The notes under the pieces were generated by a model, which was not told where the DNA came from, searched no databases, and saw only the letters and a list, made by a program, of their open reading frames with translations. The position numbers and the translations under genes were made by a program. Below are positions 1 through 64,000 of a stretch of 64,000 bases of DNA, one piece after another; the stretch's first letter is position 1, and each line of letters starts with the position of its first letter. This stretch comes from Alphaproteobacteria bacterium (GTDB lineage Bacteria; Pseudomonadota; Alphaproteobacteria; Puniceispirillales; Marisalimonadaceae), in assembly GCA_004213885.1 (NCBI GenBank), contig SGYL01000001.1, positions 310,001 through 374,000 of the forward strand. The letters are read 5' to 3'.

Positions 1-655
1 TGAAAGAAAAATTTCAAAAGTGGAACATATGTTTTTAGAAAAAAATGTAAATATTTTTAATGAAAACAATGATCAGTCAATTCACGTTTCAGGACATCCA
101 TGTAAAGATGAAATTTTAGATATGTATACAATGGTCAAGCCAAAAACAGTTATACCTGTTCATGGAAATTTTGAGCAATTAAAAGCAAATGCTGAAATTG
201 CTAAATCTTGTAAAGTCAAAAAAGTTTTAATTCCTAAAAATGGTGATATTTTTCAATTTGTTGATGATAACCCAACCTGTGTTGACAGAATTGAAATGGA
301 TACAAAAGTTTTCGATGGAGAAAAAGTTGTTTCATTAAAAGATGAAAAATTTTCTATAAGAAAACAAGCTCTTTGGAATGGTGTTTTGATGGCTTCGATA
401 GTCTTAGATAATAGGGGTAATTTAATTTCAGTTCCAATTTTAACAGAATTAGGAATATCAAAGACTGAAAAAATGAAAAATGCATTACTTGAAATAAGTT
501 TAAAAATTGAAGATTACATTGAAGGATTAAATGAAACTGAAACTTTAGATGACGATAATTTAAAAGAAATTTTAAAGAAGATCATTTTAAAAGAAATTAG
601 AATATTATTTTCAATTAGACCTTTAGTAAATATTCATATCAATAGAGTTCAATGA
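1..655 (+). CDS. rnj: Ribonuclease J, C-terminal part (5' end outside window)
   Basis: This is the 3' part of an RNase J gene. The reading frame is open from base 2 and continues upstream of the window, so the first in-frame ATG at 20 is not the true start. RNase J is a cytoplasmic metallo-beta-lactamase/beta-CASP ribonuclease with 5'-exo and endonuclease activity in mRNA decay and rRNA processing. Visible here are HVSGHP (beta-CASP motif) and KPKTVIPVHG, which carries a late metal-binding histidine, followed by the C-terminal domain of about 120 residues. The N-terminal HxHxDH site lies outside the window. The stop overlaps the next start (ATGA). Family assignment is firm. Confidence 0.9.
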   Translation, partial: ERKISKVEHMFLEKNVNIFNENNDQSIHVSGHPCKDEILDMYTMVKPKTVIPVHGNFEQLKANAEIAKSCKVKKVLIPKNGDIFQFVDDNPTCVDRIEMDTKVFDGEKVVSLKDEKFSIRKQALWNGVLMASIVLDNRGNLISVPILTELGISKTEKMKNALLEISLKIEDYIEGLNETETLDDDNLKEILKKIILKEIRILFSIRPLVNIHINRVQ

Positions 656-870
656 GCATAGTTTCTTTTTTTGTAGTCGTTTTTATACTTTGGTTAATAT
701 TCTTTTTTATTTTTTTGCCATTAGGTATAGAGATACCTGAAAAACACGAATTTGGTCATGCAAACTCATCACCAAAAAAAACTTATTTGTTTTTAAAAAT
801 TGTTTTATCATTTCTAACCTCTTTGATAGCTTCTTTAATATTTTATTATTTCATTAAAATTTCATTTTAA
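652..870 (+). CDS. DUF1467 family small membrane protein
   Basis: This is a 72-residue inner-membrane protein with two hydrophobic segments, roughly residues 2-25 and 48-70, separated by a charged loop containing PLGIEIPEKHEFGHANSSPKK. Length, topology and the position immediately after RNase J match the alphaproteobacterial DUF1467 family, whose function is unknown. The ATG overlaps the rnj stop codon, so translation is probably coupled to rnj. Assignment rests on pattern and context rather than a search. Confidence 0.7.
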   Translation: MSIVSFFVVVFILWLIFFFIFLPLGIEIPEKHEFGHANSSPKKTYLFLKIVLSFLTSLIASLIFYYFIKISF

Positions 871-919
871 TAATGTTTAAGTTATTAAATTGTGCTAAAA
901 AATTAGTAAATTTAGAACT

Positions 920-1351
920 ATGACAAAAAATATATTCATATCGTGTGACCATGGTGGCTTTTACTTAAAAGAACAAATATTTGAGTATCTTTTAAAAAAA
1001 TCATTTAAAATAATTGATCTTGGTACAAAAGATTCCTCTTCGGTAGATTATCCTGATTATTCAAATGTTTTAGTTGATAAAATAAAGAATAATATAGATA
1101 GTATGGGAATATTACTTTGTGGAACTGGTATTGGCATGTCAATAGCAGCAAATAGACATTCTCATATTAGAGCAGCTTTATGTACAGACGAAGATATGGC
1201 TAGACTAAGTAGACAACACAATAATGCTAATGTATTAGTTATAGGTGGGAGAACTACATCTTTAAACTCAGCTAAAAAAATTATAGATGTATTTGTTTCG
1301 ACAGAGTTTGAAAAAGGTAGGCATACCAAAAGATTAAAAAAAATAAGTTAA
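920..1351 (+). CDS. rpiB: Ribose-5-phosphate isomerase B
   Basis: The enzyme interconverts ribose 5-phosphate and ribulose 5-phosphate in the non-oxidative pentose phosphate pathway. The 143-residue protein has the family's usual length. Signatures are the N-terminal SCDHGGFYLKE, DYPDYS, the active-site segment CGTGIGMSIAANR with the catalytic cysteine near residue 67, and HNNANVLVIGGR. It is 9 bases upstream of glyA and probably cotranscribed with it. The pairing rpiB-glyA-nrdR is common in Alphaproteobacteria. Confidence 0.95.
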   Translation: MTKNIFISCDHGGFYLKEQIFEYLLKKSFKIIDLGTKDSSSVDYPDYSNVLVDKIKNNIDSMGILLCGTGIGMSIAANRHSHIRAALCTDEDMARLSRQHNNANVLVIGGRTTSLNSAKKIIDVFVSTEFEKGRHTKRLKKIS

Positions 1352-1360
1352 GAGAAAAAT

Positions 1361-2653
1361 ATGAATGAACAAAAAAAAATATTATTTTACGAAGAAGGAT
1401 TTTTTGAAAAAAGTATCCACGAATATGATCCTATTTTAAGTTCATATTTAGATGAAGAAAAAAAAAGGCAGCAGAATCAAATTGAAATGATAGCTTCTGA
1501 AAACTTTGTTTCAAGGTCTGTACTAGAAGCACAAGGTTCTGTATTAACAAATAAATACGCTGAGGGCTATCCAGGTAAAAGGTATTATGGAGGTTGTGAG
1601 TTTGTAGATAAAGTTGAAGACTTAGCAATTAAAAGAGCGCAAAAATTATTTAATGCAAAGTTTGTAAATGTCCAACCTCATTCTGGTGCCCAAGCTAATC
1701 AAGCCGTGTTTTTAGCTTTGCTCAATCCAAGAGATTCAATTTTAGGAATGAGTTTAGATGCAGGTGGACACTTAACTCATGGTGCAAAACCTAATTTGTC
1801 TGGAAAGTGGTTTAATTCAATACAATATGGATTAAATAAAGATGATTGTTTAATCAACTTTGATCAAATTGATCAATTATGTAAAGTTCATAAGCCAAAA
1901 TTAATTATTGCTGGTGGTTCAGCTTATTCAAGGTTTATTGATTTCAAGAAATTTAGAGAGATTGCAAACAAATATAATTCTTATCTTTTAGTTGATATGG
2001 CTCATTTTTCAGGATTAGTAGCAGGCAATGTTCATCCAAACCCTATTGATTACGCTGATATTGTAACAACAACAACTCATAAAACTTTACGTTCTGGTAG
2101 AGGAGGAATGATATTAACAAATCATGAAGATCTATTTAAAAAAATTAATTCTGCAGTTTTTCCTGGTCTTCAAGGTGGCCCCTTGATGCATGTTATTGCT
2201 GGAAAGGCTGCGGGCTTTGGTGAAGCCTTAAAAGACGAGTTTAAAGTTTACTCTCAAAATGTTGTTAAAAATGCAAAAATTTTATCAAACACACTTATTG
2301 AAAGAGGAATAAACATTGTTTCTGGTGGAACTGATAATCACATAGTTTTAGTTGACCTTAGAAATAAAGGCATTACAGGAAATAATTGTGAACAAGCTCT
2401 TGAAAGAGCAGGTATAACTTGTAATAAAAATGGAGTTCCATTTGATGAAACACCACCATCCATTACTTCTGGTATAAGATTGGGCTCTTCAGCAGCAACT
2501 ACACGAGGACTAGCAGAGAATGATTTTAAAGTTTTAGGTAATCTTATTTCAGATGTGATTTGTGGTTTTAAAAATAACATTTCTGATAATGAAATTGAAA
2601 ATGAAGTAAATAGAAAGATAATAGATATTTGTAAAAAATATCCTATTTACTAA
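1361..2653 (+). CDS. glyA: Serine hydroxymethyltransferase
   Basis: This PLP enzyme converts serine plus tetrahydrofolate to glycine plus 5,10-methylene-tetrahydrofolate, the main source of one-carbon units. The 430-residue protein is full length. Motifs are [38 protein letters not shown], and [15 protein letters not shown], whose lysine near residue 241 binds PLP. An N-terminal extension of about 15 residues precedes the conserved core. It lies between rpiB and nrdR on the same strand with short gaps, suggesting one transcript. Confidence 0.96.
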
Positions 2654-2672
2654 TTAAAATTGGAGATTATTT

Positions 2673-3128
2673 ATGCGTTGTCCATTTTGTGGAACTGATG
2701 ATACTCAAGTAAAAGATTCAAGGGGTAGTGAAGATGGTGCTTCAATAAGACGAAGAAGATTATGTTCCAGCTGCGGATCTCGTTTTACAACATTTGAAAG
2801 AATTCAATTAAGAGAATTGATTGTTGTAAAGCGGAATGGTAAAAAAAATATTTTTGATAGAGAAAAAATTGTAAAGTCAATGGAAATAGCTCTAAGAAAA
2901 AGAAAAGTTGATAATGATGTTGTTGAAAGAGCACAAAATGGCATTGTAAGACAATTAGAATCATCGGGAGAAGTTGAAATTCAATCAGATTTAATTGGTG
3001 AGCTTGTTATGAATGCTCTAGGACAAATTGATCATGTAGCTTATATCAGATATGCATCTGTTTATAGAAACTTTAGGGAAGCGAGTGATTTTGGAAAATT
3101 TGTAAAAGATCAAATTGAAGATAATTGA
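2673..3128 (+). CDS. nrdR: Transcriptional repressor NrdR
   Basis: NrdR is a nucleotide-sensing repressor of ribonucleotide reductase genes. The 151-residue protein has the N-terminal zinc ribbon (CPFC at residues 3-6 and CSSC near 31-34) followed by RFTTFER and an ATP-cone domain (about residues 49-140, [17 protein letters not shown]). A good ribosome-binding site, TTGGAG, sits upstream of the ATG. Its place between glyA and ribD is conserved in Alphaproteobacteria. No NrdR box or nrd gene is visible in this window. Confidence 0.96.
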
Positions 3129-3141
3129 TCGTTAATAAAGT

Positions 3142-4236
3142 GTGAGTAATTCATTAAAAACATATTTTATGAAACAAGCTTTGCTTGAAGCCTATCGTGC
3201 TATGGGTACAACTGGAAAAAATCCCAATGTTGGGTGTGTTCTGGTAAAAAATAATTTTATTATCGCTAGAGCCAGAACTTCTCCAGGAGGTAGGCCACAT
3301 GCTGAAGAAAACTTGGTTTCACAATTGTCTAAGACAGAATTAAATGGTTCATCATTATTTGTTACATTAGAACCATGTGCTCATAAAGGTAAAAACGGAA
3401 CTTCTTGTGCAGAGTTAATATCGAATTCTGGTATAAAGGAAGTTTTTATTAGTAATTATGATCCAGATTTAAGAACATCTGGAAAAGGTCTAGAAATATT
3501 AAGAAAATCTAAAATTCATGTTTTCACTGATTTTTTAGTTAATGAAGGACATGATTTAAATATTGGATATTTAACTAACTTTTCATCCAATAGACCATTT
3601 GTAACTATAAAATTTGCAATAAGTTTAGATGGTAAAATTGCACTCAAAAATAAAAATTCTAAATGGATAAGTAATGAGTTGTCCAGAAATTTTGGACATA
3701 TGATAAGAGCTCAATCAGATGGGATTTTGACTACTAATTCTACAATTAAAGAAGATGACTCAATGCTTACTTGTAGATTAAATGGTTTAGAGAAATATAG
3801 TCCTTTGAAAATTATTGTTGATAGAGGATTAAAATTAAATGAAAATTATTCAATATTTAAAAATACAAAAAAAGAAAATTTAATAATTTATCATTGTTCA
3901 AATGACAAAAGTAAAATAAAAAAATATCCTAAAAATATAGATCTAGTTTATTTTAATAATAAAAAAAATTTTCTTAACTTAATTTTAAACGATTTAGCAA
4001 ATAGGAAAATAAAGAACTTGTTAATTGAAAGTGGTACAACTTTTTGTAGTGAAATGATTAAAGCTAATCTAGTTGATCAAATTGCTTTTTTCAGATCTAA
4101 TAAAATTATTGGAAATGATGGATTACCTTTTGTTAACAATTTAAGTTTAAAAAAAATATCAGATAGTATAAGTATGAAAGTCATTGATACAAAATTTTTT
4201 GATAATGATATTTATGAATTGAGGAGGTTTAATTAA
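3142..4236 (+). CDS. ribD: Bifunctional riboflavin deaminase/reductase RibD
   Basis: RibD carries out the second and third steps of riboflavin synthesis: deamination of the GTP-derived pyrimidine, then NADPH-dependent reduction of its ribosyl side chain. The N-terminal deaminase has the zinc motifs PHAEEN and PCAHKGKNGTSC. The C-terminal reductase begins near residue 150 (KFAISLDGKIAL) and includes KWISNELSRNFGH. The start is a GTG, 13 bases after nrdR. At 364 residues it is normal length. First gene of the riboflavin block ribD-ribE-ribBA-ribH. Confidence 0.95.
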   Translation: MSNSLKTYFMKQALLEAYRAMGTTGKNPNVGCVLVKNNFIIARARTSPGGRPHAEENLVSQLSKTELNGSSLFVTLEPCAHKGKNGTSCAELISNSGIKEVFISNYDPDLRTSGKGLEILRKSKIHVFTDFLVNEGHDLNIGYLTNFSSNRPFVTIKFAISLDGKIALKNKNSKWISNELSRNFGHMIRAQSDGILTTNSTIKEDDSMLTCRLNGLEKYSPLKIIVDRGLKLNENYSIFKNTKKENLIIYHCSNDKSKIKKYPKNIDLVYFNNKKNFLNLILNDLANRKIKNLLIESGTTFCSEMIKANLVDQIAFFRSNKIIGNDGLPFVNNLSLKKISDSISMKVIDTKFFDNDIYELRRFN

Positions 4237-4239
4237 CAA

Positions 4240-4857
4240 ATGTTTTCAGGAATAATTTCAGCTTTAGGCAATGTAAAAAACATAACTTATAATGATATTT
4301 ATTCAGTAGATATAGAAATCACAAAAATTAATTTAGAGGATTTTGAAAAATCAGATAATCTTATTAAAATTGGTTGTTCAATTGCTTGTTCAGGTGTCTG
4401 TTTAACTTTAACAGAAAAAAAGAATAACGTTTTAACATTTGATATAAGTAAGGAAACAATGAGTAAAACAAATCTTTCTGATTGGAAAATTGGTAGTCTA
4501 GTAAATCTAGAAAGAGCATTAAGAGTTGGAGATGAAATCGGAGGACATTTTGTCACTGGTCATGTTGATACTGTTCTTGAATTACAAAATATTATTGAGG
4601 AAGATGGATCCAAAATTTTGTTTATAAAATTAAATAAAGAAATTTCACCATATATAGCTTCTAAAGGTTCAATTACTATTGAAGGTGTTTCGCTTACTGT
4701 AAATGATGTTAAGAATGATTATTTCAATGTCAATATTATACCTTTTACGTGGGATAATACTAATTTAAGAAATATAAAAGTTAATGATTTTGTTAATGTT
4801 GAAATTGATTTACTTTCTAGGTATTTAGTTAATTATCAAAAACGGAAAGATAATTAA
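4240..4857 (+). CDS. ribE: Riboflavin synthase alpha chain
   Basis: The enzyme dismutates two molecules of 6,7-dimethyl-8-ribityllumazine into riboflavin and the pyrimidine precursor. The 205-residue protein starts MFSGIISALGNV and consists of two lumazine-binding repeats. The first carries CSIACSGVCLTL, and the second, starting around residue 98, carries GGHFVTGHVD and GSITIEGVSLTVN. It starts 3 bases after ribD and ends 1 base before the next gene, so translation is probably coupled. Some databases call this gene ribC. Confidence 0.95.
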   Translation: MFSGIISALGNVKNITYNDIYSVDIEITKINLEDFEKSDNLIKIGCSIACSGVCLTLTEKKNNVLTFDISKETMSKTNLSDWKIGSLVNLERALRVGDEIGGHFVTGHVDTVLELQNIIEEDGSKILFIKLNKEISPYIASKGSITIEGVSLTVNDVKNDYFNVNIIPFTWDNTNLRNIKVNDFVNVEIDLLSRYLVNYQKRKDN

Positions 4858-4858
4858 T

Positions 4859-5956
4859 ATGGACGTATCAAGTATTGAAGATGTTATTAAGGACGCTTCA
4901 CAAGGTAAAATTTTTATTTTAATTGATGACGAAAATAGAGAAAATGAAGGTGACCTTTGTGTTCTAGGTGATTTTGTAAATCCCAACGTAATAAATTTTA
5001 TGGCTACACATGGAAGAGGTTTAATCTGTTTAGCAATTACCAAGCAGCAATCTGATAAATTAGGATTGTCTTTGATGGAAAGAAGAAATGAATCTAGATA
5101 CGATACAGCTTTCACTCAATCAATCGAAGCAACACATGGTGTTACCACTGGAATTTCTGCATCAGATAGATCAATCACGATTAAAACTGCAATAAATGAA
5201 CAAAATAATGAAACTCATATTACGACGCCAGGGCATGTTTTTCCAATAATTGCAAGAAATGGAGGGACTTTAATTAGAGCAGGGCATACTGAAGCTATAG
5301 TTGATATTGCAAAAATTTGTGGATTAAATCCATCTGGAGTTATTTGTGAGATAATGAAAGATAACGGTGAAATGGCAAGATTGCCAGATTTGAAAAAATT
5401 TGCAAAAAAGCATGGTTTAAAAATTGGTACGATTGCAGATTTAATTTCTTATAGAAGAAAGAATGAAAATTTATTAGTGAGAACATATGAAAAACCATTT
5501 AATAGTTCAGTGACTGGATCTTGGAGAATAATAGTTTATAAAAGTTTAATAGATGAAGTGGAACATTTAGCTCTAATTAAGGGGGTAATAACTTCTAAAG
5601 ATAAAACAATGGTTAGAGTTCATTCATTTAATCCTATTGTAGATCTTTTAGAAGATTTAAATGTAGATGGTCAAAATAATTTAATTTATAAGGCAATGAA
5701 GAAAATTGACAATAATAATAGCGGTATAGTTATTATTATCAATGATTCTTATAAAGATTTCATAAGTAAAAAGTTAAAAGTTGATGAAGAAATTGAGACA
5801 AAAGATAAAAGTAATCTCCGCCAATATGGAGTTGGAGCTCAAATACTTTCTGACTTAGGTGTAAAAAACATGATTTTATTATCAAATTCTAAGAAAAAAG
5901 CTATTGGATTAAAGGGTTTTGATTTGTCTATCGTTGATTGGGAGAGATTAGATTGA
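4859..5956 (+). CDS. ribB: DHBP synthase fused to a degenerate GTP cyclohydrolase II-like domain
   Basis: The N-terminal half (about residues 1-200) is 3,4-dihydroxy-2-butanone-4-phosphate synthase, which makes the four-carbon unit for lumazine from ribulose 5-phosphate. It has DDENRENEGDL, HGRGLICL, GVTTGISASDRSITI, TPGHVFPI, GHTEAIVDIAK and the EIMKDNGEMAR segment. The C-terminal half has the size of GTP cyclohydrolase II and keeps MVRVHSF, but it lacks the zinc-binding CxxRxHSxCxTGD cysteines. It is probably not a cyclohydrolase. Proteins of this design occur in Alphaproteobacteria, so a separate ribA is expected elsewhere. The stop TGA overlaps the following TTG start. Confidence 0.92.
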   Translation: MDVSSIEDVIKDASQGKIFILIDDENRENEGDLCVLGDFVNPNVINFMATHGRGLICLAITKQQSDKLGLSLMERRNESRYDTAFTQSIEATHGVTTGISASDRSITIKTAINEQNNETHITTPGHVFPIIARNGGTLIRAGHTEAIVDIAKICGLNPSGVICEIMKDNGEMARLPDLKKFAKKHGLKIGTIADLISYRRKNENLLVRTYEKPFNSSVTGSWRIIVYKSLIDEVEHLALIKGVITSKDKTMVRVHSFNPIVDLLEDLNVDGQNNLIYKAMKKIDNNNSGIVIIINDSYKDFISKKLKVDEEIETKDKSNLRQYGVGAQILSDLGVKNMILLSNSKKKAIGLKGFDLSIVDWERLD

Positions 5957-6399
5957 TTAATAAAAAAGTTTTAATAATTATATCTAAATATTATAAAGAT
6001 ATATCTGAAAATTTATTAAAATCAGCTATTACTTTTTTAGAAGAAAATTCAATTCTTTTTGACGTTATTGAAGTACCTGGTGCTTTAGAGATACCTCAAG
6101 TGTTAAATTTTCAGGTTAATAATTCTAACAATCTAAAGCTTGCTTATGAAGGATACATTGCTTTAGGTTGTGTGATAAAAGGTGAAACTTATCATTTTGA
6201 AATTGTTAGTAATGAAACCAATAGAGGCTTAATGAATATAGCTCTTAAACATTTTTTTCCGTTAGGAAATGGTATAATTACAGCATACAATTATGATCAA
6301 GCTTTAAAAAGATCTTTGGATAAAGGAAAAGAAGCAGCAGAAGCGTGTTATGAATTAATGAAAATAATAAATTACAATAAAAAAGTTGATAAAAATTGA
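5953..6399 (+). CDS. ribH: 6,7-dimethyl-8-ribityllumazine synthase
   Basis: RibH condenses the RibD product with the RibB product to give 6,7-dimethyl-8-ribityllumazine. Motifs are VIEVPGALEIPQ, ALGCVIKGETYHFEIV (with the catalytic histidine) and PLGNGIITAYNYDQAL. The frame is open from an upstream TTG at 5938. I prefer the TTG at 5953 because GGGAG at 5940-5944 fits as its ribosome-binding site, and it overlaps the ribB stop as TTGA. That gives 148 residues, a normal length. Besides feeding riboflavin synthesis, its product is the antenna pigment known in the photolyase family found at 50-51.7 kb. Confidence 0.93.
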   Translation: MINKKVLIIISKYYKDISENLLKSAITFLEENSILFDVIEVPGALEIPQVLNFQVNNSNNLKLAYEGYIALGCVIKGETYHFEIVSNETNRGLMNIALKHFFPLGNGIITAYNYDQALKRSLDKGKEAAEACYELMKIINYNKKVDKN

Positions 6400-6845
6400 T
6401 TGACAATATTAGACACAAATCCATTAGAAAAAAAACAGCATCTAGAATTGCTGCCATTCAAATTTTATACTTACATGAATTTAATGATCAGCCTCTTTTT
6501 GAGTCTATATCAACCTACGAATTACATTATAAGAAATTTTTACTTGAAAAATTAGATATAAAAGAACTAGACACTAATTTATTATCAGACTTATTAGAGA
6601 ATTTTGATAAAAATACAAATGTTTATGATACTATTATAAAGCAAAATTTATCCAAAGATTGGAAAATTGGAAGATTAGGGAAAAATGAACTTAATATATT
6701 AAGATTATCTATTTTTGAACTTAAATTTTTTAAAAAATTTGATAAAAAAACAATTATTAATGAATATGTAAGTTTGTTTAATAATTTTTGTGGGGAACCA
6801 GACTTTGCAAATGGTTTTTTAAATAATGTCTTAAAAAGTGAATAA
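6396..6845 (+). CDS. nusB: Transcription antitermination factor NusB
   Basis: NusB binds boxA RNA with NusE (S10) and promotes antitermination of rRNA operons. The 149-residue helical protein has SRIAAIQILYLHEF near the N-terminus and WKIGRLGKNELNILRLSIFEL followed by TIINEYVSLFNNFCGEPDFANGFLNNVL, the usual C-terminal NusB pattern. The start is TTG, overlapping the ribH stop as TTGA, the same arrangement as the preceding junction. ribH-nusB-thiL is a widespread bacterial gene order. Confidence 0.93.
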   Translation: MIDNIRHKSIRKKTASRIAAIQILYLHEFNDQPLFESISTYELHYKKFLLEKLDIKELDTNLLSDLLENFDKNTNVYDTIIKQNLSKDWKIGRLGKNELNILRLSIFELKFFKKFDKKTIINEYVSLFNNFCGEPDFANGFLNNVLKSE

Positions 6846-7785
6846 TCAATTAATGGATGAGTTTGACTTAATCAAAAAATATTTTGTGCCAATTTCATCA
6901 ATCGAAAGCCAATTTTTATCCAATGATGGCGCTGTTTTTAAACCAAAAAAAGATTTAGATTATGTTGTCTCAACTGATACAATTGTTGAAAAAATTCACT
7001 TCGAAGGTAATGAACCACCTGATCAAATAGCAAAAAAAGCACTAAGAACAAATCTATCTGATTTAGCTGCAATGGGGGCTGACCCTGAATTTTATAGTTT
7101 ATCAATAAGTTTACCTAAAGCAAAATCTAAAAGTTTCATTGAAAATTTTGTAAAAGGGTTAAAAGAAGATCAAAAAAAATATAAAATTAAATTGCTCGGT
7201 GGAGATTTAACAGCTTCCTCTCAATTAATCACAATAACAATTAATATTATTGGAACTGTACCAAGTGGACAATGTATAAGTAGATCAAATTCAATGGTAA
7301 ATGACCTTTTATATGTAACAGGTGTCTTAGGTTTGTCAAATATTGGACTATTAAATTTAAGGAAAAATGATAAAAAATATTCAATTGCTAAATTAAAATA
7401 TTATTTGCCACAACCTAGGGTAGAGTTTTCTTCTTCTGTAAGAAATTTTGTAACATCAATGATTGATATCTCGGATGGATTTATTCAAGATTGTAGGCAT
7501 TTAGCTAGATTGTCAAATTTAGAGTTTGCAATTAATATCAAAAATTTACCTATTTCTGACATCGATTTGTTGTCTTATGAAGAAAGGTTGAATGCTGCAC
7601 TAATTGGAGGAGATGATTATGAACTTTTATTTACTTCACCACCTGCTCATAAAGAAAAAATCAATAAAATAGCAAAACTCCATGGATTACAAATTACAAA
7701 TATTGGCCATGTTAAAAATGGAAAAAATGGGCAGGTTACATCAAATAGCATACCTATAAATATAGGTGCATATAAACATTTTTAA
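6838..7785 (+). CDS. thiL: Thiamine-monophosphate kinase
   Basis: ThiL phosphorylates thiamine monophosphate to the active cofactor thiamine diphosphate, which pyruvate dehydrogenase (pdhA/pdhB in this window) needs. It belongs to the PurM-like ATP-binding family. Motifs are NDGAVFKP, VVSTDTIVEKIHF, LRTNLSDLAAMGA, KLLGGDLTAS, DISDGFIQD and LIGGDDYELLFT. The start is a GTG overlapping the nusB stop by 8 bases; an ATG at 6853 is the alternative. Length of 315 residues is normal. It converges with the bamE gene, their ends overlapping by 4 bases. Confidence 0.94.
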   Translation: MNNQLMDEFDLIKKYFVPISSIESQFLSNDGAVFKPKKDLDYVVSTDTIVEKIHFEGNEPPDQIAKKALRTNLSDLAAMGADPEFYSLSISLPKAKSKSFIENFVKGLKEDQKKYKIKLLGGDLTASSQLITITINIIGTVPSGQCISRSNSMVNDLLYVTGVLGLSNIGLLNLRKNDKKYSIAKLKYYLPQPRVEFSSSVRNFVTSMIDISDGFIQDCRHLARLSNLEFAINIKNLPISDIDLLSYEERLNAALIGGDDYELLFTSPPAHKEKINKIAKLHGLQITNIGHVKNGKNGQVTSNSIPINIGAYKHF

Positions 7786-8228
7786 TTTTCATTGTTTCTT
7801 CTTAAATTACTTAATAAATTTTTCAATATATCAAATGATATTCTATCATCTGCTATGGATTTTTCATTTAATTTACTTAAACTAATATTATTCGGTAAAT
7901 TTTGTTTTTTAAAACTAAACTCAACTACTTTATCATTTTCATTGTAAAAAATTTCTAAAAAACTAACTTCTTCAAATTGGTTAACATTTCCAATTTCTTT
8001 TTTCATCTTTTGAGAAATATAATAAACATTTTTTCTATCATATGGATTAATAAATGAAGGTGGACCCAGTTTTTTTAAAACAAAAGATTTTGAAGTTTCT
8101 CCTTTTTTTATGTTAATTTGATCAAATGATTTTAATGTTGGTCCATAGTTTATAATTTCTTTGTCAAAAGATAAGCTACATGATAGTAAGAGCAATACAA
8201 GATGAAGATTAAATAATTTTAAAGCCAT
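7782..8228 (-). CDS. bamE: Outer-membrane assembly lipoprotein BamE (SmpA/OmlA family)
   Basis: BamE is a small lipoprotein of the BAM complex that inserts beta-barrel proteins into the outer membrane. The 148-residue product has a short signal peptide ending in the lipobox LLLSC, so the mature protein starts at a lipidated cysteine near residue 17. The BamE core is recognisable in INIKKGETSKSFVLKKLGPP followed by YDRKNVYYISQKM. The C-terminal 40 residues are less conserved. Its start codon is only 8 bases from the divergent start of the next gene, so its promoter must lie inside that gene. Confidence 0.85.
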   Translation of the reverse strand: MALKLFNLHLVLLLLSCSLSFDKEIINYGPTLKSFDQINIKKGETSKSFVLKKLGPPSFINPYDRKNVYYISQKMKKEIGNVNQFEEVSFLEIFYNENDKVVEFSFKKQNLPNNISLSKLNEKSIADDRISFDILKNLLSNLRRNNEN

Positions 8229-8236
8229 TTTAGTTT

Positions 8237-8764
8237 ATGTTTTTTAAAAAAAAAAAATATGAAAAAGTATCCATTGATATTTATCAGAAAATAGTAAATA
8301 TTTCTAGAAATAAAATCTTTTATACCAAGTATAATGTTCCAGATACAATTGATGGAAGATTTGATATGCTTGTATTAATAACTATTATTGTTGTGCATAG
8401 ATTATCAAAAATAAAAAATGAAGGTACAGAATTATCACAAAAGATATTTGATATTGTGTTTAAAGACTTAGATTATTCTTTAAGAGAGTTAGGTGCTGGA
8501 GATGTGTCTGTCGCAAATAACATGAAAAAATTTATATCTTCATATATGGGAAGGCAAAAAGTTTATGTTAAATCTTTTAAAAGTGAAGATGAAAAGTTTT
8601 TAGCATTAGCTTTCAAAAACAATATATTTCGAAATAAAGACCAAAATAAAAAATTAATATTATTATTATCAAAAAATATTTTTATGATTAATAAACAACT
8701 TCATTTGATTGAAGATAAAAAAATGCTTAATGGAGACTTTGATTTTTCTATTAGTCTTTTATAA
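8237..8764 (+). CDS. Ubiquinol-cytochrome c reductase chaperone family protein (Cbp3-like)
   Basis: This belongs to the ubiquinol-cytochrome c chaperone family (Cbp3/UQCC1 in mitochondria), which helps cytochrome bc1 complex assembly; the bacterial role is inferred from the family. The 175-residue protein has DGRFDMLVLITIIVVHRL, then LSQKIFDIVFKDLDYSLRELGAGDVSVANNM and YMGRQKVY, a characteristic run. The order bamE (divergent)-this gene-plsX is typical of Alphaproteobacteria. There a DUF177 gene and often rpmF intervene before plsX, but here only 67 bases separate them. No signal peptide is seen, so it should act in the cytoplasm. Confidence 0.85.
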   Translation: MFFKKKKYEKVSIDIYQKIVNISRNKIFYTKYNVPDTIDGRFDMLVLITIIVVHRLSKIKNEGTELSQKIFDIVFKDLDYSLRELGAGDVSVANNMKKFISSYMGRQKVYVKSFKSEDEKFLALAFKNNIFRNKDQNKKLILLLSKNIFMINKQLHLIEDKKMLNGDFDFSISLL

Positions 8765-8831
8765 AATACTATGTTGCAATGTTTCATTCTAACTGATAAA
8801 AGTCATCAATTAATATAATTTCGGAGTTTTT

Positions 8832-9848
8832 TTGAAAAAAATTAAGATATCATTAGATGCAATGGGTGGAGACCATGCTCCTGAAATTGTTGTTCAAGGT
8901 GCAGCTGAGGCTAAGTTAAGATACCCTGATATTGATTTTATTTTTTTTGGTAATAAAAAAGTTTTAATTCCATTAATAGATAGTAAGCTTGCATTATCTG
9001 AATCAGAAATTGTGCATACCATCGAGTTTATTAAACCAAATGATAAACCAAGTAATGTAATAAGAAGAGGCGCAAATACATCAATGGCACTTGCCATAAA
9101 ATCAGTAAAAAATCACTCAAGCGCAATGGTCTCAGCTGGTAATACAGGTGCTTTAATGGCATTCTCAAAACTTTTTTTAAAAACAATTTCAGGTATTAGT
9201 AGACCTGCAATAGCTGCATGTTTTCCAACAAAAAAAGGTGAAGTTTGTATGCTAGATTTGGGAGCAAATATTGAATGTGATAAAAATAATTTAATACAAT
9301 TTGCATTAATGGGACAAGCTTTTGCTAAAATTGTAATAGGTATAAAAAACCCTAAGGTAAGTTTACTTAATATTGGTGAAGAAGAAATTAAAGGCTTAAG
9401 TTATATACAAGAAGCCTCAGAGATTTTAAAAAATTTGAGTAAAATTATTAATTATTGTGGTTATGTCGAAGGTGACAGAATAACTGACGGGTTAGTTGAT
9501 GTAATAGTAACTGATGGGTTTACAGGCAATATAGCTCTAAAAACGGCAGAAGGAACTGCAAGTTTCTTTACAAATTCTCTGAAAGAATCATTAAAAAAAT
9601 CAATTTTCTCTAAATTAGGTTATTTTTTAGCAAAAAAATCATTAGAAGGATTTAGGGCACATATGGACCCTAGAAAGTATAATGGTGCAGTATTTTTAGG
9701 TCTAAATGGAGTTGTTGTTAAAAGTCATGGAGGAACTGATTCTTTTGGGTTTGCAAATGCTATTGGTGTTGCTTATGATATGGCAAAATATAACTTTATT
9801 GAAGACTTGAAGAAAAAATTATCTATAACAACAAAACATCTTATTTAA
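8832..9848 (+). CDS. plsX: Phosphate acyltransferase PlsX
   Basis: PlsX converts acyl-ACP to acyl-phosphate, the donor for PlsY in phospholipid synthesis. The 338-residue protein has ISLDAMGGDHAPEIVV at the start, SAGNTGALMA, VDVIVTDGFTGNIALKT and GLNGVVVKSHG near the end. The start is a TTG at 8832 with CGGAG 5 bases upstream; no ATG fits the conserved N-terminus. Its stop overlaps the fabH start (TAATG), linking it to fatty-acid initiation. Confidence 0.95.
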   Translation: MKKIKISLDAMGGDHAPEIVVQGAAEAKLRYPDIDFIFFGNKKVLIPLIDSKLALSESEIVHTIEFIKPNDKPSNVIRRGANTSMALAIKSVKNHSSAMVSAGNTGALMAFSKLFLKTISGISRPAIAACFPTKKGEVCMLDLGANIECDKNNLIQFALMGQAFAKIVIGIKNPKVSLLNIGEEEIKGLSYIQEASEILKNLSKIINYCGYVEGDRITDGLVDVIVTDGFTGNIALKTAEGTASFFTNSLKESLKKSIFSKLGYFLAKKSLEGFRAHMDPRKYNGAVFLGLNGVVVKSHGGTDSFGFANAIGVAYDMAKYNFIEDLKKKLSITTKHLI

Positions 9849-10846
9849 TGAATTCAAAGTTTCAAATTTTATTAACAGGTGTTGGTTCTTATCTTCCAAA
9901 AAAAAAGACATCTAATTATGATTTAGAAAAGTTCATGGATACTTCAGATGAATGGATTAGAAAAAGAACTGGTATAAAGTTTAGACATTTTGTTGAAGAT
10001 AATGAATTAACCTCAGATATGGGAACCAATGCTGCTCAATTAGCCATTTTTAACGCTGGTTTAAAACCCAAGGATATTGACTTAATAATTCTTGCGACAA
10101 CAACGCCAGATAATACTTTTCCTTCTACAGCGTCTAAAATTCAAAAAAATCTAGGATGCAAAGCAATTTCATTTGATATTCAAGCAGTTTGTGCAGGTTT
10201 TATTTATGCAATCTCTATTGGAGTTGCAATGCTTAAAGATACTCATGGAAAAAAATGTTTAATTATTGGCGCAGATAGCATGTCCAAAATATTAGATTGG
10301 AGTGATAGATCAACATCAGTTCTATTTGGAGATGGTGCTGGAGCTGTTGTTTTAGAAAAAAAAATTGTAAGAAATGAAACTTTTGAAACTGATCAATGGG
10401 GTGTTTTAGCAACTAAAATTTTTACTGATGGTGAATATTATGATCTTTTAAGTACTGATGGAGGTGTTTCAAAAAATAAAAGTACTGGCTTTCTTAGAAT
10501 GAATGGAAAAGAAATCTTTAAACATGCAGCTGAAAAATTGTCCTCATCACTTTTAATGTGTTTAGAGGAATGTAACATGAATATAAATGATTTGGATTGG
10601 CTAATTCCTCATCAAGCTAATCAAAGGATAATTAATGCTGTATCTAATAAAGTTAAAATACCTCAAGATAAAATAATAAGCACTATATCTAATCATGGTA
10701 ATACATCTGCCGCATCAATACCTTTAGCTTTAGATGTAGCAATTAAGACAGGTAATATAAAAAATGGTGATATTTTAGCCTTACAAGCTATAGGTGGAGG
10801 GCTTTCTTGGGGGACTTTAATTTTAAAAATAGGAAATCCAGATTAA
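9848..10846 (+). CDS. fabH: Beta-ketoacyl-ACP synthase III
   Basis: FabH starts fatty-acid synthesis by condensing acetyl-CoA with malonyl-ACP. The 332-residue thiolase-fold protein has the full catalytic triad: Cys115 in QAVCAGF, His255 in IPHQANQRI and Asn285 in NHGNTSAAS. The last glycine-rich strand is ALQAIGGGLSWGTLIL. It is translationally coupled to plsX and followed by ihfA. Length and motifs are standard. Confidence 0.96.
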   Translation: MNSKFQILLTGVGSYLPKKKTSNYDLEKFMDTSDEWIRKRTGIKFRHFVEDNELTSDMGTNAAQLAIFNAGLKPKDIDLIILATTTPDNTFPSTASKIQKNLGCKAISFDIQAVCAGFIYAISIGVAMLKDTHGKKCLIIGADSMSKILDWSDRSTSVLFGDGAGAVVLEKKIVRNETFETDQWGVLATKIFTDGEYYDLLSTDGGVSKNKSTGFLRMNGKEIFKHAAEKLSSSLLMCLEECNMNINDLDWLIPHQANQRIINAVSNKVKIPQDKIISTISNHGNTSAASIPLALDVAIKTGNIKNGDILALQAIGGGLSWGTLILKIGNPD

Positions 10847-10888
10847 GAAAATTGTTGTAAGCTTTATGATTTTAATTAATATGGTAAT

Positions 10889-11173
10889 ATGAAAAAAACA
10901 TGGACAAAAAATGATTTGATAGAAAAAATTCAATCAGAAATTGGGATTTCATTATCAGATTCATCTAAAATATTTGAAGAAATAGTTGAAGAAATATTAT
11001 CTTCTCTTGAAAATGGCAATGATGTTAAGATCTCTAATTTTGGTACATTTTCTGTTAAAAAGAAAAAGTCTAGGCTTGGAAGAAATCCAAAAACGGGAGA
11101 TGAAAAAGAAATTACTGCAAGAAATGTCATCTCATTTTATCCATCAAAAACTGTGAAAAGCAAAATTTCCTAA
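10889..11173 (+). CDS. ihfA: Integration host factor subunit alpha
   Basis: This is a 94-residue DNA-bending protein of the HU/IHF family. The beta-arm region reads SRLGRNPKTGDEKEITARNV with the intercalating proline in RNPKTG, and the N-terminal TKNDLIEKIQSEIGISLSDS is IHF-alpha-like. The position fabH-ihfA-merR is the alphaproteobacterial IHF-alpha locus, which favours IhfA over HU. IHF usually assists site-specific recombination, which may matter for the island inserted just downstream in the tRNA gene. Confidence 0.88.
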   Translation: MKKTWTKNDLIEKIQSEIGISLSDSSKIFEEIVEEILSSLENGNDVKISNFGTFSVKKKKSRLGRNPKTGDEKEITARNVISFYPSKTVKSKIS

Positions 11174-11179
11174 ATAATT

Positions 11180-11536
11180 ATGTCAGAAATTAGTTCATAT
11201 TACACAATTTCAAATGTTTCAAAAAAATTAAAAATACCTACACATGTATTAAGGTTTTGGGAAAAAAAATTTAACTTCATAAAACCTAAAAAGAATCAAA
11301 CTGGAAGAAGATATTACTCAAATCAAGATATAGTTAACTTAGAAATAATAAAAGATCTGTTACACAATAAAGGTTATACAATAGCTGGTGCAATTAAGTA
11401 CATGAAAAATAATGATCAACTAGATTATAAAAATGAAATAGATCATTTAAATGTAAGTAATGAATCAGTGGTTAAAAAAATTAAAGAAACTTCTGATCTA
11501 ATTTTAATTGCAAAAAATATACTTAAAAAATATTAA
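11180..11536 (+). CDS. MerR-family transcriptional regulator
   Basis: This 118-residue protein has an N-terminal winged-helix MerR DNA-binding domain: YYTISNVSKKLKIPTHVLRF followed by WEKKFNFIKPKK and GRRYYSNQDIVNLEIIKDLL. A short C-terminal coiled segment follows. There are no cysteines for metal sensing, so the effector is unknown. It follows ihfA by 6 bases, a pairing conserved in Alphaproteobacteria, and ends 8 bases before the tRNA-Pro gene, so all three may be on one transcript. Confidence 0.88.
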   Translation: MSEISSYYTISNVSKKLKIPTHVLRFWEKKFNFIKPKKNQTGRRYYSNQDIVNLEIIKDLLHNKGYTIAGAIKYMKNNDQLDYKNEIDHLNVSNESVVKKIKETSDLILIAKNILKKY

Positions 11537-11544
11537 TTAGAAAT

Positions 11545-11621
11545 CGGGTTATAGCGCAGCTTGGTAGCGCATCCGTCTGGGGGGCGGAAGGTCGCAGGTT
11601 CAAATCCTGCTAACCCGACCA
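11545..11621 (+). tRNA. tRNA-Pro (anticodon GGG)
   Basis: A 77-base cloverleaf with an encoded CCA end. The acceptor stem pairs CGGGTTA (11545-11551) with TAACCCG (11611-11617). The D-arm contains GCGCAGCTTGGTAGCGC, the anticodon stem pairs TCCGT with GCGGA around the loop CTGGGGG (anticodon GGG), and the T-arm has GCAGGTTCAAATCCTGC. Discriminator A is followed by CCA. The last 12 bases recur at 12569-12580, marking the gene as the attachment site of a small island. Confidence 0.96.
11610..11621 (+). repeat. Direct repeat, tRNA-side attachment core (attL-like)
   Basis: The 12 bases CTAACCCGACCA form the 3' acceptor strand and CCA tail of tRNA-Pro. The identical sequence occurs once more at 12569-12580. 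A GC-rich 12-mer repeated within 1 kb of such AT-rich DNA is unlikely to be chance. Confidence 0.65.
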
Positions 11622-11651
11622 GAAATCGTATTGTCGAATCCCTTATCAGAC

Positions 11652-11667
11652 AACATTCTGCAATGTT
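11652..11667. other. Small hairpin downstream of tRNA-Pro
   Basis: AACATT (11652-11657) pairs with AATGTT (11662-11667) around the loop CTGC. No T-run follows, so it is not a convincing terminator. It may be part of the attachment region of the island. Confidence 0.35.
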
Positions 11668-11685
11668 TCTCACAAATTTTAAGTG

Positions 11686-11777
11686 GACTGTAGAGGACTG
11701 TAGAGGACATTAGCAACGCAAGTTGCGTTATTAACGCAAGTTTTAGGGTATTAACAACGCAAGTTTTTGCCTCTACA
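11686..11777. repeat. Cluster of short repeats at the left end of the island
   Basis: Two tandem copies of GACTGTAGAG (11686-11695, 11696-11705) are followed by three copies of AACGCAAGTT (11715-11724, 11733-11742, 11756-11765). The first AACGCAAGTT copy is part of a perfect 7+1+7 palindrome, AACGCAAgTTGCGTT (11715-11729). CCTCTACA at 11770-11777 is the reverse complement of TGTAGAGG in the tandem units. This layout resembles arm-type recombinase or excisionase binding sites, but that role is inference. Confidence 0.6.
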
Positions 11778-11874
11778 AATATTTAGATATTTTAATTAAA
11801 TTTTACAAAATTACTTATTAATCTTATAATCTTTAAAATATATTTTTTTAAATTAACTTTTAGGATTTATAACT

Positions 11875-12471
11875 TTGTTCACAAATGACGATGACAAATT
11901 TGTAGAAGAAATACAATCACGCGATAATGTCTTTTATCAATGTGTCGAAATTATTAATGAAAAAATTTCAAGAATTCTTTGGGCTTCAAAAACTTTGCTT
12001 GGTTACTCTGATGATTTTTATAAAATAAAAACTGAGGTGAATTTTAATTATATAAATTTTCGTTCAACTTATTCTATTTTGAGTGCAATTTTTCGTTATA
12101 GACTTAATAGAATGTCACTTTTTGAAGATGATGAAACAAAAATCCTAGATACATGGAAAGATTGGATAAGGACAGAAATTGATAAATGGTTTGATAACGA
12201 CCCAAGGTTTATCAAAACATTTTTAAGATTTTCTAATGAAAAAGAGATAGATATAAATATTTTAAATGAAAGATTGTTAGATAAATATAGTGAAATTCCC
12301 TGGCACAAAGATGTTTTAAATGAATTCATTGATAAAGATGAAGATGACTTAGAAGAAGAAAATCTTGGATCTTATTGTATTTGTTTTAAAAAAAATAGAT
12401 CTCCTTGTGGTATTTTGCCTTGTATGACAATGGCTGAGGAAAGTGCAAAAAAGGGAGTGTTCTTGGAATAA
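11875..12471 (+). CDS. Hypothetical protein carried by the tRNA-Pro island
   Basis: I do not recognise this 198-residue protein. The start is a TTG at 11875 with AGGA about 10 bases upstream. The product is soluble, acidic and probably helical, rich in Asp, Glu, Lys and aromatic residues, with no signal peptide or membrane segment. The C-terminus has a run of acidic residues (DKDEDDLEEEN) and then four cysteines within about 20 residues: YCICFKKNRSPCGILPC. These could bind metal, though spacing matches no zinc motif I can name. It is the only gene between the two att-like repeats. The long open frame in AT-rich DNA supports a real gene. Confidence 0.65.
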   Translation: MFTNDDDKFVEEIQSRDNVFYQCVEIINEKISRILWASKTLLGYSDDFYKIKTEVNFNYINFRSTYSILSAIFRYRLNRMSLFEDDETKILDTWKDWIRTEIDKWFDNDPRFIKTFLRFSNEKEIDINILNERLLDKYSEIPWHKDVLNEFIDKDEDDLEEENLGSYCICFKKNRSPCGILPCMTMAEESAKKGVFLE

Positions 12472-12496
12472 ATTACTTTGATTTAACCCAACTAAC

Positions 12497-12506
12497 AACG
12501 CAAGTT
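12497..12506. repeat. Fourth AACGCAAGTT repeat, right side of island
   Basis: The 14 bases TAACAACGCAAGTT at 12493-12506 exactly match 11752-11765 at the left end. Repeats thus flank the island's gene on both sides. Confidence 0.6.
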
Positions 12507-12568
12507 AATTTGTTGATTTGCTCTACAGACATTGTTTTTATTAAATAAATTTTTATGCTTGTACCTTA

Positions 12569-12580
12569 CTAACCCGACCA
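12569..12580 (+). repeat. Direct repeat, distal attachment core (attR-like)
   Basis: CTAACCCGACCA repeats the last 12 bases of tRNA-Pro (11610-11621). Upstream of it there is no T-arm or other tRNA sequence, so this is a partial 3' duplicate and not a second tRNA gene. Confidence 0.65.
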
Positions 12581-12790
12581 TAAAATTTTTAGACATCTTT
12601 TTATAGAAATTTTAAATATTTATAATGTTAGAGGGTCATTTATTTAATGCTTAATTGTAAATAAATAAAGCCAATAAAAGTTATTTTGTTTTAATCATAT
12701 ATATTAATAGTAAAATTTCCAAATAATGTACTAGCAAATTTCTATGTAATCATATAAATGTGAAGATTAAATTTTAAGGATAGATGATTT

Positions 12791-14002
12791 ATGAAAATTT
12801 TGTACGAAGATATTTTATCAACTTATAATAAAATTAAACCATTTTTAAAAGTTACGGAAACATCATATTCAGAACAAATTTCTAAGAAATTTAATTGTAA
12901 TTTATTTATAAAATTTGAAAATAGACAAAATACAGGATCATTTAAAATTAGAGGTGCTTTATCTAAATTACTTTCCTTATCTTCTAAAGAAAAATCTAAA
13001 GGAGTAATCGGTATGTCCGCTGGGAATCATGCTCAAGGATTGGCTTATTCTGGAAATAAATTAAATGTAAATGCAAATATTGTCATGCCTTTGGGCACTC
13101 CTTTTACAAAAATAAGACGAACAAAAGCTTTTGGAGGAAATGTATTTTTAAAAGGAAATGATCTTGTTGAAAGTAAAAAATATGTAAATGAACTTATTGA
13201 TAAGTTTGGATATATTGAAGTACATCCTTACAACGACTATGAAGTTATAAAAGGTCAAGGAACTATTTATCTAGAAATGTTAAAACAGATAACAGAGCTT
13301 GATTTTTTACTTGTACCAGTTGGTGGAGGTGGTTTATTAGCCGGATGTTCAATAATTAATAATTCATTATCCACAAAAACCAAACTGATAGGTGTTGAAT
13401 CAAAATTTTATCCTTCATTATATAATAAATTTTATAAGAAAAAATTAAAATGTACTGGATCTACAATTGCTGAAGGTATAGCAGTAAAGGAAATTGGTTT
13501 AATTCCCTATAATTATATTAAAGATAAAATCGATAGTGTTATTCAAGTGTCTGATTCTTCTATTGAGCAAGCTATTGCAATGTTAGCATTAACAGAAAAA
13601 GTTGTTGTTGAAGGTGCAGGTGCAGTAGGGTTAGCTGCTATTATAGAAAATCAAAAAACATTTAAAAATAAGAATGTAGGTATTATTTTATGTGGAGGAA
13701 ATATAGATTCTAAAATCATCTCTTCTATTTTAATGAGAGATTTGGTTAGGGCTAAGCAGATTACAACAATGACAATAACAATGCCAGACAAACCTGGGCA
13801 GTTAAATATAATTTCAAATATCTGTGCGAACTCAGGTGCTAATGTGCTTAGAGTTGAACATAACAGATTTACAATGGATTTATCTGCAAGTCTAGCAAAG
13901 TTGGATATCACAATAGAAACACAAAATGAAGATCATTTAACAAAAATTATAAATTTAATAGAAAAAGAAGGATTGCCAGTAACTTTAGATGATAATAATT
14001 AA
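12791..14002 (+). CDS. ilvA: Threonine dehydratase (threonine ammonia-lyase) with C-terminal ACT domain
   Basis: This PLP enzyme deaminates threonine to 2-oxobutanoate, the first step towards isoleucine, or serves in threonine breakdown. The 403-residue protein has the PLP lysine in NTGSFKIRGAL, the glycine loop PVGGGGLLAG, and a C-terminal ACT-like domain (from about residue 325, TMTITMPDKPGQLNIISNI). Length and single ACT domain match the short TdcB/IlvA-like form rather than the long E. coli IlvA, so biosynthetic versus catabolic use is uncertain. The ATG follows TAAGGA. It converges with ppiD, with 2 bases between the stops. Confidence 0.9.
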   Translation: MKILYEDILSTYNKIKPFLKVTETSYSEQISKKFNCNLFIKFENRQNTGSFKIRGALSKLLSLSSKEKSKGVIGMSAGNHAQGLAYSGNKLNVNANIVMPLGTPFTKIRRTKAFGGNVFLKGNDLVESKKYVNELIDKFGYIEVHPYNDYEVIKGQGTIYLEMLKQITELDFLLVPVGGGGLLAGCSIINNSLSTKTKLIGVESKFYPSLYNKFYKKKLKCTGSTIAEGIAVKEIGLIPYNYIKDKIDSVIQVSDSSIEQAIAMLALTEKVVVEGAGAVGLAAIIENQKTFKNKNVGIILCGGNIDSKIISSILMRDLVRAKQITTMTITMPDKPGQLNIISNICANSGANVLRVEHNRFTMDLSASLAKLDITIETQNEDHLTKIINLIEKEGLPVTLDDNN

Positions 14003-14004
14003 TA

Positions 14005-15858
14005 TTATTGATTAGGATTAACTAAACTATCTAAAGATTTTAAATTAGATTTTATTTTGTGAAAGTTTTCAAAATTTTTATAGTAAAATGTTTGAATGTC
14101 AGAAAGCATATTTTCTTTAAATTCATAATCAATTTGATCTACGAATTTTTTGTCTATTTTTTGGTTAAAATTTTCTTTTAAGATTTTGAAAGTTAAAATA
14201 CCAGTTGGTGTTTTAATAGATTTTAATTCCCCAATTTTTGATTTAAAAATATTATTAATAACATAATTATTAAACACTTTACTTAAATTTTTGTTTTCAA
14301 TTCTATTTAAGTTTAATATTTTATTTAAGTTATCAGAATTTATGTTTTTAAAATTATTTTCAGATTTTAACTTGGTGTTTTGAACTTTTAATTTTTCGTA
14401 CAATTTTTCTGATACAAGTTTTTCAGCATCAGAATATGATAATTGTTTTTCTTCAATTTCATTATTGACATTAATTAGTACAAATTCATTTTCCTCTATC
14501 TCCAATAATTCTGAAATTTCATTTAGTTGAAGTTTCCACGTTTCATCCAAAAACTTTTCATTAAAATTAGATTTTTTTGGTTTAAAGTCTGTATAAACAT
14601 CTCCATTTTTTGAAATATTTGATATTTTGATTATTTTTAAATTTTTAATTTCAGATAATTTGATAATCTCATTTAAATTATTACCTGAAAATGCTAAATC
14701 ATTAATAAGTTCTATCTTTTCATATAATTTTTCAATTGCCGAATTGTATAGTAAGTCTTTTTTTATAACATCTTTAACTTCGTTAATTAGTTGAACTTTT
14801 TCTTTATCAATTTTGTTTATTTGAACAACATGAAAACCAAAATTAGTTTTAAATGGTTTGATTAAACCTGTGTTTTGTATATTAAAGATTTTATCCTTTA
14901 TATTTTTTGTTAGATCATCTTTAGAAATTTTGTCAAATTTAACATCATTTTCATTAAAGTTTAGAAGCTTTGATTGAGTTATAAAATCATTGTTATTGAG
15001 AACTTTTTTATAAAAATTTTCAGCTTTTTGTTTTGTATCAAAAACTACTTGAAAATAGTTCCTAGTTTCTGGAGTTTTAAATTCACTTATTCTTTCATAA
15101 TATGAGTTTGCGATTTGTTCTTCACTTATAATTATATCATCGTAAAGAAGATTTGGTTTGAATGAGACATATGATAGGTTTCTTAATTTGGGAATTCTAA
15201 AGTTATTTTTATAGTTATTATAAAAAGTTATCTTTGCATCCTCATCTATTGGTTCATTAATTTTCTTGAGATAAGGTGTAAAAATATAATTTAAATCTAG
15301 TTTTCTATTTTGCCATTTATAAAAATCTGTTGAAAAAAATGTGCTGTAATTTTTGATATCATATATATGGTTAAAGATTTTACCATTTAAAATTTGTAGT
15401 TGAAGATTTTCAAGATATTCGTTTTCTGAAATATTATTATTTCTTAATAATGTGTTAAATTTTTTTTCTGAGAAAACATTTTGATTATTTAAATTTTCTT
15501 TAAACTGATCATTTTCTGAAATTTGTTTTTTTAATATTAATCTAGGCACATTAAGATCTAAATATTGTGCTTCTTGATTAATAATTAATTTCGCTTTATT
15601 ACTAATTAATACATTATTTAAGAATCCATTTTGAATTGCAGTTTGAACATCAATCACACCTGTATTTGTAGCTCTTGATTTATTAAAGTCATAAATAATT
15701 TGTTCATAACTAATCTCAAAATCATTTGATTTAAAAACAGGAGGAATTTTATTACCTGTTAAATCACCAACACCCCAAGCGGCAAAACCTATAACAATTA
15801 AAACTAGGAATATTTTAAATAAAAAAGATTGAGATTTATTTCTTAATGCTCTTAACAT
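14005..15858 (-). CDS. ppiD: PpiD-like membrane-anchored periplasmic chaperone (SurA-N / parvulin PPIase)
   Basis: The product resembles PpiD, an inner-membrane-anchored periplasmic folding factor acting near SecYEG. The 617-residue protein starts MLRALRNKSQSFLFKIFLVL, with one transmembrane segment at about residues 13-32 ending in AAWGVGD, a PpiD signature. A SurA-N-like region follows. The parvulin domain around residues 225-360 includes ETRNYFQVVF and LIKPFKTNFGFHVVQI. The C-terminal half is poorly conserved and Lys/Asn-rich. It is divergent from tpiA, an arrangement seen in other Alphaproteobacteria. Confidence 0.88.
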   Translation of the reverse strand: MLRALRNKSQSFLFKIFLVLIVIGFAAWGVGDLTGNKIPPVFKSNDFEISYEQIIYDFNKSRATNTGVIDVQTAIQNGFLNNVLISNKAKLIINQEAQYLDLNVPRLILKKQISENDQFKENLNNQNVFSEKKFNTLLRNNNISENEYLENLQLQILNGKIFNHIYDIKNYSTFFSTDFYKWQNRKLDLNYIFTPYLKKINEPIDEDAKITFYNNYKNNFRIPKLRNLSYVSFKPNLLYDDIIISEEQIANSYYERISEFKTPETRNYFQVVFDTKQKAENFYKKVLNNNDFITQSKLLNFNENDVKFDKISKDDLTKNIKDKIFNIQNTGLIKPFKTNFGFHVVQINKIDKEKVQLINEVKDVIKKDLLYNSAIEKLYEKIELINDLAFSGNNLNEIIKLSEIKNLKIIKISNISKNGDVYTDFKPKKSNFNEKFLDETWKLQLNEISELLEIEENEFVLINVNNEIEEKQLSYSDAEKLVSEKLYEKLKVQNTKLKSENNFKNINSDNLNKILNLNRIENKNLSKVFNNYVINNIFKSKIGELKSIKTPTGILTFKILKENFNQKIDKKFVDQIDYEFKENMLSDIQTFYYKNFENFHKIKSNLKSLDSLVNPNQ

Positions 15859-15927
15859 AATTATTCATTATATTAAAATTAAATGAATTACAACATTTTG
15901 AATAAATAAAAATAAGGTAGTTAAATT

Positions 15928-16656
15928 ATGTTAATAGCTGGAAACTGGAAAATGAATTTGAAATATGAGGATATTATAAACTTTAAAGATATTATTTTTG
16001 ATTTTAAATTAGATAATCGTGTTGAAATGGCTATTTTTCCTCAATTTCCATTGTTATATTCAGCAAAAAAAAATCTTTCAGATCATAATATTGAAATTGG
16101 TGCTCAAGCTTGTTCATCACATTTAAAAGGTGCTTATACAGGAGATGTTTCAGTTGAAATTATTTCTGATATAGGATGTAAATACTGTCTTGTTGGACAC
16201 TCTGAAAGAAGAGAATTTCATAATGAAACCAATGATTTTGTGAAAAAAGCGTCAACTTTATTACTAACTAAAAATATTGTTCCTATAATTTGTGTTGGAG
16301 AGACTCTAGAAATTAGAAATAAAAAAGTAACTAATCAATTTATTAAAAATCAGATTAGAGAATGTGTCCCAGATAAAATAAGTTCTAACTTAATAATAGC
16401 TTATGAACCATTATGGGCTATTGGCACAGGTGTAATTCCAAATTATGAAGAAATATTCAATATTCACAATGTTATTATAGATGAGTTGTCCCATATTGAA
16501 AATTTGAAGGTTATTTATGGAGGGTCTGTAAATAATGAAAATTGTTCTAAAATATTTGAATTAAAAACTGTCCATGGTGCATTGATAGGTGGTTCAAGTT
16601 TAAAATTTAAAGATTTTCTTGCAATTTATAAAAGTGCGGTTAAACAGATAGTATAA
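15928..16656 (+). CDS. tpiA: Triosephosphate isomerase
   Basis: TpiA interconverts glyceraldehyde 3-phosphate and dihydroxyacetone phosphate. All catalytic motifs are present: AGNWKMN with the lysine at residue 8, VGHSERR with the catalytic histidine, and AYEPLWAIGTG with the catalytic glutamate; YGGSVNNEN and GALIGGSSL bind phosphate. The 242-residue length is normal. AAGG sits upstream of the ATG. It is followed by secG and pyrG on the same strand. Confidence 0.96.
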   Translation: MLIAGNWKMNLKYEDIINFKDIIFDFKLDNRVEMAIFPQFPLLYSAKKNLSDHNIEIGAQACSSHLKGAYTGDVSVEIISDIGCKYCLVGHSERREFHNETNDFVKKASTLLLTKNIVPIICVGETLEIRNKKVTNQFIKNQIRECVPDKISSNLIIAYEPLWAIGTGVIPNYEEIFNIHNVIIDELSHIENLKVIYGGSVNNENCSKIFELKTVHGALIGGSSLKFKDFLAIYKSAVKQIV

Positions 16657-16676
16657 TTTTTTTAGATTTTTATAAT

Positions 16677-16982
16677 ATGGAAAATACAGTTTTAATTGTT
16701 CATGTAGTTTTAGCATTACTAATTATAATTTTGGTATTGCTTCAAAAAAGTGAAGGTGGTGGTTTAGGTATTGGCGGAAGTCAAAGTGGAGGTTTTATGA
16801 CTTCTAGAGGTACTGCTAACACACTTACAAAAATAACAACTATTGTTGGCGCATTATTTTTTATTACATCTATACTGCTTGCGATATTATCTGGAAGTAA
16901 TTATAAACCTTCAATCTCGCAAGAGATAAAAACTGACACAATTAATGAAAAAAATAATCCAAAAGTTCCTACTGATAATTGA
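16677..16982 (+). CDS. secG: Preprotein translocase subunit SecG
   Basis: SecG is the small accessory subunit of the SecYEG protein channel. The 101-residue protein has two transmembrane helices (about residues 4-22 and 53-73) separated by the glycine-rich loop LLQKSEGGGLGIGGSQSGGF, typical of SecG. A polar, Lys/Asn-rich tail follows. It lies 20 bases after tpiA and 30 bases before pyrG. Confidence 0.93.
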   Translation: MENTVLIVHVVLALLIIILVLLQKSEGGGLGIGGSQSGGFMTSRGTANTLTKITTIVGALFFITSILLAILSGSNYKPSISQEIKTDTINEKNNPKVPTDN

Positions 16983-17012
16983 ATTTTTTTTTATTTGATA
17001 TAATCTTTTAAT

Positions 17013-18647
17013 ATGAAAAATAGCACCCCTAAATTTATTTTTATTACAGGTGGTGTGGTTTCTTCACTTGGTAAAGGGTTAGCTTCTGCTAGTTTAGCAT
17101 CTTTGTTTATATCTAGAGGTTTTAAGGTTAGATTAAGAAAATTAGATCCTTATTTGAATGTAGATCCAGGAACAATGAGCCCATATCAGCATGGAGAGTG
17201 TTTTGTTACAGATGATGGTGCAGAAACAGATCTAGATTTAGGCCATTATGAGAGATTTACAGGTGTTAATTCAAGAAAATCAGATAATGTTACTACTGGT
17301 AAAATTTATTCTCAAGTTTTGAAAAAAGAAAGAAGAGGAGATTACCTTGGAGCAACTATACAAGTAATACCACATGTAACAGACGCTATAAAAAAATTTA
17401 TTATATCAGATATCAGTGACGAAGATTTTATGTTTTGTGAAATTGGGGGAACGGTTGGAGATATTGAATCCTTACCATTTATTGAAGCAATTAGACAATT
17501 AAGAAATGAGCTTGGGAAAGAAAAAACATGCTTCGTTCATGTTACATTGTTACCATTTATAAATGCTGCAAAAGAATTAAAGACTAAGCCTACTCAACAT
17601 TCAGTTAAAGAATTGCAAGGCATGGGAATTCAACCAGATATTTTATTATGCAGAACAGAGATGAATATTCCTGAAGATCAAAAAAAGAAAATTGCCCAAT
17701 TTTGTAATGTTAAAGAACAAGCTGTAATTGAGGCAATTGATGTTAACTCAATTTATGAAGTTCCAATAGCTTACAATGATTCTGGATTTGATAAAGAAAT
17801 TCTTGATTATTTTAACCTTTATGACAAAAAATCACCAGACCTGAGTATATGGAAAAAAATAATTTCTATACAAAAATCCTCTGAAGGTGAAGTTAATATT
17901 GGAATTGTAGGAAAATACACGTCTATTATTGACTCTTACAAATCTTTGATTGAAGCAATTACTCATGGAGGTATAGCTAACAAGACAAAAATTAATTTAG
18001 TTTGGATTGACTCCGAAAACATTGATAATGTGTCAAATTGTTTTAAAGATGTTCATGGAATAATTGTACCTGGTGGTTTTGGTGAAAGAGGATCTGATGG
18101 CAAAATTTTAGCAATTAACTACGCAAGATTGAATAAAATACCTTTTTTAGGAATTTGTCTAGGAATGCAATTGGCTGTAATCGAATTTGCAAGAAACGTT
18201 ATGAATTATAAAAATGCTTCTTCAACTGAATTTGGTCCAACTAAATTTCCTGTTATATCTTTATTAACTGAATGGCAAACACAAAAAGGGAAAGAAAAGA
18301 GAAATATTCTTAGTGAATATGGTGGAACAATGAGGCTTGGGTCTTACGAATGTCATTTAAAACAAAATTCAAAAATATTTAACATTTACAATAATGAAAT
18401 AATACATGAAAGACATAGGCATAGATATGAAGTTAACTTAGATTTATGTGATAAATTTAATGAAGCAGGGATGCTTTTTGCTGGAATGTCTCCAGACAAT
18501 ATACTTCCTGAAACTTTAGAATTAAATGATCATCCATGGTTTATTGCTGTTCAGTTTCATCCAGAGCTCAAATCAAGACCTTTTCAGCCTCATCCTCTTT
18601 TTGTCTCATTTATAAATGCGTCATTAAATCAATCAAGATTGTTGTAG
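17013..18647 (+). CDS. pyrG: CTP synthase
   Basis: PyrG aminates UTP to CTP using glutamine and ATP. The N-terminal synthetase domain starts [20 protein letters not shown] and contains [20 protein letters not shown] and [13 protein letters not shown]. The C-terminal class I glutamine amidotransferase (from about residue 290) has the nucleophile in [12 protein letters not shown] and [11 protein letters not shown]. At 544 residues it is full length. It is followed 11 bases later by kdsA. Confidence 0.97.
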
Positions 18648-18658
18648 GTTAAAAAATA

Positions 18659-19504
18659 ATGATTAAAAAAATTAAAATAGGAGGGTTTGAAGTAAAAAAT
18701 GATAATAAGTTATTTTTAATTGCTGGCCCGTGTGTTATTGAAAATAGAGATCACACATTATATCACGCTAAAATGATTAAACAAATATGTGATGAACTTT
18801 CACTAGATTTTGTATTTAAATCCTCTTTTGACAAAGCAAATAGAACCAACATTAATTCAAGTAGAGGAGTTGGAATTGAAAAAGGTCTTGAAATTCTAAA
18901 TGAAATTAAAAATAATTTAAATGTTCCCGTTTTAACGGATGTTCATGAAAGTTATCAATGTGATCTTCTTAAAGAAGTTGTTGATATTATTCAAATACCT
19001 GCATTTTTATGCAGACAAACAGATTTATTATTAAATGCTTCTAATACTGGAAAAATAATTAATATTAAAAAAGGACAATTTTTGGCTCCTTGGGATATGG
19101 TGAATGTTGTAGAAAAAATAAAATCTACAGGTAATGAAAAAATTATATTAACTGAAAGAGGAAACTCTTTTGGATATAATAATCTAGTTTTTGATTTGAG
19201 GTCATTAATTGAAATGAAAAAAATAGGATACCCTATTGTTTTTGATGCAACTCACTCTGTTCAAAGTCCGGGTGGATTAGGAAATGTCTCTGGTGGAAAT
19301 AGAGAGTATATTCCTTATTATTCTAATGCTGCAGTAACTGTAGGCATTTCAGGGATATTTATGGAAGTTCATGAAAATCCTGATATAGCCCCGAGCGATG
19401 GTACAAATATGATTAGATTAGATAAATTGAAAAATATTCTTAAAGATATTTTAAAAATAGATCAATTAATTAAAGTACATTCCATAGGAAATTATAATGA
19501 TTAA
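18659..19504 (+). CDS. kdsA: 3-deoxy-D-manno-octulosonate 8-phosphate synthase
   Basis: KdsA condenses arabinose 5-phosphate and phosphoenolpyruvate to KDO-8-phosphate for lipopolysaccharide inner core. The 281-residue protein shows [67 protein letters not shown] and [14 protein letters not shown], all family signatures. Its presence implies that the organism makes LPS with KDO. The 3' end overlaps the enolase start by 8 bases. Confidence 0.96.
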
Positions 19505-20783
19505 AATTGAAAATGTAAAAGGAAGACAAATTCTAGATAGTCGTGGAAATCCAACAGTTGAAGTTGATATAGTTTTGTCAAATGGATTGGTTGGTAGTGC
19601 AAGTGTCCCTTCTGGAGCATCTACTGGTAAGTATGAAGCAGTTGAACTTAGAGATGGATTTAAATCATATCATGGAAAAGGTGTTACAAAAGCCATAGAT
19701 AATGTTGATAATGATATAAAAAATATAATTCTAGGCAGATCACCATTAGAACAGACTAAGATTGATAACGATTTAATAAGTCTTGATGGAACATCAAATA
19801 AAAATAAATTAGGAGCAAATGCAATTCTTGGTGTTTCAATGGCCGTAGCAAGAGCAGGCGCAGTTTCATTAAATCAACCATTGTATAAATATATCGGTGG
19901 CTTAAGTTCAAAAGTAATGCCAGTACCTTTAATGAACATTATTAATGGTGGTGCACATGCAAATAATCTTTTAGATATACAAGAGTTTATGATAATGCCC
20001 ATTAATTTTGAAAGATTTAGTGATGCATTGAGAGCTGGTACTGAAATTTTTCATAATTTAAAAAAAATATTAGATAATAAAAATTATTCAACAAGTGTTG
20101 GTGACGAAGGTGGATTTGCTCCTAAAATAGATGATCCTAAAATTGCTTTAGATTTAATCTCAAAATCTATAGAAGTCAGTGGTTACAGAGTAGGCGAAGA
20201 TATTTTTGTTGCATTAGATGCAGCTGCAAGTGAATTTTACAAAAAAAATAAATACATATTAAATGATAAAAATAAATTATTAACTACTGATGAATTAATT
20301 GATTATTGGGGAGGGCTAATTAAGAATTATCCTATTATTTCAATTGAAGATCCATTTGATGAAGATGATATAAATGGGTTTGCTAAATTTACAAATTTAT
20401 ATGGTAAAAATCTTCAAATAGTAGGAGATGATTTATTTGTTACTTCAGAAAAAAAATTAAGTGAAGGAATACAAAAGCAAGCTGGAAACTCAATTTTAAT
20501 TAAACTAAACCAAGTTGGAACTCTAACAGAAACTCTTGATACTATAACAAAAGCAAAAAAGCATAATTTTAACACGATCATTTCACATAGGTCTGGTGAA
20601 ACAGAAGATAATTTTATATCCGATTTGTGTGTAGGCATTAATGCTGGTCAAATTAAAACAGGTTCTTTATCAAGATCTGATAGAACCTCAAAGTATAATC
20701 AACTTCTAAGAATTGAAGAACAATTAGGAGAAGAAGCTACATTTATTGGTAATGAAATTTTAGATATTATAAATAAAGAATGA
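19497..20783 (+). CDS. eno: Enolase
   Basis: Enolase interconverts 2-phosphoglycerate and phosphoenolpyruvate. The 428-residue protein carries [65 protein letters not shown], the lysine region [13 protein letters not shown] and [12 protein letters not shown]. It overlaps kdsA upstream and ftsB downstream (ATGA junction), so kdsA-eno-ftsB looks translationally coupled. Its product, PEP, is also the substrate of KdsA. Confidence 0.97.
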
Positions 20784-21088
20784 TTAATTACTTTAGAAGA
20801 GAATTTGCAAAGCTATTTTTATCGGTTATTGTTATTATTTGCATTTACAATTCTATAAATTTAACTTTTTTTAATGAAAAATCTGTGACAAAAATTATTG
20901 AATTAAATGAAAATATTTTACTTTTAAATCAAGAGTTATTGGATTTACAGCACATAGAAGAAAAATTAATGACTAAAATTAAATTTTTATCATATGAAAC
21001 TTTAAATGAGGATTATGTGAGTGAGTTAGCTCAAAAAAATTTAGGTATGATAAAAGAAGACAACGTTTTAGTAATATTGGATGAATAA
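20780..21088 (+). CDS. ftsB: Septum formation initiator FtsB/DivIC family protein
   Basis: FtsB is a bitopic division protein that forms a complex with FtsL and FtsQ. The 102-residue product has one N-terminal transmembrane segment (about residues 11-29, KLFLSVIVIICIYNSI), then a coiled-coil rich in Leu and Glu (about residues 38-70), and the C-terminal YVSELAQKNLGMIKEDNVLVIL pattern. The location between eno and pdhA is the standard alphaproteobacterial site for this gene. Confidence 0.87.
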   Translation: MINYFRREFAKLFLSVIVIICIYNSINLTFFNEKSVTKIIELNENILLLNQELLDLQHIEEKLMTKIKFLSYETLNEDYVSELAQKNLGMIKEDNVLVILDE

Positions 21089-21136
21089 TATTATGATTTT
21101 ATTGTATTTGAACTTTAAAATATATATATAGTTACT

Positions 21137-22144
21137 ATGAATATGAATGAAAAACAAAGTGGTAAAGTAGCTCCAAAAAAGAAAAGCAATTATGATTTAA
21201 ACCTTTTGTTAAAACTTAATGAACAAATGCTACTAATTAGAAGGTTTGAAGAAAAAGCTGGTCAACTTTACGGAATGGGGAAAATTGGTGGTTTTTGCCA
21301 TCTTTACATAGGACAAGAGGCTGTTGTTGTTGGAATTAATTCAGCACTTAAAGACAATGACACCATGGTCACTTCTTATAGAGATCATGGGCATATGTTA
21401 GTTTGTGGCATGGACCCAAAAGGGGTTATGGCCGAATTAACAGGCCGTATAACAGGTTACTCTAAGGGTAAAGGTGGTTCCATGCATATGTTTAGCAGAG
21501 AAAAAGGTTTTTTTGGAGGTCATGGTATTGTTGGTGCACAAGTCCCAATTGGTGCTGGGTTAGCTTTTTCCCATAAGTATAAAAATGAGAAATCTATCTG
21601 TGTTACTTTTTTTGGGGATGGAGCTGCAAATCAAGGTCAAGTTTATGAAACGTTTAATATTGCCGCTTTATGGAATTTACCTGTACTTTTTGTAATTGAA
21701 AATAATTTATATGGCATGGGAACTTCTGTTGAAAGGTCTTCATCAACTGATAATTTTGCAATCAGAGGTGAAGCTTTTGGTATAGAAAATAAAACTGTTA
21801 ATGGAATGGACGTTTTAGACGTAAGAGAGGCTGCTGTTGAAGCTGTAAACTACTGTAGATTAAAACAAAAACCATATATTTTAGAAGTGAAAACCTACCG
21901 TTTTAGAGGTCATTCCATGTCTGACCCTGGTAAGTACAGAACCAGAGATGAAGTTGCTGAAATGAGAAAAAATGGACCATTGAAAGCTTTACAAAAATTA
22001 ATTTTAGAGAGTGGCTTTAATGAAAGTCAACTTAAAGAAATAGACAATAAAATTAAATTAAAGGTTAATGAAGCAGCTGACTTTGCAGTAGAATCTGAAT
22101 TACCAGATGAAGCAGAACTTTTGAAAGATATAATTATAGAATAA
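21137..22144 (+). CDS. pdhA: Pyruvate dehydrogenase E1 component, alpha subunit
   Basis: With PdhB this subunit forms the thiamine-diphosphate-dependent E1 that decarboxylates pyruvate. The 335-residue protein has [19 protein letters not shown], the TPP-binding [17 protein letters not shown] ending in NN, and the regulatory-loop-like [15 protein letters not shown]. It is the heterotetrameric alpha/beta type, as expected for Alphaproteobacteria, not the AceE homodimer. Its stop overlaps the pdhB start by 1 base. Confidence 0.96.
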
Positions 22145-23502
22145 TGAGAAATAATGAGATATTAATGCCAGCTTTAAGTCCCACTATGGAAGAGGGAACA
22201 CTTGCAAAATGGTTAGTTAAAGTTGGTGATAAAATTAGTTCTGGAGATTTAATAGCTGAGATTGAAACTGACAAAGCTACTATGGAAATTGAAGCTGTTG
22301 AAGAAGGTTTTATCTCAAAACTTACAGTTGAAGAAGGTACACAAGGTATAAAAATTAATACTCCTATTGCTGAATTTAGTGAAACTGAAAAATCTAGTGA
22401 AACTAATGATGATGAAAGCGATAATAATGTAATTGATATTTCCAACAAGGAAGTAATTGAAGTTGAAAACTCGTCTGTGATTAAAACATCAGATAACTTT
22501 TTAATTTCATCTAACAATGATACTACAAAAAAAATTACTGTACGGGAAGCTCTAAGAGACGCAATTTTAGAAGAAATGGAATCAGATAATGATGTTTTTA
22601 TTATGGGAGAAGAAGTTGCAGAATATGAGGGCGCCTATAAAGTTACTCAAGGTCTTTTAGAAAAGTTTGGAGATAAAAGAGTTATAGATACCCCAATAAC
22701 GGAACATGGCTTCACTGGTATTGGTGTAGGAGCAGCATTTGGAAATTTAAAACCAATTATAGAATTTATGACATTTAATTTTTCAATGCAAGCTATTGAC
22801 CAAATTATAAACTCAGCAGCTAAAACATTATATATGTCTGGTGGTCAAATGGGATGTCCAATTGTATTTAGAGGGCCAAATGGTGCTGCTAGTAGAGTTG
22901 CTGCTCAACACAGTCAATGTTTTGCCAGTTGGTATTCACATGTACCTGGGTTAAAAGTTGTAGCTCCTTGGTCAAGTGAAGATGCAAAAGGATTACTGAA
23001 ATCCGCAATTAGAGATCCAAATCCTATAGTATTTCTTGAGAATGAAGTCATGTATGGTCAATCTTTTGAATGTCCAATATCGAATGAATTTACATTACCT
23101 ATTGGGAGAGCTAAAGTTGAAAAAAACGGCTCTGATATAACAATTGTAGCTTTCTCTATAATGGTTGGCAAAGCATTAGAAGCAGCAAATGAATTAGAAA
23201 AAAAAGGTATAAACGCAGAAGTTATTAATCTTCGAACACTTAGACCTTTAGATTTAGAAACCATTATAAATTCAGTTAAAAAAACAAATAGATTAATTAC
23301 TTGTGAAGAGGGTTTTGGATATTCTGGAATTGGCGCTGAAATTTCATCATTAATTCAAGAGAATGCATTTGATTGGCTTGATGCACCCGTTTTAAGAGTT
23401 CATGGTAAAGATGTACCTATGCCATATGCAGAAAATTTAGAAAAATTGGCTTTGCCACAAACTAGTGATATTATTAATAAAGCTAAACAAATTTGTTCCT
23501 AG
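22144..23502 (+). CDS. pdhB: Pyruvate dehydrogenase E1 beta subunit with N-terminal lipoyl domain
   Basis: The C-terminal part (from about residue 130, [20 protein letters not shown]) is the E1 beta subunit with [12 protein letters not shown] and [19 protein letters not shown]. Residues 1-80 are a lipoyl domain with the modified lysine at about 44 in [11 protein letters not shown]. An acidic Ser/Asn-rich linker joins them. A lipoyl domain on E1 beta is a known alphaproteobacterial feature. The lipoyl domain is almost the same as that of the next gene. 12 bases separate it from pdhC. Confidence 0.95.
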
Positions 23503-23514
23503 AGTGGATCTAGT

Positions 23515-24798
23515 ATGAGTAATGAAATTTTAATGCCAGCTTTAAGTCCAACAATGGAGGAGGGAACTCTTGCTAAATGGCTTATTTCAGAAGGGGATAC
23601 AATTTCATCTGGTGATTTAATTGCTGAAATTGAAACCGACAAAGCTACAATGGAAGTTGAATCGATTTTTGATGGGACTGTTGGAAAACTTTTTTTTAAT
23701 GAAGGATCTGAAGGTATCAAGGTCAACACACCAATCGGTGTCATATTAGACCCTGGAGAAAAATATAATGAAAAAGTACATGGCCCTAATGTAAAATCTG
23801 GCTTTAATGAGAATAATGACAAAAAATTAATTAAACAAGATGGTGGTGATAAGCCTCTTGATCAAGTTATAAAAATTGAACAAGTTGATGAAAAAATATC
23901 TAATTCATCTGATAGTGATATTGCAGTTGATATTAATGAAAAAAAACGTATTTTTGCAAGCCCACTTGCTAAAAGGATTGCGAGAGAAAAATCCATAGAT
24001 CTTAATTTGATTAAAGGTTCTGGTCCGCATGGAAGAATTATTAAAAAAGATGTTGAGAATCATGATGTAAATTCTTCACCAAAAGATTTAAAAAAACCAA
24101 TTTCGGATGAAAGTAATTTTGAATTAATTAAAAACTCCTCAATGAGACAAACAATTGCAAAAAGGTTAGTTGATTCTAAAACTAATGCACCACACTTTTA
24201 TCTATCTATAGATTGTAATATTGATGATTTATTATCATTTAGAAAAAAAGTTAATGACGAATTCCCTGAGCAAGGGAAAATATCTGTCAATGACATAATC
24301 GTAAAGGTTGCTGGCTTGACTTTAAATAAAGTACCTGAATGTAATGTTAGTTGGACAAATGAGAATACAAAATTTTTTAAATCTTCAGATATTTCTGTAG
24401 CTGTTGCTATAGATGGAGGATTAATAACACCAATAGTAAGAAATGTTGAAGAAAAAGGGATACATAAAATTTCAAGTGAGATAAAAGAGCTTGTTGAAAA
24501 AGCTAAAAATGGTACTCTTTCAACACATGAATATAATGGTGGAACTTTTTCAATCTCAAACTTAGGAATGTATGGTATTAAAAATTTTACAGCTATTATA
24601 AACCCACCTCAAAGTGCAATTTTGGCTGTAGGTGCTGGACAAAAAATACCAATTGTTAAAGATGATCAGATTGTCATTTGTAATGTTATGAATGTAACTC
24701 TTTCATGTGACCATCGAGCAATTGATGGAGCAGTTGGAGCAAAATTCCTGCAAGTTTTAAAAAAAATAATTGAAAATCCAATGTTGATGTCATTGTAA
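23515..24798 (+). CDS. pdhC: Dihydrolipoamide acetyltransferase (E2) of pyruvate dehydrogenase
   Basis: This E2 transfers the acetyl group from lipoamide to CoA and forms the complex core. Domains in order: one lipoyl domain (residues 1-80, lysine about 43 in [11 protein letters not shown]), a charged linker, a peripheral subunit-binding domain (about 143-178, FASPLAKRIAREKSIDLNLI), and the catalytic domain (about 200-427) ending with the active-site DHRAIDG, His about 400. The single lipoyl domain and 427-residue length match alphaproteobacterial E2. The stop overlaps the lpd ATG. Confidence 0.96.
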   Translation: MSNEILMPALSPTMEEGTLAKWLISEGDTISSGDLIAEIETDKATMEVESIFDGTVGKLFFNEGSEGIKVNTPIGVILDPGEKYNEKVHGPNVKSGFNENNDKKLIKQDGGDKPLDQVIKIEQVDEKISNSSDSDIAVDINEKKRIFASPLAKRIAREKSIDLNLIKGSGPHGRIIKKDVENHDVNSSPKDLKKPISDESNFELIKNSSMRQTIAKRLVDSKTNAPHFYLSIDCNIDDLLSFRKKVNDEFPEQGKISVNDIIVKVAGLTLNKVPECNVSWTNENTKFFKSSDISVAVAIDGGLITPIVRNVEEKGIHKISSEIKELVEKAKNGTLSTHEYNGGTFSISNLGMYGIKNFTAIINPPQSAILAVGAGQKIPIVKDDQIVICNVMNVTLSCDHRAIDGAVGAKFLQVLKKIIENPMLMSL

Positions 24799-26213
24799 TG
24801 TCAGAGAATAATTTAAAATATGACCTTCTAATAATTGGCGGTGGACCAGGCGGTTATGTTGCTGCAATAAGGGCTTCACAACTTGGATTTAATGTTGGGC
24901 TGGTAGAAAGAGAAAATTTAGGTGGCGTTTGTTTAAATTGGGGATGTATTCCTACGAAAGCACTGTTAAGAAGTTCAGAAGTTAAACATTTGTTAGATAA
25001 TTCTAAATCATATGGTTTTTCAATTTCTGATTATCAAATTAATTTTAAAGATATAATTAAAAGATCACGTTCAGTTGCTAAATCTTTGTCTTCAGGTGTT
25101 GAACATTTAATGAAAAAAAATAAAATTAATATACATAAAGGAACAGCTAAGATTATTGAATCAAATAAAGATCAAAAAGTTATTAAGGTAATTGATGCAG
25201 AAAAAAAAGAATTAAAAATTATATCTAAATTTTTAATTATTGCTACTGGTGCTGCTTCTAAAAATCTTCCTTTTGTATCTTCAGATGGAAAAAACATTTT
25301 AGATTATAGAACAGCTATGACACCTAAGGAACTCCCTAAATCATTAATTGTTGTTGGTTCAGGTGCGATTGGATCAGAATTTGCTTCTTTTTATAATGAT
25401 TTAGGATGTAAAGTTACAATAATTGAAGTTCAAAATAAAATATTACCAAATGAAGATCATGAAATATCTGAATTCGTTTTAAAAAGTTTTAAAAATAGAG
25501 GTATAGATATTCATATCAATTGTGAATTACTAAGTGTTGATATTAAAGATACATCTGTAGAATGTGAAATAAAAATTGGCAATAAAAAAAATAAATTGAG
25601 TGCTGATAAACTATTACTATCAGTTGGAATTAAACCTAATATTGAGGATTTAGGTTTAGAAGATCTCAATATCGATATGGAAAAAGGGTTTATAAAAACA
25701 AATGAACTCATGAAAACCTCTGAAAATGGTATATATGCTATTGGAGATGTAACTGATGGTCCTTGGCTAGCGCATAAAGCTAGTCACGAAGGAATTTTAT
25801 GTGTTGATGCTATTAAAGGATTAAAAACACATAAAATACTAAAAGAAAACATTCCTGGTTGTACATATTCAAGACCTCAAATTGCTTCTATTGGATTAAC
25901 TGAAAAAAGAGCTTTGGAATTAAACCATGAAATAAAAGTTGGAAGATTTCCATTCATAGGAAACGGTAAAGCAATAGCTTTAGGAGAGCCAGAAGGATTT
26001 ATAAAAACCATATTTGATAAAAAGACCGGTGAGTTTTTAGGCGCTCATCTAGTTGGTCCTGAAGTAACCGAATTAATTCAAGGATTTGCTATAGCAAAAA
26101 AATTAGAAACAACTGAAGAAGATTTAATGGAAACAATTTTTCCACATCCTACTTTATCAGAAGCTATGCATGAATCTGTTTTAGATGCTTATGACAGAGT
26201 AATACATTTTTAG
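24798..26213 (+). CDS. lpd: Dihydrolipoyl dehydrogenase (E3)
   Basis: E3 reoxidises dihydrolipoamide with NAD+. The 471-residue flavoprotein has the FAD-binding IIGGGPGGYVAA, the redox disulfide in GGVCLNWGCIPTKA (Cys45 and Cys50), the NAD-binding VVGSGAIGSEFASFY, the second FAD motif YAIGDVTDGPWLAH, and the C-terminal HPTLSEAMHE with the catalytic histidine. Placed directly after pdhC, it is most likely the E3 of this complex, although it may also serve other complexes. Confidence 0.96.
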   Translation: MSENNLKYDLLIIGGGPGGYVAAIRASQLGFNVGLVERENLGGVCLNWGCIPTKALLRSSEVKHLLDNSKSYGFSISDYQINFKDIIKRSRSVAKSLSSGVEHLMKKNKINIHKGTAKIIESNKDQKVIKVIDAEKKELKIISKFLIIATGAASKNLPFVSSDGKNILDYRTAMTPKELPKSLIVVGSGAIGSEFASFYNDLGCKVTIIEVQNKILPNEDHEISEFVLKSFKNRGIDIHINCELLSVDIKDTSVECEIKIGNKKNKLSADKLLLSVGIKPNIEDLGLEDLNIDMEKGFIKTNELMKTSENGIYAIGDVTDGPWLAHKASHEGILCVDAIKGLKTHKILKENIPGCTYSRPQIASIGLTEKRALELNHEIKVGRFPFIGNGKAIALGEPEGFIKTIFDKKTGEFLGAHLVGPEVTELIQGFAIAKKLETTEEDLMETIFPHPTLSEAMHESVLDAYDRVIHF

Positions 26214-26223
26214 ATTCAGATAG

Positions 26224-27144
26224 ATGAAAATTAGACATCCTGAAAAAATTAATACTTCCAATAAATTATCTCCTTTAAAACCTAATTGGTTAAAAGTTAG
26301 ATTTAAATCTGGCGATAATATTGAATCAGTTAAAGAAATTGTTAAAAACAACAAAGTTCATACAGTTTGTGAAGAAGCTAATTGTCCAAATTTAAGTGAG
26401 TGCTGGTCTAAAAAACATGCAACATTTATGATAATGGGTGATACATGTACGAGAGCATGTACTTTTTGTAATGTTAAAACTGGAAAGCCAAATAATTTAG
26501 ATCTTTTTGAACCAGAGAGAGTTGCAACTTCAGTGAGAGAATTAGGTTTAACTCATGTTGTTATAACTTCTGTTAACAGAGATGATTTAAAAGATAATGG
26601 TCTCTCACATTTCATAAATACTTTAAAAGCTATAAGACAGCAATCTCCTCAAACAACAATTGAGATTTTAACACCTGATTTTATAAAAAATAGTAGCGCC
26701 GCTAATTCTATTAGCAAATCTGCACCTGATGTTTTTAATCATAACCTTGAAACCGTTCCAAGGTTATATAATGAAGTGAGGCCAGGTGCTAGATATTTCA
26801 CATCATTAAAGTTACTTAATGATATTAAATCATATAACCCCAAAATTTTTACTAAATCTGGATTAATGGTTGGATTAGGTGAAAGTAAAGATGAGATCAT
26901 TCAAGTTATGGATGATTTAAGAGCTGCTGATGTAGATTTTTTAACGATTGGGCAATATTTGCAGCCAACAATAAAACATCATGCTGTTATTGATTATATC
27001 ACTCCAGAGTTATTTGATAAATATAAGGACATCGCTATTTCAAAAGGGTTTTTACTTGTTTCCTCATCACCGTTTACAAGAAGTAGTTATCATGCTGATG
27101 AAGATTTCCAAAAATTAAAAATAAAGAGAAATTTACAGATTTAA
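26224..27144 (+). CDS. lipA: Lipoyl synthase
   Basis: LipA is a radical-SAM enzyme that inserts two sulfurs into protein-bound octanoyl groups, here presumably on the PdhB/PdhC lipoyl domains. The 306-residue protein has the auxiliary cluster motif [12 protein letters not shown], the radical-SAM motif CTRACTFC, and the C-terminal RSSYHAD with the serine that ligates the auxiliary cluster. It follows lpd by 10 bases. No lipB is seen in the window. Confidence 0.96.
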
Positions 27145-27573
27145 ATGAAATATAGAGAGAAAAAAATTTTAAATTATAAGCCCGAACAACTTTTTGACTT
27201 AGTAAGTGATATTAAAAAGTATCCTGAATTTCTGCCTTGGTGTTTAGGTTCAAGAGTCAAAAAAATTTCACATAAACAACTAAACGCAGATCTTATTGTT
27301 GGAATGAGAATTTATAGAGAGATATTTAAATCTAACGTTCATTTAAATAAGGAATCGTCTACTATTGAGGTAGAGTATCTTAAGGGACCATTTAAACAAT
27401 TAAAAAACAAATGGATTTTTAATAAAGTTGATAATGGATGTGAAGTAGATTTTTATGTAGAATTTGAACTAAATTCAAGATTTCTTAATGGTGTTATCAA
27501 AGCTTTTTTTGAAGAAGCAGTTGTTAAAATGATTGCTGCGTTTGAAAATAGAGCTGGTAAACTTTATGGATAA
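27145..27573 (+). CDS. START-domain ubiquinone-binding protein (Coq10/RatA family)
   Basis: The 142-residue protein belongs to the polyketide cyclase/START superfamily group of Coq10 and RatA. It shows YKPEQLFDLVSDIKKYPEFLPWC near the N-terminus and the C-terminal helix FFEEAVVKMIAAFENRAGKLYG. Coq10 homologues bind ubiquinone and support respiration; the name RatA (toxin) for the E. coli relative does not need to apply here. It starts at the base after the lipA stop, the usual alphaproteobacterial neighbour. Confidence 0.88.
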   Translation: MKYREKKILNYKPEQLFDLVSDIKKYPEFLPWCLGSRVKKISHKQLNADLIVGMRIYREIFKSNVHLNKESSTIEVEYLKGPFKQLKNKWIFNKVDNGCEVDFYVEFELNSRFLNGVIKAFFEEAVVKMIAAFENRAGKLYG

Positions 27574-28058
27574 TTTTTTAAAAAATTATTTAACTCTTTT
27601 AAGCTTTCTAGCGTGGCCTGTAATCTTATATCTAGTCTGTTTCCATTAAATAAAAATCTTTTTGTCGTAATTTTATTTTTAGTTCCAAAACCTATCCAAA
27701 CTAAACCGACTGGTTTATTTTTTGAACCTCCATTTGGGCCAGCTATTCCTGTAATTCCTACTCCAACATCTGTACTAAAGTTATTAACTAAACTTAAGGC
27801 CATATGATATGCAACTTGTTTACTAACGGCACCAAACTCTTCAATTATATTGTCATTTATTTTCAAAATATTTATTTTTGCTTCATTTGAATAGGTTATA
27901 AAACTTCTTTCAAATACTTCGCTTACACCTGAGTTGTTTACAATTGCAGATGATAGCAATCCACCGGTACAACTTTCTGCAGTGCTTATTTTAAAGGATA
28001 ATAGTTTTAATTTATCTATTAATATTCTACTTTCCTTATTTATATCTTTCCAAACCAT
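27564..28058 (-). CDS. CinA C-terminal domain protein (nicotinamide-nucleotide amidase type)
   Basis: The 164-residue protein is the stand-alone C-terminal CinA domain (PncC-like), which deamidates NMN to nicotinate mononucleotide in NAD recycling. Signatures are STAESCTGGLLSSAIVNNSG, FITYSNEAKINIL, GAVSKQVAYHMA and VGVGITGIAGPNGGS. The N-terminal MoaB-like domain of full CinA is absent, as is common in Proteobacteria. It overlaps pgpA upstream by 19 bases and its 3' end overlaps the convergent coq10-like gene by 10 bases. Confidence 0.92.
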   Translation of the reverse strand: MVWKDINKESRILIDKLKLLSFKISTAESCTGGLLSSAIVNNSGVSEVFERSFITYSNEAKINILKINDNIIEEFGAVSKQVAYHMALSLVNNFSTDVGVGITGIAGPNGGSKNKPVGLVWIGFGTKNKITTKRFLFNGNRLDIRLQATLESLKELNNFLKNYP

Positions 28059-28516
28059 AAAAATAATAAATATATTACAGGTATTGTATAAATGCCACCA
28101 ATAATATCATCAAATAAAATGCCAAATGTACCAGGTATTTTCTCTATACTTCTTAATCCAATTTTTGAGATATCAAAAAATCTGAATAATAAAAATATAA
28201 TACTGATATTTATGATATTATTTTCTAGCTCAAATAATGGAATTGAAAATAAAGCAATATATTGACCTAAAAACTCATCAATTACAATGCTTTGATGGTC
28301 TTTATTTCCATATAATTTTAAATAATTTTGTATTGATAGAAGACTTATAAAAAAAACAATAAAAAATATTAAAATTATTATTTGTATTTGGAAGTATGTA
28401 TTTAAATAAAAAAATATGATACATGTAAACAAGGAAGCTGTTGTGCCAGGGGCATATTTAAATTTTCCAATAGGGTATAATTCTGAAAATTTTATAAGAA
28501 ATATATTATTAATCAT
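28040..28516 (-). CDS. pgpA: Phosphatidylglycerophosphatase A
   Basis: PgpA removes phosphate from phosphatidylglycerophosphate to give phosphatidylglycerol. It is an integral membrane enzyme with about four hydrophobic segments. Motifs are GKFKYAPGTTASL, VIDEFLGQYIAL and DDIIGGIYT, with the conserved acidic residues. The frame is open upstream to 28570, but the ATG at 28516 (MINNIFLIKF) gives the usual length and an 8-base overlap with ispDF; the longer version would overlap by 62 bases. The order ispDF-pgpA-cinA is standard for Alphaproteobacteria. Confidence 0.88.
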   Translation of the reverse strand: MINNIFLIKFSELYPIGKFKYAPGTTASLFTCIIFFYLNTYFQIQIIILIFFIVFFISLLSIQNYLKLYGNKDHQSIVIDEFLGQYIALFSIPLFELENNIINISIIFLLFRFFDISKIGLRSIEKIPGTFGILFDDIIGGIYTIPVIYLLFLWFGKI

Positions 28517-29705
28517 CAGTAATTTTGATCGTAGTATTAGACAAAACAGCAATACCTTCTTTTCTTCCAATAAATCCTATACCTTCATTTGATTTACCTT
28601 TAATTGATAAAAGTTCTTTATTAATACCTGTGAAATTTGAAATTTTATTTTTTATTTCATCTACATAATTTAAAATTTTAGGACTTTCAGTGATTATGAC
28701 AGTGTCAATATGAATTAATTCAGCATTTTTCTCTTTTAATTTACTTAATGCATGTTTTAAAAATATGAAGCTATCACAATTTTTCCATTTATTTTCAGCA
28801 GGAGGAAAATGGTAACCAATATCATTTTCATTTAATGCACCATATATGCTGTCAGTTATAGCATGAAGTAAAACATCTGCATCAGAATGTCCCTCCAAGA
28901 AATAGCCATTATCAATTTTTAATCCACCCAAAATAAGTTTTTTGTCTTTTGTTTTGGAATTAACTTTTACAAGTTTATGAACATCGTAACCTATTCCACT
29001 TTTAGTTATATAATTTTTCATATGTTGATTTTCTAAAATTGATTTAATTAAGTGCAGATCTTCTGCATAAGTAATTTTTAATGATTTTGGATCTCCTTCT
29101 ATATATTTAACTTCAAAACCATTTTCTATTAATAAAGATGAATCGTCATCATAATTTTGTTTCTTATAAACATTTTTATGTGCCATTATTAGGTTCTCGA
29201 AATTACATATCTGTGGTGTTTGAATTAAGAGATAGTTTTTTTTATTCAAATATTTAACTTTTTTGTTAGTTTTATTCTTTATAATAGCATCTGAAACTTT
29301 TAAAGCTGGCACAACACATGAGACATGATTTTTTATGTTATTTTTTAATTTTTCAATTATATTTTTATTAATGTATGGCCTTGCAGCGTCATGTATTATT
29401 ACATTTAGAGGTTTATATTTTTCAATTTTTTTTAGGGCTTTGAAAACACTATCTTGTCTGGTTTTTCCACCTATTATAGGTGCTGTTAAATTAAATTTAT
29501 TACATATTTTAACAGCATCATTGTATCGGGTCTCTGAAACAACAATATATAATTCTTTATCCAAGTTTAATTTAAGAAAATTTTCTATGCATATTTCTAA
29601 TATTGATTTTCCATTTATTAAATAAAATTGTTTTTCAATATCATTATTTTTAGATTTAAACCTTTCACTTAACCCTGCGGCTAATATTATGTAAATAAAA
29701 TCCAT
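28509..29705 (-). CDS. ispDF: Bifunctional IspD/IspF (MEP pathway of isoprenoid synthesis)
   Basis: The N-terminal half (residues 1-225) is 2-C-methyl-D-erythritol 4-phosphate cytidylyltransferase, with ILAAGLSERFKSKN and VIIHDAARPYI. The C-terminal half (from about residue 235, GIGYDVHKL) is 2-C-methyl-D-erythritol 2,4-cyclodiphosphate synthase, with GHSDADVLLHAITD and GKSNEGIGFIGRKEGIAV. Fusion of IspD and IspF is typical of Alphaproteobacteria. The product feeds ubiquinone and undecaprenyl phosphate synthesis. It diverges from ntrB with an 89-base gap; the dusB gene often found there is missing. Confidence 0.95.
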   Translation of the reverse strand: MDFIYIILAAGLSERFKSKNNDIEKQFYLINGKSILEICIENFLKLNLDKELYIVVSETRYNDAVKICNKFNLTAPIIGGKTRQDSVFKALKKIEKYKPLNVIIHDAARPYINKNIIEKLKNNIKNHVSCVVPALKVSDAIIKNKTNKKVKYLNKKNYLLIQTPQICNFENLIMAHKNVYKKQNYDDDSSLLIENGFEVKYIEGDPKSLKITYAEDLHLIKSILENQHMKNYITKSGIGYDVHKLVKVNSKTKDKKLILGGLKIDNGYFLEGHSDADVLLHAITDSIYGALNENDIGYHFPPAENKWKNCDSFIFLKHALSKLKEKNAELIHIDTVIITESPKILNYVDEIKNKISNFTGINKELLSIKGKSNEGIGFIGRKEGIAVLSNTTIKITDD

Positions 29706-29794
29706 TTTTGCCTAATTTTTGTTCTAAATTATAATATGTTTTGAAAATTTATAAATAATGTTCATTTTTTAATCATTATGCTTATATTAGTTAT

Positions 29795-30886
29795 ATGTTC
29801 AATGATATATTAAATAGCTTTATAGACCCAATTCTTGTTATAAACAAAGAAAAAGATATCAAATATGTAAATGCATCATTTGAAGAAACTTTTTATGTAA
29901 ACTCAAATTTAATATTAAACAAAAATTTAAAATCTATAATTGATGAAGATTCCTCACTTATTTTATTAATCAATAAAGCTATTAAAAATGTTATAAATCT
30001 TAAGGAAGATAAGCTGGTAATTTCGTTAAGAAATCACGAAAAAAAACAACTTAAAGTTAGTATATTTAACACTTTTGTTGAAAAAGATCTAATTGTTATT
30101 CATTTTGAGCAAAATTTAAAAAATCAAACTTTTATATACCATAAAATTAATTCAAAAATCTCTCAATCTTTTAGTTCGTTAGTTGAAATGTTAATGCATG
30201 AATTAAAAAATCCACTTTCTGGAATAGTAGGCGCAACTCAACTTTTACAAAAAGATTTGAAATCTTCAAATTATGTTGAAATGTTAGATTTAATAAAATT
30301 TGAAGCTGATAGAATTAAAAATTTACTTTCAAATATGGAAAATCTCTCTGCTGGGGAGGGTAATATGTCTTTAGATTTTATTAATATTCATAAAGTATTG
30401 AATTATTGTACAAATTCTGCAAAAAATAGTTATGGTACTGAAATTTTATTTGAAGAAATTTACGATCCTTCGTTACCTGATTTTTATGCAAATGAAGAAT
30501 TATTAATTCAAATATTTACAAACCTGATAAAAAATGCTTCTGAAGCACAAAATAATTCAGGGAAAATTATTTTAAAAACATCTTATAATGCCAGCAAAAA
30601 ATTTTTACTAAATGAAAACGATTTGCCAGAAAAAAAACCTTTACAAGTTGAAGTCATTGATTTTGGAATAGGTATTCCAGAATCAGATTTAGAAAATATT
30701 TTTGATCCATTTATTACTAAAAAACAAGATGGAAAAGGCCTGGGATTATCAATTGTTTCAAATTCAATAAGAACATTAGATGGGTCCATTGAAGTGACCT
30801 CTGAAAACGGACGAACTAATTTTTGTTTAAATTTTCCATTAAAAACAACCCTAAAGGATGACTATGAAAAAAATTTTAGTAGTTGA
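29795..30886 (+). CDS. ntrB: Nitrogen regulation sensor histidine kinase NtrB
   Basis: This is a soluble PAS-domain histidine kinase of the NtrB (GlnL) type that responds to nitrogen status through PII proteins. A PAS-like region covers about residues 1-110. The H-box is LMHELKNPLSGIVGATQLL, followed by the N-box QIFTNLIKNASEA, G1-box VIDFGIGIP and the FDPFITKKQDGKGLGLS segment. At 363 residues it is full length and lacks membrane segments. The 3' end overlaps ntrC by 29 bases. Its catalytic motifs look intact. Confidence 0.92.
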   Translation: MFNDILNSFIDPILVINKEKDIKYVNASFEETFYVNSNLILNKNLKSIIDEDSSLILLINKAIKNVINLKEDKLVISLRNHEKKQLKVSIFNTFVEKDLIVIHFEQNLKNQTFIYHKINSKISQSFSSLVEMLMHELKNPLSGIVGATQLLQKDLKSSNYVEMLDLIKFEADRIKNLLSNMENLSAGEGNMSLDFINIHKVLNYCTNSAKNSYGTEILFEEIYDPSLPDFYANEELLIQIFTNLIKNASEAQNNSGKIILKTSYNASKKFLLNENDLPEKKPLQVEVIDFGIGIPESDLENIFDPFITKKQDGKGLGLSIVSNSIRTLDGSIEVTSENGRTNFCLNFPLKTTLKDDYEKNFSS

Positions 30887-32312
30887 TGATGATAAAAGTA
30901 TAAGATTAGTTTTATCAACAGCACTTTCGAGAAGTGGTTTTTTAGTAAAAACTAGTGCTACAACAGCTGGTTTTTGGAGTTTATTAAATGATGATAAGTT
31001 TGATGTAATGATAACTGATGTTGGTCTTCCTGATGGAGACACATTAGATGTCTTACCCAAAATTCAGGCCTTAAATCCAAAAATGAAAATAATAGTAATT
31101 TCAGCTAAATCCACGTTAATTACAGCAGTGAGAGCAGAAAAAAAAGGAGCTTTTTATTATTTTCCTAAACCATTTGATCTTGATGAATTAATTGGATTAG
31201 TGAATAAAACATTTGATATATCTGGTTTATTAGATCAAAAACAACTAGTTGAAAGTGAAAATCTTGTTTCTGATAAACCAAGTTTATATGAATCGGGTCC
31301 TATTATTGGGAAATCTAAAAATATGCAAGATACATATAAAATCATTGCTCGATTAATTAAATCTAATATCATTGTTTTAATAAATGGAGAGATTGGCACA
31401 GGAAAAAAATTATTAGCTAAGTCAATTCATGATTTAACATTTTCAAGTAAAAACAAGTTTATAAAATTAAATATCAAAAATTTTAAAATAATTAATGAAG
31501 AATTGTCTCTTTATTTAAATGATAAAACTCATAATTCTCTATATATCAATGACCTTAAAAATTTAGATGGTGGCACAATTTTTATTGATCAAGTTTGCGA
31601 AGGATCTCTAAGTGAACAAAATGAGTTATTAAATTTTCTTGAAAATTTTAATTTAATTAATAATCAATATTCTCAAAACGCTATTAATACAAGAATAATT
31701 GTAACGTCTAAAAAAGACCTTATTAAACTTGTTGAAAAAGGAGAATTTAGGGAAGATCTTTATTATAAGTTAAATGTTATGCCAATATACTTGCCACCTT
31801 TAAGAAAAAGACTAGAAGACATCCCAAGTTTAATAAATTATTTCATAAATATTTTTAATGTTAAAAATAATAGTCAGCTATCAATCGATGAATTATCATT
31901 GAATTTTTTAAAAACTTATCATTGGCCAGGGAATATTCAAGAATTAAGAAATTTAATTGAGAGATTATCACTTTCCATATCTAATGACAAAATTACAGTT
32001 TCAGATGTAAAAGAGCATCTGAAAAATTCTTTTGAAATTAATGAGAATGATGAAAATCTGACGTTAGAAAACTTAATTGAAAAGCGTATAAGTAAGCTTA
32101 TGTCTTCTTTTAAAGATAACTCAGCAAATATGAATGTCTATGATGAATTTATCAGAACAATGGAAAAACCATTAATTGAAAATATTCTAAATTATACCAG
32201 AGGAAATCAAATTAAAGCATCTTCTATATTAGGATTAAATAGGAATACCCTGAGAAAAAAAATTTCAGAATTAGGTGTAACTGTTAGGAAAGTTAGAAAA
32301 AATAGTTTATAA
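30858..32312 (+). CDS. ntrC: NtrC-type response regulator lacking the GAFTGA motif
   Basis: Partner of NtrB. The receiver domain (about residues 4-120) is intact with VVDDD, the phospho-acceptor in MITDVGLPDG and KPF. The AAA+ domain keeps Walker A (GEIGTGKK, about 177-184) but has no GAFTGA loop between FIKLNIKN and the Walker B region, and Walker B reads IFIDQ instead of the usual DE. A Fis-type HTH remains at the C-terminus (NQIKASSILGLNRNTLRKK). It therefore probably cannot activate sigma-54 polymerase; as known for Rhodobacter capsulatus NtrC, which lacks GAFTGA, it may work with sigma-70. The start may be the ATG at 30864. Confidence 0.9.
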   Translation: MTMKKILVVDDDKSIRLVLSTALSRSGFLVKTSATTAGFWSLLNDDKFDVMITDVGLPDGDTLDVLPKIQALNPKMKIIVISAKSTLITAVRAEKKGAFYYFPKPFDLDELIGLVNKTFDISGLLDQKQLVESENLVSDKPSLYESGPIIGKSKNMQDTYKIIARLIKSNIIVLINGEIGTGKKLLAKSIHDLTFSSKNKFIKLNIKNFKIINEELSLYLNDKTHNSLYINDLKNLDGGTIFIDQVCEGSLSEQNELLNFLENFNLINNQYSQNAINTRIIVTSKKDLIKLVEKGEFREDLYYKLNVMPIYLPPLRKRLEDIPSLINYFINIFNVKNNSQLSIDELSLNFLKTYHWPGNIQELRNLIERLSLSISNDKITVSDVKEHLKNSFEINENDENLTLENLIEKRISKLMSSFKDNSANMNVYDEFIRTMEKPLIENILNYTRGNQIKASSILGLNRNTLRKKISELGVTVRKVRKNSL

Positions 32313-32340
32313 TAATATTGTTTAAATTATTTATAAAAAG

Positions 32341-34497
32341 ATGAATAAGCTTTTAACTTTAAAAAAATTTTTAAAAGTAAATACAATATTTTTAATTCCA
32401 TTACTTTTATTAATATTAGGACTTCTATACACTAATAATTTAAATTTAAATATCAAAAATCTTTCACAAACTTATTTTTATGTAATTTTTATAGGTTTAA
32501 TTTTTCCTGTAATTTTTCTTTTTTATAAAGTTTTCAAACAAATATACACACTTTTTTTTCAAGCTAAATTAAAGATTGCAGGTTATGAGCTACACAAAAA
32601 GTTGGCTGTATTGTTCTCTGTTGTTTGTTTAATGCCATCAATTATTATTTCAGCTTTTTCAATTTTCACTATAAATACTGCTTTAGAGGGATGGTTTAGT
32701 CAAAAAATTTCAACAGCAGTTTCTCAATCTGTTGAAGTTGCTAACAAATATCTAGTTGAACATCAGAATGCTATGAAAGGAGAGGCTTTAGAATTTGCAA
32801 AAATACTTAATGACAATGCTATCTCATTTTCATCAAATCAAGATAAAATTAATAAATTTTTAAATTTTTATATTAGTAAAAATAATCTCACAGATGCTGT
32901 AATAATTGGGTCATCAAGAAATGTTCTAGCAAGATCTCAATTTGCATTTGAAATCAATTATCTAGATTTACCAAATAGATATTATGATTTAGCTAATGAT
33001 GGAAAAATAATAATTTCAAATGATACTGATTCAAATAAAGTAAATGCATTTATAAAGCTTGATCAATATGTTGATGCATATTTGTTTACCTCAAGATTTA
33101 TTGATCAAAAAGTTTTAGAAGCTATAAGTAAATCAAATATTGCCTCTGATGATTATAAATCTATTGAGTTAAATTTATTTGACACCAAAATTTCAATATT
33201 AGTTTTATTTCTTTTTATTTCGTTATTTTTACTACTAATATCTTTATATGTAGGTTTAGGACTGTCTAATAGGTTAATATCTCCAATTGCTGAATTAATT
33301 CATGCGTCTCAAGAAGTTGGAAGAGGAAACTTAAATTATCAAATTAAAAATAAAACACTTTTGCAAAATAAAATCAGTGAATTAAAAAAACTTGGCAATG
33401 CATTTAATAAAATGGTGTTTGATATTAAAAATAATAGATCAGAACTTATAGAAGCAAATGATCAATTGGATCAAAGAAGACAATTTTCAGAAGCTGTACT
33501 ATCTGGTGTTTATTCTGGTGTAATTGGATTAGATAAAAGTTTTAGAATTAATTTGCCTAATAAAACAGCTGAAAAGCTCTTGGAAATAAATATCTCAAAA
33601 CATTATAATAAGAAATTTGAAAAACTTTTTCCTGAATTTCAAATGTTAATTGATGAAATTAAGTATAAAAATAATAATTTTGTTGAAAAAAAAATTGAAT
33701 ATTTAAAAAATGAAAAAAAACATATTTTAATATCCAGAATTGTTAAGCAAATTAACGAAAATCAAGTTATAGGATATGTTCTTACGTTTGAAGACATCAC
33801 CGATCTGATACATGCACAAAAGTTAGCTGCTTGGTCAGATGTTGCTAGAAAGATAGCTCATGAAATTAAAAATCCTCTTACTCCTATAAAATTAGGTGCA
33901 GAAAGAATAGCTAATTCAACATTAATTCGTTCAGATAATAAATTATTAAATACTTCTGAAATGATTTTAAAAAATGTTGATGATATAAGACATTTGATTG
34001 ACGAGTTTTCTTCTTTTTCTCGATTACCAACACCAATTTTAGAAAATATAAATTATAATAAATTTATAGACGATACTTATAATTTTTTTAAAACATCTTA
34101 TCCTGATATTAAGTTTGAAAAAACTTCTTTTAACAATATTGATAAAAAAATAAAAATTTACGCTGATGAAAAACAATTAAGACAAGTTATTGGCAATGTT
34201 ATTAAGAATTCTTCTGAAAACTTTCAAGAAAACAATATTTTAAGTAAAATTATAATTTTTTCATCGATTATTATACAAAATTATATTTTATTCAGTATTG
34301 AAGATAATGGTGTTGGCATAAAAGAAGCAAATAAAATTAAGATATTAGAACCATATTTTACTACAAAAAAAAATGGAACAGGTTTAGGTTTAGCTATTTC
34401 TAAGAAGATAATTGAAGACCACCATGGTGAAATTATTATTGAATCATCAGAAAAAGGGACCAAAGTAAAAATTAAATTTCCTATTGATAATAAATAA
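32341..34497 (+). CDS. ntrY: Sensor histidine kinase NtrY
   Basis: This is a membrane-bound kinase paired with NtrX. In order: two or more N-terminal transmembrane segments (about residues 15-70 and around 86-110), an extracytoplasmic region, another hydrophobic segment (about 283-305), a HAMP domain (SNRLISPIAELIHASQEVGRG), a PAS-like region (from about 380), and the kinase core with the H-box ARKIAHEIKNPLTPIKLGAE, N-box, and KKNGTGLGLAISKKI. 718 residues is normal. In Alphaproteobacteria NtrYX is linked to nitrogen, redox or envelope control; the signal here is unknown. Confidence 0.93.
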   Translation: MNKLLTLKKFLKVNTIFLIPLLLLILGLLYTNNLNLNIKNLSQTYFYVIFIGLIFPVIFLFYKVFKQIYTLFFQAKLKIAGYELHKKLAVLFSVVCLMPSIIISAFSIFTINTALEGWFSQKISTAVSQSVEVANKYLVEHQNAMKGEALEFAKILNDNAISFSSNQDKINKFLNFYISKNNLTDAVIIGSSRNVLARSQFAFEINYLDLPNRYYDLANDGKIIISNDTDSNKVNAFIKLDQYVDAYLFTSRFIDQKVLEAISKSNIASDDYKSIELNLFDTKISILVLFLFISLFLLLISLYVGLGLSNRLISPIAELIHASQEVGRGNLNYQIKNKTLLQNKISELKKLGNAFNKMVFDIKNNRSELIEANDQLDQRRQFSEAVLSGVYSGVIGLDKSFRINLPNKTAEKLLEINISKHYNKKFEKLFPEFQMLIDEIKYKNNNFVEKKIEYLKNEKKHILISRIVKQINENQVIGYVLTFEDITDLIHAQKLAAWSDVARKIAHEIKNPLTPIKLGAERIANSTLIRSDNKLLNTSEMILKNVDDIRHLIDEFSSFSRLPTPILENINYNKFIDDTYNFFKTSYPDIKFEKTSFNNIDKKIKIYADEKQLRQVIGNVIKNSSENFQENNILSKIIIFSSIIIQNYILFSIEDNGVGIKEANKIKILEPYFTTKKNGTGLGLAISKKIIEDHHGEIIIESSEKGTKVKIKFPIDNK

Positions 34498-34508
34498 CAA
34501 AGAAACAT

Positions 34509-35879
34509 ATGATAAATAATAAAATTTTAATTGTAGACGACGAACCCGATATATGTGATTTAATTTCAGATATATTAAGTGAGAGTGGTTATTCAGTTAA
34601 TAGTGCATTTTCAAAAAATGAAGCTATTAAGGTCATGGAAAACTCAGGTATATCTATGGTTATAACTGATATTTGGATGAATGATAACGAAAAAGAGGGC
34701 TTTGAATTGCTTGAATGGTGCAAAGCCTACAATGCTCTTACTCCAGTTTTAATTATGTCTGGCCATGGTACTATTGAGTATGCCATGAATGCTGCTAAAA
34801 ATGGTGCCTATGATTTTCTAGAAAAACCATTTAACTCTGATAGATTATTATTTTTAGTGAAAAAAGCTCTTCAAGAAAGAGATTTAAAGATAAAATTAAT
34901 GGATTCCAATAATGAATGGCTTAAAAGCAACCATATGATTGGAAAATCATCCAAGATTAAAAATATAAAAAATATTTGTATTAAAGTATCAAAAAGTAAT
35001 AGTAGAATACTTATAAGTGGCCCATCTGGTTCAGGAAAGGAGACTTGTGCGCGTTTTATTCATTCGCTGTCAAACAGAATGAATCATCCATTTGTAGTTG
35101 CTGCTTGCGCAAGTTTATCTAATCAAATGGTTGATCAATTACTTTTTGGTTTTAATGATAGTAAATATAAAAATGATACTAAAAGTTTATTTGAACAAGC
35201 TAATAATGGTACTATTTATTTTAATGAGATTTGTGACCTTCCTATAGATACTCAAGCTAAATTAATTAATGTAATACAAGATCAAAGTTTTTATAAATAT
35301 GGTTCAAATAAAAAAATTAAAATCGACATTAGAGTTATCGCTGGTACTAGCTATGATCCAAATGAAGCTATAAAAAATGGCATTTTAAGGGAGGACTTAT
35401 ATTATAGATTGTCTGTTGTACCAATATCTATACCATCTCTTAATTCTAGAATTGAAGATATTAATGTTCTAATTAACTCATTTATGGAAGTAGCTTCAAA
35501 GTTGTTTAATAAAAATAAATTAATTTTTTCAAATGAAACTTATATTTTATTACAAAGCTTTAATTGGAAAGGCAATGTAAGGCAATTAAAGAATTTAATT
35601 GAGTGGCTTTTAATTATGTATGGAAATGAAAAAAATTTTCAAGTTGAAATATCCCATTTACCTCCTGAATTTAAAAGTAATAAAAATAATGAACATAAAC
35701 ATAATTACGATTTTAATTTACCTATTAAGGATGCAAGAAAAATTTTTGAAAAAAAATATTTAGAAACTCAATTAAATAGATTTAAAGGGAATATAGCTCA
35801 AACATCAACCTTTGTTGGTATGGATCGTTCAGCTTTACATAGAAAAATAAAAGAGTTAGATATAAAGTTTGAAAAATAA
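34509..35879 (+). CDS. ntrX: NtrX-type response regulator lacking GAFTGA
   Basis: Partner of NtrY. The receiver domain has IVDDEPDICDLI, MVITDIWMND and the KPF lysine. The AAA+ domain keeps Walker A (GPSGSGKE, about residues 171-178) but lacks GAFTGA: the stretch after QLLFGF reads NDSKYKNDTKSLFEQANN. Walker B is IYFNEI rather than LFLDEI. The C-terminal Fis-like HTH is present (GNIAQTSTFVGMDRSALHRK). Loss of the sigma-54 loop is known in some alphaproteobacterial NtrX proteins. It follows ntrY by 11 bases and precedes trkA by 15. Confidence 0.91.
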   Translation: MINNKILIVDDEPDICDLISDILSESGYSVNSAFSKNEAIKVMENSGISMVITDIWMNDNEKEGFELLEWCKAYNALTPVLIMSGHGTIEYAMNAAKNGAYDFLEKPFNSDRLLFLVKKALQERDLKIKLMDSNNEWLKSNHMIGKSSKIKNIKNICIKVSKSNSRILISGPSGSGKETCARFIHSLSNRMNHPFVVAACASLSNQMVDQLLFGFNDSKYKNDTKSLFEQANNGTIYFNEICDLPIDTQAKLINVIQDQSFYKYGSNKKIKIDIRVIAGTSYDPNEAIKNGILREDLYYRLSVVPISIPSLNSRIEDINVLINSFMEVASKLFNKNKLIFSNETYILLQSFNWKGNVRQLKNLIEWLLIMYGNEKNFQVEISHLPPEFKSNKNNEHKHNYDFNLPIKDARKIFEKKYLETQLNRFKGNIAQTSTFVGMDRSALHRKIKELDIKFEK

Positions 35880-35894
35880 GTTAATGGTAAAATT

Positions 35895-37277
35895 ATGAAA
35901 ATTATTATTTGTGGTGCTGGAAGAGTTGGGATGTCAATATCAGAGCACCTTTCTACTGAAAATAATGATATAACTGTTATTGATTCAAATTCTGATGCTC
36001 TTAAAAGGATAACAGACCTTTATGATGTTCAAGGAGTTTTAGGTCTATCTTCTCATCCAGCTGTTTTGAAAAATGCAGGAATTGAGGATGCCGAGATGTT
36101 GATTGCCGTAACTGAGTCTGATGAAATTAATATCATGGCATGTCATTTATCTAATTTACTTTTCAATATTCCAACAAAAATTGCTAGAATTAGATCTAGA
36201 GAATATCTAAATGAAGACTTGTTAGATTTATTTCAAGAAGGTAAAATTCCAATAGATCATATTATCTCTCCTGAAGAAGAAGTTGCTTCAGCAATAGTAA
36301 AACAATGGAGAACTCCTGGTGCATTTGATGTTGCAGAATTTTGCAACTCACATGTAACAATGCTTGGAATTTTATGTAATTCAAACTGCCCAATATTAGA
36401 CACGCCATTAAGAGAATTAGTTGATTTATTTCCAAGTTTAAATGCTACGATAATGGCTATAATAAGAGATAATAACCTAATTATACCAAGATCTGGAGAT
36501 GATGTTCTGAAAATAAATGATAGAATATATTTGTCTTGTCAAACTGATCAAATTGAGAGAACTTTAGCGGCATTTGGACATTCAGAAATAACTTCTCATA
36601 ATGTAATAATTTCAGGTGCTGGCAATTTGGGTGTTATGATTGGGGATATGATAAATAAAATTTCACCTGATACAAATCTTACTTTTATTGAGTTAGATAA
36701 AGATGTAGCAAGAAATGCAGCTGAGCAGTTAGAGTTTGCATCAATTATCTCAGGAGATACGCTAGATCCAGAAATAATAAAAGAAGCTAGAGTGGGTAAA
36801 GAAACATCATTTATTTCAGCTACAAATCATGATGAAGTTAATATTTTGTCATCACTACTAGCAAAAAGATCAGGAACAAAACATTGTATTGTTTTATTAA
36901 ATCAACCAGCATTTTTTCCTTTAGTAAACACACTAGATTTAGAAGCAGTTATAAGTCCACCTGTTATCACGGTTTCATCAATCTTGAAGTATATTAGAAA
37001 AGGTCAAATTGAAGCCGTTCATTCAATAATTGAAGAATTTGGCGAAGTAATATCTGTTGAAGCTCTTGAAACTTCTTCAATTATTGGGATGCCTTTAAGA
37101 GAGATTAAGTTACCAAAAAATGTTTCCATAGGATCTATTGTAAAAAAAGATAATGAAATTATACCAGCAAGGGGCAGTTCAAAAATTGACCCTGGTGATA
37201 AATTAGTTATGTTTGTTCCAGTTAAATCAATTAAAAAAGTTCAAGAACTTTTATCTGTCAGATTGGATTATTTTTAA
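35895..37277 (+). CDS. trkA: Trk system potassium-uptake regulatory protein TrkA
   Basis: TrkA is the peripheral NAD(H)-binding subunit that gates the TrkH potassium channel. The 460-residue protein is a tandem of RCK domains: the first Rossmann fold begins IIICGAGRVGMSISEHLS, the second (about residue 233) VIISGAGNLGVMIGD. Each is followed by a TrkA-C domain, the last ending near residue 455. Position directly after ntrX is conserved in Alphaproteobacteria. No trkH is seen in the window. Confidence 0.95.
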   Translation: MKIIICGAGRVGMSISEHLSTENNDITVIDSNSDALKRITDLYDVQGVLGLSSHPAVLKNAGIEDAEMLIAVTESDEINIMACHLSNLLFNIPTKIARIRSREYLNEDLLDLFQEGKIPIDHIISPEEEVASAIVKQWRTPGAFDVAEFCNSHVTMLGILCNSNCPILDTPLRELVDLFPSLNATIMAIIRDNNLIIPRSGDDVLKINDRIYLSCQTDQIERTLAAFGHSEITSHNVIISGAGNLGVMIGDMINKISPDTNLTFIELDKDVARNAAEQLEFASIISGDTLDPEIIKEARVGKETSFISATNHDEVNILSSLLAKRSGTKHCIVLLNQPAFFPLVNTLDLEAVISPPVITVSSILKYIRKGQIEAVHSIIEEFGEVISVEALETSSIIGMPLREIKLPKNVSIGSIVKKDNEIIPARGSSKIDPGDKLVMFVPVKSIKKVQELLSVRLDYF

Positions 37278-38116
37278 TGTTATCTTATGTAAATAATAAA
37301 TTTTGCTCTTTTGATAAAGCTCAAATCTCAGTAAATGATAGAGGATATCAATTTGGTGATGCTGTTTATGAAGTAATATATTATAAAAACGGTAAATTTT
37401 TAGACTTAGAAGGTCATTTGAAACGACTGAGAATATCGATGTCTAGAATTGATTTTGAATTAAAGTATTCTGATTCAGCCATAATAACAATCATGAAAAG
37501 ATTAGTTGCTGAAAATAATATAAAACATGGTTCAATTTATATTCAAGTATCAAGAGGTGAATATTTAAGAGATCATAGTTATTTCAATATGCCTTTAAAA
37601 CCAATTCTAGTTATTCTAACAAAAAAAAATAAAGAAGACTTCAAAACTATTATTCCAGGCATTAAAGTTTATACCACATTTGATACTAGATGGAATAATC
37701 CAGATATTAAAACAACACAACTTTTACCTAATGTATTAGCTAAAACTAAAGGAATTAAAAATGGTTTTGGTGAAGCATTATTTTTAGACAAAAAATCTTA
37801 TATAACAGAGGGGTCAAGTTCAAACTTTTGGATATTAAACAAAAATAATATACTAATTACAAGGTCTCTTGATGGAAAAATCCTAGCTGGAATTACAAGA
37901 GATTCAATATTAAATTGTGCTAAAAATAAAAACATTAAAGTTGAAGAAAAAAAAATATCATTAGATAATATTAAAGATTGTAAAGAAGCTTTTGTCACAA
38001 GTGCTTCATCTTTTGTTACACCTGTAATACAGGTGGATAATATAAAAATTAATAATGGAAAAGTTGGAGAGTTTTCTAACTTATTGCGGAAAACATATTT
38101 AGAATTGAATGATTAA
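37277..38116 (+). CDS. dat: D-amino-acid (D-alanine) aminotransferase, class IV
   Basis: This PLP-dependent class IV (branched-chain/D-amino-acid) aminotransferase of 279 residues probably interconverts D-alanine and D-glutamate. Motifs are NDRGYQFGDAVYEVI at the N-terminus, the PLP lysine region TTQLLPNVLAKTKGIKNG, and EGSSSNFWILN. The context trkA-dat-(hfq)-hflX supports the Dat assignment over BCAT or ADC lyase, though exact specificity cannot be read from sequence. The ATG overlaps the trkA stop. The usual downstream hfq is absent. Confidence 0.85.
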   Translation: MLSYVNNKFCSFDKAQISVNDRGYQFGDAVYEVIYYKNGKFLDLEGHLKRLRISMSRIDFELKYSDSAIITIMKRLVAENNIKHGSIYIQVSRGEYLRDHSYFNMPLKPILVILTKKNKEDFKTIIPGIKVYTTFDTRWNNPDIKTTQLLPNVLAKTKGIKNGFGEALFLDKKSYITEGSSSNFWILNKNNILITRSLDGKILAGITRDSILNCAKNKNIKVEEKKISLDNIKDCKEAFVTSASSFVTPVIQVDNIKINNGKVGEFSNLLRKTYLELND

Positions 38117-38127
38117 TTATTAGTAAA

Positions 38128-39279
38128 TTGAATAATATAAGTAATTTAAAAGAAAAAGTACTCATAGTTATTCCTATAATAAATAACTATAAAATATTTA
38201 AAGATTCTTTCTATAATAGAAATAACTTAGAAAACAGAAAATCGGAAACAATTTCATTAGTTAGCGCATTAAATATAAATATATTAGATGTTTTGACTAT
38301 TAAAATTAATAAATTTTCATCTGCATATTTACTTAATAAAAATTCACTAGACTGTATTTTAAACTTAATACAAAAATTAAAAATTAATTTATTAATTATT
38401 GATTTTCAATTATCTCCAATACAGCAGAGAAACTTGGAACTTTTCTTTAAAGTTAAAGTAATAGATAGAACACAAGTTATTTTAGAAATATTTTCTTCAA
38501 GAGCAATTTCAAATGAAGGTAAAATCCAAGTAGAATTAGCTACTTTGAATTTTCAAAAAACTAGACTTGTAAGATCTTGGACTCATTTAGAAAGACAAAG
38601 AGGTGGTTCTGGTTTTTTAGGTGGCCCTGGAGAAAGACAAATTGAGTTAGATAGAAGAATAATTAATAAAAATATTAAAAGTTTAAATGCGAGTCTTCAA
38701 AAAGTTGTCCAAACTAGATTAATACAAAATGCAAAAAGAAAAAACTCATCATCAATTATAGTTTCTTTAGTTGGTTATACAAATACTGGTAAATCAACAT
38801 TATTTAATCATCTAACTAACTCTTCTGTAATTTCTAAAAACATGTTATTTGCTACATTAGACCCAACTTTAAGATTAATGAAGCATGAAATGTCCTATAA
38901 AAAAAAAATAATTTTATCTGATACTGTTGGTTTTATTTCCTCTCTTCCAACTGAATTGGTAGAATCTTTTAAATCTACTCTCGAATTTATCAGAGAATCA
39001 GACTTTTTGTTAATTGTTAATGATGCTTCTGATAAAAATATGGAAGATAAGTATGATATAATTTTAAATACACTAAAAAATATAGGTATTGACGATAACT
39101 ATTTAAAAGAAAAAGTTATAAATGTTTTTAATAAATGTGATTTAGTGTTTGATGAAAAACAAAATTTATATTTTCCTAATTTTAAAAATGGTATATTTAC
39201 TTCTTCATTTAATATTGATGATATAAAAAGATTAAAGAAAAAAATTTATGAATTCTCTTTAAATATAAATAATAATTAG
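38128..39279 (+). CDS. hflX: Ribosome-associated GTPase HflX
   Basis: HflX is a GTPase that splits stalled ribosomes. The 383-residue protein has the HflX-specific glycine-rich segment LERQRGGSGFLGGPGERQIE, then the G domain: G1 GYTNTGKS, G2 ATLDPT, G3 SDTVGFISSLP and G4 NKCD. The start is a TTG at 38128, 11 bases after dat. The protein is shorter than many HflX (about 420-440 residues), mostly because little follows the G domain. It is likely cotranscribed with the ntr-trkA block. Confidence 0.92.
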   Translation: MNNISNLKEKVLIVIPIINNYKIFKDSFYNRNNLENRKSETISLVSALNINILDVLTIKINKFSSAYLLNKNSLDCILNLIQKLKINLLIIDFQLSPIQQRNLELFFKVKVIDRTQVILEIFSSRAISNEGKIQVELATLNFQKTRLVRSWTHLERQRGGSGFLGGPGERQIELDRRIINKNIKSLNASLQKVVQTRLIQNAKRKNSSSIIVSLVGYTNTGKSTLFNHLTNSSVISKNMLFATLDPTLRLMKHEMSYKKKIILSDTVGFISSLPTELVESFKSTLEFIRESDFLLIVNDASDKNMEDKYDIILNTLKNIGIDDNYLKEKVINVFNKCDLVFDEKQNLYFPNFKNGIFTSSFNIDDIKRLKKKIYEFSLNINNN

Positions 39280-39286
39280 TTACAAA

Positions 39287-40123
39287 ATGTTTGATTTTAC
39301 AAAGGAAGAAAATAGAAGATATGTAAATGATTTTTTCTTCTATTTATTAAAAAAAGTTAATGATGATATAATTCTTAAACATTTAGAAAATCTTAATTCT
39401 GATGAGATTTTTACTAAATCTGATAAAAATGACTTTGTAACTGTTTATGATAAAAAAGCAGAAGAATATATCATTAAAGAAATAAATAAAAAATTTGTAA
39501 CAATTAAAATTATTGGAGAAGAAACTACTTTTCAAAAAAATATTGATTTGTCAATTATAGATGATGGATATTATATTACTATCGACCCAATAGATGGAAC
39601 AAAAAACTATATAAATAAAAATGAAAATTTTTGTAGCATGGTTTCATTAATTTTTAAAAAAAAACCAATTGCAAGTTTTATATATTATCCACTTATAAAA
39701 AAATACATTAGTTCATTTGAAAATTTTGGTTCTAAGATTTTAGATTTGAATACCAATGAGATTTATAAATTAAAAATTAATAAAGAATTAATCAACTTTG
39801 CAACAGGTGGAACAAAAGGAATACCTGAAATTGCTAGAAAAATTATTTTAGAAAAATTTAATTTTAATTTTAAGAGGTTTTTTATTGGAAGTGCAGGTGT
39901 CGAAACTTTAATGTTAGCAAATAATGAAGTAGATTTTATTTTTCATGGTAGGGTAACACCTTGGGATCATTCACCAATGACTTTAATCATAAAAGAAGCA
40001 GGTGGTGAAGTTTTGATGTTTAATAATGCATCTGCATTCAATGTTTTTTCTAAAGGGCCAATATTAGCCGCAAAAAACATTGAACACTGGAAGCATGTAG
40101 AAAGTAAATTAAATATAAAATGA
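39287..40123 (+). CDS. Inositol monophosphatase family phosphatase
   Basis: This 278-residue protein is a lithium-sensitive Mg-dependent phosphatase of the IMPase/FBPase/CysQ superfamily. Metal-site motifs are KIIGEET, DPIDGTKNYI and TPWDHSPMTLIIKEAGGEV. Substrate could be inositol phosphate, histidinol phosphate or adenosine 3',5'-bisphosphate; motifs do not decide. It follows hflX by 7 bases, so it may share that transcript. No neighbouring gene points to a pathway. Confidence 0.83.
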   Translation: MFDFTKEENRRYVNDFFFYLLKKVNDDIILKHLENLNSDEIFTKSDKNDFVTVYDKKAEEYIIKEINKKFVTIKIIGEETTFQKNIDLSIIDDGYYITIDPIDGTKNYINKNENFCSMVSLIFKKKPIASFIYYPLIKKYISSFENFGSKILDLNTNEIYKLKINKELINFATGGTKGIPEIARKIILEKFNFNFKRFFIGSAGVETLMLANNEVDFIFHGRVTPWDHSPMTLIIKEAGGEVLMFNNASAFNVFSKGPILAAKNIEHWKHVESKLNIK

Positions 40124-40882
40124 TTATTTTTTTATGATATTAAATGGGTTGAATGCTTGCAAACCTGCCATTATTTCAATTCTATTAACATTAATATTTT
40201 TTGGTCTAGTTGCAACCCAGTAAATAGTTTCACCAATATCTTCAGGTTTGATAAAATTTGTATTTTCATAAACTTTATTAGCTTTCTCATTATCACCTTT
40301 AAATCTAACTAATGAGAATTCTGTTTCAGCTAAGCCAGGCTCTATTGATGTTACATTAATCCCTTTACTAACCAAATCAGCTCTAAGGTTTAAGGAAAAT
40401 TGGCTTACAAATGCTTTAGTTCCTCCATACACATTTCCCCCAGGATATGGATATGATCCAGCCACAGAACCTATATTAATTATATGCCCACTTTTATTTT
40501 GAACCATTTTTGGTAAAACCTGTCTTGTGGCATAGATTAAGCCTTTAATGTTTGTATCGACCATTTTGTCCCAGTCATCTAAATTCGCTTCATCTGCACC
40601 TTCTAATCCAAGAGCTAAGCCAGCATTATTACATAAAACATCTATATTTGAAAAATCTGGAGGGATATTTTCTATTTCTTTTTTTACAGCAACTCTATCA
40701 GTTATATCAAAACAAAGTGGAAGACAATTTTCACCTAATTCTTTTGTTAGATCTTCTAGTCTATTACCTCTTCTTCCAGTAATTATTACTTTCCATCCAT
40801 TTTTAATAAAAATTTTAGCTGTTTCTTTTCCAAATCCTGAAGTGGCTCCAGTAATAAGAATAGTTTGATGTAAATCATTCAT
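40124..40882 (-). CDS. ydfG: Short-chain dehydrogenase, YdfG-like (3-hydroxy acid / serine dehydrogenase)
   Basis: This classical SDR of 252 residues resembles YdfG, an NADP-dependent dehydrogenase acting on 3-hydroxy acids such as serine, threonine and 3-hydroxypropionate. It has the cofactor motif TGATSGFGKETA, NNAGLALG, INIGSVAGSYPYPGGNVYGG with the catalytic Ser, Tyr and following TKAF lysine, and the EPGLAETEFSLVRFKGD segment that is characteristic of YdfG. It overlaps mazG by 8 bases and is probably cotranscribed with it. Confidence 0.88.
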   Translation of the reverse strand: MNDLHQTILITGATSGFGKETAKIFIKNGWKVIITGRRGNRLEDLTKELGENCLPLCFDITDRVAVKKEIENIPPDFSNIDVLCNNAGLALGLEGADEANLDDWDKMVDTNIKGLIYATRQVLPKMVQNKSGHIINIGSVAGSYPYPGGNVYGGTKAFVSQFSLNLRADLVSKGINVTSIEPGLAETEFSLVRFKGDNEKANKVYENTNFIKPEDIGETIYWVATRPKNINVNRIEIMAGLQAFNPFNIIKK

Positions 40883-41705
40883 TATTCAATTCCTCTTTAA
40901 TTTTTGCATCTTTCCATAATTGGTGAATATTTTTTGAGTTGATTTTAATATTATTTTTTTGAAGAGTTTTTTCAATATTTAAAAATCTATTTTTAAATTT
41001 TTTTATTGATTTTTCTACAACTATATCTGGATTTAAATCTAAATGCCTTACGAGGTTTACAACAGAGAATAATAAATCTCCAATCTCTTCTTCAACTTTT
41101 TCTAAATTGTTGTTAATTTGTAATGATTTTTTTACTTCAATTAATTCTTCTTCAACCTTTTTTAATGGGCCTAAATAATCTTTCCAATCAAAATTGATTA
41201 AACTCACTTTTTGTTGAACTTTATAGCTCTTTAGGAGTGGAGGTAAATTGTTAGGAATGTCATCTAATATACTGTTAAATTGATTTTTTTTATTTTGTTT
41301 TTCTTCCAATTTAATTTTTTCCCATGTATCTTTTGGAGTATCATTTTGATTATAATTGATATCAAATATTTGCGGATGTCGTCTTATAATTTTTTTTGTA
41401 ATTTCATTACAAACTTCTTCAAATGAAAACAAATTATTATCTTTGCTAACTTGACTAAAAAGTACTACTTGAAGTAACAAATCTCCTAATTCTTCTTTAA
41501 TATTTTTAATATCTTTATTATTTATTGCATTTTGAAGCTCATAAGCTTCTTCAATTGGAAAATTACTTAATGTTTCAAAAGTTTGTGCAATATCCCAAGG
41601 GCATCCATTTTTAGGATCTCTTAAAAGTTCAATTACTTTTAATAATTTATTGAGTGAATTCAGTTTATTAAATTCATTTAATTCTTTTAATGTTAACTTT
41701 TTCAT
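40875..41705 (-). CDS. mazG: Nucleoside triphosphate pyrophosphohydrolase MazG
   Basis: MazG hydrolyses NTPs and dNTPs to monophosphates, limiting (p)ppGpp effects and damaged nucleotides. The 276-residue protein has two MazG domains: the first with DPKNGCPWDIAQTF, EEAYELQNAI and KEELGDLLLQVVLFS, the second with EEELIEVKKSL and EEIGDLLFSVVNLVRHL. Length matches the tandem-domain E. coli type. It is divergent from the DUF502 gene with only 35 bases between starts. Confidence 0.94.
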   Translation of the reverse strand: MKKLTLKELNEFNKLNSLNKLLKVIELLRDPKNGCPWDIAQTFETLSNFPIEEAYELQNAINNKDIKNIKEELGDLLLQVVLFSQVSKDNNLFSFEEVCNEITKKIIRRHPQIFDINYNQNDTPKDTWEKIKLEEKQNKKNQFNSILDDIPNNLPPLLKSYKVQQKVSLINFDWKDYLGPLKKVEEELIEVKKSLQINNNLEKVEEEIGDLLFSVVNLVRHLDLNPDIVVEKSIKKFKNRFLNIEKTLQKNNIKINSKNIHQLWKDAKIKEELNNE

Positions 41706-41740
41706 ACTTATTGTGTATACATTTAATAAAGTAAAGTAGT

Positions 41741-42394
41741 ATGACTAATTTAAATAATCAACCGAATACAAATGTATCAATTTTATCTAATTTTAGACGT
41801 TTTTTTCTAACAGGTCTATTAGTAACTGCTCCAATAATAATTACAATTTACGTTACTTGGCTTGTAATCACTTTTATTGATGTCAAAGTTGCTAACCTCT
41901 TGCCTGAATATTTAGATTTTAGAAAAGCGTTACCATTTCAAATCCCTGGTCTAGGTTTGGTAATTGTTATTTTTGTTATAACTTTAATTGGTGCAATTAC
42001 ACCAGGATTAATTGGAAGAAATTTACTAAAGCTTGGTGAAATGATTTTATTTAAAACACCAGTAATTAGAACTGTATATTCATCAATAAAGCAAATTATG
42101 GAAACTGTTATGTCCACTAATTCTAAAAGTTTTAAAGAAGTGGTTTTAGTTGAATATCCAAGAAAAGACATATGGGTCATAGCATTTGTTACAAGTTCTG
42201 TAAAAGGTGAAATAGATAATAAAATTAAAAAATCTAAATTAGTAAGTATATTTGTTCCTACAACTCCCAATCCCACCAGTGGGTTTTTACTTTTTGTTGC
42301 TAAACAGGATTTGATATATCTAGATATGCCGGTTGAACAGGCAGTTAAATTAGTTATTTCTGGTGGAATTGTTTCTCCAAAACAAAAAAGTTAA
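41741..42394 (+). CDS. DUF502 family membrane protein
   Basis: The 217-residue protein begins with RRFFLTGLLVTAPIIITIYVTW and contains IPGLGLVIVIFVITLIGAITPGLIG, giving two transmembrane helices (about residues 20-44 and 66-90). The conserved KTPVIRTVYSSIKQIMETV and PTTPNPTSGFLLFV motifs follow. This matches DUF502, a family of unknown function that sits next to recG in Alphaproteobacteria. It converges with recG, the ends overlapping by 4 bases. Confidence 0.88.
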   Translation: MTNLNNQPNTNVSILSNFRRFFLTGLLVTAPIIITIYVTWLVITFIDVKVANLLPEYLDFRKALPFQIPGLGLVIVIFVITLIGAITPGLIGRNLLKLGEMILFKTPVIRTVYSSIKQIMETVMSTNSKSFKEVVLVEYPRKDIWVIAFVTSSVKGEIDNKIKKSKLVSIFVPTTPNPTSGFLLFVAKQDLIYLDMPVEQAVKLVISGGIVSPKQKS

Positions 42395-44493
42395 CCGCCT
42401 AACGAAATAAGTGCATTTTTGTTTTGGAAAATTTCATTAAGTTGTTCTAATTTTTTTGAATTCATTTCAAAATTATTAAATAAAAACTCTGCTTCGCTCT
42501 TAGCATTTTCAATTAAATCTTTATGAAGAATTAAATTTACAAATCTGAAATTAGCATCTCCAGATTGTCTTACACCCAAAACTTCACCAGGACCTCTTAA
42601 AATCAAGTCTTCTTCAGCAATAATAAACCCATTGTTTGTAGATTTTAATGTATTTAATCTTTTTTCTGCGATTTCAGATAATTTATTTTCATATATAAGT
42701 ATACAATAAGACTGTTTATCACTTCTTCCGACACGACCTCTAAGTTGATGTAATTGAGCTAACCCGTACCTGTTTGCAGATTCTATAATAATTATATCTG
42801 CATTTGGAACATCTATTCCAACTTCTACAACTGTAGTTGCTAGAAGAATTTTAGATTTTCCATCTTTAAAATTATTAATTATTATATCTCTTTCATCTGA
42901 TTTTTGTTTTCCATGAGCTATATTAAACTCTGTATTCTTAAAATATTTTGATAAATATTTCTCTCTTTCCTCAATAGAGGTTAAATTTCTAGTATCTTCA
43001 TTGAATTCAATTGCAGGGCATATCCAATAAATTTGTGATCCTTCAGAAATTCTTCTTTTTAAACCTTTTACAAGAGAATCTAATTTTTTGATAGAAATAA
43101 GAGATGTATCAATATTTTTTCTTCCTTTTGGTTTCATATTTATATTTGAAACACTCATGTCATTGTAATATGTTAATGCTAATGATCTTGGGATTGGCGT
43201 TGCAGTCATAACAAGTAAATTTATATCTTTTCCTTTTTCAACTATTGAAATTCTTTGATTTACACCAAATCTGTGTTGTTCATCTATAACTGCTAATTTT
43301 AAATTTTTATATATGAGCCCTTTTGAGGTTAAAGCATGTGTTCCTATTATTATTTTAGATTTACCATTTTTGACATTTTCATAATTTGTTTTTTTTAATT
43401 TTACAGATTGTTTTCCAACTATTAAGGTAATTTCAATATCTAGATTTTTAATTAGCTGTTTTAAATTTTGATAATGTTGTTGAGCTAAAACTTCAGTTGG
43501 AGCCATTAAAGCTGCTTGAGATCCTGATCCTACAACTTGTATTATGGCAAATATTGCAACAATTGTTTTCCCACTTCCTACATCACCTTGTAACAACCTC
43601 AGCATTGGTTTATTAGATTTTAAATCTTCTGAAATTTCATTTATGACTTTAATCTGATCTTCTGTAAGTTCAAAATTTAAATTTTTGAGTAACAAGGTAT
43701 TTAAATCATTTTCTAAAATTCCAGAATTATTGGCTTGCATTTTATTTTTTAAAATCATGAGCGAAATAAAATTTGACAACAATTCATCGTGAGCTAACCT
43801 TTTAATCAAGTTGCTTTCTGGATTATAAAACTCTTGTTCTTTTGGTATATGAAGTGTCTTTATAGTATTTGAAAAACTTAAAAAATTAAATTTCTTAATA
43901 GTTTCATCTCTAGACCATTCTTCTAAATTATTTAAGTTTTCTAAGCCATAATTTATAATATTATTAATTTGGTTCTTCTTAATACCATTTGGTATCCTGT
44001 AAATAGGATCATATCTAGGTATTTTATAATTTAGTTCTTTAGGGATAAAGTAATCAGGATGAGTGATTTGAGGAATTCCTTTAAATATTTCAACTTTACC
44101 ACTAACTGTATATTCATTACTAACTTTATATAATTTTGAAAAGCTATTTGAGTATAGATTGAAATATACAATATCAAGTCTTTGATTTGATTCCTTATTT
44201 AATCCAAATGTTATTATCCTTGAAGGAATTTTTCTTTTGAAATAGCCCTTTTTGATATTCATTTCAACGATTACAACATCTACAGTAATGTAATCTCCTT
44301 TTACAGAATTCTTAATTGAGGTTTTTTGATATCTATTAATATATTTTGTAGGTAAATTTAATAAATGATCTATAACTCTTAAACCAATTTTATCTTTAAT
44401 TAATTTTACTGTTTTAGGACCAACACCTTTAATATTTTCAATAGAATTAAAAATTTTTTCTGATAAATTATTTTTTTTAATGCTAATAGACAA
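42391..44493 (-). CDS. recG: ATP-dependent DNA helicase RecG
   Basis: RecG remodels stalled replication forks and Holliday junctions. The 700-residue protein has an N-terminal wedge/OB region (YITVDVVIVEMN to YTVSGKVE), Walker A LLQGDVGSGKTIVA, DEQH box VIDEQHRFGVNQR, TATPIPRSLAL, and the C-terminal helicase motifs TTVVEVGIDVPNA and QLRGRVGRSDKQSYC. The start is a TTG at 44493 with AGGA about 8 bases upstream on that strand. It diverges from sdhE, an arrangement conserved in Alphaproteobacteria. Confidence 0.95.
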   Translation of the reverse strand: MSISIKKNNLSEKIFNSIENIKGVGPKTVKLIKDKIGLRVIDHLLNLPTKYINRYQKTSIKNSVKGDYITVDVVIVEMNIKKGYFKRKIPSRIITFGLNKESNQRLDIVYFNLYSNSFSKLYKVSNEYTVSGKVEIFKGIPQITHPDYFIPKELNYKIPRYDPIYRIPNGIKKNQINNIINYGLENLNNLEEWSRDETIKKFNFLSFSNTIKTLHIPKEQEFYNPESNLIKRLAHDELLSNFISLMILKNKMQANNSGILENDLNTLLLKNLNFELTEDQIKVINEISEDLKSNKPMLRLLQGDVGSGKTIVAIFAIIQVVGSGSQAALMAPTEVLAQQHYQNLKQLIKNLDIEITLIVGKQSVKLKKTNYENVKNGKSKIIIGTHALTSKGLIYKNLKLAVIDEQHRFGVNQRISIVEKGKDINLLVMTATPIPRSLALTYYNDMSVSNINMKPKGRKNIDTSLISIKKLDSLVKGLKRRISEGSQIYWICPAIEFNEDTRNLTSIEEREKYLSKYFKNTEFNIAHGKQKSDERDIIINNFKDGKSKILLATTVVEVGIDVPNADIIIIESANRYGLAQLHQLRGRVGRSDKQSYCILIYENKLSEIAEKRLNTLKSTNNGFIIAEEDLILRGPGEVLGVRQSGDANFRFVNLILHKDLIENAKSEAEFLFNNFEMNSKKLEQLNEIFQNKNALISLGG

Positions 44494-44531
44494 TTATAAG
44501 TTCCTATTTTTTTATAAACCAAGATAATTTT

Positions 44532-44807
44532 ATGAAAGAAAATTTAAACAATAAAGATTTAATTATAAAAAAGCTTATTTATAGATCAAAATACACTGGA
44601 ACAAAAGAAACTGATATTCTTTTATCAAATTTTGTTGATGCTCATATATACGATTTAACATTTGAACAATTAAAAACATATCAAAGTATTTTAGACACTG
44701 GTGATCCACGTATTTGGAGATTAGCAATAGATAATGAAATTTCCAATGATGAAAAAGAACTTTATCTTCTTAATATGATAAAAAAAAGTGGTAATATTAA
44801 TGATTGA
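44532..44807 (+). CDS. sdhE: Succinate dehydrogenase assembly factor SdhE
   Basis: SdhE (DUF339) helps covalent FAD attachment to succinate dehydrogenase. The 91-residue protein has the family core KLIYRSKYTGTKETDILLSNF, where family members carry RGxxExD, and LKTYQSILDTGDPRIW. The ATG has no strong ribosome-binding site. It lies between divergent recG and mfd, the usual recG-sdhE-mfd order, and its stop overlaps the mfd start. Confidence 0.91.
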   Translation: MKENLNNKDLIIKKLIYRSKYTGTKETDILLSNFVDAHIYDLTFEQLKTYQSILDTGDPRIWRLAIDNEISNDEKELYLLNMIKKSGNIND

Positions 44808-47800
44808 TTTAAACATCAATCAAGAATTAAATAAATTTGCATCTTTTAATGGTATTGATGAAGCATTCTTACCAATTTTTATTAGTAAATATTTAAAATT
44901 AAATAATAAACTATTTTTAGTTTTAAAAGATGATAAACAATTAAATGAAATTGAAAGTTTGATTTCGATTTCTAATCCTAATTGCAAAGTTTTGTCTATA
45001 CCTGCGTGGGATATTTCACCTTATGATAATTCGTCACCTAACAAAGTATTAAATGGACAAAGAATAAGTACATTATCTAGTCTAGTAAATGATGATTTTT
45101 TAGATGATGAACTTGTTGTCTTAACTACATTTAATAGTATTTTTATAAAAACAGCACCATTCGATTTTTATAAAAATTTTTTTTTAGATATTTTTATTTC
45201 ACAAACTATTTCGATTTCAAACCTAAGAGATAAATTGACTGAAATGGGTTACACAAAAGTACATACTGTAAGAGAAAATAATGAATTTACTATTAGGGGG
45301 GACATAATTGATATTTTTAATACTGGAAGAGAAAATCCTATACGTATTTATTTAAACAATGATAAAATAGAAAAAATTTCATTTTTTGATGCACTAACAC
45401 AAAGAAATAAATCTAAATTAAAAATTGATAATAAATTAATTATATTTCCTGCATCAGAAATTCTTTTGTCAAAAGATAATATAGAGGTTTTTAAAAAAAA
45501 ATATTCTTGCATTTTTGATATTGATTTAAGAAATGATGATCAATACACGAAGATTTTATCTGGGCATAGAATTTCTGGTATAGAAAATTATTTTAGTTTA
45601 TTTTTTGACACAGCTCTTTCGAATATTTTTGATTTAATTTCAAAAAATAAATGTTTTAGTGATATTAAATATTTAATCTTTGATAAAAATATTAATCATG
45701 TCTTAAAGAAACTTGAAGAGATTGAATTATTTTATAAAAGAAGAAGTGATGAATTTTTAAAAGTTCTTCAACCTGATTATAATTATTTAACTTTAAACGA
45801 ATTCAAAAATTATCAAAAAACATTAAAATTTAATTTTATTAATGATTTGCAACTAAGTAATTCTTATGATCATTTTTCAAAAAAAATTATTTTGCCAACA
45901 AGTAATTCAGTAAATAGAAGTGCTTTAGAGCATCTATCAGAATTTATAAATAAACAATTAAATAATAGAAAAACCATTATTTTCTGTTGTGAAGAAAAAG
46001 AAAAATTATTTAACTATAAAAAATATTTTGAAGGAACAATAAAAGATAAAAAAATAAAAATTATTTATTTGAATTATTATGATTTATTAAATTCCACAGA
46101 ATTAAGTAATTTCATATTTTGTAATATTAATATTACAAATAGTTTTGAATTTAACAATTATATCTTTGTAAACGAAAGTGATTACTCTCATAAAAATTAT
46201 AAACCAAAAAAATCAAAAATTCGAAAGGCAGAAAACTTTTTAAAAGATTTAAACTCACTTAAAGCTAATGACTTCGTTGCTCATGTGGATCATGGAGTTG
46301 GCATTTATAGATCCTTAGAAATTATTAATATTTCTAATAATGATCATGATTGCTTGAAGATTGAATATTCTGGTGGAGACAAACTATTTGTACCGGTCGA
46401 AAATATTAATTTATTATCTAAAATTGCTGATGGTATAGAAAATAGAATTTTAGATAAACTAGGGTCATCAAATTGGCTAATTAAAAAAAATAAAATTAAA
46501 AATAAAATTGACGATTTAGCTAATAAATTGATAACTACAGCTGCAAATCGAAGAGTTCAAAATAAAGTACAAATTTATGAACCAAAAAATTATGACGAGT
46601 TTGTTAGTAATTTCTCTTTTGATCTCACTGATGATCAAGAAACAGCAATTGAAGATACTTTAAATGATATCTACTCAAACAAATTGATGGATAGGTTAAT
46701 TTGTGGAGATGTTGGGTTTGGTAAAACAGAAGTCGCTATAAGAGCGTCCTTTGTTGTGGCATCTTCTGGCAAACAAGTAGCTATTGTTGCACCAACAACA
46801 ATATTAGTAGAACAACATTTTAAAACGTTTGAAGATAGATTTAAAGATTTTGATATAAGTATCAAAAGTCTATCTAGGATGACGAAAAACAATGATAGGT
46901 TAAAAATTAAAAATGATCTTAACAATGGAAAATTATCTATCGTAATAGGTACACATGCTCTTTTATCTAAGGACATATCATTTTTAAATTTAGGATTGAT
47001 TGTTATTGATGAAGAACAGCATTTTGGAGTTGCTCAAAAAGAAAGACTTAAAGAACTACAATTTGATATACATGTATTAACTTTATCTGCAACTCCAATT
47101 CCAAGAACTCTTCAATTGTCATTAACTGGCTTAAAAGATTTAAGTCTTATAACAACTCCTCCAACTAATAGATTAGCTGTAAGAACTTTTGTTAATGAAT
47201 GGGATAAGGTTACTTTAACAGATGCTTTAAAAAGAGAGATAGAAAGGGATGGTCAGATTTTTGTTGTTTGTCCAAGAATAAAAGATATTGAAATAGTATT
47301 AAAGTTAATTAAAACAATGTCTCCAGAATCAAAAATTTCTATTGCACATGGTAGATTAACACCGACCGAACTAGAAGATAGCATAATAAGTTTTTATCAA
47401 AAGGAATCTAATATTTTAATTTCTACAAATATTATTGAATCTGGAATTGATATCCCTAATGCTAACACACTAATTATTTATAATGCTGATTTATTTGGTT
47501 TGTCTCAACTCTATCAGCTCAGAGGTAGAGTTGGAAGGAGTGATAAAAGAGCTTATGCTTATCTTACAACAAAAAAAGGTAAAATTTTAAATAATAATGC
47601 GATCGAAAGGTTAAAAGTTTTAAAAACTTTAGACAATTTAGGCGCTGGATTTTCTTTAGCTAATTATGATTTAGATATTAGAGGTGCAGGTAATTTGTTA
47701 GGTGATGAACAATCTGGTCAAATTAGAGATATTGGATATGAACTTTACCAAAAAATGCTTATGGAAACAATTAATAGCCTTAAAAAAAATAGAATCACTC

Positions 47801-48258
47801 AATATGTAAATTGGTCACCTACGATTACAATTGGTAAAGCAGTATTAATACCTGAAGATTACGTTGAAGATTTATCAACGAGAATGTCATTATATAGAAA
47901 AATTGGTGATTTAACCTCTAATGATGAAATTAAAAATTTTATAGAAGAATTAAATGAAAGATTTGGCCCACCACCTAATGAGGTTTCAAATTTGATTTAT
48001 ACAATATCTTTAAAAATAATTTGCTTAAAATTAAATATTAATTTTATAGACATTGGGCCTAAAGCATTAATTATTGGTTTTAGGAAACAAGGAGAAAAAG
48101 AAATTTCTAAAATTTTAGATTGGGTTAATAAAAATAACAATTTCATCAAACTTAGAAATGATGAAAAAATCGTTATAACTTTAAAAGGTAAGAGTATTAA
48201 TAGATTTAAGTTACTAAAAGATTATTTGAAAGAGATAAATTACATATTAAGGCCTTAA
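44800..48258 (+). CDS. mfd: Transcription-repair coupling factor Mfd
   Basis: Mfd removes stalled RNA polymerase from DNA lesions and recruits UvrA. The protein has an N-terminal UvrB-like region (IPAWDISPYDNSSPNKV), an RNA-polymerase-interacting CarD-like domain (LKANDFVAHVDHGVGIYRSLE, about residues 490-580), the helicase core with CGDVGFGKTEVA, DEEQHFGVAQKE, SATPIPRTLQLSL and QLRGRVGRSDKRAYA, and a C-terminal TRCF domain. An in-frame GTG exists at 44788, but the ATG at 44800, overlapping the sdhE stop as ATGATTGA, is preferred and gives 1152 residues. Confidence 0.96.
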   Translation: MIDLNINQELNKFASFNGIDEAFLPIFISKYLKLNNKLFLVLKDDKQLNEIESLISISNPNCKVLSIPAWDISPYDNSSPNKVLNGQRISTLSSLVNDDFLDDELVVLTTFNSIFIKTAPFDFYKNFFLDIFISQTISISNLRDKLTEMGYTKVHTVRENNEFTIRGDIIDIFNTGRENPIRIYLNNDKIEKISFFDALTQRNKSKLKIDNKLIIFPASEILLSKDNIEVFKKKYSCIFDIDLRNDDQYTKILSGHRISGIENYFSLFFDTALSNIFDLISKNKCFSDIKYLIFDKNINHVLKKLEEIELFYKRRSDEFLKVLQPDYNYLTLNEFKNYQKTLKFNFINDLQLSNSYDHFSKKIILPTSNSVNRSALEHLSEFINKQLNNRKTIIFCCEEKEKLFNYKKYFEGTIKDKKIKIIYLNYYDLLNSTELSNFIFCNINITNSFEFNNYIFVNESDYSHKNYKPKKSKIRKAENFLKDLNSLKANDFVAHVDHGVGIYRSLEIINISNNDHDCLKIEYSGGDKLFVPVENINLLSKIADGIENRILDKLGSSNWLIKKNKIKNKIDDLANKLITTAANRRVQNKVQIYEPKNYDEFVSNFSFDLTDDQETAIEDTLNDIYSNKLMDRLICGDVGFGKTEVAIRASFVVASSGKQVAIVAPTTILVEQHFKTFEDRFKDFDISIKSLSRMTKNNDRLKIKNDLNNGKLSIVIGTHALLSKDISFLNLGLIVIDEEQHFGVAQKERLKELQFDIHVLTLSATPIPRTLQLSLTGLKDLSLITTPPTNRLAVRTFVNEWDKVTLTDALKREIERDGQIFVVCPRIKDIEIVLKLIKTMSPESKISIAHGRLTPTELEDSIISFYQKESNILISTNIIESGIDIPNANTLIIYNADLFGLSQLYQLRGRVGRSDKRAYAYLTTKKGKILNNNAIERLKVLKTLDNLGAGFSLANYDLDIRGAGNLLGDEQSGQIRDIGYELYQKMLMETINSLKKNRITQYVNWSPTITIGKAVLIPEDYVEDLSTRMSLYRKIGDLTSNDEIKNFIEELNERFGPPPNEVSNLIYTISLKIICLKLNINFIDIGPKALIIGFRKQGEKEISKILDWVNKNNNFIKLRNDEKIVITLKGKSINRFKLLKDYLKEINYILRP

Positions 48259-48533
48259 TTACACCTAAAAGTTCCCTTGGTTTTTTCAAAATCAATTGTA
48301 CTTACTTTAACCAAAATAAATTTATTTGAATTACAGGATTCTATTAACTTTTCTTTTGCAGTTTTAGGTAAATCAGTTATAAATTTAGGATTTAATATCC
48401 ATTCAATTGTAACATACTTAGTCATTTCTTTTTGAACTATATTTTTATCAACTTTGTTTTTTGCAACATGTGAAGAACAATTAGCAATAAATAAAATCAA
48501 AAATACATAAAAAAACAAATATAATTTTTTCAT
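48255..48533 (-). CDS. Small hypothetical lipoprotein
   Basis: A 92-residue product with a signal peptide ending in the lipobox FIANC, so the mature lipoprotein begins at about Cys19. A good ribosome-binding site, AAGGAAG, precedes the ATG. The mature part has two further cysteines (about residues 68 and 91, the second in the final FRCN), which could form a disulfide. I do not recognise the family. It lies 10 bases downstream of the glyoxalase-family gene on the same strand and overlaps the mfd end by 4 bases. Confidence 0.7.
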   Translation of the reverse strand: MKKLYLFFYVFLILFIANCSSHVAKNKVDKNIVQKEMTKYVTIEWILNPKFITDLPKTAKEKLIESCNSNKFILVKVSTIDFEKTKGTFRCN

Positions 48534-48543
48534 AAAACTTCCT

Positions 48544-48984
48544 TTACCATGTTCCTGTATTATCCATTGATTTCCAAGGATCTTTAATTTCTAATGCTTC
48601 TCCTTGTTGAAGAAGTTCAATTGAAATATTATTTGGAGATTTAATGAAAGCCATTCTTCCATCCCTAGGTGGTCTATTGATAACCACACCTTTATCCATT
48701 AATTTCTGACAAGTCTCATATATATTTGGAACTGAAAATGCCAAATGACCAAAATTTCTTCCTTTATCAAGGTCCTCATAGTCCCAATTATGAGTAAGTT
48801 CTATTTCTGGTGATCTAGTATTTATTGCAGAATTTTCATCTTCAGTAGCAGCCAAAAATATTAATGTAAACTTTCCTTCAGGAACATCTTTTCGTCTTGT
48901 TTCAATTAAGCCTAATTTATTACAAAAGAAATCTAATGATTCTTCTAAATTGTTAACTCTAATCATTGTATGCAAAAATTTCAT
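48544..48984 (-). CDS. gloA: Glyoxalase I / VOC-family protein
   Basis: The 146-residue protein is a vicinal-oxygen-chelate enzyme, most like lactoylglutathione lyase, which detoxifies methylglyoxal-glutathione adduct. Metal-binding residues are present: His5 in FLHTMIRV, a Glu in EIELTHNW, His in FGHLAFSV and Glu in SIELLQ. The segments YDFFxNKLGL-like [14 protein letters not shown] and GKFTLIFL fit GloA. Other VOC enzymes cannot be excluded. Divergent from the D-threonine-aldolase-like gene. Confidence 0.82.
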
Positions 48985-49059
48985 TAATAAACTCCAAGTA
49001 ATATTAAAAATTATATCTATTTGTTAGAAGATTCAATAAATTTATTTTATATTAGTTTT

Positions 49060-50187
49060 ATGTCCAAATTAGATTATGGTTTTAACATACCTGCCTTAAA
49101 AGGAATGAAGTTAGAAGAAATTCAAACACCATGTTTGCTAATTGATTATGAGATATTTAAATTAAATGTTGAAAAAATGGGATCTTTTACTCACGAAAAT
49201 AATATAAAACTCAGACCTCACGCAAAAATGCATAAATCTGTGGAGGTAGCAAAATATCAACTTCAATATGGAAATGCCTCAGGTATATGTTGTCAAAAAT
49301 TAAGTGAAGCTGAAGTATTTGTGAAATCGGGTATAAAGGATATTTTAATCACTAATCAAATAACAGATTTAAAGAAAATTGATAGATTATGTAAAATTAA
49401 CAGGTCAGGTACTAAGGTTACTTGCTGTGTAGATAATATAGATAATTTAAATGATATAAATAACATTGCCTCTGATAATAACGTCAAAATCGAAATTTTT
49501 ATTGAATTAGAGTGTGGTGCTCAAAGATGTGGAACAGATAACATTGATGATATTAAACTAATGATTCAATTTATTAATAAATCTTCAAATATAAAACTGT
49601 CCGGGTTTCAAGCATATAATGGCTCTTATCAACATGTGTTAGATTCAAAAGAAAGAGAAACAACAGTTAACGATACTAATAAAAGAATTTCTAATTTACT
49701 CAAATATTTTGATATGTCTAATTTGATAGTAACTGGAGGAGGTACTGGTTGTTTCGAAGAAGAAACAAAAAGTAAAATTTATAATGAAATTCAAGTTGGC
49801 TCATATGCATTTATGGACGCACATTATTCAAGTTTAAAGAAGAATAAATCTAATATTCTTTTCGAAAACTCACTATTTATTTATACAAGTGTCATTTCAG
49901 TGGCCAAACAAAATTTTGCAGTTGTTGATGCTGGTTTAAAGTCTATGTCTGTAGACAGTGGACTACCAAAAATATTCAACAAAAATGATCTAAAATATAC
50001 AAAATGTTCTGATGAGCATGGAATAATTGAAGATTATAACAACTCTCTTAAATTAAATGATAAGTTGAAATTGATACCGGGGCACTGTGATCCAACATGT
50101 AATTTACATGATTGGTATGTTGTTATTGATAAAAATAGAAAAGTAAAAGATTTATGGAAAGTATCAGCTCGTGGATTTAGTTTTTAA
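49060..50187 (+). CDS. D-threonine aldolase-like / DSD1-family PLP enzyme (fold type III)
   Basis: This alanine-racemase-fold enzyme probably cleaves D-threonine or another D-3-hydroxyamino acid to glycine and an aldehyde. The PLP lysine lies in LRPHAKMHKS (residues 51-60). The C-terminal metal site reads PGHCDPTCNLHD, giving His-x-Asp, the D-threonine aldolase pattern, rather than the His-x-Cys of eukaryotic D-serine dehydratase. The frame is open from a TTG at 49021, but the ATG at 49060 fits the conserved N-terminus (IQTPCLLIDYE) and usual length (375 residues). Its stop overlaps the photolyase start. Confidence 0.83.
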   Translation: MSKLDYGFNIPALKGMKLEEIQTPCLLIDYEIFKLNVEKMGSFTHENNIKLRPHAKMHKSVEVAKYQLQYGNASGICCQKLSEAEVFVKSGIKDILITNQITDLKKIDRLCKINRSGTKVTCCVDNIDNLNDINNIASDNNVKIEIFIELECGAQRCGTDNIDDIKLMIQFINKSSNIKLSGFQAYNGSYQHVLDSKERETTVNDTNKRISNLLKYFDMSNLIVTGGGTGCFEEETKSKIYNEIQVGSYAFMDAHYSSLKKNKSNILFENSLFIYTSVISVAKQNFAVVDAGLKSMSVDSGLPKIFNKNDLKYTKCSDEHGIIEDYNNSLKLNDKLKLIPGHCDPTCNLHDWYVVIDKNRKVKDLWKVSARGFSF

Positions 50188-51683
50188 TGATTGAGTATAA
50201 CAAAAATAATTTACTTGTAATTTTAGGTAATCAGCTTTTTCCATTGGAATACATTTCTCAGTTAAATATTAATAAAGTTTATATGAAAGAAGATATTGAA
50301 CTTTGTACTTATTTTAAACATCACAAAATGAAATTAACTCTTTTTTTAACTGCTATGAGAGATTATCGTGACTTATTAAAAACAAATGATTTTGAAGTTC
50401 ATTATAAACCATTAAAAATAGACCAAAAGACAAATAGCAACTATATAGATGACCTTAGAGTTTTCATAAAAAAAAATAAAATAAATAGATTATATGTATA
50501 TAATATTATTGACAAATTTTTTGAAAAAAAATTCTTAACTCTTTCTAATGAAGTAGATTTAACTTTTATTCCATCTCCAATGTTTTTTTTAAGTCAAGAA
50601 GATCTTAAAGAGTATGGAGATAATAATAAAAATTTAAGAATGGTTTCTTTTTATCAAATGATGAGAAAGAAACTAAATCTTCTTATAGACGAAAATGAAA
50701 AGCCTACAGGGGGAAAATGGTCATTTGATGAATTAAATAGAAAACGACTTCCAAAAGAAATTAAAATACCAGCTACTACATTTTTTAATAAGTCTGAAAA
50801 TATTGATGACGTAAAATTAATTGTGAATGAATATTTCTCTGGTCATCCAGGAGATAATAAAAATTTTTGGGCACCAACTAATAGAAAGCAAGCTCTTAAC
50901 TTATTAAATGAATTTATTGAGCTTAAATTTAAAAACTTTGGTGATTTTGAAGATGCAGTTGATATAGATGAAAACTTTTTATTTCACTCTTGTCTAAGTT
51001 CGTCTTTAAATTTAGGTTTAATAACTCCAAAAGATGTAATCGAAGAAGTAAATAAATCAAAAGACATACCATTAAATTCTCTCGAAGGGTTTATAAGACA
51101 AATAATTGGATGGAGAGAGTTTATAAGACTGATTTATTTTCTAAAAGGTGATTTTCAAGAAAATTCAAATTATTGGAAACATGACAGAAAATTAAAAGAT
51201 TGTTGGTATGATGGAACAACTGATATCAAACCATTAGATGACACAATAAAAAAATGTTTAAAATATGGATATGTACATCACATACCACGTTTAATGATTT
51301 TAAGTAACATAATGAATTTATGTAAAATTTCTCCTAAAGAAATATATAGATGGTTTATGGAAATGTTCGTTGATAGTAGTGACTGGGTAATGGTGCCTAA
51401 TGTTTATGGAATGGGAACTTATGCAGACGGTGGAATTTTTTCAACTAAGCCATATATTTGTGGATCTAATTATATTTTAAAAATGAGTAATTACAAAAAA
51501 GATAAATGGTGTGATGTTATGGATGGATTATATTGGTCTTTTATTAATAATAACAAATCTTTTTTTTCAAAAAATCCTCGTTTAAATATGATGGTAAGAA
51601 CATTGGAAAGAATGAATGTTGAAAGAAAAAAAATAATTTTTGAGAAAGCTGATGAATTTATTGAAAACGTTACATATATATAA
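50187..51683 (+). CDS. Cryptochrome/photolyase-family protein of the bacterial (6-4) photolyase (PhrB/CryB) type
   Basis: The 498-residue protein resembles the FeS-BCP group of FAD photolyases, which repair (6-4) photoproducts and use 6,7-dimethyl-8-ribityllumazine as antenna. Motifs are LVILGNQLFP, FYQMMRKKLNLL, EGFIRQIIGWREFIR, YVHHIPRLMILSNI, WFMEMFVDSSDWVMVPNVYGMGTYADGG and a LYW near residue 450. The four cysteines that normally ligate a 4Fe-4S cluster are mostly missing: Pro349 replaces the first, and the YCxxC region is shortened to NYKKDKWC. The flavin-binding region looks intact. 3 bases before msrA. Confidence 0.87.
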   Translation: MIEYNKNNLLVILGNQLFPLEYISQLNINKVYMKEDIELCTYFKHHKMKLTLFLTAMRDYRDLLKTNDFEVHYKPLKIDQKTNSNYIDDLRVFIKKNKINRLYVYNIIDKFFEKKFLTLSNEVDLTFIPSPMFFLSQEDLKEYGDNNKNLRMVSFYQMMRKKLNLLIDENEKPTGGKWSFDELNRKRLPKEIKIPATTFFNKSENIDDVKLIVNEYFSGHPGDNKNFWAPTNRKQALNLLNEFIELKFKNFGDFEDAVDIDENFLFHSCLSSSLNLGLITPKDVIEEVNKSKDIPLNSLEGFIRQIIGWREFIRLIYFLKGDFQENSNYWKHDRKLKDCWYDGTTDIKPLDDTIKKCLKYGYVHHIPRLMILSNIMNLCKISPKEIYRWFMEMFVDSSDWVMVPNVYGMGTYADGGIFSTKPYICGSNYILKMSNYKKDKWCDVMDGLYWSFINNNKSFFSKNPRLNMMVRTLERMNVERKKIIFEKADEFIENVTYI

Positions 51684-51686
51684 TGC

Positions 51687-52244
51687 ATGAAAAAAATATT
51701 TTATCTATTAATTAAAATTAAAATCATTTTCCTTCTATCAATTTTTCAGGCTAAATCAGATACTTTTTATTACTCGGGCGGGTGTTTTTGGTGTACTGAA
51801 GAAGATTTTGAAGAATTTAAAGGAGTTAATGAGGTCATTAGTGGGTTTACTGGAGGAACAACTCCAAATCCTAAATATTATCCTAATCAATGGGGAGACC
51901 ACAGAGAAGCAGCTAAGGTTATCTATGACCCAAACAAAGTTTCATTTGCTGAATTAGTAAAACATGTTTTTAATACAGTTGATTATGAAGATTCAAATGG
52001 TCAGTTTTGTGATAGAGGTCATTCATATAGCCCAGCTATTTATTACAAAAACAATGAACAAAAAAATATTATAAATGATATTGCTCCCAAAACTTCAAAA
52101 GTTGCTTTAGAAAAAGAAACAAAATTTTATCCTGTAAGGGATGAACATCAAAATTTTTATAAAAAAAATTCTTTAAAGTATTATCTATATAAAACTGCAT
52201 GTGGTAGAGAAAAAAGATTAAAGCAATTGAAAAAAGTTAAATAA
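51687..52244 (+). CDS. msrA: Peptide methionine sulfoxide reductase MsrA, exported
   Basis: MsrA reduces methionine-S-sulfoxide in proteins. The 185-residue product has an N-terminal signal peptide (about residues 1-24, hydrophobic core LLIKIKIIFLLSIFQA), so it should act in the periplasm. The catalytic motif is SGGCFWCTEEDFEEFKGV, and further cysteines in QFCDRGHSYSPAIYY and KTACGRE may resolve the sulfenic acid. NPKYYPNQWGDHREAAKVIYDP is the usual second motif. It follows the photolyase by 3 bases and precedes a J-domain gene by 4. Confidence 0.9.
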   Translation: MKKIFYLLIKIKIIFLLSIFQAKSDTFYYSGGCFWCTEEDFEEFKGVNEVISGFTGGTTPNPKYYPNQWGDHREAAKVIYDPNKVSFAELVKHVFNTVDYEDSNGQFCDRGHSYSPAIYYKNNEQKNIINDIAPKTSKVALEKETKFYPVRDEHQNFYKKNSLKYYLYKTACGREKRLKQLKKVK

Positions 52245-52248
52245 CAAA

Positions 52249-52977
52249 ATGTCCATTTGGGGAACATTAATCGGTGGCATGTTAGGTTTTACTGTTGGTG
52301 GACCGATAGGAGCATTATTAGGATCTTTTCTAGGAAGTAAATTTTCAGCTGGAAAAGTTAAAAGTATAAACTTTAGTAATGAAAACTCTCAACAGATTTT
52401 TGCATTAGCTTTGATTATTTTGTCTGCAAAAATTAGTAAAGCAGATGGAGTTGTCACAAAGGATGAATTACTTGCAATTAAAGAAAAGTTAAATATACCA
52501 GATAGTGAAATTGATAATGTTTCAAAAGTGTTTAATGTAGCAAAACAAGATGATTTAGGTTTTGAGCCATACGCACAACAAATAAGCCAAATTTATTCAA
52601 AAAATAAAACAGCTTTAGTAGAAGTTTTAAATATTCTTTTATATATTGCTGAAGCAGACGGAGAGGTTAGTAAACCTGAAATTAAGATGATAAGAGAAAT
52701 TGGTTTTATCTTTAATCTTACTGATACTGAAATAAATAGTCTTTTTGAAAGCAGAAAATCATCAGAAAAATTAAATCCATATATAGTTTTAGGAGTTAAG
52801 CCATCTGATGATATTAAAGAAATTAGAAAAAAATATATCAATTTATCAAAAACTTATCATCCAGATTTATTAATTAATAAAGGTGTTCCAGAAGAAGTTC
52901 TTGAAAAAAGTAAAGAAAAAATGAGAATAATTAATAATGCTTGGGATCAAATCCAAAAACTAAAAAAAACTAGTTAA
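52249..52977 (+). CDS. TerB/DjlA-like co-chaperone with C-terminal J domain
   Basis: This 242-residue protein has a glycine-rich N-terminal segment (LIGGMLGFTVGGPIGALLGS, possibly membrane-associated), a TerB-like helical domain (about residues 45-165, with AKISKADGVVTKDEL and AEADGEVSKPEIKM), and a J domain at about 180-240 with the HPD tripeptide in LSKTYHPDLL. The order matches DjlA-type proteins, which stimulate DnaK ATPase. The stop overlaps the convergent tesA stop. Sits at the end of the aldolase-photolyase-msrA run. Confidence 0.88.
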   Translation: MSIWGTLIGGMLGFTVGGPIGALLGSFLGSKFSAGKVKSINFSNENSQQIFALALIILSAKISKADGVVTKDELLAIKEKLNIPDSEIDNVSKVFNVAKQDDLGFEPYAQQISQIYSKNKTALVEVLNILLYIAEADGEVSKPEIKMIREIGFIFNLTDTEINSLFESRKSSEKLNPYIVLGVKPSDDIKEIRKKYINLSKTYHPDLLINKGVPEEVLEKSKEKMRIINNAWDQIQKLKKTS

Positions 52978-53594
52978 TTCAATTTTTTTAAAACGGTAAT
53001 CAATTTTTTAGAAATAGTATTAGAAATTATTTTAACTCCCTTTTCATTTGGATGAATGCCATCACTTAAATTTAATTCTGGATTTAAAGCCACGTCTTGA
53101 AGCAAAAAAGGAATAAATAACAGATTAAATTTTTTTGCTAAATCAGGATAAATAATGTCAAAGCTATCTTTATATTTTTTTCCATAGGAAGAAGGTGCAA
53201 TCATTCCAGCTAAAATAATTTTAACATTTTTATCATTAATGATTTTAATGATTTTTTCTAGGTTTTTATATGTTTCATTTGGTTTAATGCCTCTTAGCAT
53301 ATCATTTGCACCTAAACACAATACAACGTGTGTTATATTTTTTTCAGCAAGCGTCCAATTAAGTCTATTTAAACCTCCAAAACTGGTTTCACCAGGGATG
53401 CTAGCATTAATTATTTTATAATTATATCCTAACAGTAAAAGTTTTTGTTCAAGTATATTATTTAAGGAATTTTTTTTATCCAATTTGTACCCAGACATTA
53501 AACTATCACCGTATAGCAATATTTTATCTAATGCATAGGAGTTAAACGTAACTAGACAACTTAAGATTAATGTAATAATAAAATATTTGAGCAT
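52974..53594 (-). CDS. tesA: TesA-like arylesterase / lysophospholipase (GDSL/SGNH hydrolase)
   Basis: The 206-residue protein is a periplasmic SGNH hydrolase like TesA, active on lysophospholipids, acyl thioesters or aryl esters. A signal peptide covers about residues 1-18. The SGNH blocks are visible: LLYGDSLMSGYKL (nucleophile Ser), the Gly of SFGGLNRLNW, LGANDML (Asn) and DGIHPNEKG (Asp and His). A TTG at 53600 is in frame, but the ATG at 53594 is preferred. That ATG shares the bases CATG with the divergent ybbA ATG, so there is no intergenic DNA. Confidence 0.9.
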   Translation of the reverse strand: MLKYFIITLILSCLVTFNSYALDKILLYGDSLMSGYKLDKKNSLNNILEQKLLLLGYNYKIINASIPGETSFGGLNRLNWTLAEKNITHVVLCLGANDMLRGIKPNETYKNLEKIIKIINDKNVKIILAGMIAPSSYGKKYKDSFDIIYPDLAKKFNLLFIPFLLQDVALNPELNLSDGIHPNEKGVKIISNTISKKLITVLKKLN

Positions 53595-54258
53595 GAACAA
53601 ACTTCTCGAAATAAAAGATTTAAGTTTATCTTATAAGATAAATAACAAGTCATTACAAATACTTAAAAATGTAAATATTGATCTAAATTATAAAGAATCA
53701 ATTGCAGTTATTGGAGAAAGTGGCTCAGGTAAAACTAGTTTAATTATGTTAATAGCTGGTTTAGAAAAATTTAATTCAGGAGAATTAATTTTTGACGGCA
53801 ATAACTTTAAAAATTTAAATGAAGATGAACTTTCAGATATTAGAAGAAAAAATATTGGTATCATTTTTCAATCTTTTTTTCTTTTGCCAAATTTTACAGC
53901 ACTAGAAAATGTAAATTTAACTTTAGAAATTAACAATATAAATAATGGTTTAAATAAATCTAAAGAAATTTTAGATAAGGTAGGTTTGAAACATCGATTT
54001 AATCATTACCCAAGTCAACTCTCTGGAGGGGAGCAACAAAGAGTTGCTATAGCTAGATCATTGGTTATGAAACCAAAGTTAATATTAGCTGACGAGCCTA
54101 CAGGTAATCTTGATAAAATAAATTCAGCATTAATTTCAGGTATCTTATTTGATATTGTAAAAGATTCAGGATCAAGTCTTATATTAGTAACTCATGACAC
54201 CAAAATTGCCAATAAAGCTCATAAAAAAATTGAAATAAATGATGGAAAAATTATTTAA
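53593..54258 (+). CDS. ybbA: ABC transporter ATP-binding protein YbbA
   Basis: This 221-residue ATPase of the LolD/MacB type pairs with the permease encoded next. It has Walker A GESGSGKTS, the Q-loop FQSFFLLPNF, signature LSGGEQQRVAIARSL, Walker B LILADEPTGN and the H-loop VTHD. Divergence from tesA and a following large FtsX-type permease reproduce the E. coli tesA/ybbA-ybbP locus, whose substrate is unknown. A TTG at 53587 is in frame; the ATG at 53593 is preferred. The 3' end overlaps the permease by 20 bases. Confidence 0.9.
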   Translation: MNKLLEIKDLSLSYKINNKSLQILKNVNIDLNYKESIAVIGESGSGKTSLIMLIAGLEKFNSGELIFDGNNFKNLNEDELSDIRRKNIGIIFQSFFLLPNFTALENVNLTLEINNINNGLNKSKEILDKVGLKHRFNHYPSQLSGGEQQRVAIARSLVMKPKLILADEPTGNLDKINSALISGILFDIVKDSGSSLILVTHDTKIANKAHKKIEINDGKII

Positions 54259-56764
54259 TTATACTGATATAAAATTTATATTTTTATTTTCAATTAAAGA
54301 CTTATTCAGAAGTAAGGCTAAATTATTAAGTATTTCAATAACTCTTTTTTTAAGTTTGTTTATATATAGTACAATTTTAACAATTAATTTAAGTCTTAAT
54401 GAAGAGTTATCAAAAAATCAAAAAACTCTTTTGGGTGGTGATTTAGAAATTGATTACAACAGAGGAAAAGCTGATTATAACTTAATATTAAAAATAAAAA
54501 AAATTGCACAAGTATCTGAAATTATTGAATTTAATTCAATGATTAATAAAGATAAGAAATCAATTTTTGTAAGAATTAAATCTATTGATACTAATTATCC
54601 ACTATATGGAAAAGTTGAAACACATCCAAAAAATGCATTTCAAATAATGAAAAAAAATTCCAATACAATTTTATTAAATAAAAATACATTTGAAAATTTG
54701 AAACTTAAAATTGGTGAAAAAGTTAACATACAAAATAAAAATTTAACTGTTATTGGTTATTTAAAAAATATTCCTGATATAGGTGGAGCTTTTGTATTTG
54801 GTGATTATGCGATGATAAATAATATCACCCTTGACGAATTGAAATTACAAGCATTAGGAAATTTAATAAATAAAGAGTTTAAATTAAAATTTAATAAAAA
54901 CATTGAAACTAAAAATGGCATTAAATTAGTAAAAAATATTCTAAATGAAGATAAAAATCATAAGATCAAAATACCTGAAAATTCTGGAAGAGGTTTAAAA
55001 TTAGCAATTAACAACTTTATTCAATTTTTGTCATTACTATCAATTAGTGCTTTATTAATAGCTTCTGTTGGATTGGCTAATTCACTTTTATCATATTTAA
55101 ATGATAAATATATTTCTATTGCTATTAAAAAAGCTATTGGAATGAAAAATTTTAAAATTAAATTGATATATTATTGCGAATTATTTTTTCTATTAATTAT
55201 ATCATCATTATTTTCTTATATTTTAAGTTTGTTTATAATACCAATCCTAAATTCATTCTTAATTAATTTTTATAATATTCAACTTTCATATCACTTTTCC
55301 TTATTCACTTACTTAAATGTTTTTTTTGCCGGTTTTGTGGTATTTGTAATTTTTTCTATCCCAACATTAAATGCAATTGATAGTATTAAAGGAAATGATT
55401 TATTAAAAAATGTTAAAAGAGACATCACATTTATTTTTAAAACTAAAACAAATTCTTTACTTTATTTAACATCTTTAATTTTTGTTTTATTTATATCTTT
55501 AAGTTCGTTTAGACCAATTTATAGTTTAATTTATTTTATAAGCTTTTTTATTTGTATTTTAATTTTTTATTTAATTTTTACATTTTTTTTACGTCAGTTT
55601 AAAAAAATTTATATAGAGAAATTTATATCATTTAAGTTTGCTTTGAAAGATATTATAAAATTTAAAAATATATCGTTGGTTGTTTTAGTTACATTGGGTT
55701 TAGGAACAACACTTCTTTTATCTCTGGGATTAATTGGTTTTAATTTAAAGAAAGAAATTTCTAAATCAATTCCAAATCTTGCTCCAGATTATTTTTTCAT
55801 TGGGCTTCAAAATGCTCAAAAATTAGAATTCATAAACTTTATTAAAAATAAAGATTCTTTAGCTATAATTAATGCCATGCCAATGGCTTCTGTAAAGTTA
55901 ATAAAAATTAATAATATAGATCCATTAAATTATATTGATCGCTTTAATGAAAGCTTTTGGTTTATTAATAATGACCGAAGAATATCTTGGTCAGATAATC
56001 CACCTCTTAATAACCCAATCACAAAAGGAAAATGGTGGGAAAATAATCAAAATGAAGAAGAATTGTTGATTTCATTAGATAGTAAAATTGCAAAAGATTT
56101 AAATGTTAAACTTGATGATGAATTTACATTATTAATCTCTGGTAGAGAAGTCATTGGTAAAGTTGTCAATTTTAGGAAAGTAAATTATCGAGATCTTAAT
56201 ATAAATTTTGCTATGTTAATTAATCCTTTATTTGCAAAAAAATTACCAAGTGAAATTCTTGCTACTGTTAAATTTGATAAAGAAGTAAAAAATATTAATT
56301 TATCAAATGAATTTCCAAATGTTTCTTTTATCGAAGTTAAAAGTTATTTACAAAAAATTTCAAATTTACTTAACAAAATCTATTTATCAATTTCATTGGT
56401 ATCGCTGGTTGTTATATTTATAGGCTTTTTTGTTATTGTGAGTGCTATTGTTGTTCAAGGTAAAAGTAAAATATATCAAAATTTAGTTTTTAAAATAATT
56501 GGCCTAAGTAAACTACAAATAATTAAATCCTCAATTATTGAATTCTTAATTCTTTTTGGAGTTACAATTTTTTTCTCTACAATTTTTTCAATAATAATAT
56601 CTAATTTAGCTATTCAAGGATTTTTTAATTTATCATGGGAATTTGATTTTCATACATTTTTTATAATTATAAGTTTTATTATAGTTTTAAGTTTAATATT
56701 AATATTTTTTACAAACTTTAAATATTTAACTCCTAAAATTTATCCTTTAATTAGAAATGAATAA
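54239..56764 (+). CDS. ybbP: ABC transporter permease YbbP (FtsX family)
   Basis: The 841-residue inner-membrane protein has an N-terminal helix followed by a large extracytoplasmic domain (about residues 40-250), then two sets of hydrophobic segments with FtsX domains: one at about 260-400 (LLIASVGLANSLLSYLNDKY), one at the C-terminus from about 715 to 835 (ISLVSLVVIFIGFFVIVSAI). This two-FtsX layout with about ten helices is that of YbbP-like permeases. It probably works with YbbA as a mechanotransmission or envelope-lipid transporter. ATG at 54242 is an alternative start. Confidence 0.88.
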   Translation: MMEKLFNYTDIKFIFLFSIKDLFRSKAKLLSISITLFLSLFIYSTILTINLSLNEELSKNQKTLLGGDLEIDYNRGKADYNLILKIKKIAQVSEIIEFNSMINKDKKSIFVRIKSIDTNYPLYGKVETHPKNAFQIMKKNSNTILLNKNTFENLKLKIGEKVNIQNKNLTVIGYLKNIPDIGGAFVFGDYAMINNITLDELKLQALGNLINKEFKLKFNKNIETKNGIKLVKNILNEDKNHKIKIPENSGRGLKLAINNFIQFLSLLSISALLIASVGLANSLLSYLNDKYISIAIKKAIGMKNFKIKLIYYCELFFLLIISSLFSYILSLFIIPILNSFLINFYNIQLSYHFSLFTYLNVFFAGFVVFVIFSIPTLNAIDSIKGNDLLKNVKRDITFIFKTKTNSLLYLTSLIFVLFISLSSFRPIYSLIYFISFFICILIFYLIFTFFLRQFKKIYIEKFISFKFALKDIIKFKNISLVVLVTLGLGTTLLLSLGLIGFNLKKEISKSIPNLAPDYFFIGLQNAQKLEFINFIKNKDSLAIINAMPMASVKLIKINNIDPLNYIDRFNESFWFINNDRRISWSDNPPLNNPITKGKWWENNQNEEELLISLDSKIAKDLNVKLDDEFTLLISGREVIGKVVNFRKVNYRDLNINFAMLINPLFAKKLPSEILATVKFDKEVKNINLSNEFPNVSFIEVKSYLQKISNLLNKIYLSISLVSLVVIFIGFFVIVSAIVVQGKSKIYQNLVFKIIGLSKLQIIKSSIIEFLILFGVTIFFSTIFSIIISNLAIQGFFNLSWEFDFHTFFIIISFIIVLSLILIFFTNFKYLTPKIYPLIRNE

Positions 56765-56795
56765 AGTGTAGTTTGTTTTACATAAAGAGGTATGT

Positions 56796-57080
56796 ATGTT
56801 AAGAATTTTTATTTTAGTTATTTTGTTTTTTACCTTTTCATCAATGTCACATGGCAAAGTATTTGATAAAAAGAAATGTGAAGAAATCTTAAAAAAATAT
56901 GACGTAAGTTATCAATCATGGAATAATATTCTTAATAGATATCTTAAAGAAAGAGAAAATTTAAAAGATAAAGATAAAAAAGAAATTAATAGAATGCAGA
57001 ATATCTTTGGAAATGCAATGAGAGTTCATGAAGTAAGAATGAATACTTTCGCTAACTCTTATGAGGCATTTTGTAAATAA
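56796..57080 (+). CDS. Small exported protein of unknown function
   Basis: A 94-residue protein with a clear signal peptide (about residues 1-20, ILVILFFTFSSMSHG) and a mature part of about 74 charged residues. The mature part has two cysteines (CEEILKKY near the start and FCK at the end) that could form a disulfide closing a helical hairpin. Family not recognised. AGAGG lies upstream of the ATG. It is the last gene after ybbAP and its stop codon lies inside a terminator hairpin. Confidence 0.7.
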   Translation: MLRIFILVILFFTFSSMSHGKVFDKKKCEEILKKYDVSYQSWNNILNRYLKERENLKDKDKKEINRMQNIFGNAMRVHEVRMNTFANSYEAFCK

Positions 57081-57092
57081 ATGCCTTTTTTT
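57064..57092 (+). terminator. Intrinsic terminator after the ybbAP run
   Basis: AGGCATTT (57064-57071) pairs perfectly with AAATGCCT (57079-57086) around a 7-base loop and is followed by T's to 57092. It ends transcription from the plus strand and overlaps the stop codon of the small exported protein gene. It is the clearest hairpin-plus-T-run found in this window. Confidence 0.85.
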
Positions 57093-57549
57093 ATAAGTCT
57101 AATTTAAAACTTTTATGTGTACTTAAAAAGCCAAGTTTTTTATAAAAATTGATTGCTTTAAGTCTTTCTTTATTACTCGTTAATTGTATCAATCCACATT
57201 TATTTAATTTTGCGATTTCAATACCTTTCTTAATCAATTCTGATCCATAACCCTTATTTCTGTAATCTTTCTTAATTCTAACTGTTTCAATTTGGCATCT
57301 TGTCATGCCTTCCATAGACAGGCCTGGAATGAAAGTTAATTGCATCATGCCGATTATTTGATCATTTAAAATCATTATAAAAATATCATTGTTTGAATCA
57401 TTTAAAATTTTAATAAATGATTTCTTATAGTTATTAAACGATGTTTCACTCATGTTCTCTCTATCTTTTCCAAGATCATCTTCAAATAGAAGATATATTA
57501 AATCTTTAAGGTTTTTTAATTTTGCTTTTTCAATTATTAAAGTTGACAT
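57091..57549 (-). CDS. GNAT-family N-acetyltransferase
   Basis: A 152-residue acetyltransferase of the GCN5 superfamily. The acetyl-CoA-binding loop is KKDYRNKGYGSELIKKGIEIAK (motif R/Q-x-x-G-x-G/A as RNKGYG), preceded by IIGMMQLTF and ETVRI, and followed by GLIQLTSNKERLKAINFYKKLGF. The substrate cannot be told from the sequence. Single gene, converging with the terminator at 57064-57092 and divergent from the DUF3108 gene. Confidence 0.87.
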   Translation of the reverse strand: MSTLIIEKAKLKNLKDLIYLLFEDDLGKDRENMSETSFNNYKKSFIKILNDSNNDIFIMILNDQIIGMMQLTFIPGLSMEGMTRCQIETVRIKKDYRNKGYGSELIKKGIEIAKLNKCGLIQLTSNKERLKAINFYKKLGFLSTHKSFKLDL

Positions 57550-57606
57550 ATTTATTAATCATTTTTAATTAGTACAATAATTTGTAATTTCTATAACATT
57601 TAAAAA

Positions 57607-58377
57607 ATGATCATTAAACTTCTTTTTTATGCACTTTTATTGATATGGCCATCAGTATTATTATCTAGTTTAAAAATAGATAAATATAATTTTTCAATTC
57701 AATTTTCTAATTTATCAATTGCAAAAATTTCAGCCACAATTAACAAAAATGAAAATAAAATTTTATATTCAATAGTATCTTCTTCTGATGGTTCTCTCAA
57801 AAGTTTTTATAAATTTTCTTCAACTATAAAAGGACAATCTAAAAGAATTAGAGATAAATTATTTCCTTCGATTTATGAAACTTTTTCAAGTTATAAAGGC
57901 AAAACTAGAAAATCTAATGTTGAATGGGACAATTCCAATAATGTTTTAAAATTTCAAAATACACCAAAGTTAGATTTAAAAAAAGTAAATAAAATTCCTC
58001 AAAATACTATTTTTAATGTAATGGATCCATTTACAGCATTGATTAATACAATTGATAATCTTCAACTAAATAATTCATGTATCAATAAATTTAGAGTCTT
58101 TGACGGTAGAAGAAGGTATGATTTAGAAATGATAGAGTTAAGCAGGTTATTTTTGAAGAAAGATAGACCAAAAACTTATGAAGGTAATGTAATAGTATGT
58201 GGTTTAAGATTTCATCCTATTGGAGGTCATTATTTAGATTCAAAATGGAAACCTGAAAATGACAAATTTTCTGACATAAAGTTATATTTTGGTTTTTTAA
58301 ATAAAAAGGTTTTTCCTGTTAGAATGGAAATTAACAGATGGTTTGGTTCAATAATTACGCGAATTATTTTTACGTAA
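57607..58377 (+). CDS. DUF3108 domain-containing exported protein
   Basis: A 256-residue protein with a signal peptide (about residues 1-20, LLFYALLLIWPSVLLSS). The mature part has the DUF3108 pattern: an N-terminal beta-rich region, DPFTALINTIDNL, a Cys just before KFRVFDGRRRYDLEMIEL, and VCGLRFHPIGGHY with a second Cys that probably pairs with the first. The family is periplasmic or outer-membrane associated, of unknown function, with an LolA-like beta fold suspected. It precedes an EamA-type gene by 6 bases. Confidence 0.83.
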   Translation: MIIKLLFYALLLIWPSVLLSSLKIDKYNFSIQFSNLSIAKISATINKNENKILYSIVSSSDGSLKSFYKFSSTIKGQSKRIRDKLFPSIYETFSSYKGKTRKSNVEWDNSNNVLKFQNTPKLDLKKVNKIPQNTIFNVMDPFTALINTIDNLQLNNSCINKFRVFDGRRRYDLEMIELSRLFLKKDRPKTYEGNVIVCGLRFHPIGGHYLDSKWKPENDKFSDIKLYFGFLNKKVFPVRMEINRWFGSIITRIIFT

Positions 58378-58383
58378 ATATTA

Positions 58384-59328
58384 ATGAAATTTCTTTACAA
58401 AACATCTAAAGATTCAAATTTTTTATCTCTGACATCTTTATTAATTGGTATTTTAATTTTATCTTACCAAGATGCACTTATAAAATTTATTGCCAATGAT
58501 ACAACATTTTGGCAGTTACAATTTATAAGATCATTTTTTAATATTATGTTTTTATACATAATTGTAATTTTATCTCAAAATAAGAGTTTGTTAATTCCTG
58601 AAAATTGGTTGCCAGTTACAATTAGAGGTACAATGATGGTTCTTTGCATGTTTTGTTTTTTTTCAGCATCCCCAATATTGTCCTTATCTCAAATGGCAGC
58701 AGGTTTATACACGTTTCCAATATTTGTAACAATTTTATCTATAGTAATTACAAAAGAAATGGTTGGAAAATTCAGACTTTTAGCTCTTGTAATGGGTTTT
58801 ATAGGAAGTGTATTTATATTACAACTTTGGAAAGAAGATTTTAATCTATATCAATTATTACCAATACTTGCAGGCTTTTTTTATGCTTGTAATATTATAA
58901 TGATAAGAAAATACTGTAGGAATGAAAGTCCAGTTGCTCTTACTTTTGTTGTGGGAATATTATTTTTTATATCAGGAATTATAGGCATCATTTTTTTTGA
59001 ATTTATATTTGAATACAATCAAAATTTTACTATAGATTTTATAACTAATGGTTGGGTTGATTTAACTTTAATAATCTTTTTATTTATTGTTGCATGTTCT
59101 TTGTTAAACATAATAGGAAATTTAGCACTCGCTAAAGCTTATCAGAATGCAGAAAGCAGTTGGCTTGCACCTCTAGATTATTTTTACTTGGTTTTTGCTT
59201 GTTTATGGAGCAAGTTAGTTTTTGATGTTTGGCCAGAAAATGTAGAATTTGCTGGTATTTTTTTAATAGTTATTTCAGGGTTAATTATTACATACAGAGA
59301 GAAAATAAATAGTAAAAATTTTCAATAG
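58384..59328 (+). CDS. DMT-superfamily (EamA) transporter
   Basis: The 314-residue protein has about ten hydrophobic segments in two EamA repeats. Typical features are the first-helix region SLLIGILILSYQDALIKF with QLQFIRSFFN, the conserved AAGLYTFPIFVTILS in repeat one, and AKAYQNAESSWLAPLDYFYLVFACLWSKLVF in repeat two. Relatives export amino acids, metabolites or nucleotide precursors; the substrate is unknown here. The following methyltransferase-like gene starts 4 bases after its stop. Confidence 0.87.
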   Translation: MKFLYKTSKDSNFLSLTSLLIGILILSYQDALIKFIANDTTFWQLQFIRSFFNIMFLYIIVILSQNKSLLIPENWLPVTIRGTMMVLCMFCFFSASPILSLSQMAAGLYTFPIFVTILSIVITKEMVGKFRLLALVMGFIGSVFILQLWKEDFNLYQLLPILAGFFYACNIIMIRKYCRNESPVALTFVVGILFFISGIIGIIFFEFIFEYNQNFTIDFITNGWVDLTLIIFLFIVACSLLNIIGNLALAKAYQNAESSWLAPLDYFYLVFACLWSKLVFDVWPENVEFAGIFLIVISGLIITYREKINSKNFQ

Positions 59329-59332
59329 TTAT

Positions 59333-59929
59333 ATGGTAAATTTATCAAACAATAAATTAAAAACAAACAACACATTATTTGACAATAACGATATATTATT
59401 TAAAAAATATTTAATGAAATCAAATGTTTTTGCGGAATATGGTTGTGGACAATCAACTTATTGGGTATTAAAAAACACAACCGCTCAAATCTTATCTGTT
59501 GATACATCAATTGATTGGATAAAAACAATTAAACAATTAAAAGTCTATGATGATCAAAAAATAAAATTAAAATATATTGATGTAGGCAAAGTTGAGAACT
59601 GGGGGTTTCCAATAGATTATTCAAAAAGAGATTCTTTTATTGACTATACAAATTGGATTTGGAAACAAAATTTGATCCCTGATACTGTTTTGATTGATGG
59701 AAGGTTCAGGGTTTGTTGTTTTTTCACATGTTTAAAATTTGCTAAAGAAGGAACAACAATTATATTCGACGATTATTTTGATAGACCATATTATCATATT
59801 GTTGAAAAGTATTTAAAAGTTCATCAAAAATGTGGAAGACAGGCTATATTTAAAATTCTTGATAAAGAGAAATTTGATTTAAAAACAATTGATACAGAAA
59901 TAAAAAATTTTCGTCATGTTTTAAATTGA
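59333..59929 (+). CDS. Putative SAM-dependent methyltransferase-like protein
   Basis: A 198-residue soluble protein. FAEYGCGQSTYWVL resembles the SAM-binding motif I (E/DxGxGxG), followed by SVDTSIDWI as a possible acidic motif II, and TVLIDGRFRVCCFFTCLKFA with TIIFDDYFDRPYYHIVEKYL as late strands. This suggests a class I methyltransferase fold of the kind found near surface-polysaccharide genes. There is no clear substrate-binding domain and no related neighbour. Assignment is tentative. Confidence 0.6.
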   Translation: MVNLSNNKLKTNNTLFDNNDILFKKYLMKSNVFAEYGCGQSTYWVLKNTTAQILSVDTSIDWIKTIKQLKVYDDQKIKLKYIDVGKVENWGFPIDYSKRDSFIDYTNWIWKQNLIPDTVLIDGRFRVCCFFTCLKFAKEGTTIIFDDYFDRPYYHIVEKYLKVHQKCGRQAIFKILDKEKFDLKTIDTEIKNFRHVLN

Positions 59930-59958
59930 ATTTTATTTTGTTTCAAAACTATTCAATT
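59924..59958. other. Two-part inverted repeat between methyltransferase-like gene and PCuAC gene
   Basis: AATTGAAT (59924-59931) pairs with ATTCAATT (59951-59958), and inside it TTTTG (59936-59940) pairs with CAAAA (59944-59948). The outer stem includes the upstream stop codon. No T-run follows, so a terminator role is doubtful; it could mark RNA processing or stability. Confidence 0.45.
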
Positions 59959-59969
59959 ACGTTAATCTT

Positions 59970-60443
59970 ATGAAAAAATTTTTTTTTTATTTTTGTTTAT
60001 TTTTATTTTGTTTTATTCAAAATTCTTGGTCAGATGATTTTATAATTAATAATATAGTTATAAATAAACCATGGATTAAATCTATACACTCTGGTCAAAA
60101 AGTTACTTCTGGATATTTAGAAATTATAAATAATGGTAAATCAGATGACGTTTTATTATCTATTGAATCAAATTTTGCTAAAAATAATCAAATCCACTCT
60201 ATGAATATACAAAATGATGTTATGAAAATGAAACATTTGAAATCTGGATTGCTTATTAAAAAAAAATCTAAGATTTCATTAACGCCTGGTAGTTTCCATT
60301 TAATGTTTTCTGATATTTATGAAGAGTTAAAAAATAAAAAATATTTATTTATAAGTTTAAATTTTAAAAAAAATGGATCTATAGAAATACCATTCCAAAT
60401 TAAAAAAAATAATACTAAAGGTCATGTTAAGCATAAATATTGA
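59970..60443 (+). CDS. Periplasmic copper chaperone PCuAC
   Basis: PCuAC proteins carry Cu(I) to cytochrome c oxidase. The 157-residue product has a signal peptide (about residues 1-21, FFYFCLFLFCFIQNSW). Copper-site residues follow the family H(M)x10Mx21HxM pattern: IHSMNIQNDVMKMKHL and PGSFHLMF. The tail has extra histidines (KGHVKHKY). It stands alone between two hydrophobic-protein genes; no scoI/senC neighbour is seen. Confidence 0.9.
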   Translation: MKKFFFYFCLFLFCFIQNSWSDDFIINNIVINKPWIKSIHSGQKVTSGYLEIINNGKSDDVLLSIESNFAKNNQIHSMNIQNDVMKMKHLKSGLLIKKKSKISLTPGSFHLMFSDIYEELKNKKYLFISLNFKKNGSIEIPFQIKKNNTKGHVKHKY

Positions 60444-60449
60444 ATTTGT

Positions 60450-61493
60450 TTAAAATAAAATTTTTAAATAAAAAATTGTTAATAACCCAACTGATATACA
60501 GGCTATGAAACCTACAATGAGTGGTTTATAACCAAGAGTGAAGACTTGATTGAGATTTGTTTGTAGTCCCAATGAAAGCATTCCATATAAAATTAAAATT
60601 TTAGAAATGAATTTTATGATACTTATACTTTCAATCCACATTATTTCGTATTGCGTATTTAAAAAGTTTAAGTCTCCTAAAGTTCTGAAAATACTAAACA
60701 CGATAAATCCAACCACAAACATAGGTAGGAATTTTATGAAATTAGTTTTGAAATCTATTTTTGTTTTTTTCATAAATTTTAATGTAAGTAACGGTATCAA
60801 TAATATTAAAAAAGAATTTCTTAATAATTTTGTAGCCATTGCAGAATTTAAAGCATTTTCTGAATCAAATGTTTCATCATAAATCATTCCAGCAGCACTG
60901 ACTTGAGCAGTATCATGAATAGAAGCACCCAAAAAAATGCCAGCTAAAATGTCATCATTTTTAAAAAGTAATTCAGAAATATAAGGGTAAGTAAGTACAG
61001 TAATAAGTCCAAATATAGTAACAATTGATACGGCGTAACTAATTTCATTTTTTTTAGGGTTGATGATACTAGATGTAGCAATTATAGCTGTTACACCACA
61101 TATTGCTGTACCCATACCAATTAAATAAGAAAGATTTTTAGATAAATTAAAATAATTTCCAAATATATATATAATTAAAAATATTAAAATAATATTTAAA
61201 ATAATTAAAAAAAATGACATGTATCCAAACATCATAAGTTGATTTAAACTTAAAGAGATTCCTAAAAGTGCTATACCTAATCTAAGAAGTTTCTTTAAAG
61301 AAAATTCAGTAAACTTTTTTAATGTTGTATGTCTCAAATAAAACTTGTTAAGAGTTATTCCAAAAATTAAACTAATAAAAGCTAATGAAAGTAAAATATT
61401 TTGTGACTTTAGATAATTATCAATTAAATAACAAATAAATAGAATAAATGTACAAAATACCAGGCCAGGAGAGTAATCTTTAATGATTTGCAT
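60450..61493 (-). CDS. YeiH/UPF0324-family putative sulfate exporter
   Basis: The 347-residue membrane protein has about ten transmembrane segments. Signatures are KKLLRLGIALLGISLSLNQL, GMGTAICGVTAIIATSSII and GIFLGASIHDTAQVSAAG, which are typical of the YeiH (PSE) family. The family name reflects an inferred role in sulfate or taurine metabolism; the substrate is not proven. It overlaps the upstream alpha/beta-hydrolase gene by 14 bases, indicating a shared transcript. Confidence 0.88.
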   Translation of the reverse strand: MQIIKDYSPGLVFCTFILFICYLIDNYLKSQNILLSLAFISLIFGITLNKFYLRHTTLKKFTEFSLKKLLRLGIALLGISLSLNQLMMFGYMSFFLIILNIILIFLIIYIFGNYFNLSKNLSYLIGMGTAICGVTAIIATSSIINPKKNEISYAVSIVTIFGLITVLTYPYISELLFKNDDILAGIFLGASIHDTAQVSAAGMIYDETFDSENALNSAMATKLLRNSFLILLIPLLTLKFMKKTKIDFKTNFIKFLPMFVVGFIVFSIFRTLGDLNFLNTQYEIMWIESISIIKFISKILILYGMLSLGLQTNLNQVFTLGYKPLIVGFIACISVGLLTIFYLKILF

Positions 61494-62385
61494 ATTTTTT
61501 AATTTCTAATATTAAATTTGAAAAAATTAGAGGACTTTCTTGTGGCACATTATGACCAACATTTTTTAATAATTTATGTTTAATAAGATTGGTAAACTTT
61601 TTTATATTTTTTTCACGTTTTGGTTCTCGAACTCCATTCATTAAGCCATCAATAGTAATTGTTGGAACTTCAATATTTGGTGTTAATGATAATTTATTTT
61701 CTATTGCAGAATAACTTTTATCACCATCAACAAGACCATATCTGTGTTTGTAGCTATGAATAACAACATCTACAAAATCAGGGTTTTGAAAACTTTCTTG
61801 AGATAACTCAAAATCTTTTTTAGAAAATTTCCAAGTTGGCGACCAAGTTTTCCAGAGAAATTTTATAAGATCATTACGATTTTTTGTTAGAGAGTTAAAA
61901 CCTCTTTTTGTATGAAAAAAATATTGGTACCAATAATTTTTTTCATTTTCTGGTTTATCTGGGGTGATGCTATCAATCTTAATATTTTGAATATTATAAC
62001 CATTACATGAGATAAGCCCTATACATCTATGGGGATATAAAGCAGCTACAACACATGCTGCTCTTCCACCCCAATCATAACCAGCAAGTATTGCTTTTTT
62101 GATATTTAAGCCATCCATAAGGTTAATAAGATCTTTCCCTAGTGCTGCTTGTTCTCCAGATCTAAGAGAGCTTTTGTTCAAAAAATAAGTAGGTCCAAAA
62201 CCTCTTAAATAAGGGACTATAATTCTGAAGTCATGTTTTTTTAAAATTTCAACAACATTTTTATAAGCATTTATGTCATATGGGAAACCATGCATAAGAA
62301 AAACTGGAATACTATTTTCATTTCCAATTTCAAAATATGAGATATTTAATTTTTCAGTTTTAAGAGACTTTAAATTTTTTTTCAT
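61480..62385 (-). CDS. Alpha/beta hydrolase, epoxide-hydrolase-like
   Basis: The 301-residue enzyme has LMHGFPYDINAYKNVVEIL with the HG oxyanion motif, the nucleophile elbow GYDWGGRA with aspartate as nucleophile, as in epoxide hydrolases and haloalkane dehalogenases, and a late histidine in KNVGHNVPQES. The lid region between residues 150 and 220 is aromatic-rich. A TTG start at 62412 is in frame but overlaps ung; the ATG at 62385 begins 1 base after the ung stop and fits better. Substrate unknown. Confidence 0.83.
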   Translation of the reverse strand: MKKNLKSLKTEKLNISYFEIGNENSIPVFLMHGFPYDINAYKNVVEILKKHDFRIIVPYLRGFGPTYFLNKSSLRSGEQAALGKDLINLMDGLNIKKAILAGYDWGGRAACVVAALYPHRCIGLISCNGYNIQNIKIDSITPDKPENEKNYWYQYFFHTKRGFNSLTKNRNDLIKFLWKTWSPTWKFSKKDFELSQESFQNPDFVDVVIHSYKHRYGLVDGDKSYSAIENKLSLTPNIEVPTITIDGLMNGVREPKREKNIKKFTNLIKHKLLKNVGHNVPQESPLIFSNLILEIKKYANH

Positions 62386-62386
62386 T

Positions 62387-63061
62387 TTATAATTTCCAAT
62401 TAATCTTATCAATTTTTTTGCTTTCTAAGAAGAAATTTGTTTTTGAAAAAGGTTGTGATCCAAAAAAGCCATTATTAGCTGAGTATGGAGATGGATGAGT
62501 ACTTTTTAAAATTTTATGTTTACTTTCATCAATCAGTGAAATTTTTTCTTGTGCTTTTTTGCCCCACAAAATAAATACTAAATTATCTTTTAGAGAGCTA
62601 AGTGAATGAAGTATTTTGTCTGTGAATATTTCCCATCCCTTATTAGAGTGAGATGAAGGTTTAGAAGCCTCAACTGTTAAGATTGTATTAAGTAATAAAA
62701 CTCCTTGTTTTGCCCAATTCGAAAGATCACCATGTTGAGATGGATAAATATTTAAATCTGAATAAAGTTCTTTAAAAATATTTTGTAATGATGGTGGAAT
62801 TTTATTTCCAATTTCCACTGAAAAGCTAAGTCCATTTGCTTGATTTTGGCCATGATATGGATCTTGACCTAAAATTATTACTTTGACTGATGTAAATGGA
62901 GTTAAATTTAAAGCATTAAAAATTTTTGAACCAGATGGGTAAATTATTTTATTTTTTTTTTTTTCACTATTTAAAAAAAAAGATAAATTCTTCATATATG
63001 GTTTTTCAAATTCATCATTTAAAATTTTTAACCAACTACTTTCTAAATTTATCTTACCCAT
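62387..63061 (-). CDS. ung: Uracil-DNA glycosylase (family 1)
   Basis: Ung removes uracil from DNA, starting base-excision repair. The 224-residue protein has the catalytic water-activating motif VIILGQDPYHGQNQANGLSF, GVLLLNTILTV, LVFILWGKKAQ and the DNA-intercalation motif HPSPYSANNGFFGSQPF. The frame extends upstream to a TTG at 63097, but the ATG at 63061 (MGKINLESSW) gives normal length and leaves room for a promoter before the divergent DUF1800 gene. Confidence 0.95.
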   Translation of the reverse strand: MGKINLESSWLKILNDEFEKPYMKNLSFFLNSEKKKNKIIYPSGSKIFNALNLTPFTSVKVIILGQDPYHGQNQANGLSFSVEIGNKIPPSLQNIFKELYSDLNIYPSQHGDLSNWAKQGVLLLNTILTVEASKPSSHSNKGWEIFTDKILHSLSSLKDNLVFILWGKKAQEKISLIDESKHKILKSTHPSPYSANNGFFGSQPFSKTNFFLESKKIDKINWKL

Positions 63062-63116
63062 ATTATTTAAATAACTAAAATATTGATAATTTTTCAATAA
63101 TTTTTATAGTTTAGTT

Positions 63117-64000
63117 ATGAATAAATCTTTTTTTCGAAAAGTTGGTTTTGGTCTAGGGGTGGATGAATCAATTCCCTCCGATCCACTTGAGTGGTCTATC
63201 TCACAAATTGAAAAATTACCAAAACTTCATTGGTCAGGGCCTATTTATTCATTAAAAGAAATGATGGAGTTTCACGGTAAGTACAATTATCAAGATAGAA
63301 GAGTTCTAAGAAAAAAATTCAAAAATTCTAGAAAAGATTATAAAAGAGCAAAAAAGTTACTTAAATATCAAACTGGTCATTATTATTTTGAACCTTTATG
63401 GTTATATATAAGGCATAATGAAGCAATTAACGGTTCTTCTCCTGTATTTCAAAGATTTCTTCATTTTTGGGGTAATCATTTTGCAATTCAACAAAAAGAT
63501 GCAATGTATTCTTATGATGTAGGGCCATACCATAGAGAAATAATTGCTCCAGCGATGTTAAAAAATATAGAAGATTTAGTTTATGATGTAACTATTTCAT
63601 GGGCAATGATTCATAATTTAGATAATTCAAAGTCTATAGGACCAAATTCACCTAGAGCTTTTAAGTATTCTACTAGAGGGAAGTCAGCAAATTTAAATGA
63701 AAATCATGGCAGAGAATTACTAGAGCTACATACAGTTTCACCAAATGCTGGTTATACACAAAATGATGTTATAGACATGTCAAAAGTAATGTCCGGTTGG
63801 ATGCATAGAATTCCTAAAATGAGTTCAAAGATTCACAAAAGAGAGGAAAATGTCCCTGTGCATTTTATAGAAGAATATCATGATAGCGGTCCATTTAACA
63901 TATTAGGAAAAAAATATGTGGAGAGTTTTGGTACTAAGGCAGCCAGAGAAATGTTAAGAAAAGTGATTAAAGATTTAGTAAAAACTCCAGCATGTATAGA
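63117..64000 (+). CDS. DUF1800 family protein, N-terminal part (3' end outside window)
   Basis: An open frame from the ATG at 63117 runs off the window after 294 codons. The family signature is clear: SANLNENHGRELLELHTVSP, then AGYTQNDVIDMSKVMSGWM. The N-terminus (GFGLGVDESIPSDPLEWSIS) lacks an obvious signal peptide. DUF1800 proteins are of unknown function and are often followed by a DUF1501 gene; the neighbour lies beyond the window. It is divergent from ung with 55 bases between the starts. Confidence 0.85.
   Translation, partial: MNKSFFRKVGFGLGVDESIPSDPLEWSISQIEKLPKLHWSGPIYSLKEMMEFHGKYNYQDRRVLRKKFKNSRKDYKRAKKLLKYQTGHYYFEPLWLYIRHNEAINGSSPVFQRFLHFWGNHFAIQQKDAMYSYDVGPYHREIIAPAMLKNIEDLVYDVTISWAMIHNLDNSKSIGPNSPRAFKYSTRGKSANLNENHGRELLELHTVSPNAGYTQNDVIDMSKVMSGWMHRIPKMSSKIHKREENVPVHFIEEYHDSGPFNILGKKYVESFGTKAAREMLRKVIKDLVKTPACI

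Follow-up and report, generated by a model that had tools for sequence, protein, structure and literature searches.

The 947-bp insert downstream of tRNA-Pro(GGG) in the window (the whole 64,000-nucleotide stretch analyzed here, from a draft genome that we infer to belong to the SAR116 cluster) is best explained as the attP arms of a temperate SAR116 phage, devoid of the integrase, enclosing a one-gene cargo and brought in by a phage integrase. We regard this explanation as quite probable. The structure of the insert, the phage origin of its arms, and the insertion itself are well supported, and the sequence comparisons presented below indicate that the unit was probably still mobile once the integrase had been lost.

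Table 1. Features of the insertion at tRNA-Pro(GGG), in window coordinates
Feature	Position	Strand	Evidence or remark
tRNA-Pro(GGG), attachment gene, left intact	11545..11621	+	ARAGORN
Left core (attL), CTAACCCGACCA, equal to the tRNA 3' end	11610..11621	+	
Left arm (LE), homologue of the integrase side of phage attP	11622..11768	+	BLAST, alignment, arm order
Two direct repeats CTGTAGAGGA	11688..11707	+	Near-constant in phages (sequence, alignment)
Three ACGCAAGTT copies, at 11716, 11734, and 11757	11716..11765	+	
Promoter-like TTTACA-17-TATAAT	11802..11830	+	11 of 12 consensus matches
Cargo gene, 198 aa, TTG start	11875..12471	+	No phage or integrase similarity found
Right arm (RE), homologue of the other side of phage attP	12484..12568	+	BLAST, alignment, order
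ACGCAAGTT copy in the right arm	12498-12506	+	
Right core (attR), where the tRNA-Pro 3' end recurs	12569..12580	+	
Native tRNA-Pro downstream flank	12581..12790	+	Directly 3' of the tRNA in three relatives

An earlier note on this DNA had drawn attention to the last 12 bases of tRNA-Pro, which it saw recurring 959 bases downstream with short repeats and one unrecognized gene in between, and each of these observations holds. The two copies of CTAACCCGACCA are 959 bases apart, with a match that extends to 15 of 16 bases, and the draft genome (1.41 Mb, 84% complete) contains no further exact copy, the count being two on the forward strand and none on the reverse; the same pattern read backwards, used as a control, gave counts of 0 and 1. 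The insert has only one longer ORF, that of the 198-aa cargo protein. All four copies of ACGCAAGTT in the 64-kb window lie within the insert, as opposed to a mean of 0.14 in shuffled windows, none of 100 of which reached a count of four. The right arm includes a conserved GATTTGCTCTACAGACATTG block, and the CTGTAGAGGA repeats of the left arm are putative excisionase or accessory sites.

Comparison of seven tRNA-Pro loci of the same genus (L006 to L012) revealed empty sites in three of them (L006, L007, and L008), with 262/290, 277/304, and 283/306 identical aligned columns across the join (90 to 92.5%); the MerR neighbor in these genomes is 92 to 97% identical to that of the window. The insertion in the window is therefore real, since tRNA-Pro is joined straight to the sequence equivalent to 12581 in three genomes of the genus. 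This empty site is the one by which the earlier note had proposed to check for integration, and the other sign that it named, different cargo between the same repeats, has its match in G006 (L009; also L060), where the same tRNA bears a different insert with similar ends, 323 bp long and without an ORF of 60 aa. Integration of the tyrosine recombinase type at a tRNA 3' end, by an element that itself has no integrase, is thus supported: empty sites exist and no integrase was found. Among the remaining loci, L010 has merely a short left-arm-like trace, judged by eye, and in L011 and L012 the flanks are diverged and no arm was recognized. The converse situation, at another tRNA, also speaks for this process: tRNA-Arg(TCG) of G006 bears a 2.4-kb insert that is absent from the window's own genome, and when the G006 flanks are joined, the empty tRNA-Arg site of the latter aligns with them gap-free with 301/308 identical positions, versus 201/289 for the unjoined flanks used as a control. 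In other families of the order, tRNA-Pro(GGG) is followed by integrase-like genes (L028 and L032, from reading the sequence) or by other genes (L030), suggesting that insertions may have occurred repeatedly at this tRNA.

What goes beyond the earlier note is that the ends of the insert correspond to the two halves of a temperate phage attP. A 19-base word from the left end matches six viral contigs and four genome contigs, and two further arm words raise the number of viral contigs to 12. By BLAST, the left end of the insert is 82 to 93% identical to the first six viral contigs over 122 to 151 bases; with respect to L044, the left arm is 94% and the right arm 85% identical. In all 12 viral contigs, a stretch of about 230 bp contains the right arm, then the core, and then the left arm, which is the order of a phage attP, and in 11 of the 12 an integrase gene coding for 361 to 368 aa ends just past the left arm, the twelfth (L043) being cut where the integrase would stand. 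Taken together, the arm order and the integrase context indicate that the window insert consists of attP arms in the integrated order, with one gene replacing the phage genome. Arm models for profile searches (R1 for the left arm and R2 for the right) were built with the window sequence included, and their scores are not independent for the many units that went into them.

Contig L044 has an integrase gene that, with the next two genes, matches the PHROG families integrase, excisionase, and repressor, and a virion-type gene was also identified in it; the other viral contigs have similar ORFs in the same order, as judged by eye. The ten other phage integrases are 62 to 95% identical to that of L044. 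These phages are distantly related to Microcystis phage Mae-Yong1326-1 (28% identity for the integrase and 34% for a protein annotated as a transglycosylase), and the longest of their contigs, at 42.6 kb, may be incomplete. In L046, a very long gene (positions 2773-10266; about 2,400 to 2,500 aa) lies beside the attP, and its C terminus resembles a protein annotated as a transglycosylase. The phage cores correspond to the 3' end of tRNA-Arg(TCG) in 10 of the 12 contigs and of tRNA-Pro(TGG) in two; none of the 12 has a tRNA-Pro(GGG) core, and an exact-pattern search of viral contigs for this core followed by the left arm returned none. Two viral contigs with a tRNA-Pro(GGG) core behind an ATAAATT word were rejected, as neither has either arm. 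Among the 58 genomes of the family, we found no prophage of an arm-bearing phage: none of them matched a virion gene fragment, in a search run without a positive control, and the only integrases, found in 31 of them, are distant, with at most 34% identity over part of their length.

The short repeats of the arms vary in sequence among the phages. In seven of 11 phages (L044, L045, L048, L053, L054, L056, and L057), the phage's own repeat word is confined to the attP within the available sequence, while in L046, L047, L055, and L058 it also occurs elsewhere. The integrases of L044 and L046, which differ in their repeats, have 18 differing columns, 13 of them within the first 37, and those of L047 and L048, again with different repeats, have 17, of which 16 fall within the first 37. 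Across the 11 phages, repeat distance tracks integrase residues 1 to 45 (Mantel r of 0.48; permutation P of 0.0016) but not the other segments of the protein (r of 0.03 to 0.07; P of 0.30 to 0.38), a test that covers 11 sequences and segments picked after the alignment had been viewed. L045 and L048 fit poorly, in that their repeats differ despite only three differences in the first 37 residues. In integrases of the lambda type, the N-terminal domain binds arm-type sites. By analogy, the variable repeats, including ACGCAAGTT, are probably arm-type sites for the N-terminal domain of the phage integrase. On this reading, the window unit would be addressed to an L044-type integrase and its counterpart in G024 to an L045-type one. 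In the G006 tRNA-Arg unit, the left arm is of one repeat type and the right arm of another.

The counterpart in G024, a genome of another genus, bears on mobility. The earlier note had identified no comparable one-gene element, and G024 supplies one: its cargo protein is 88% identical to that of the window and the gene 93% identical in DNA, and the similarity runs from the left arm into the right arm with 818 of 924 aligned columns identical, in genomes whose MerR proteins are 48% identical to each other. The core copies in G024 form a 16-base repeat of the tRNA-Arg type that differs from the window's core, and no tRNA gene was found within the 19.9 kb examined around the unit. The left arms of the two units are 74 to 78% identical and the right arms 69 to 73%, whereas the G024 left arm is 89% identical to that of phage L047 and its right arm 83% identical to that of L045. 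As the arms are closer to phages than to each other, the same cargo has been joined to two types of phage arm. An integrase gene beside the G024 unit was considered as part of it and rejected, since it lies outside the right core and has upstream repeats of its own, TTTGACACAG, as seen by eye.

Profile searches recovered the left arm in 12 of 136 genomes of the order and right-arm matches, many of them weak, in 19 of 58 family genomes. Eleven units possess both arms and range from 323 to 3,531 bp. Besides those of the window at tRNA-Pro(GGG) and of G024, they comprise two in G006, at tRNA-Pro(GGG) and tRNA-Arg(TCG); three in G018, of which two form a tandem that starts 3.7 kb beyond tRNA-Arg and one is at tRNA-Pro(TGG); one each in G071 and G036 at tRNA-Pro(TGG); and one each in G090 and G092 at tRNA-Leu(GAG). 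Eight of the 11 lie directly 3' of tRNA-Pro, tRNA-Arg, or tRNA-Leu, and six have a clear core duplicate of 10 to 19 bases; the right core is decayed in G071 and G036, and unrecognizable in the two tandem units of G018, while the G092 unit runs past the end of its contig. The right arm is weak or decayed in the first G018 unit (19 bits) and in G071, G036, G090, and G092 (24 to 33 bits). The set leaves out one-armed units (L062, the second unit of L063, L119, L120, L121, L122, and L123), a weak left arm in G047 (20.7 bits), and right-arm matches of about 21 to 26 bits that we counted as chance or unrelated (G063, G027, G076, G074, G032, G030, G026, G023, G034, G029, a second one in G036, and a reverse-strand one in G006).

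No complete integrase was detected in any of the 11 units by searching with 13 integrases and comparing the main ORFs with Pfam. The G090 unit retains, beside its left arm, a 51-residue stump of an integrase C terminus that is 65% identical to that of a phage integrase, which shows that prophage deletion gave rise to one unit at least. Apart from this stump and the arms, 64 frames compared with 139,652 bases of fragmentary phage sequence showed no likeness. The nine units other than those of the window and G024 carry different cargo or none, including a macro-domain protein; a BKACE enzyme with TIM-barrel isomerase-like and cupin proteins; a dimethylformamidase-like protein; a TPR-methyltransferase; and a binding protein with two permeases. 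Two genomes of genus g2 have the same cluster, of a binding protein and two permeases, after tRNA-Pro(TGG) (L118, 1522-3687, and L123, 9343-11507); its right end is decayed in L118, and a search for a right arm in L123 found none. In G018, the stretch between tRNA-Arg and the first recognized arm (L061, 2066-5800) holds several small genes without a recognized arm at its limits and is possibly an older unit.

The 198-aa cargo protein of the window has no match above the cutoff in Pfam (best E value of 0.034) or in PHROGs (0.071), none in PADLOC, NCBIfam, or PDB sequences, and none in phage records. It was likewise not found in viral contigs, where three peptide-pattern matches all failed confirmation and an exact 42-base pattern had no hit. 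Among 385 genomes of the class, it is present in the window's own alone, and among 58 of the family, in that genome and G024. Structure prediction from the two sequences gave no usable fold (mean pLDDT of 41). The dN/dS ratio between them is 0.34 to 0.49 by three methods and their sole indel preserves the frame, on the basis of which the gene is probably under selection. The hexamers and spacing of the upstream TTTACA-17-TATAAT element are identical in the G024 copy; such sites are expected by chance in AT-rich DNA, and the region has two promoter-like sites versus a mean of 6.9 in shuffles.

On the basis of these observations, we propose that the units began as prophages stripped of almost everything between the arms and that they either carry or have taken up host-type genes. 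The integrase would come from a phage, whether infecting or resident, and for the window unit would have L044-type specificity as read from the arm repeats; acting in trans, or from a phage integrated in tandem, it would recombine the core, both inserting and excising the unit, and transfer would occur with the phage. The unit could arrive as a small circle with an attP or, alternatively, in tandem with a phage genome in the same particle, about 1 kb extra being little for a phage with contigs of up to 42.6 kb. As no lysogen was found in the 58 family genomes, the helper may meet the unit mainly at infection, or it may rarely be captured in drafts. Presence of the window unit's copy in another genus is an argument that movement continued without the unit's own integrase. 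Counting against this account are the G090 stump, which reflects prophage decay; the failure to find a phage with a tRNA-Pro(GGG) core or the cargo among the viral contigs, or a prophage in the family genomes; and the fact that a core duplicate is clear in only six of the 11 units. A broader scenario, which we offer tentatively and with some doubt, is that SAR116 bacteria have a gene-cassette system, run by phage integrases, in which integrase-less units of 0.3 to 3.5 kb, each with cargo between a left and a right arm, insert and stack at tRNAs and ride on temperate phages. They would do so as passengers joined to the phage genome and small enough for its capsid, with the arm repeats serving as an address for the integrase type set by its N-terminal domain, and the same cargo could change its helper by changing its arms.

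The main alternative to later movement is that the insert is an immobile remnant of a prophage: a phage with the 198-aa gene beside its attP integrated, the rest was deleted, and the unit never moved since. The earlier note had left the choice between a remnant and a minimal satellite; its description of the element as integrase-less stands, and as to the choice, G090 clearly represents a deleted prophage while the G024 copy argues for later movement. Decay is indeed evident in the integrase stump of the G090 tRNA-Leu unit and in the decayed right arms or cores of several relatives, and CIMEs (discussed below) are described as products of decay (PMC5704250). However, a remnant would need two matching deletions, because the units in the two genera share the same inner limits but have different cores and arm types; moreover, the interiors of the window and G024 units have no coding similarity to the 139,652 bases of fragmentary phage sequence, and neither the peptide patterns nor the one 42-base pattern detected the cargo among viral contigs. 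We consider this alternative unlikely.

Two further alternatives dispense with a phage integrase acting on the unit. The cargo could have spread by homologous recombination between existing arm-flanked remnants, without site-specific movement, which would account for the arms of the window and G024 differing more than the cargo. The mixed arm types of the G006 tRNA-Arg unit indicate that arms and cargo do recombine, and the cargo-free two-armed unit at the G006 tRNA-Pro would be a possible recipient. Yet in the genomes nearest to that of the window the site is cleanly empty, with no remnant left in it, and the core around the G024 copy is a different one, so that we see recombination of this kind as quite improbable. 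A resident chromosomal integrase, either the DUF6538-type enzyme at tRNA-Arg or XerC/D, might instead have moved the unit: the draft genome encodes a 379-aa DUF6538-type tyrosine recombinase and a second, XerC/D-like one, and integrases resembling the former were read just outside two units (L059 and L124). Here, the single left arm of the window's genome is at the element and not beside the DUF6538-type integrase, and the arms match phage attPs with an adjoining integrase in all 11 contigs that are long enough, making this a very remote prospect. As for these genes themselves, the DUF6538-type integrase of the window's genome is intact and follows tRNA-Arg(TCG) (L127, 702-1995, contig C8); its homologue in G006 ends early, at 313 aa (L059, 4018-4959); and the one outside the right arm of the G090 tRNA-Leu unit, which resembles this type, is split into two adjacent frames (L124, 7507-8646).

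Among known systems, the units are comparable to CIMEs (cis-mobilizable elements, derived from ICEs or IMEs), in which integration and transfer genes have been lost and attL and attR kept (PMC5704250), and the best reading of the units is that, by form, they are phage-derived counterparts of these ICE-derived elements. CIMEs are mobilized in cis once a full element has accreted. Like a CIME, the window unit retains attL and attR (a core duplicate and both arms) and has no integration or transfer genes that could be found (13 integrases gave no match); CIMEs may also form tandems at one site (PMC5704250), comparable to the tandem arm-flanked units of G018. The window unit differs in that its arms derive from a phage attP rather than from an ICE or IME, and the units differ in carrying one gene or none as cargo and in having arms of several specificities. 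With defective or grounded prophages, they share flanking phage att arms and, in G090, an integrase stump; they differ in that host-type or other cargo replaces the phage genes, in that one unit occurs in two genera at different sites, and in that the 947-bp unit has no phage structural or replication genes. Tycheposons are small, tRNA-flanked cargo islands of marine bacteria that typically have their own tyrosine recombinase. The units are likewise small, tRNA flanked, cargo bearing, and marine, but they are without a recombinase of their own and their arms are those of phage attPs. They would depend on a phage as do the satellites (PICI, PICMI, P4-like elements, and PLE), which are also small integrated units and are packaged in helper particles. 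However, a phage satellite is described as being 7 to 20 kb long and having an integrase (PMC13376191), whereas no integrase, regulator, or replication gene was found in the units. Lastly, integron cassettes and CALINs consist of single genes with recombination sites, in arrays, with the integrase acting in trans (PMC11389934). The units would also be moved in trans, if our inference holds, but their flanks are accounted for by two phage att arms and a tRNA core, whereas the sites of cassettes are attC.

Among the best-ranked open-license papers, titles and opening lines of abstracts contain no earlier report of such units in SAR116, and a term search of the main text of a SAR116 genomics paper (PMC8547437) did not find integrase. 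A 2024 review expects a phage and an element integrated into it to be transferred jointly rarely or never, since only a very small element would leave the cointegrate short enough for the phage particle (PMC11389934); the units are of such a size that joint transfer can be tested. In the biology of this marine clade, they would explain the presence of host-type genes beside tRNAs without an integrase, namely, those for an ABC transporter binding protein and permeases, a beta-keto acid cleavage enzyme, a dimethylformamidase-like protein, and a TPR-methyltransferase, and the covariation of repeats and integrases suggests that the match between an element and its helper phage is readable.
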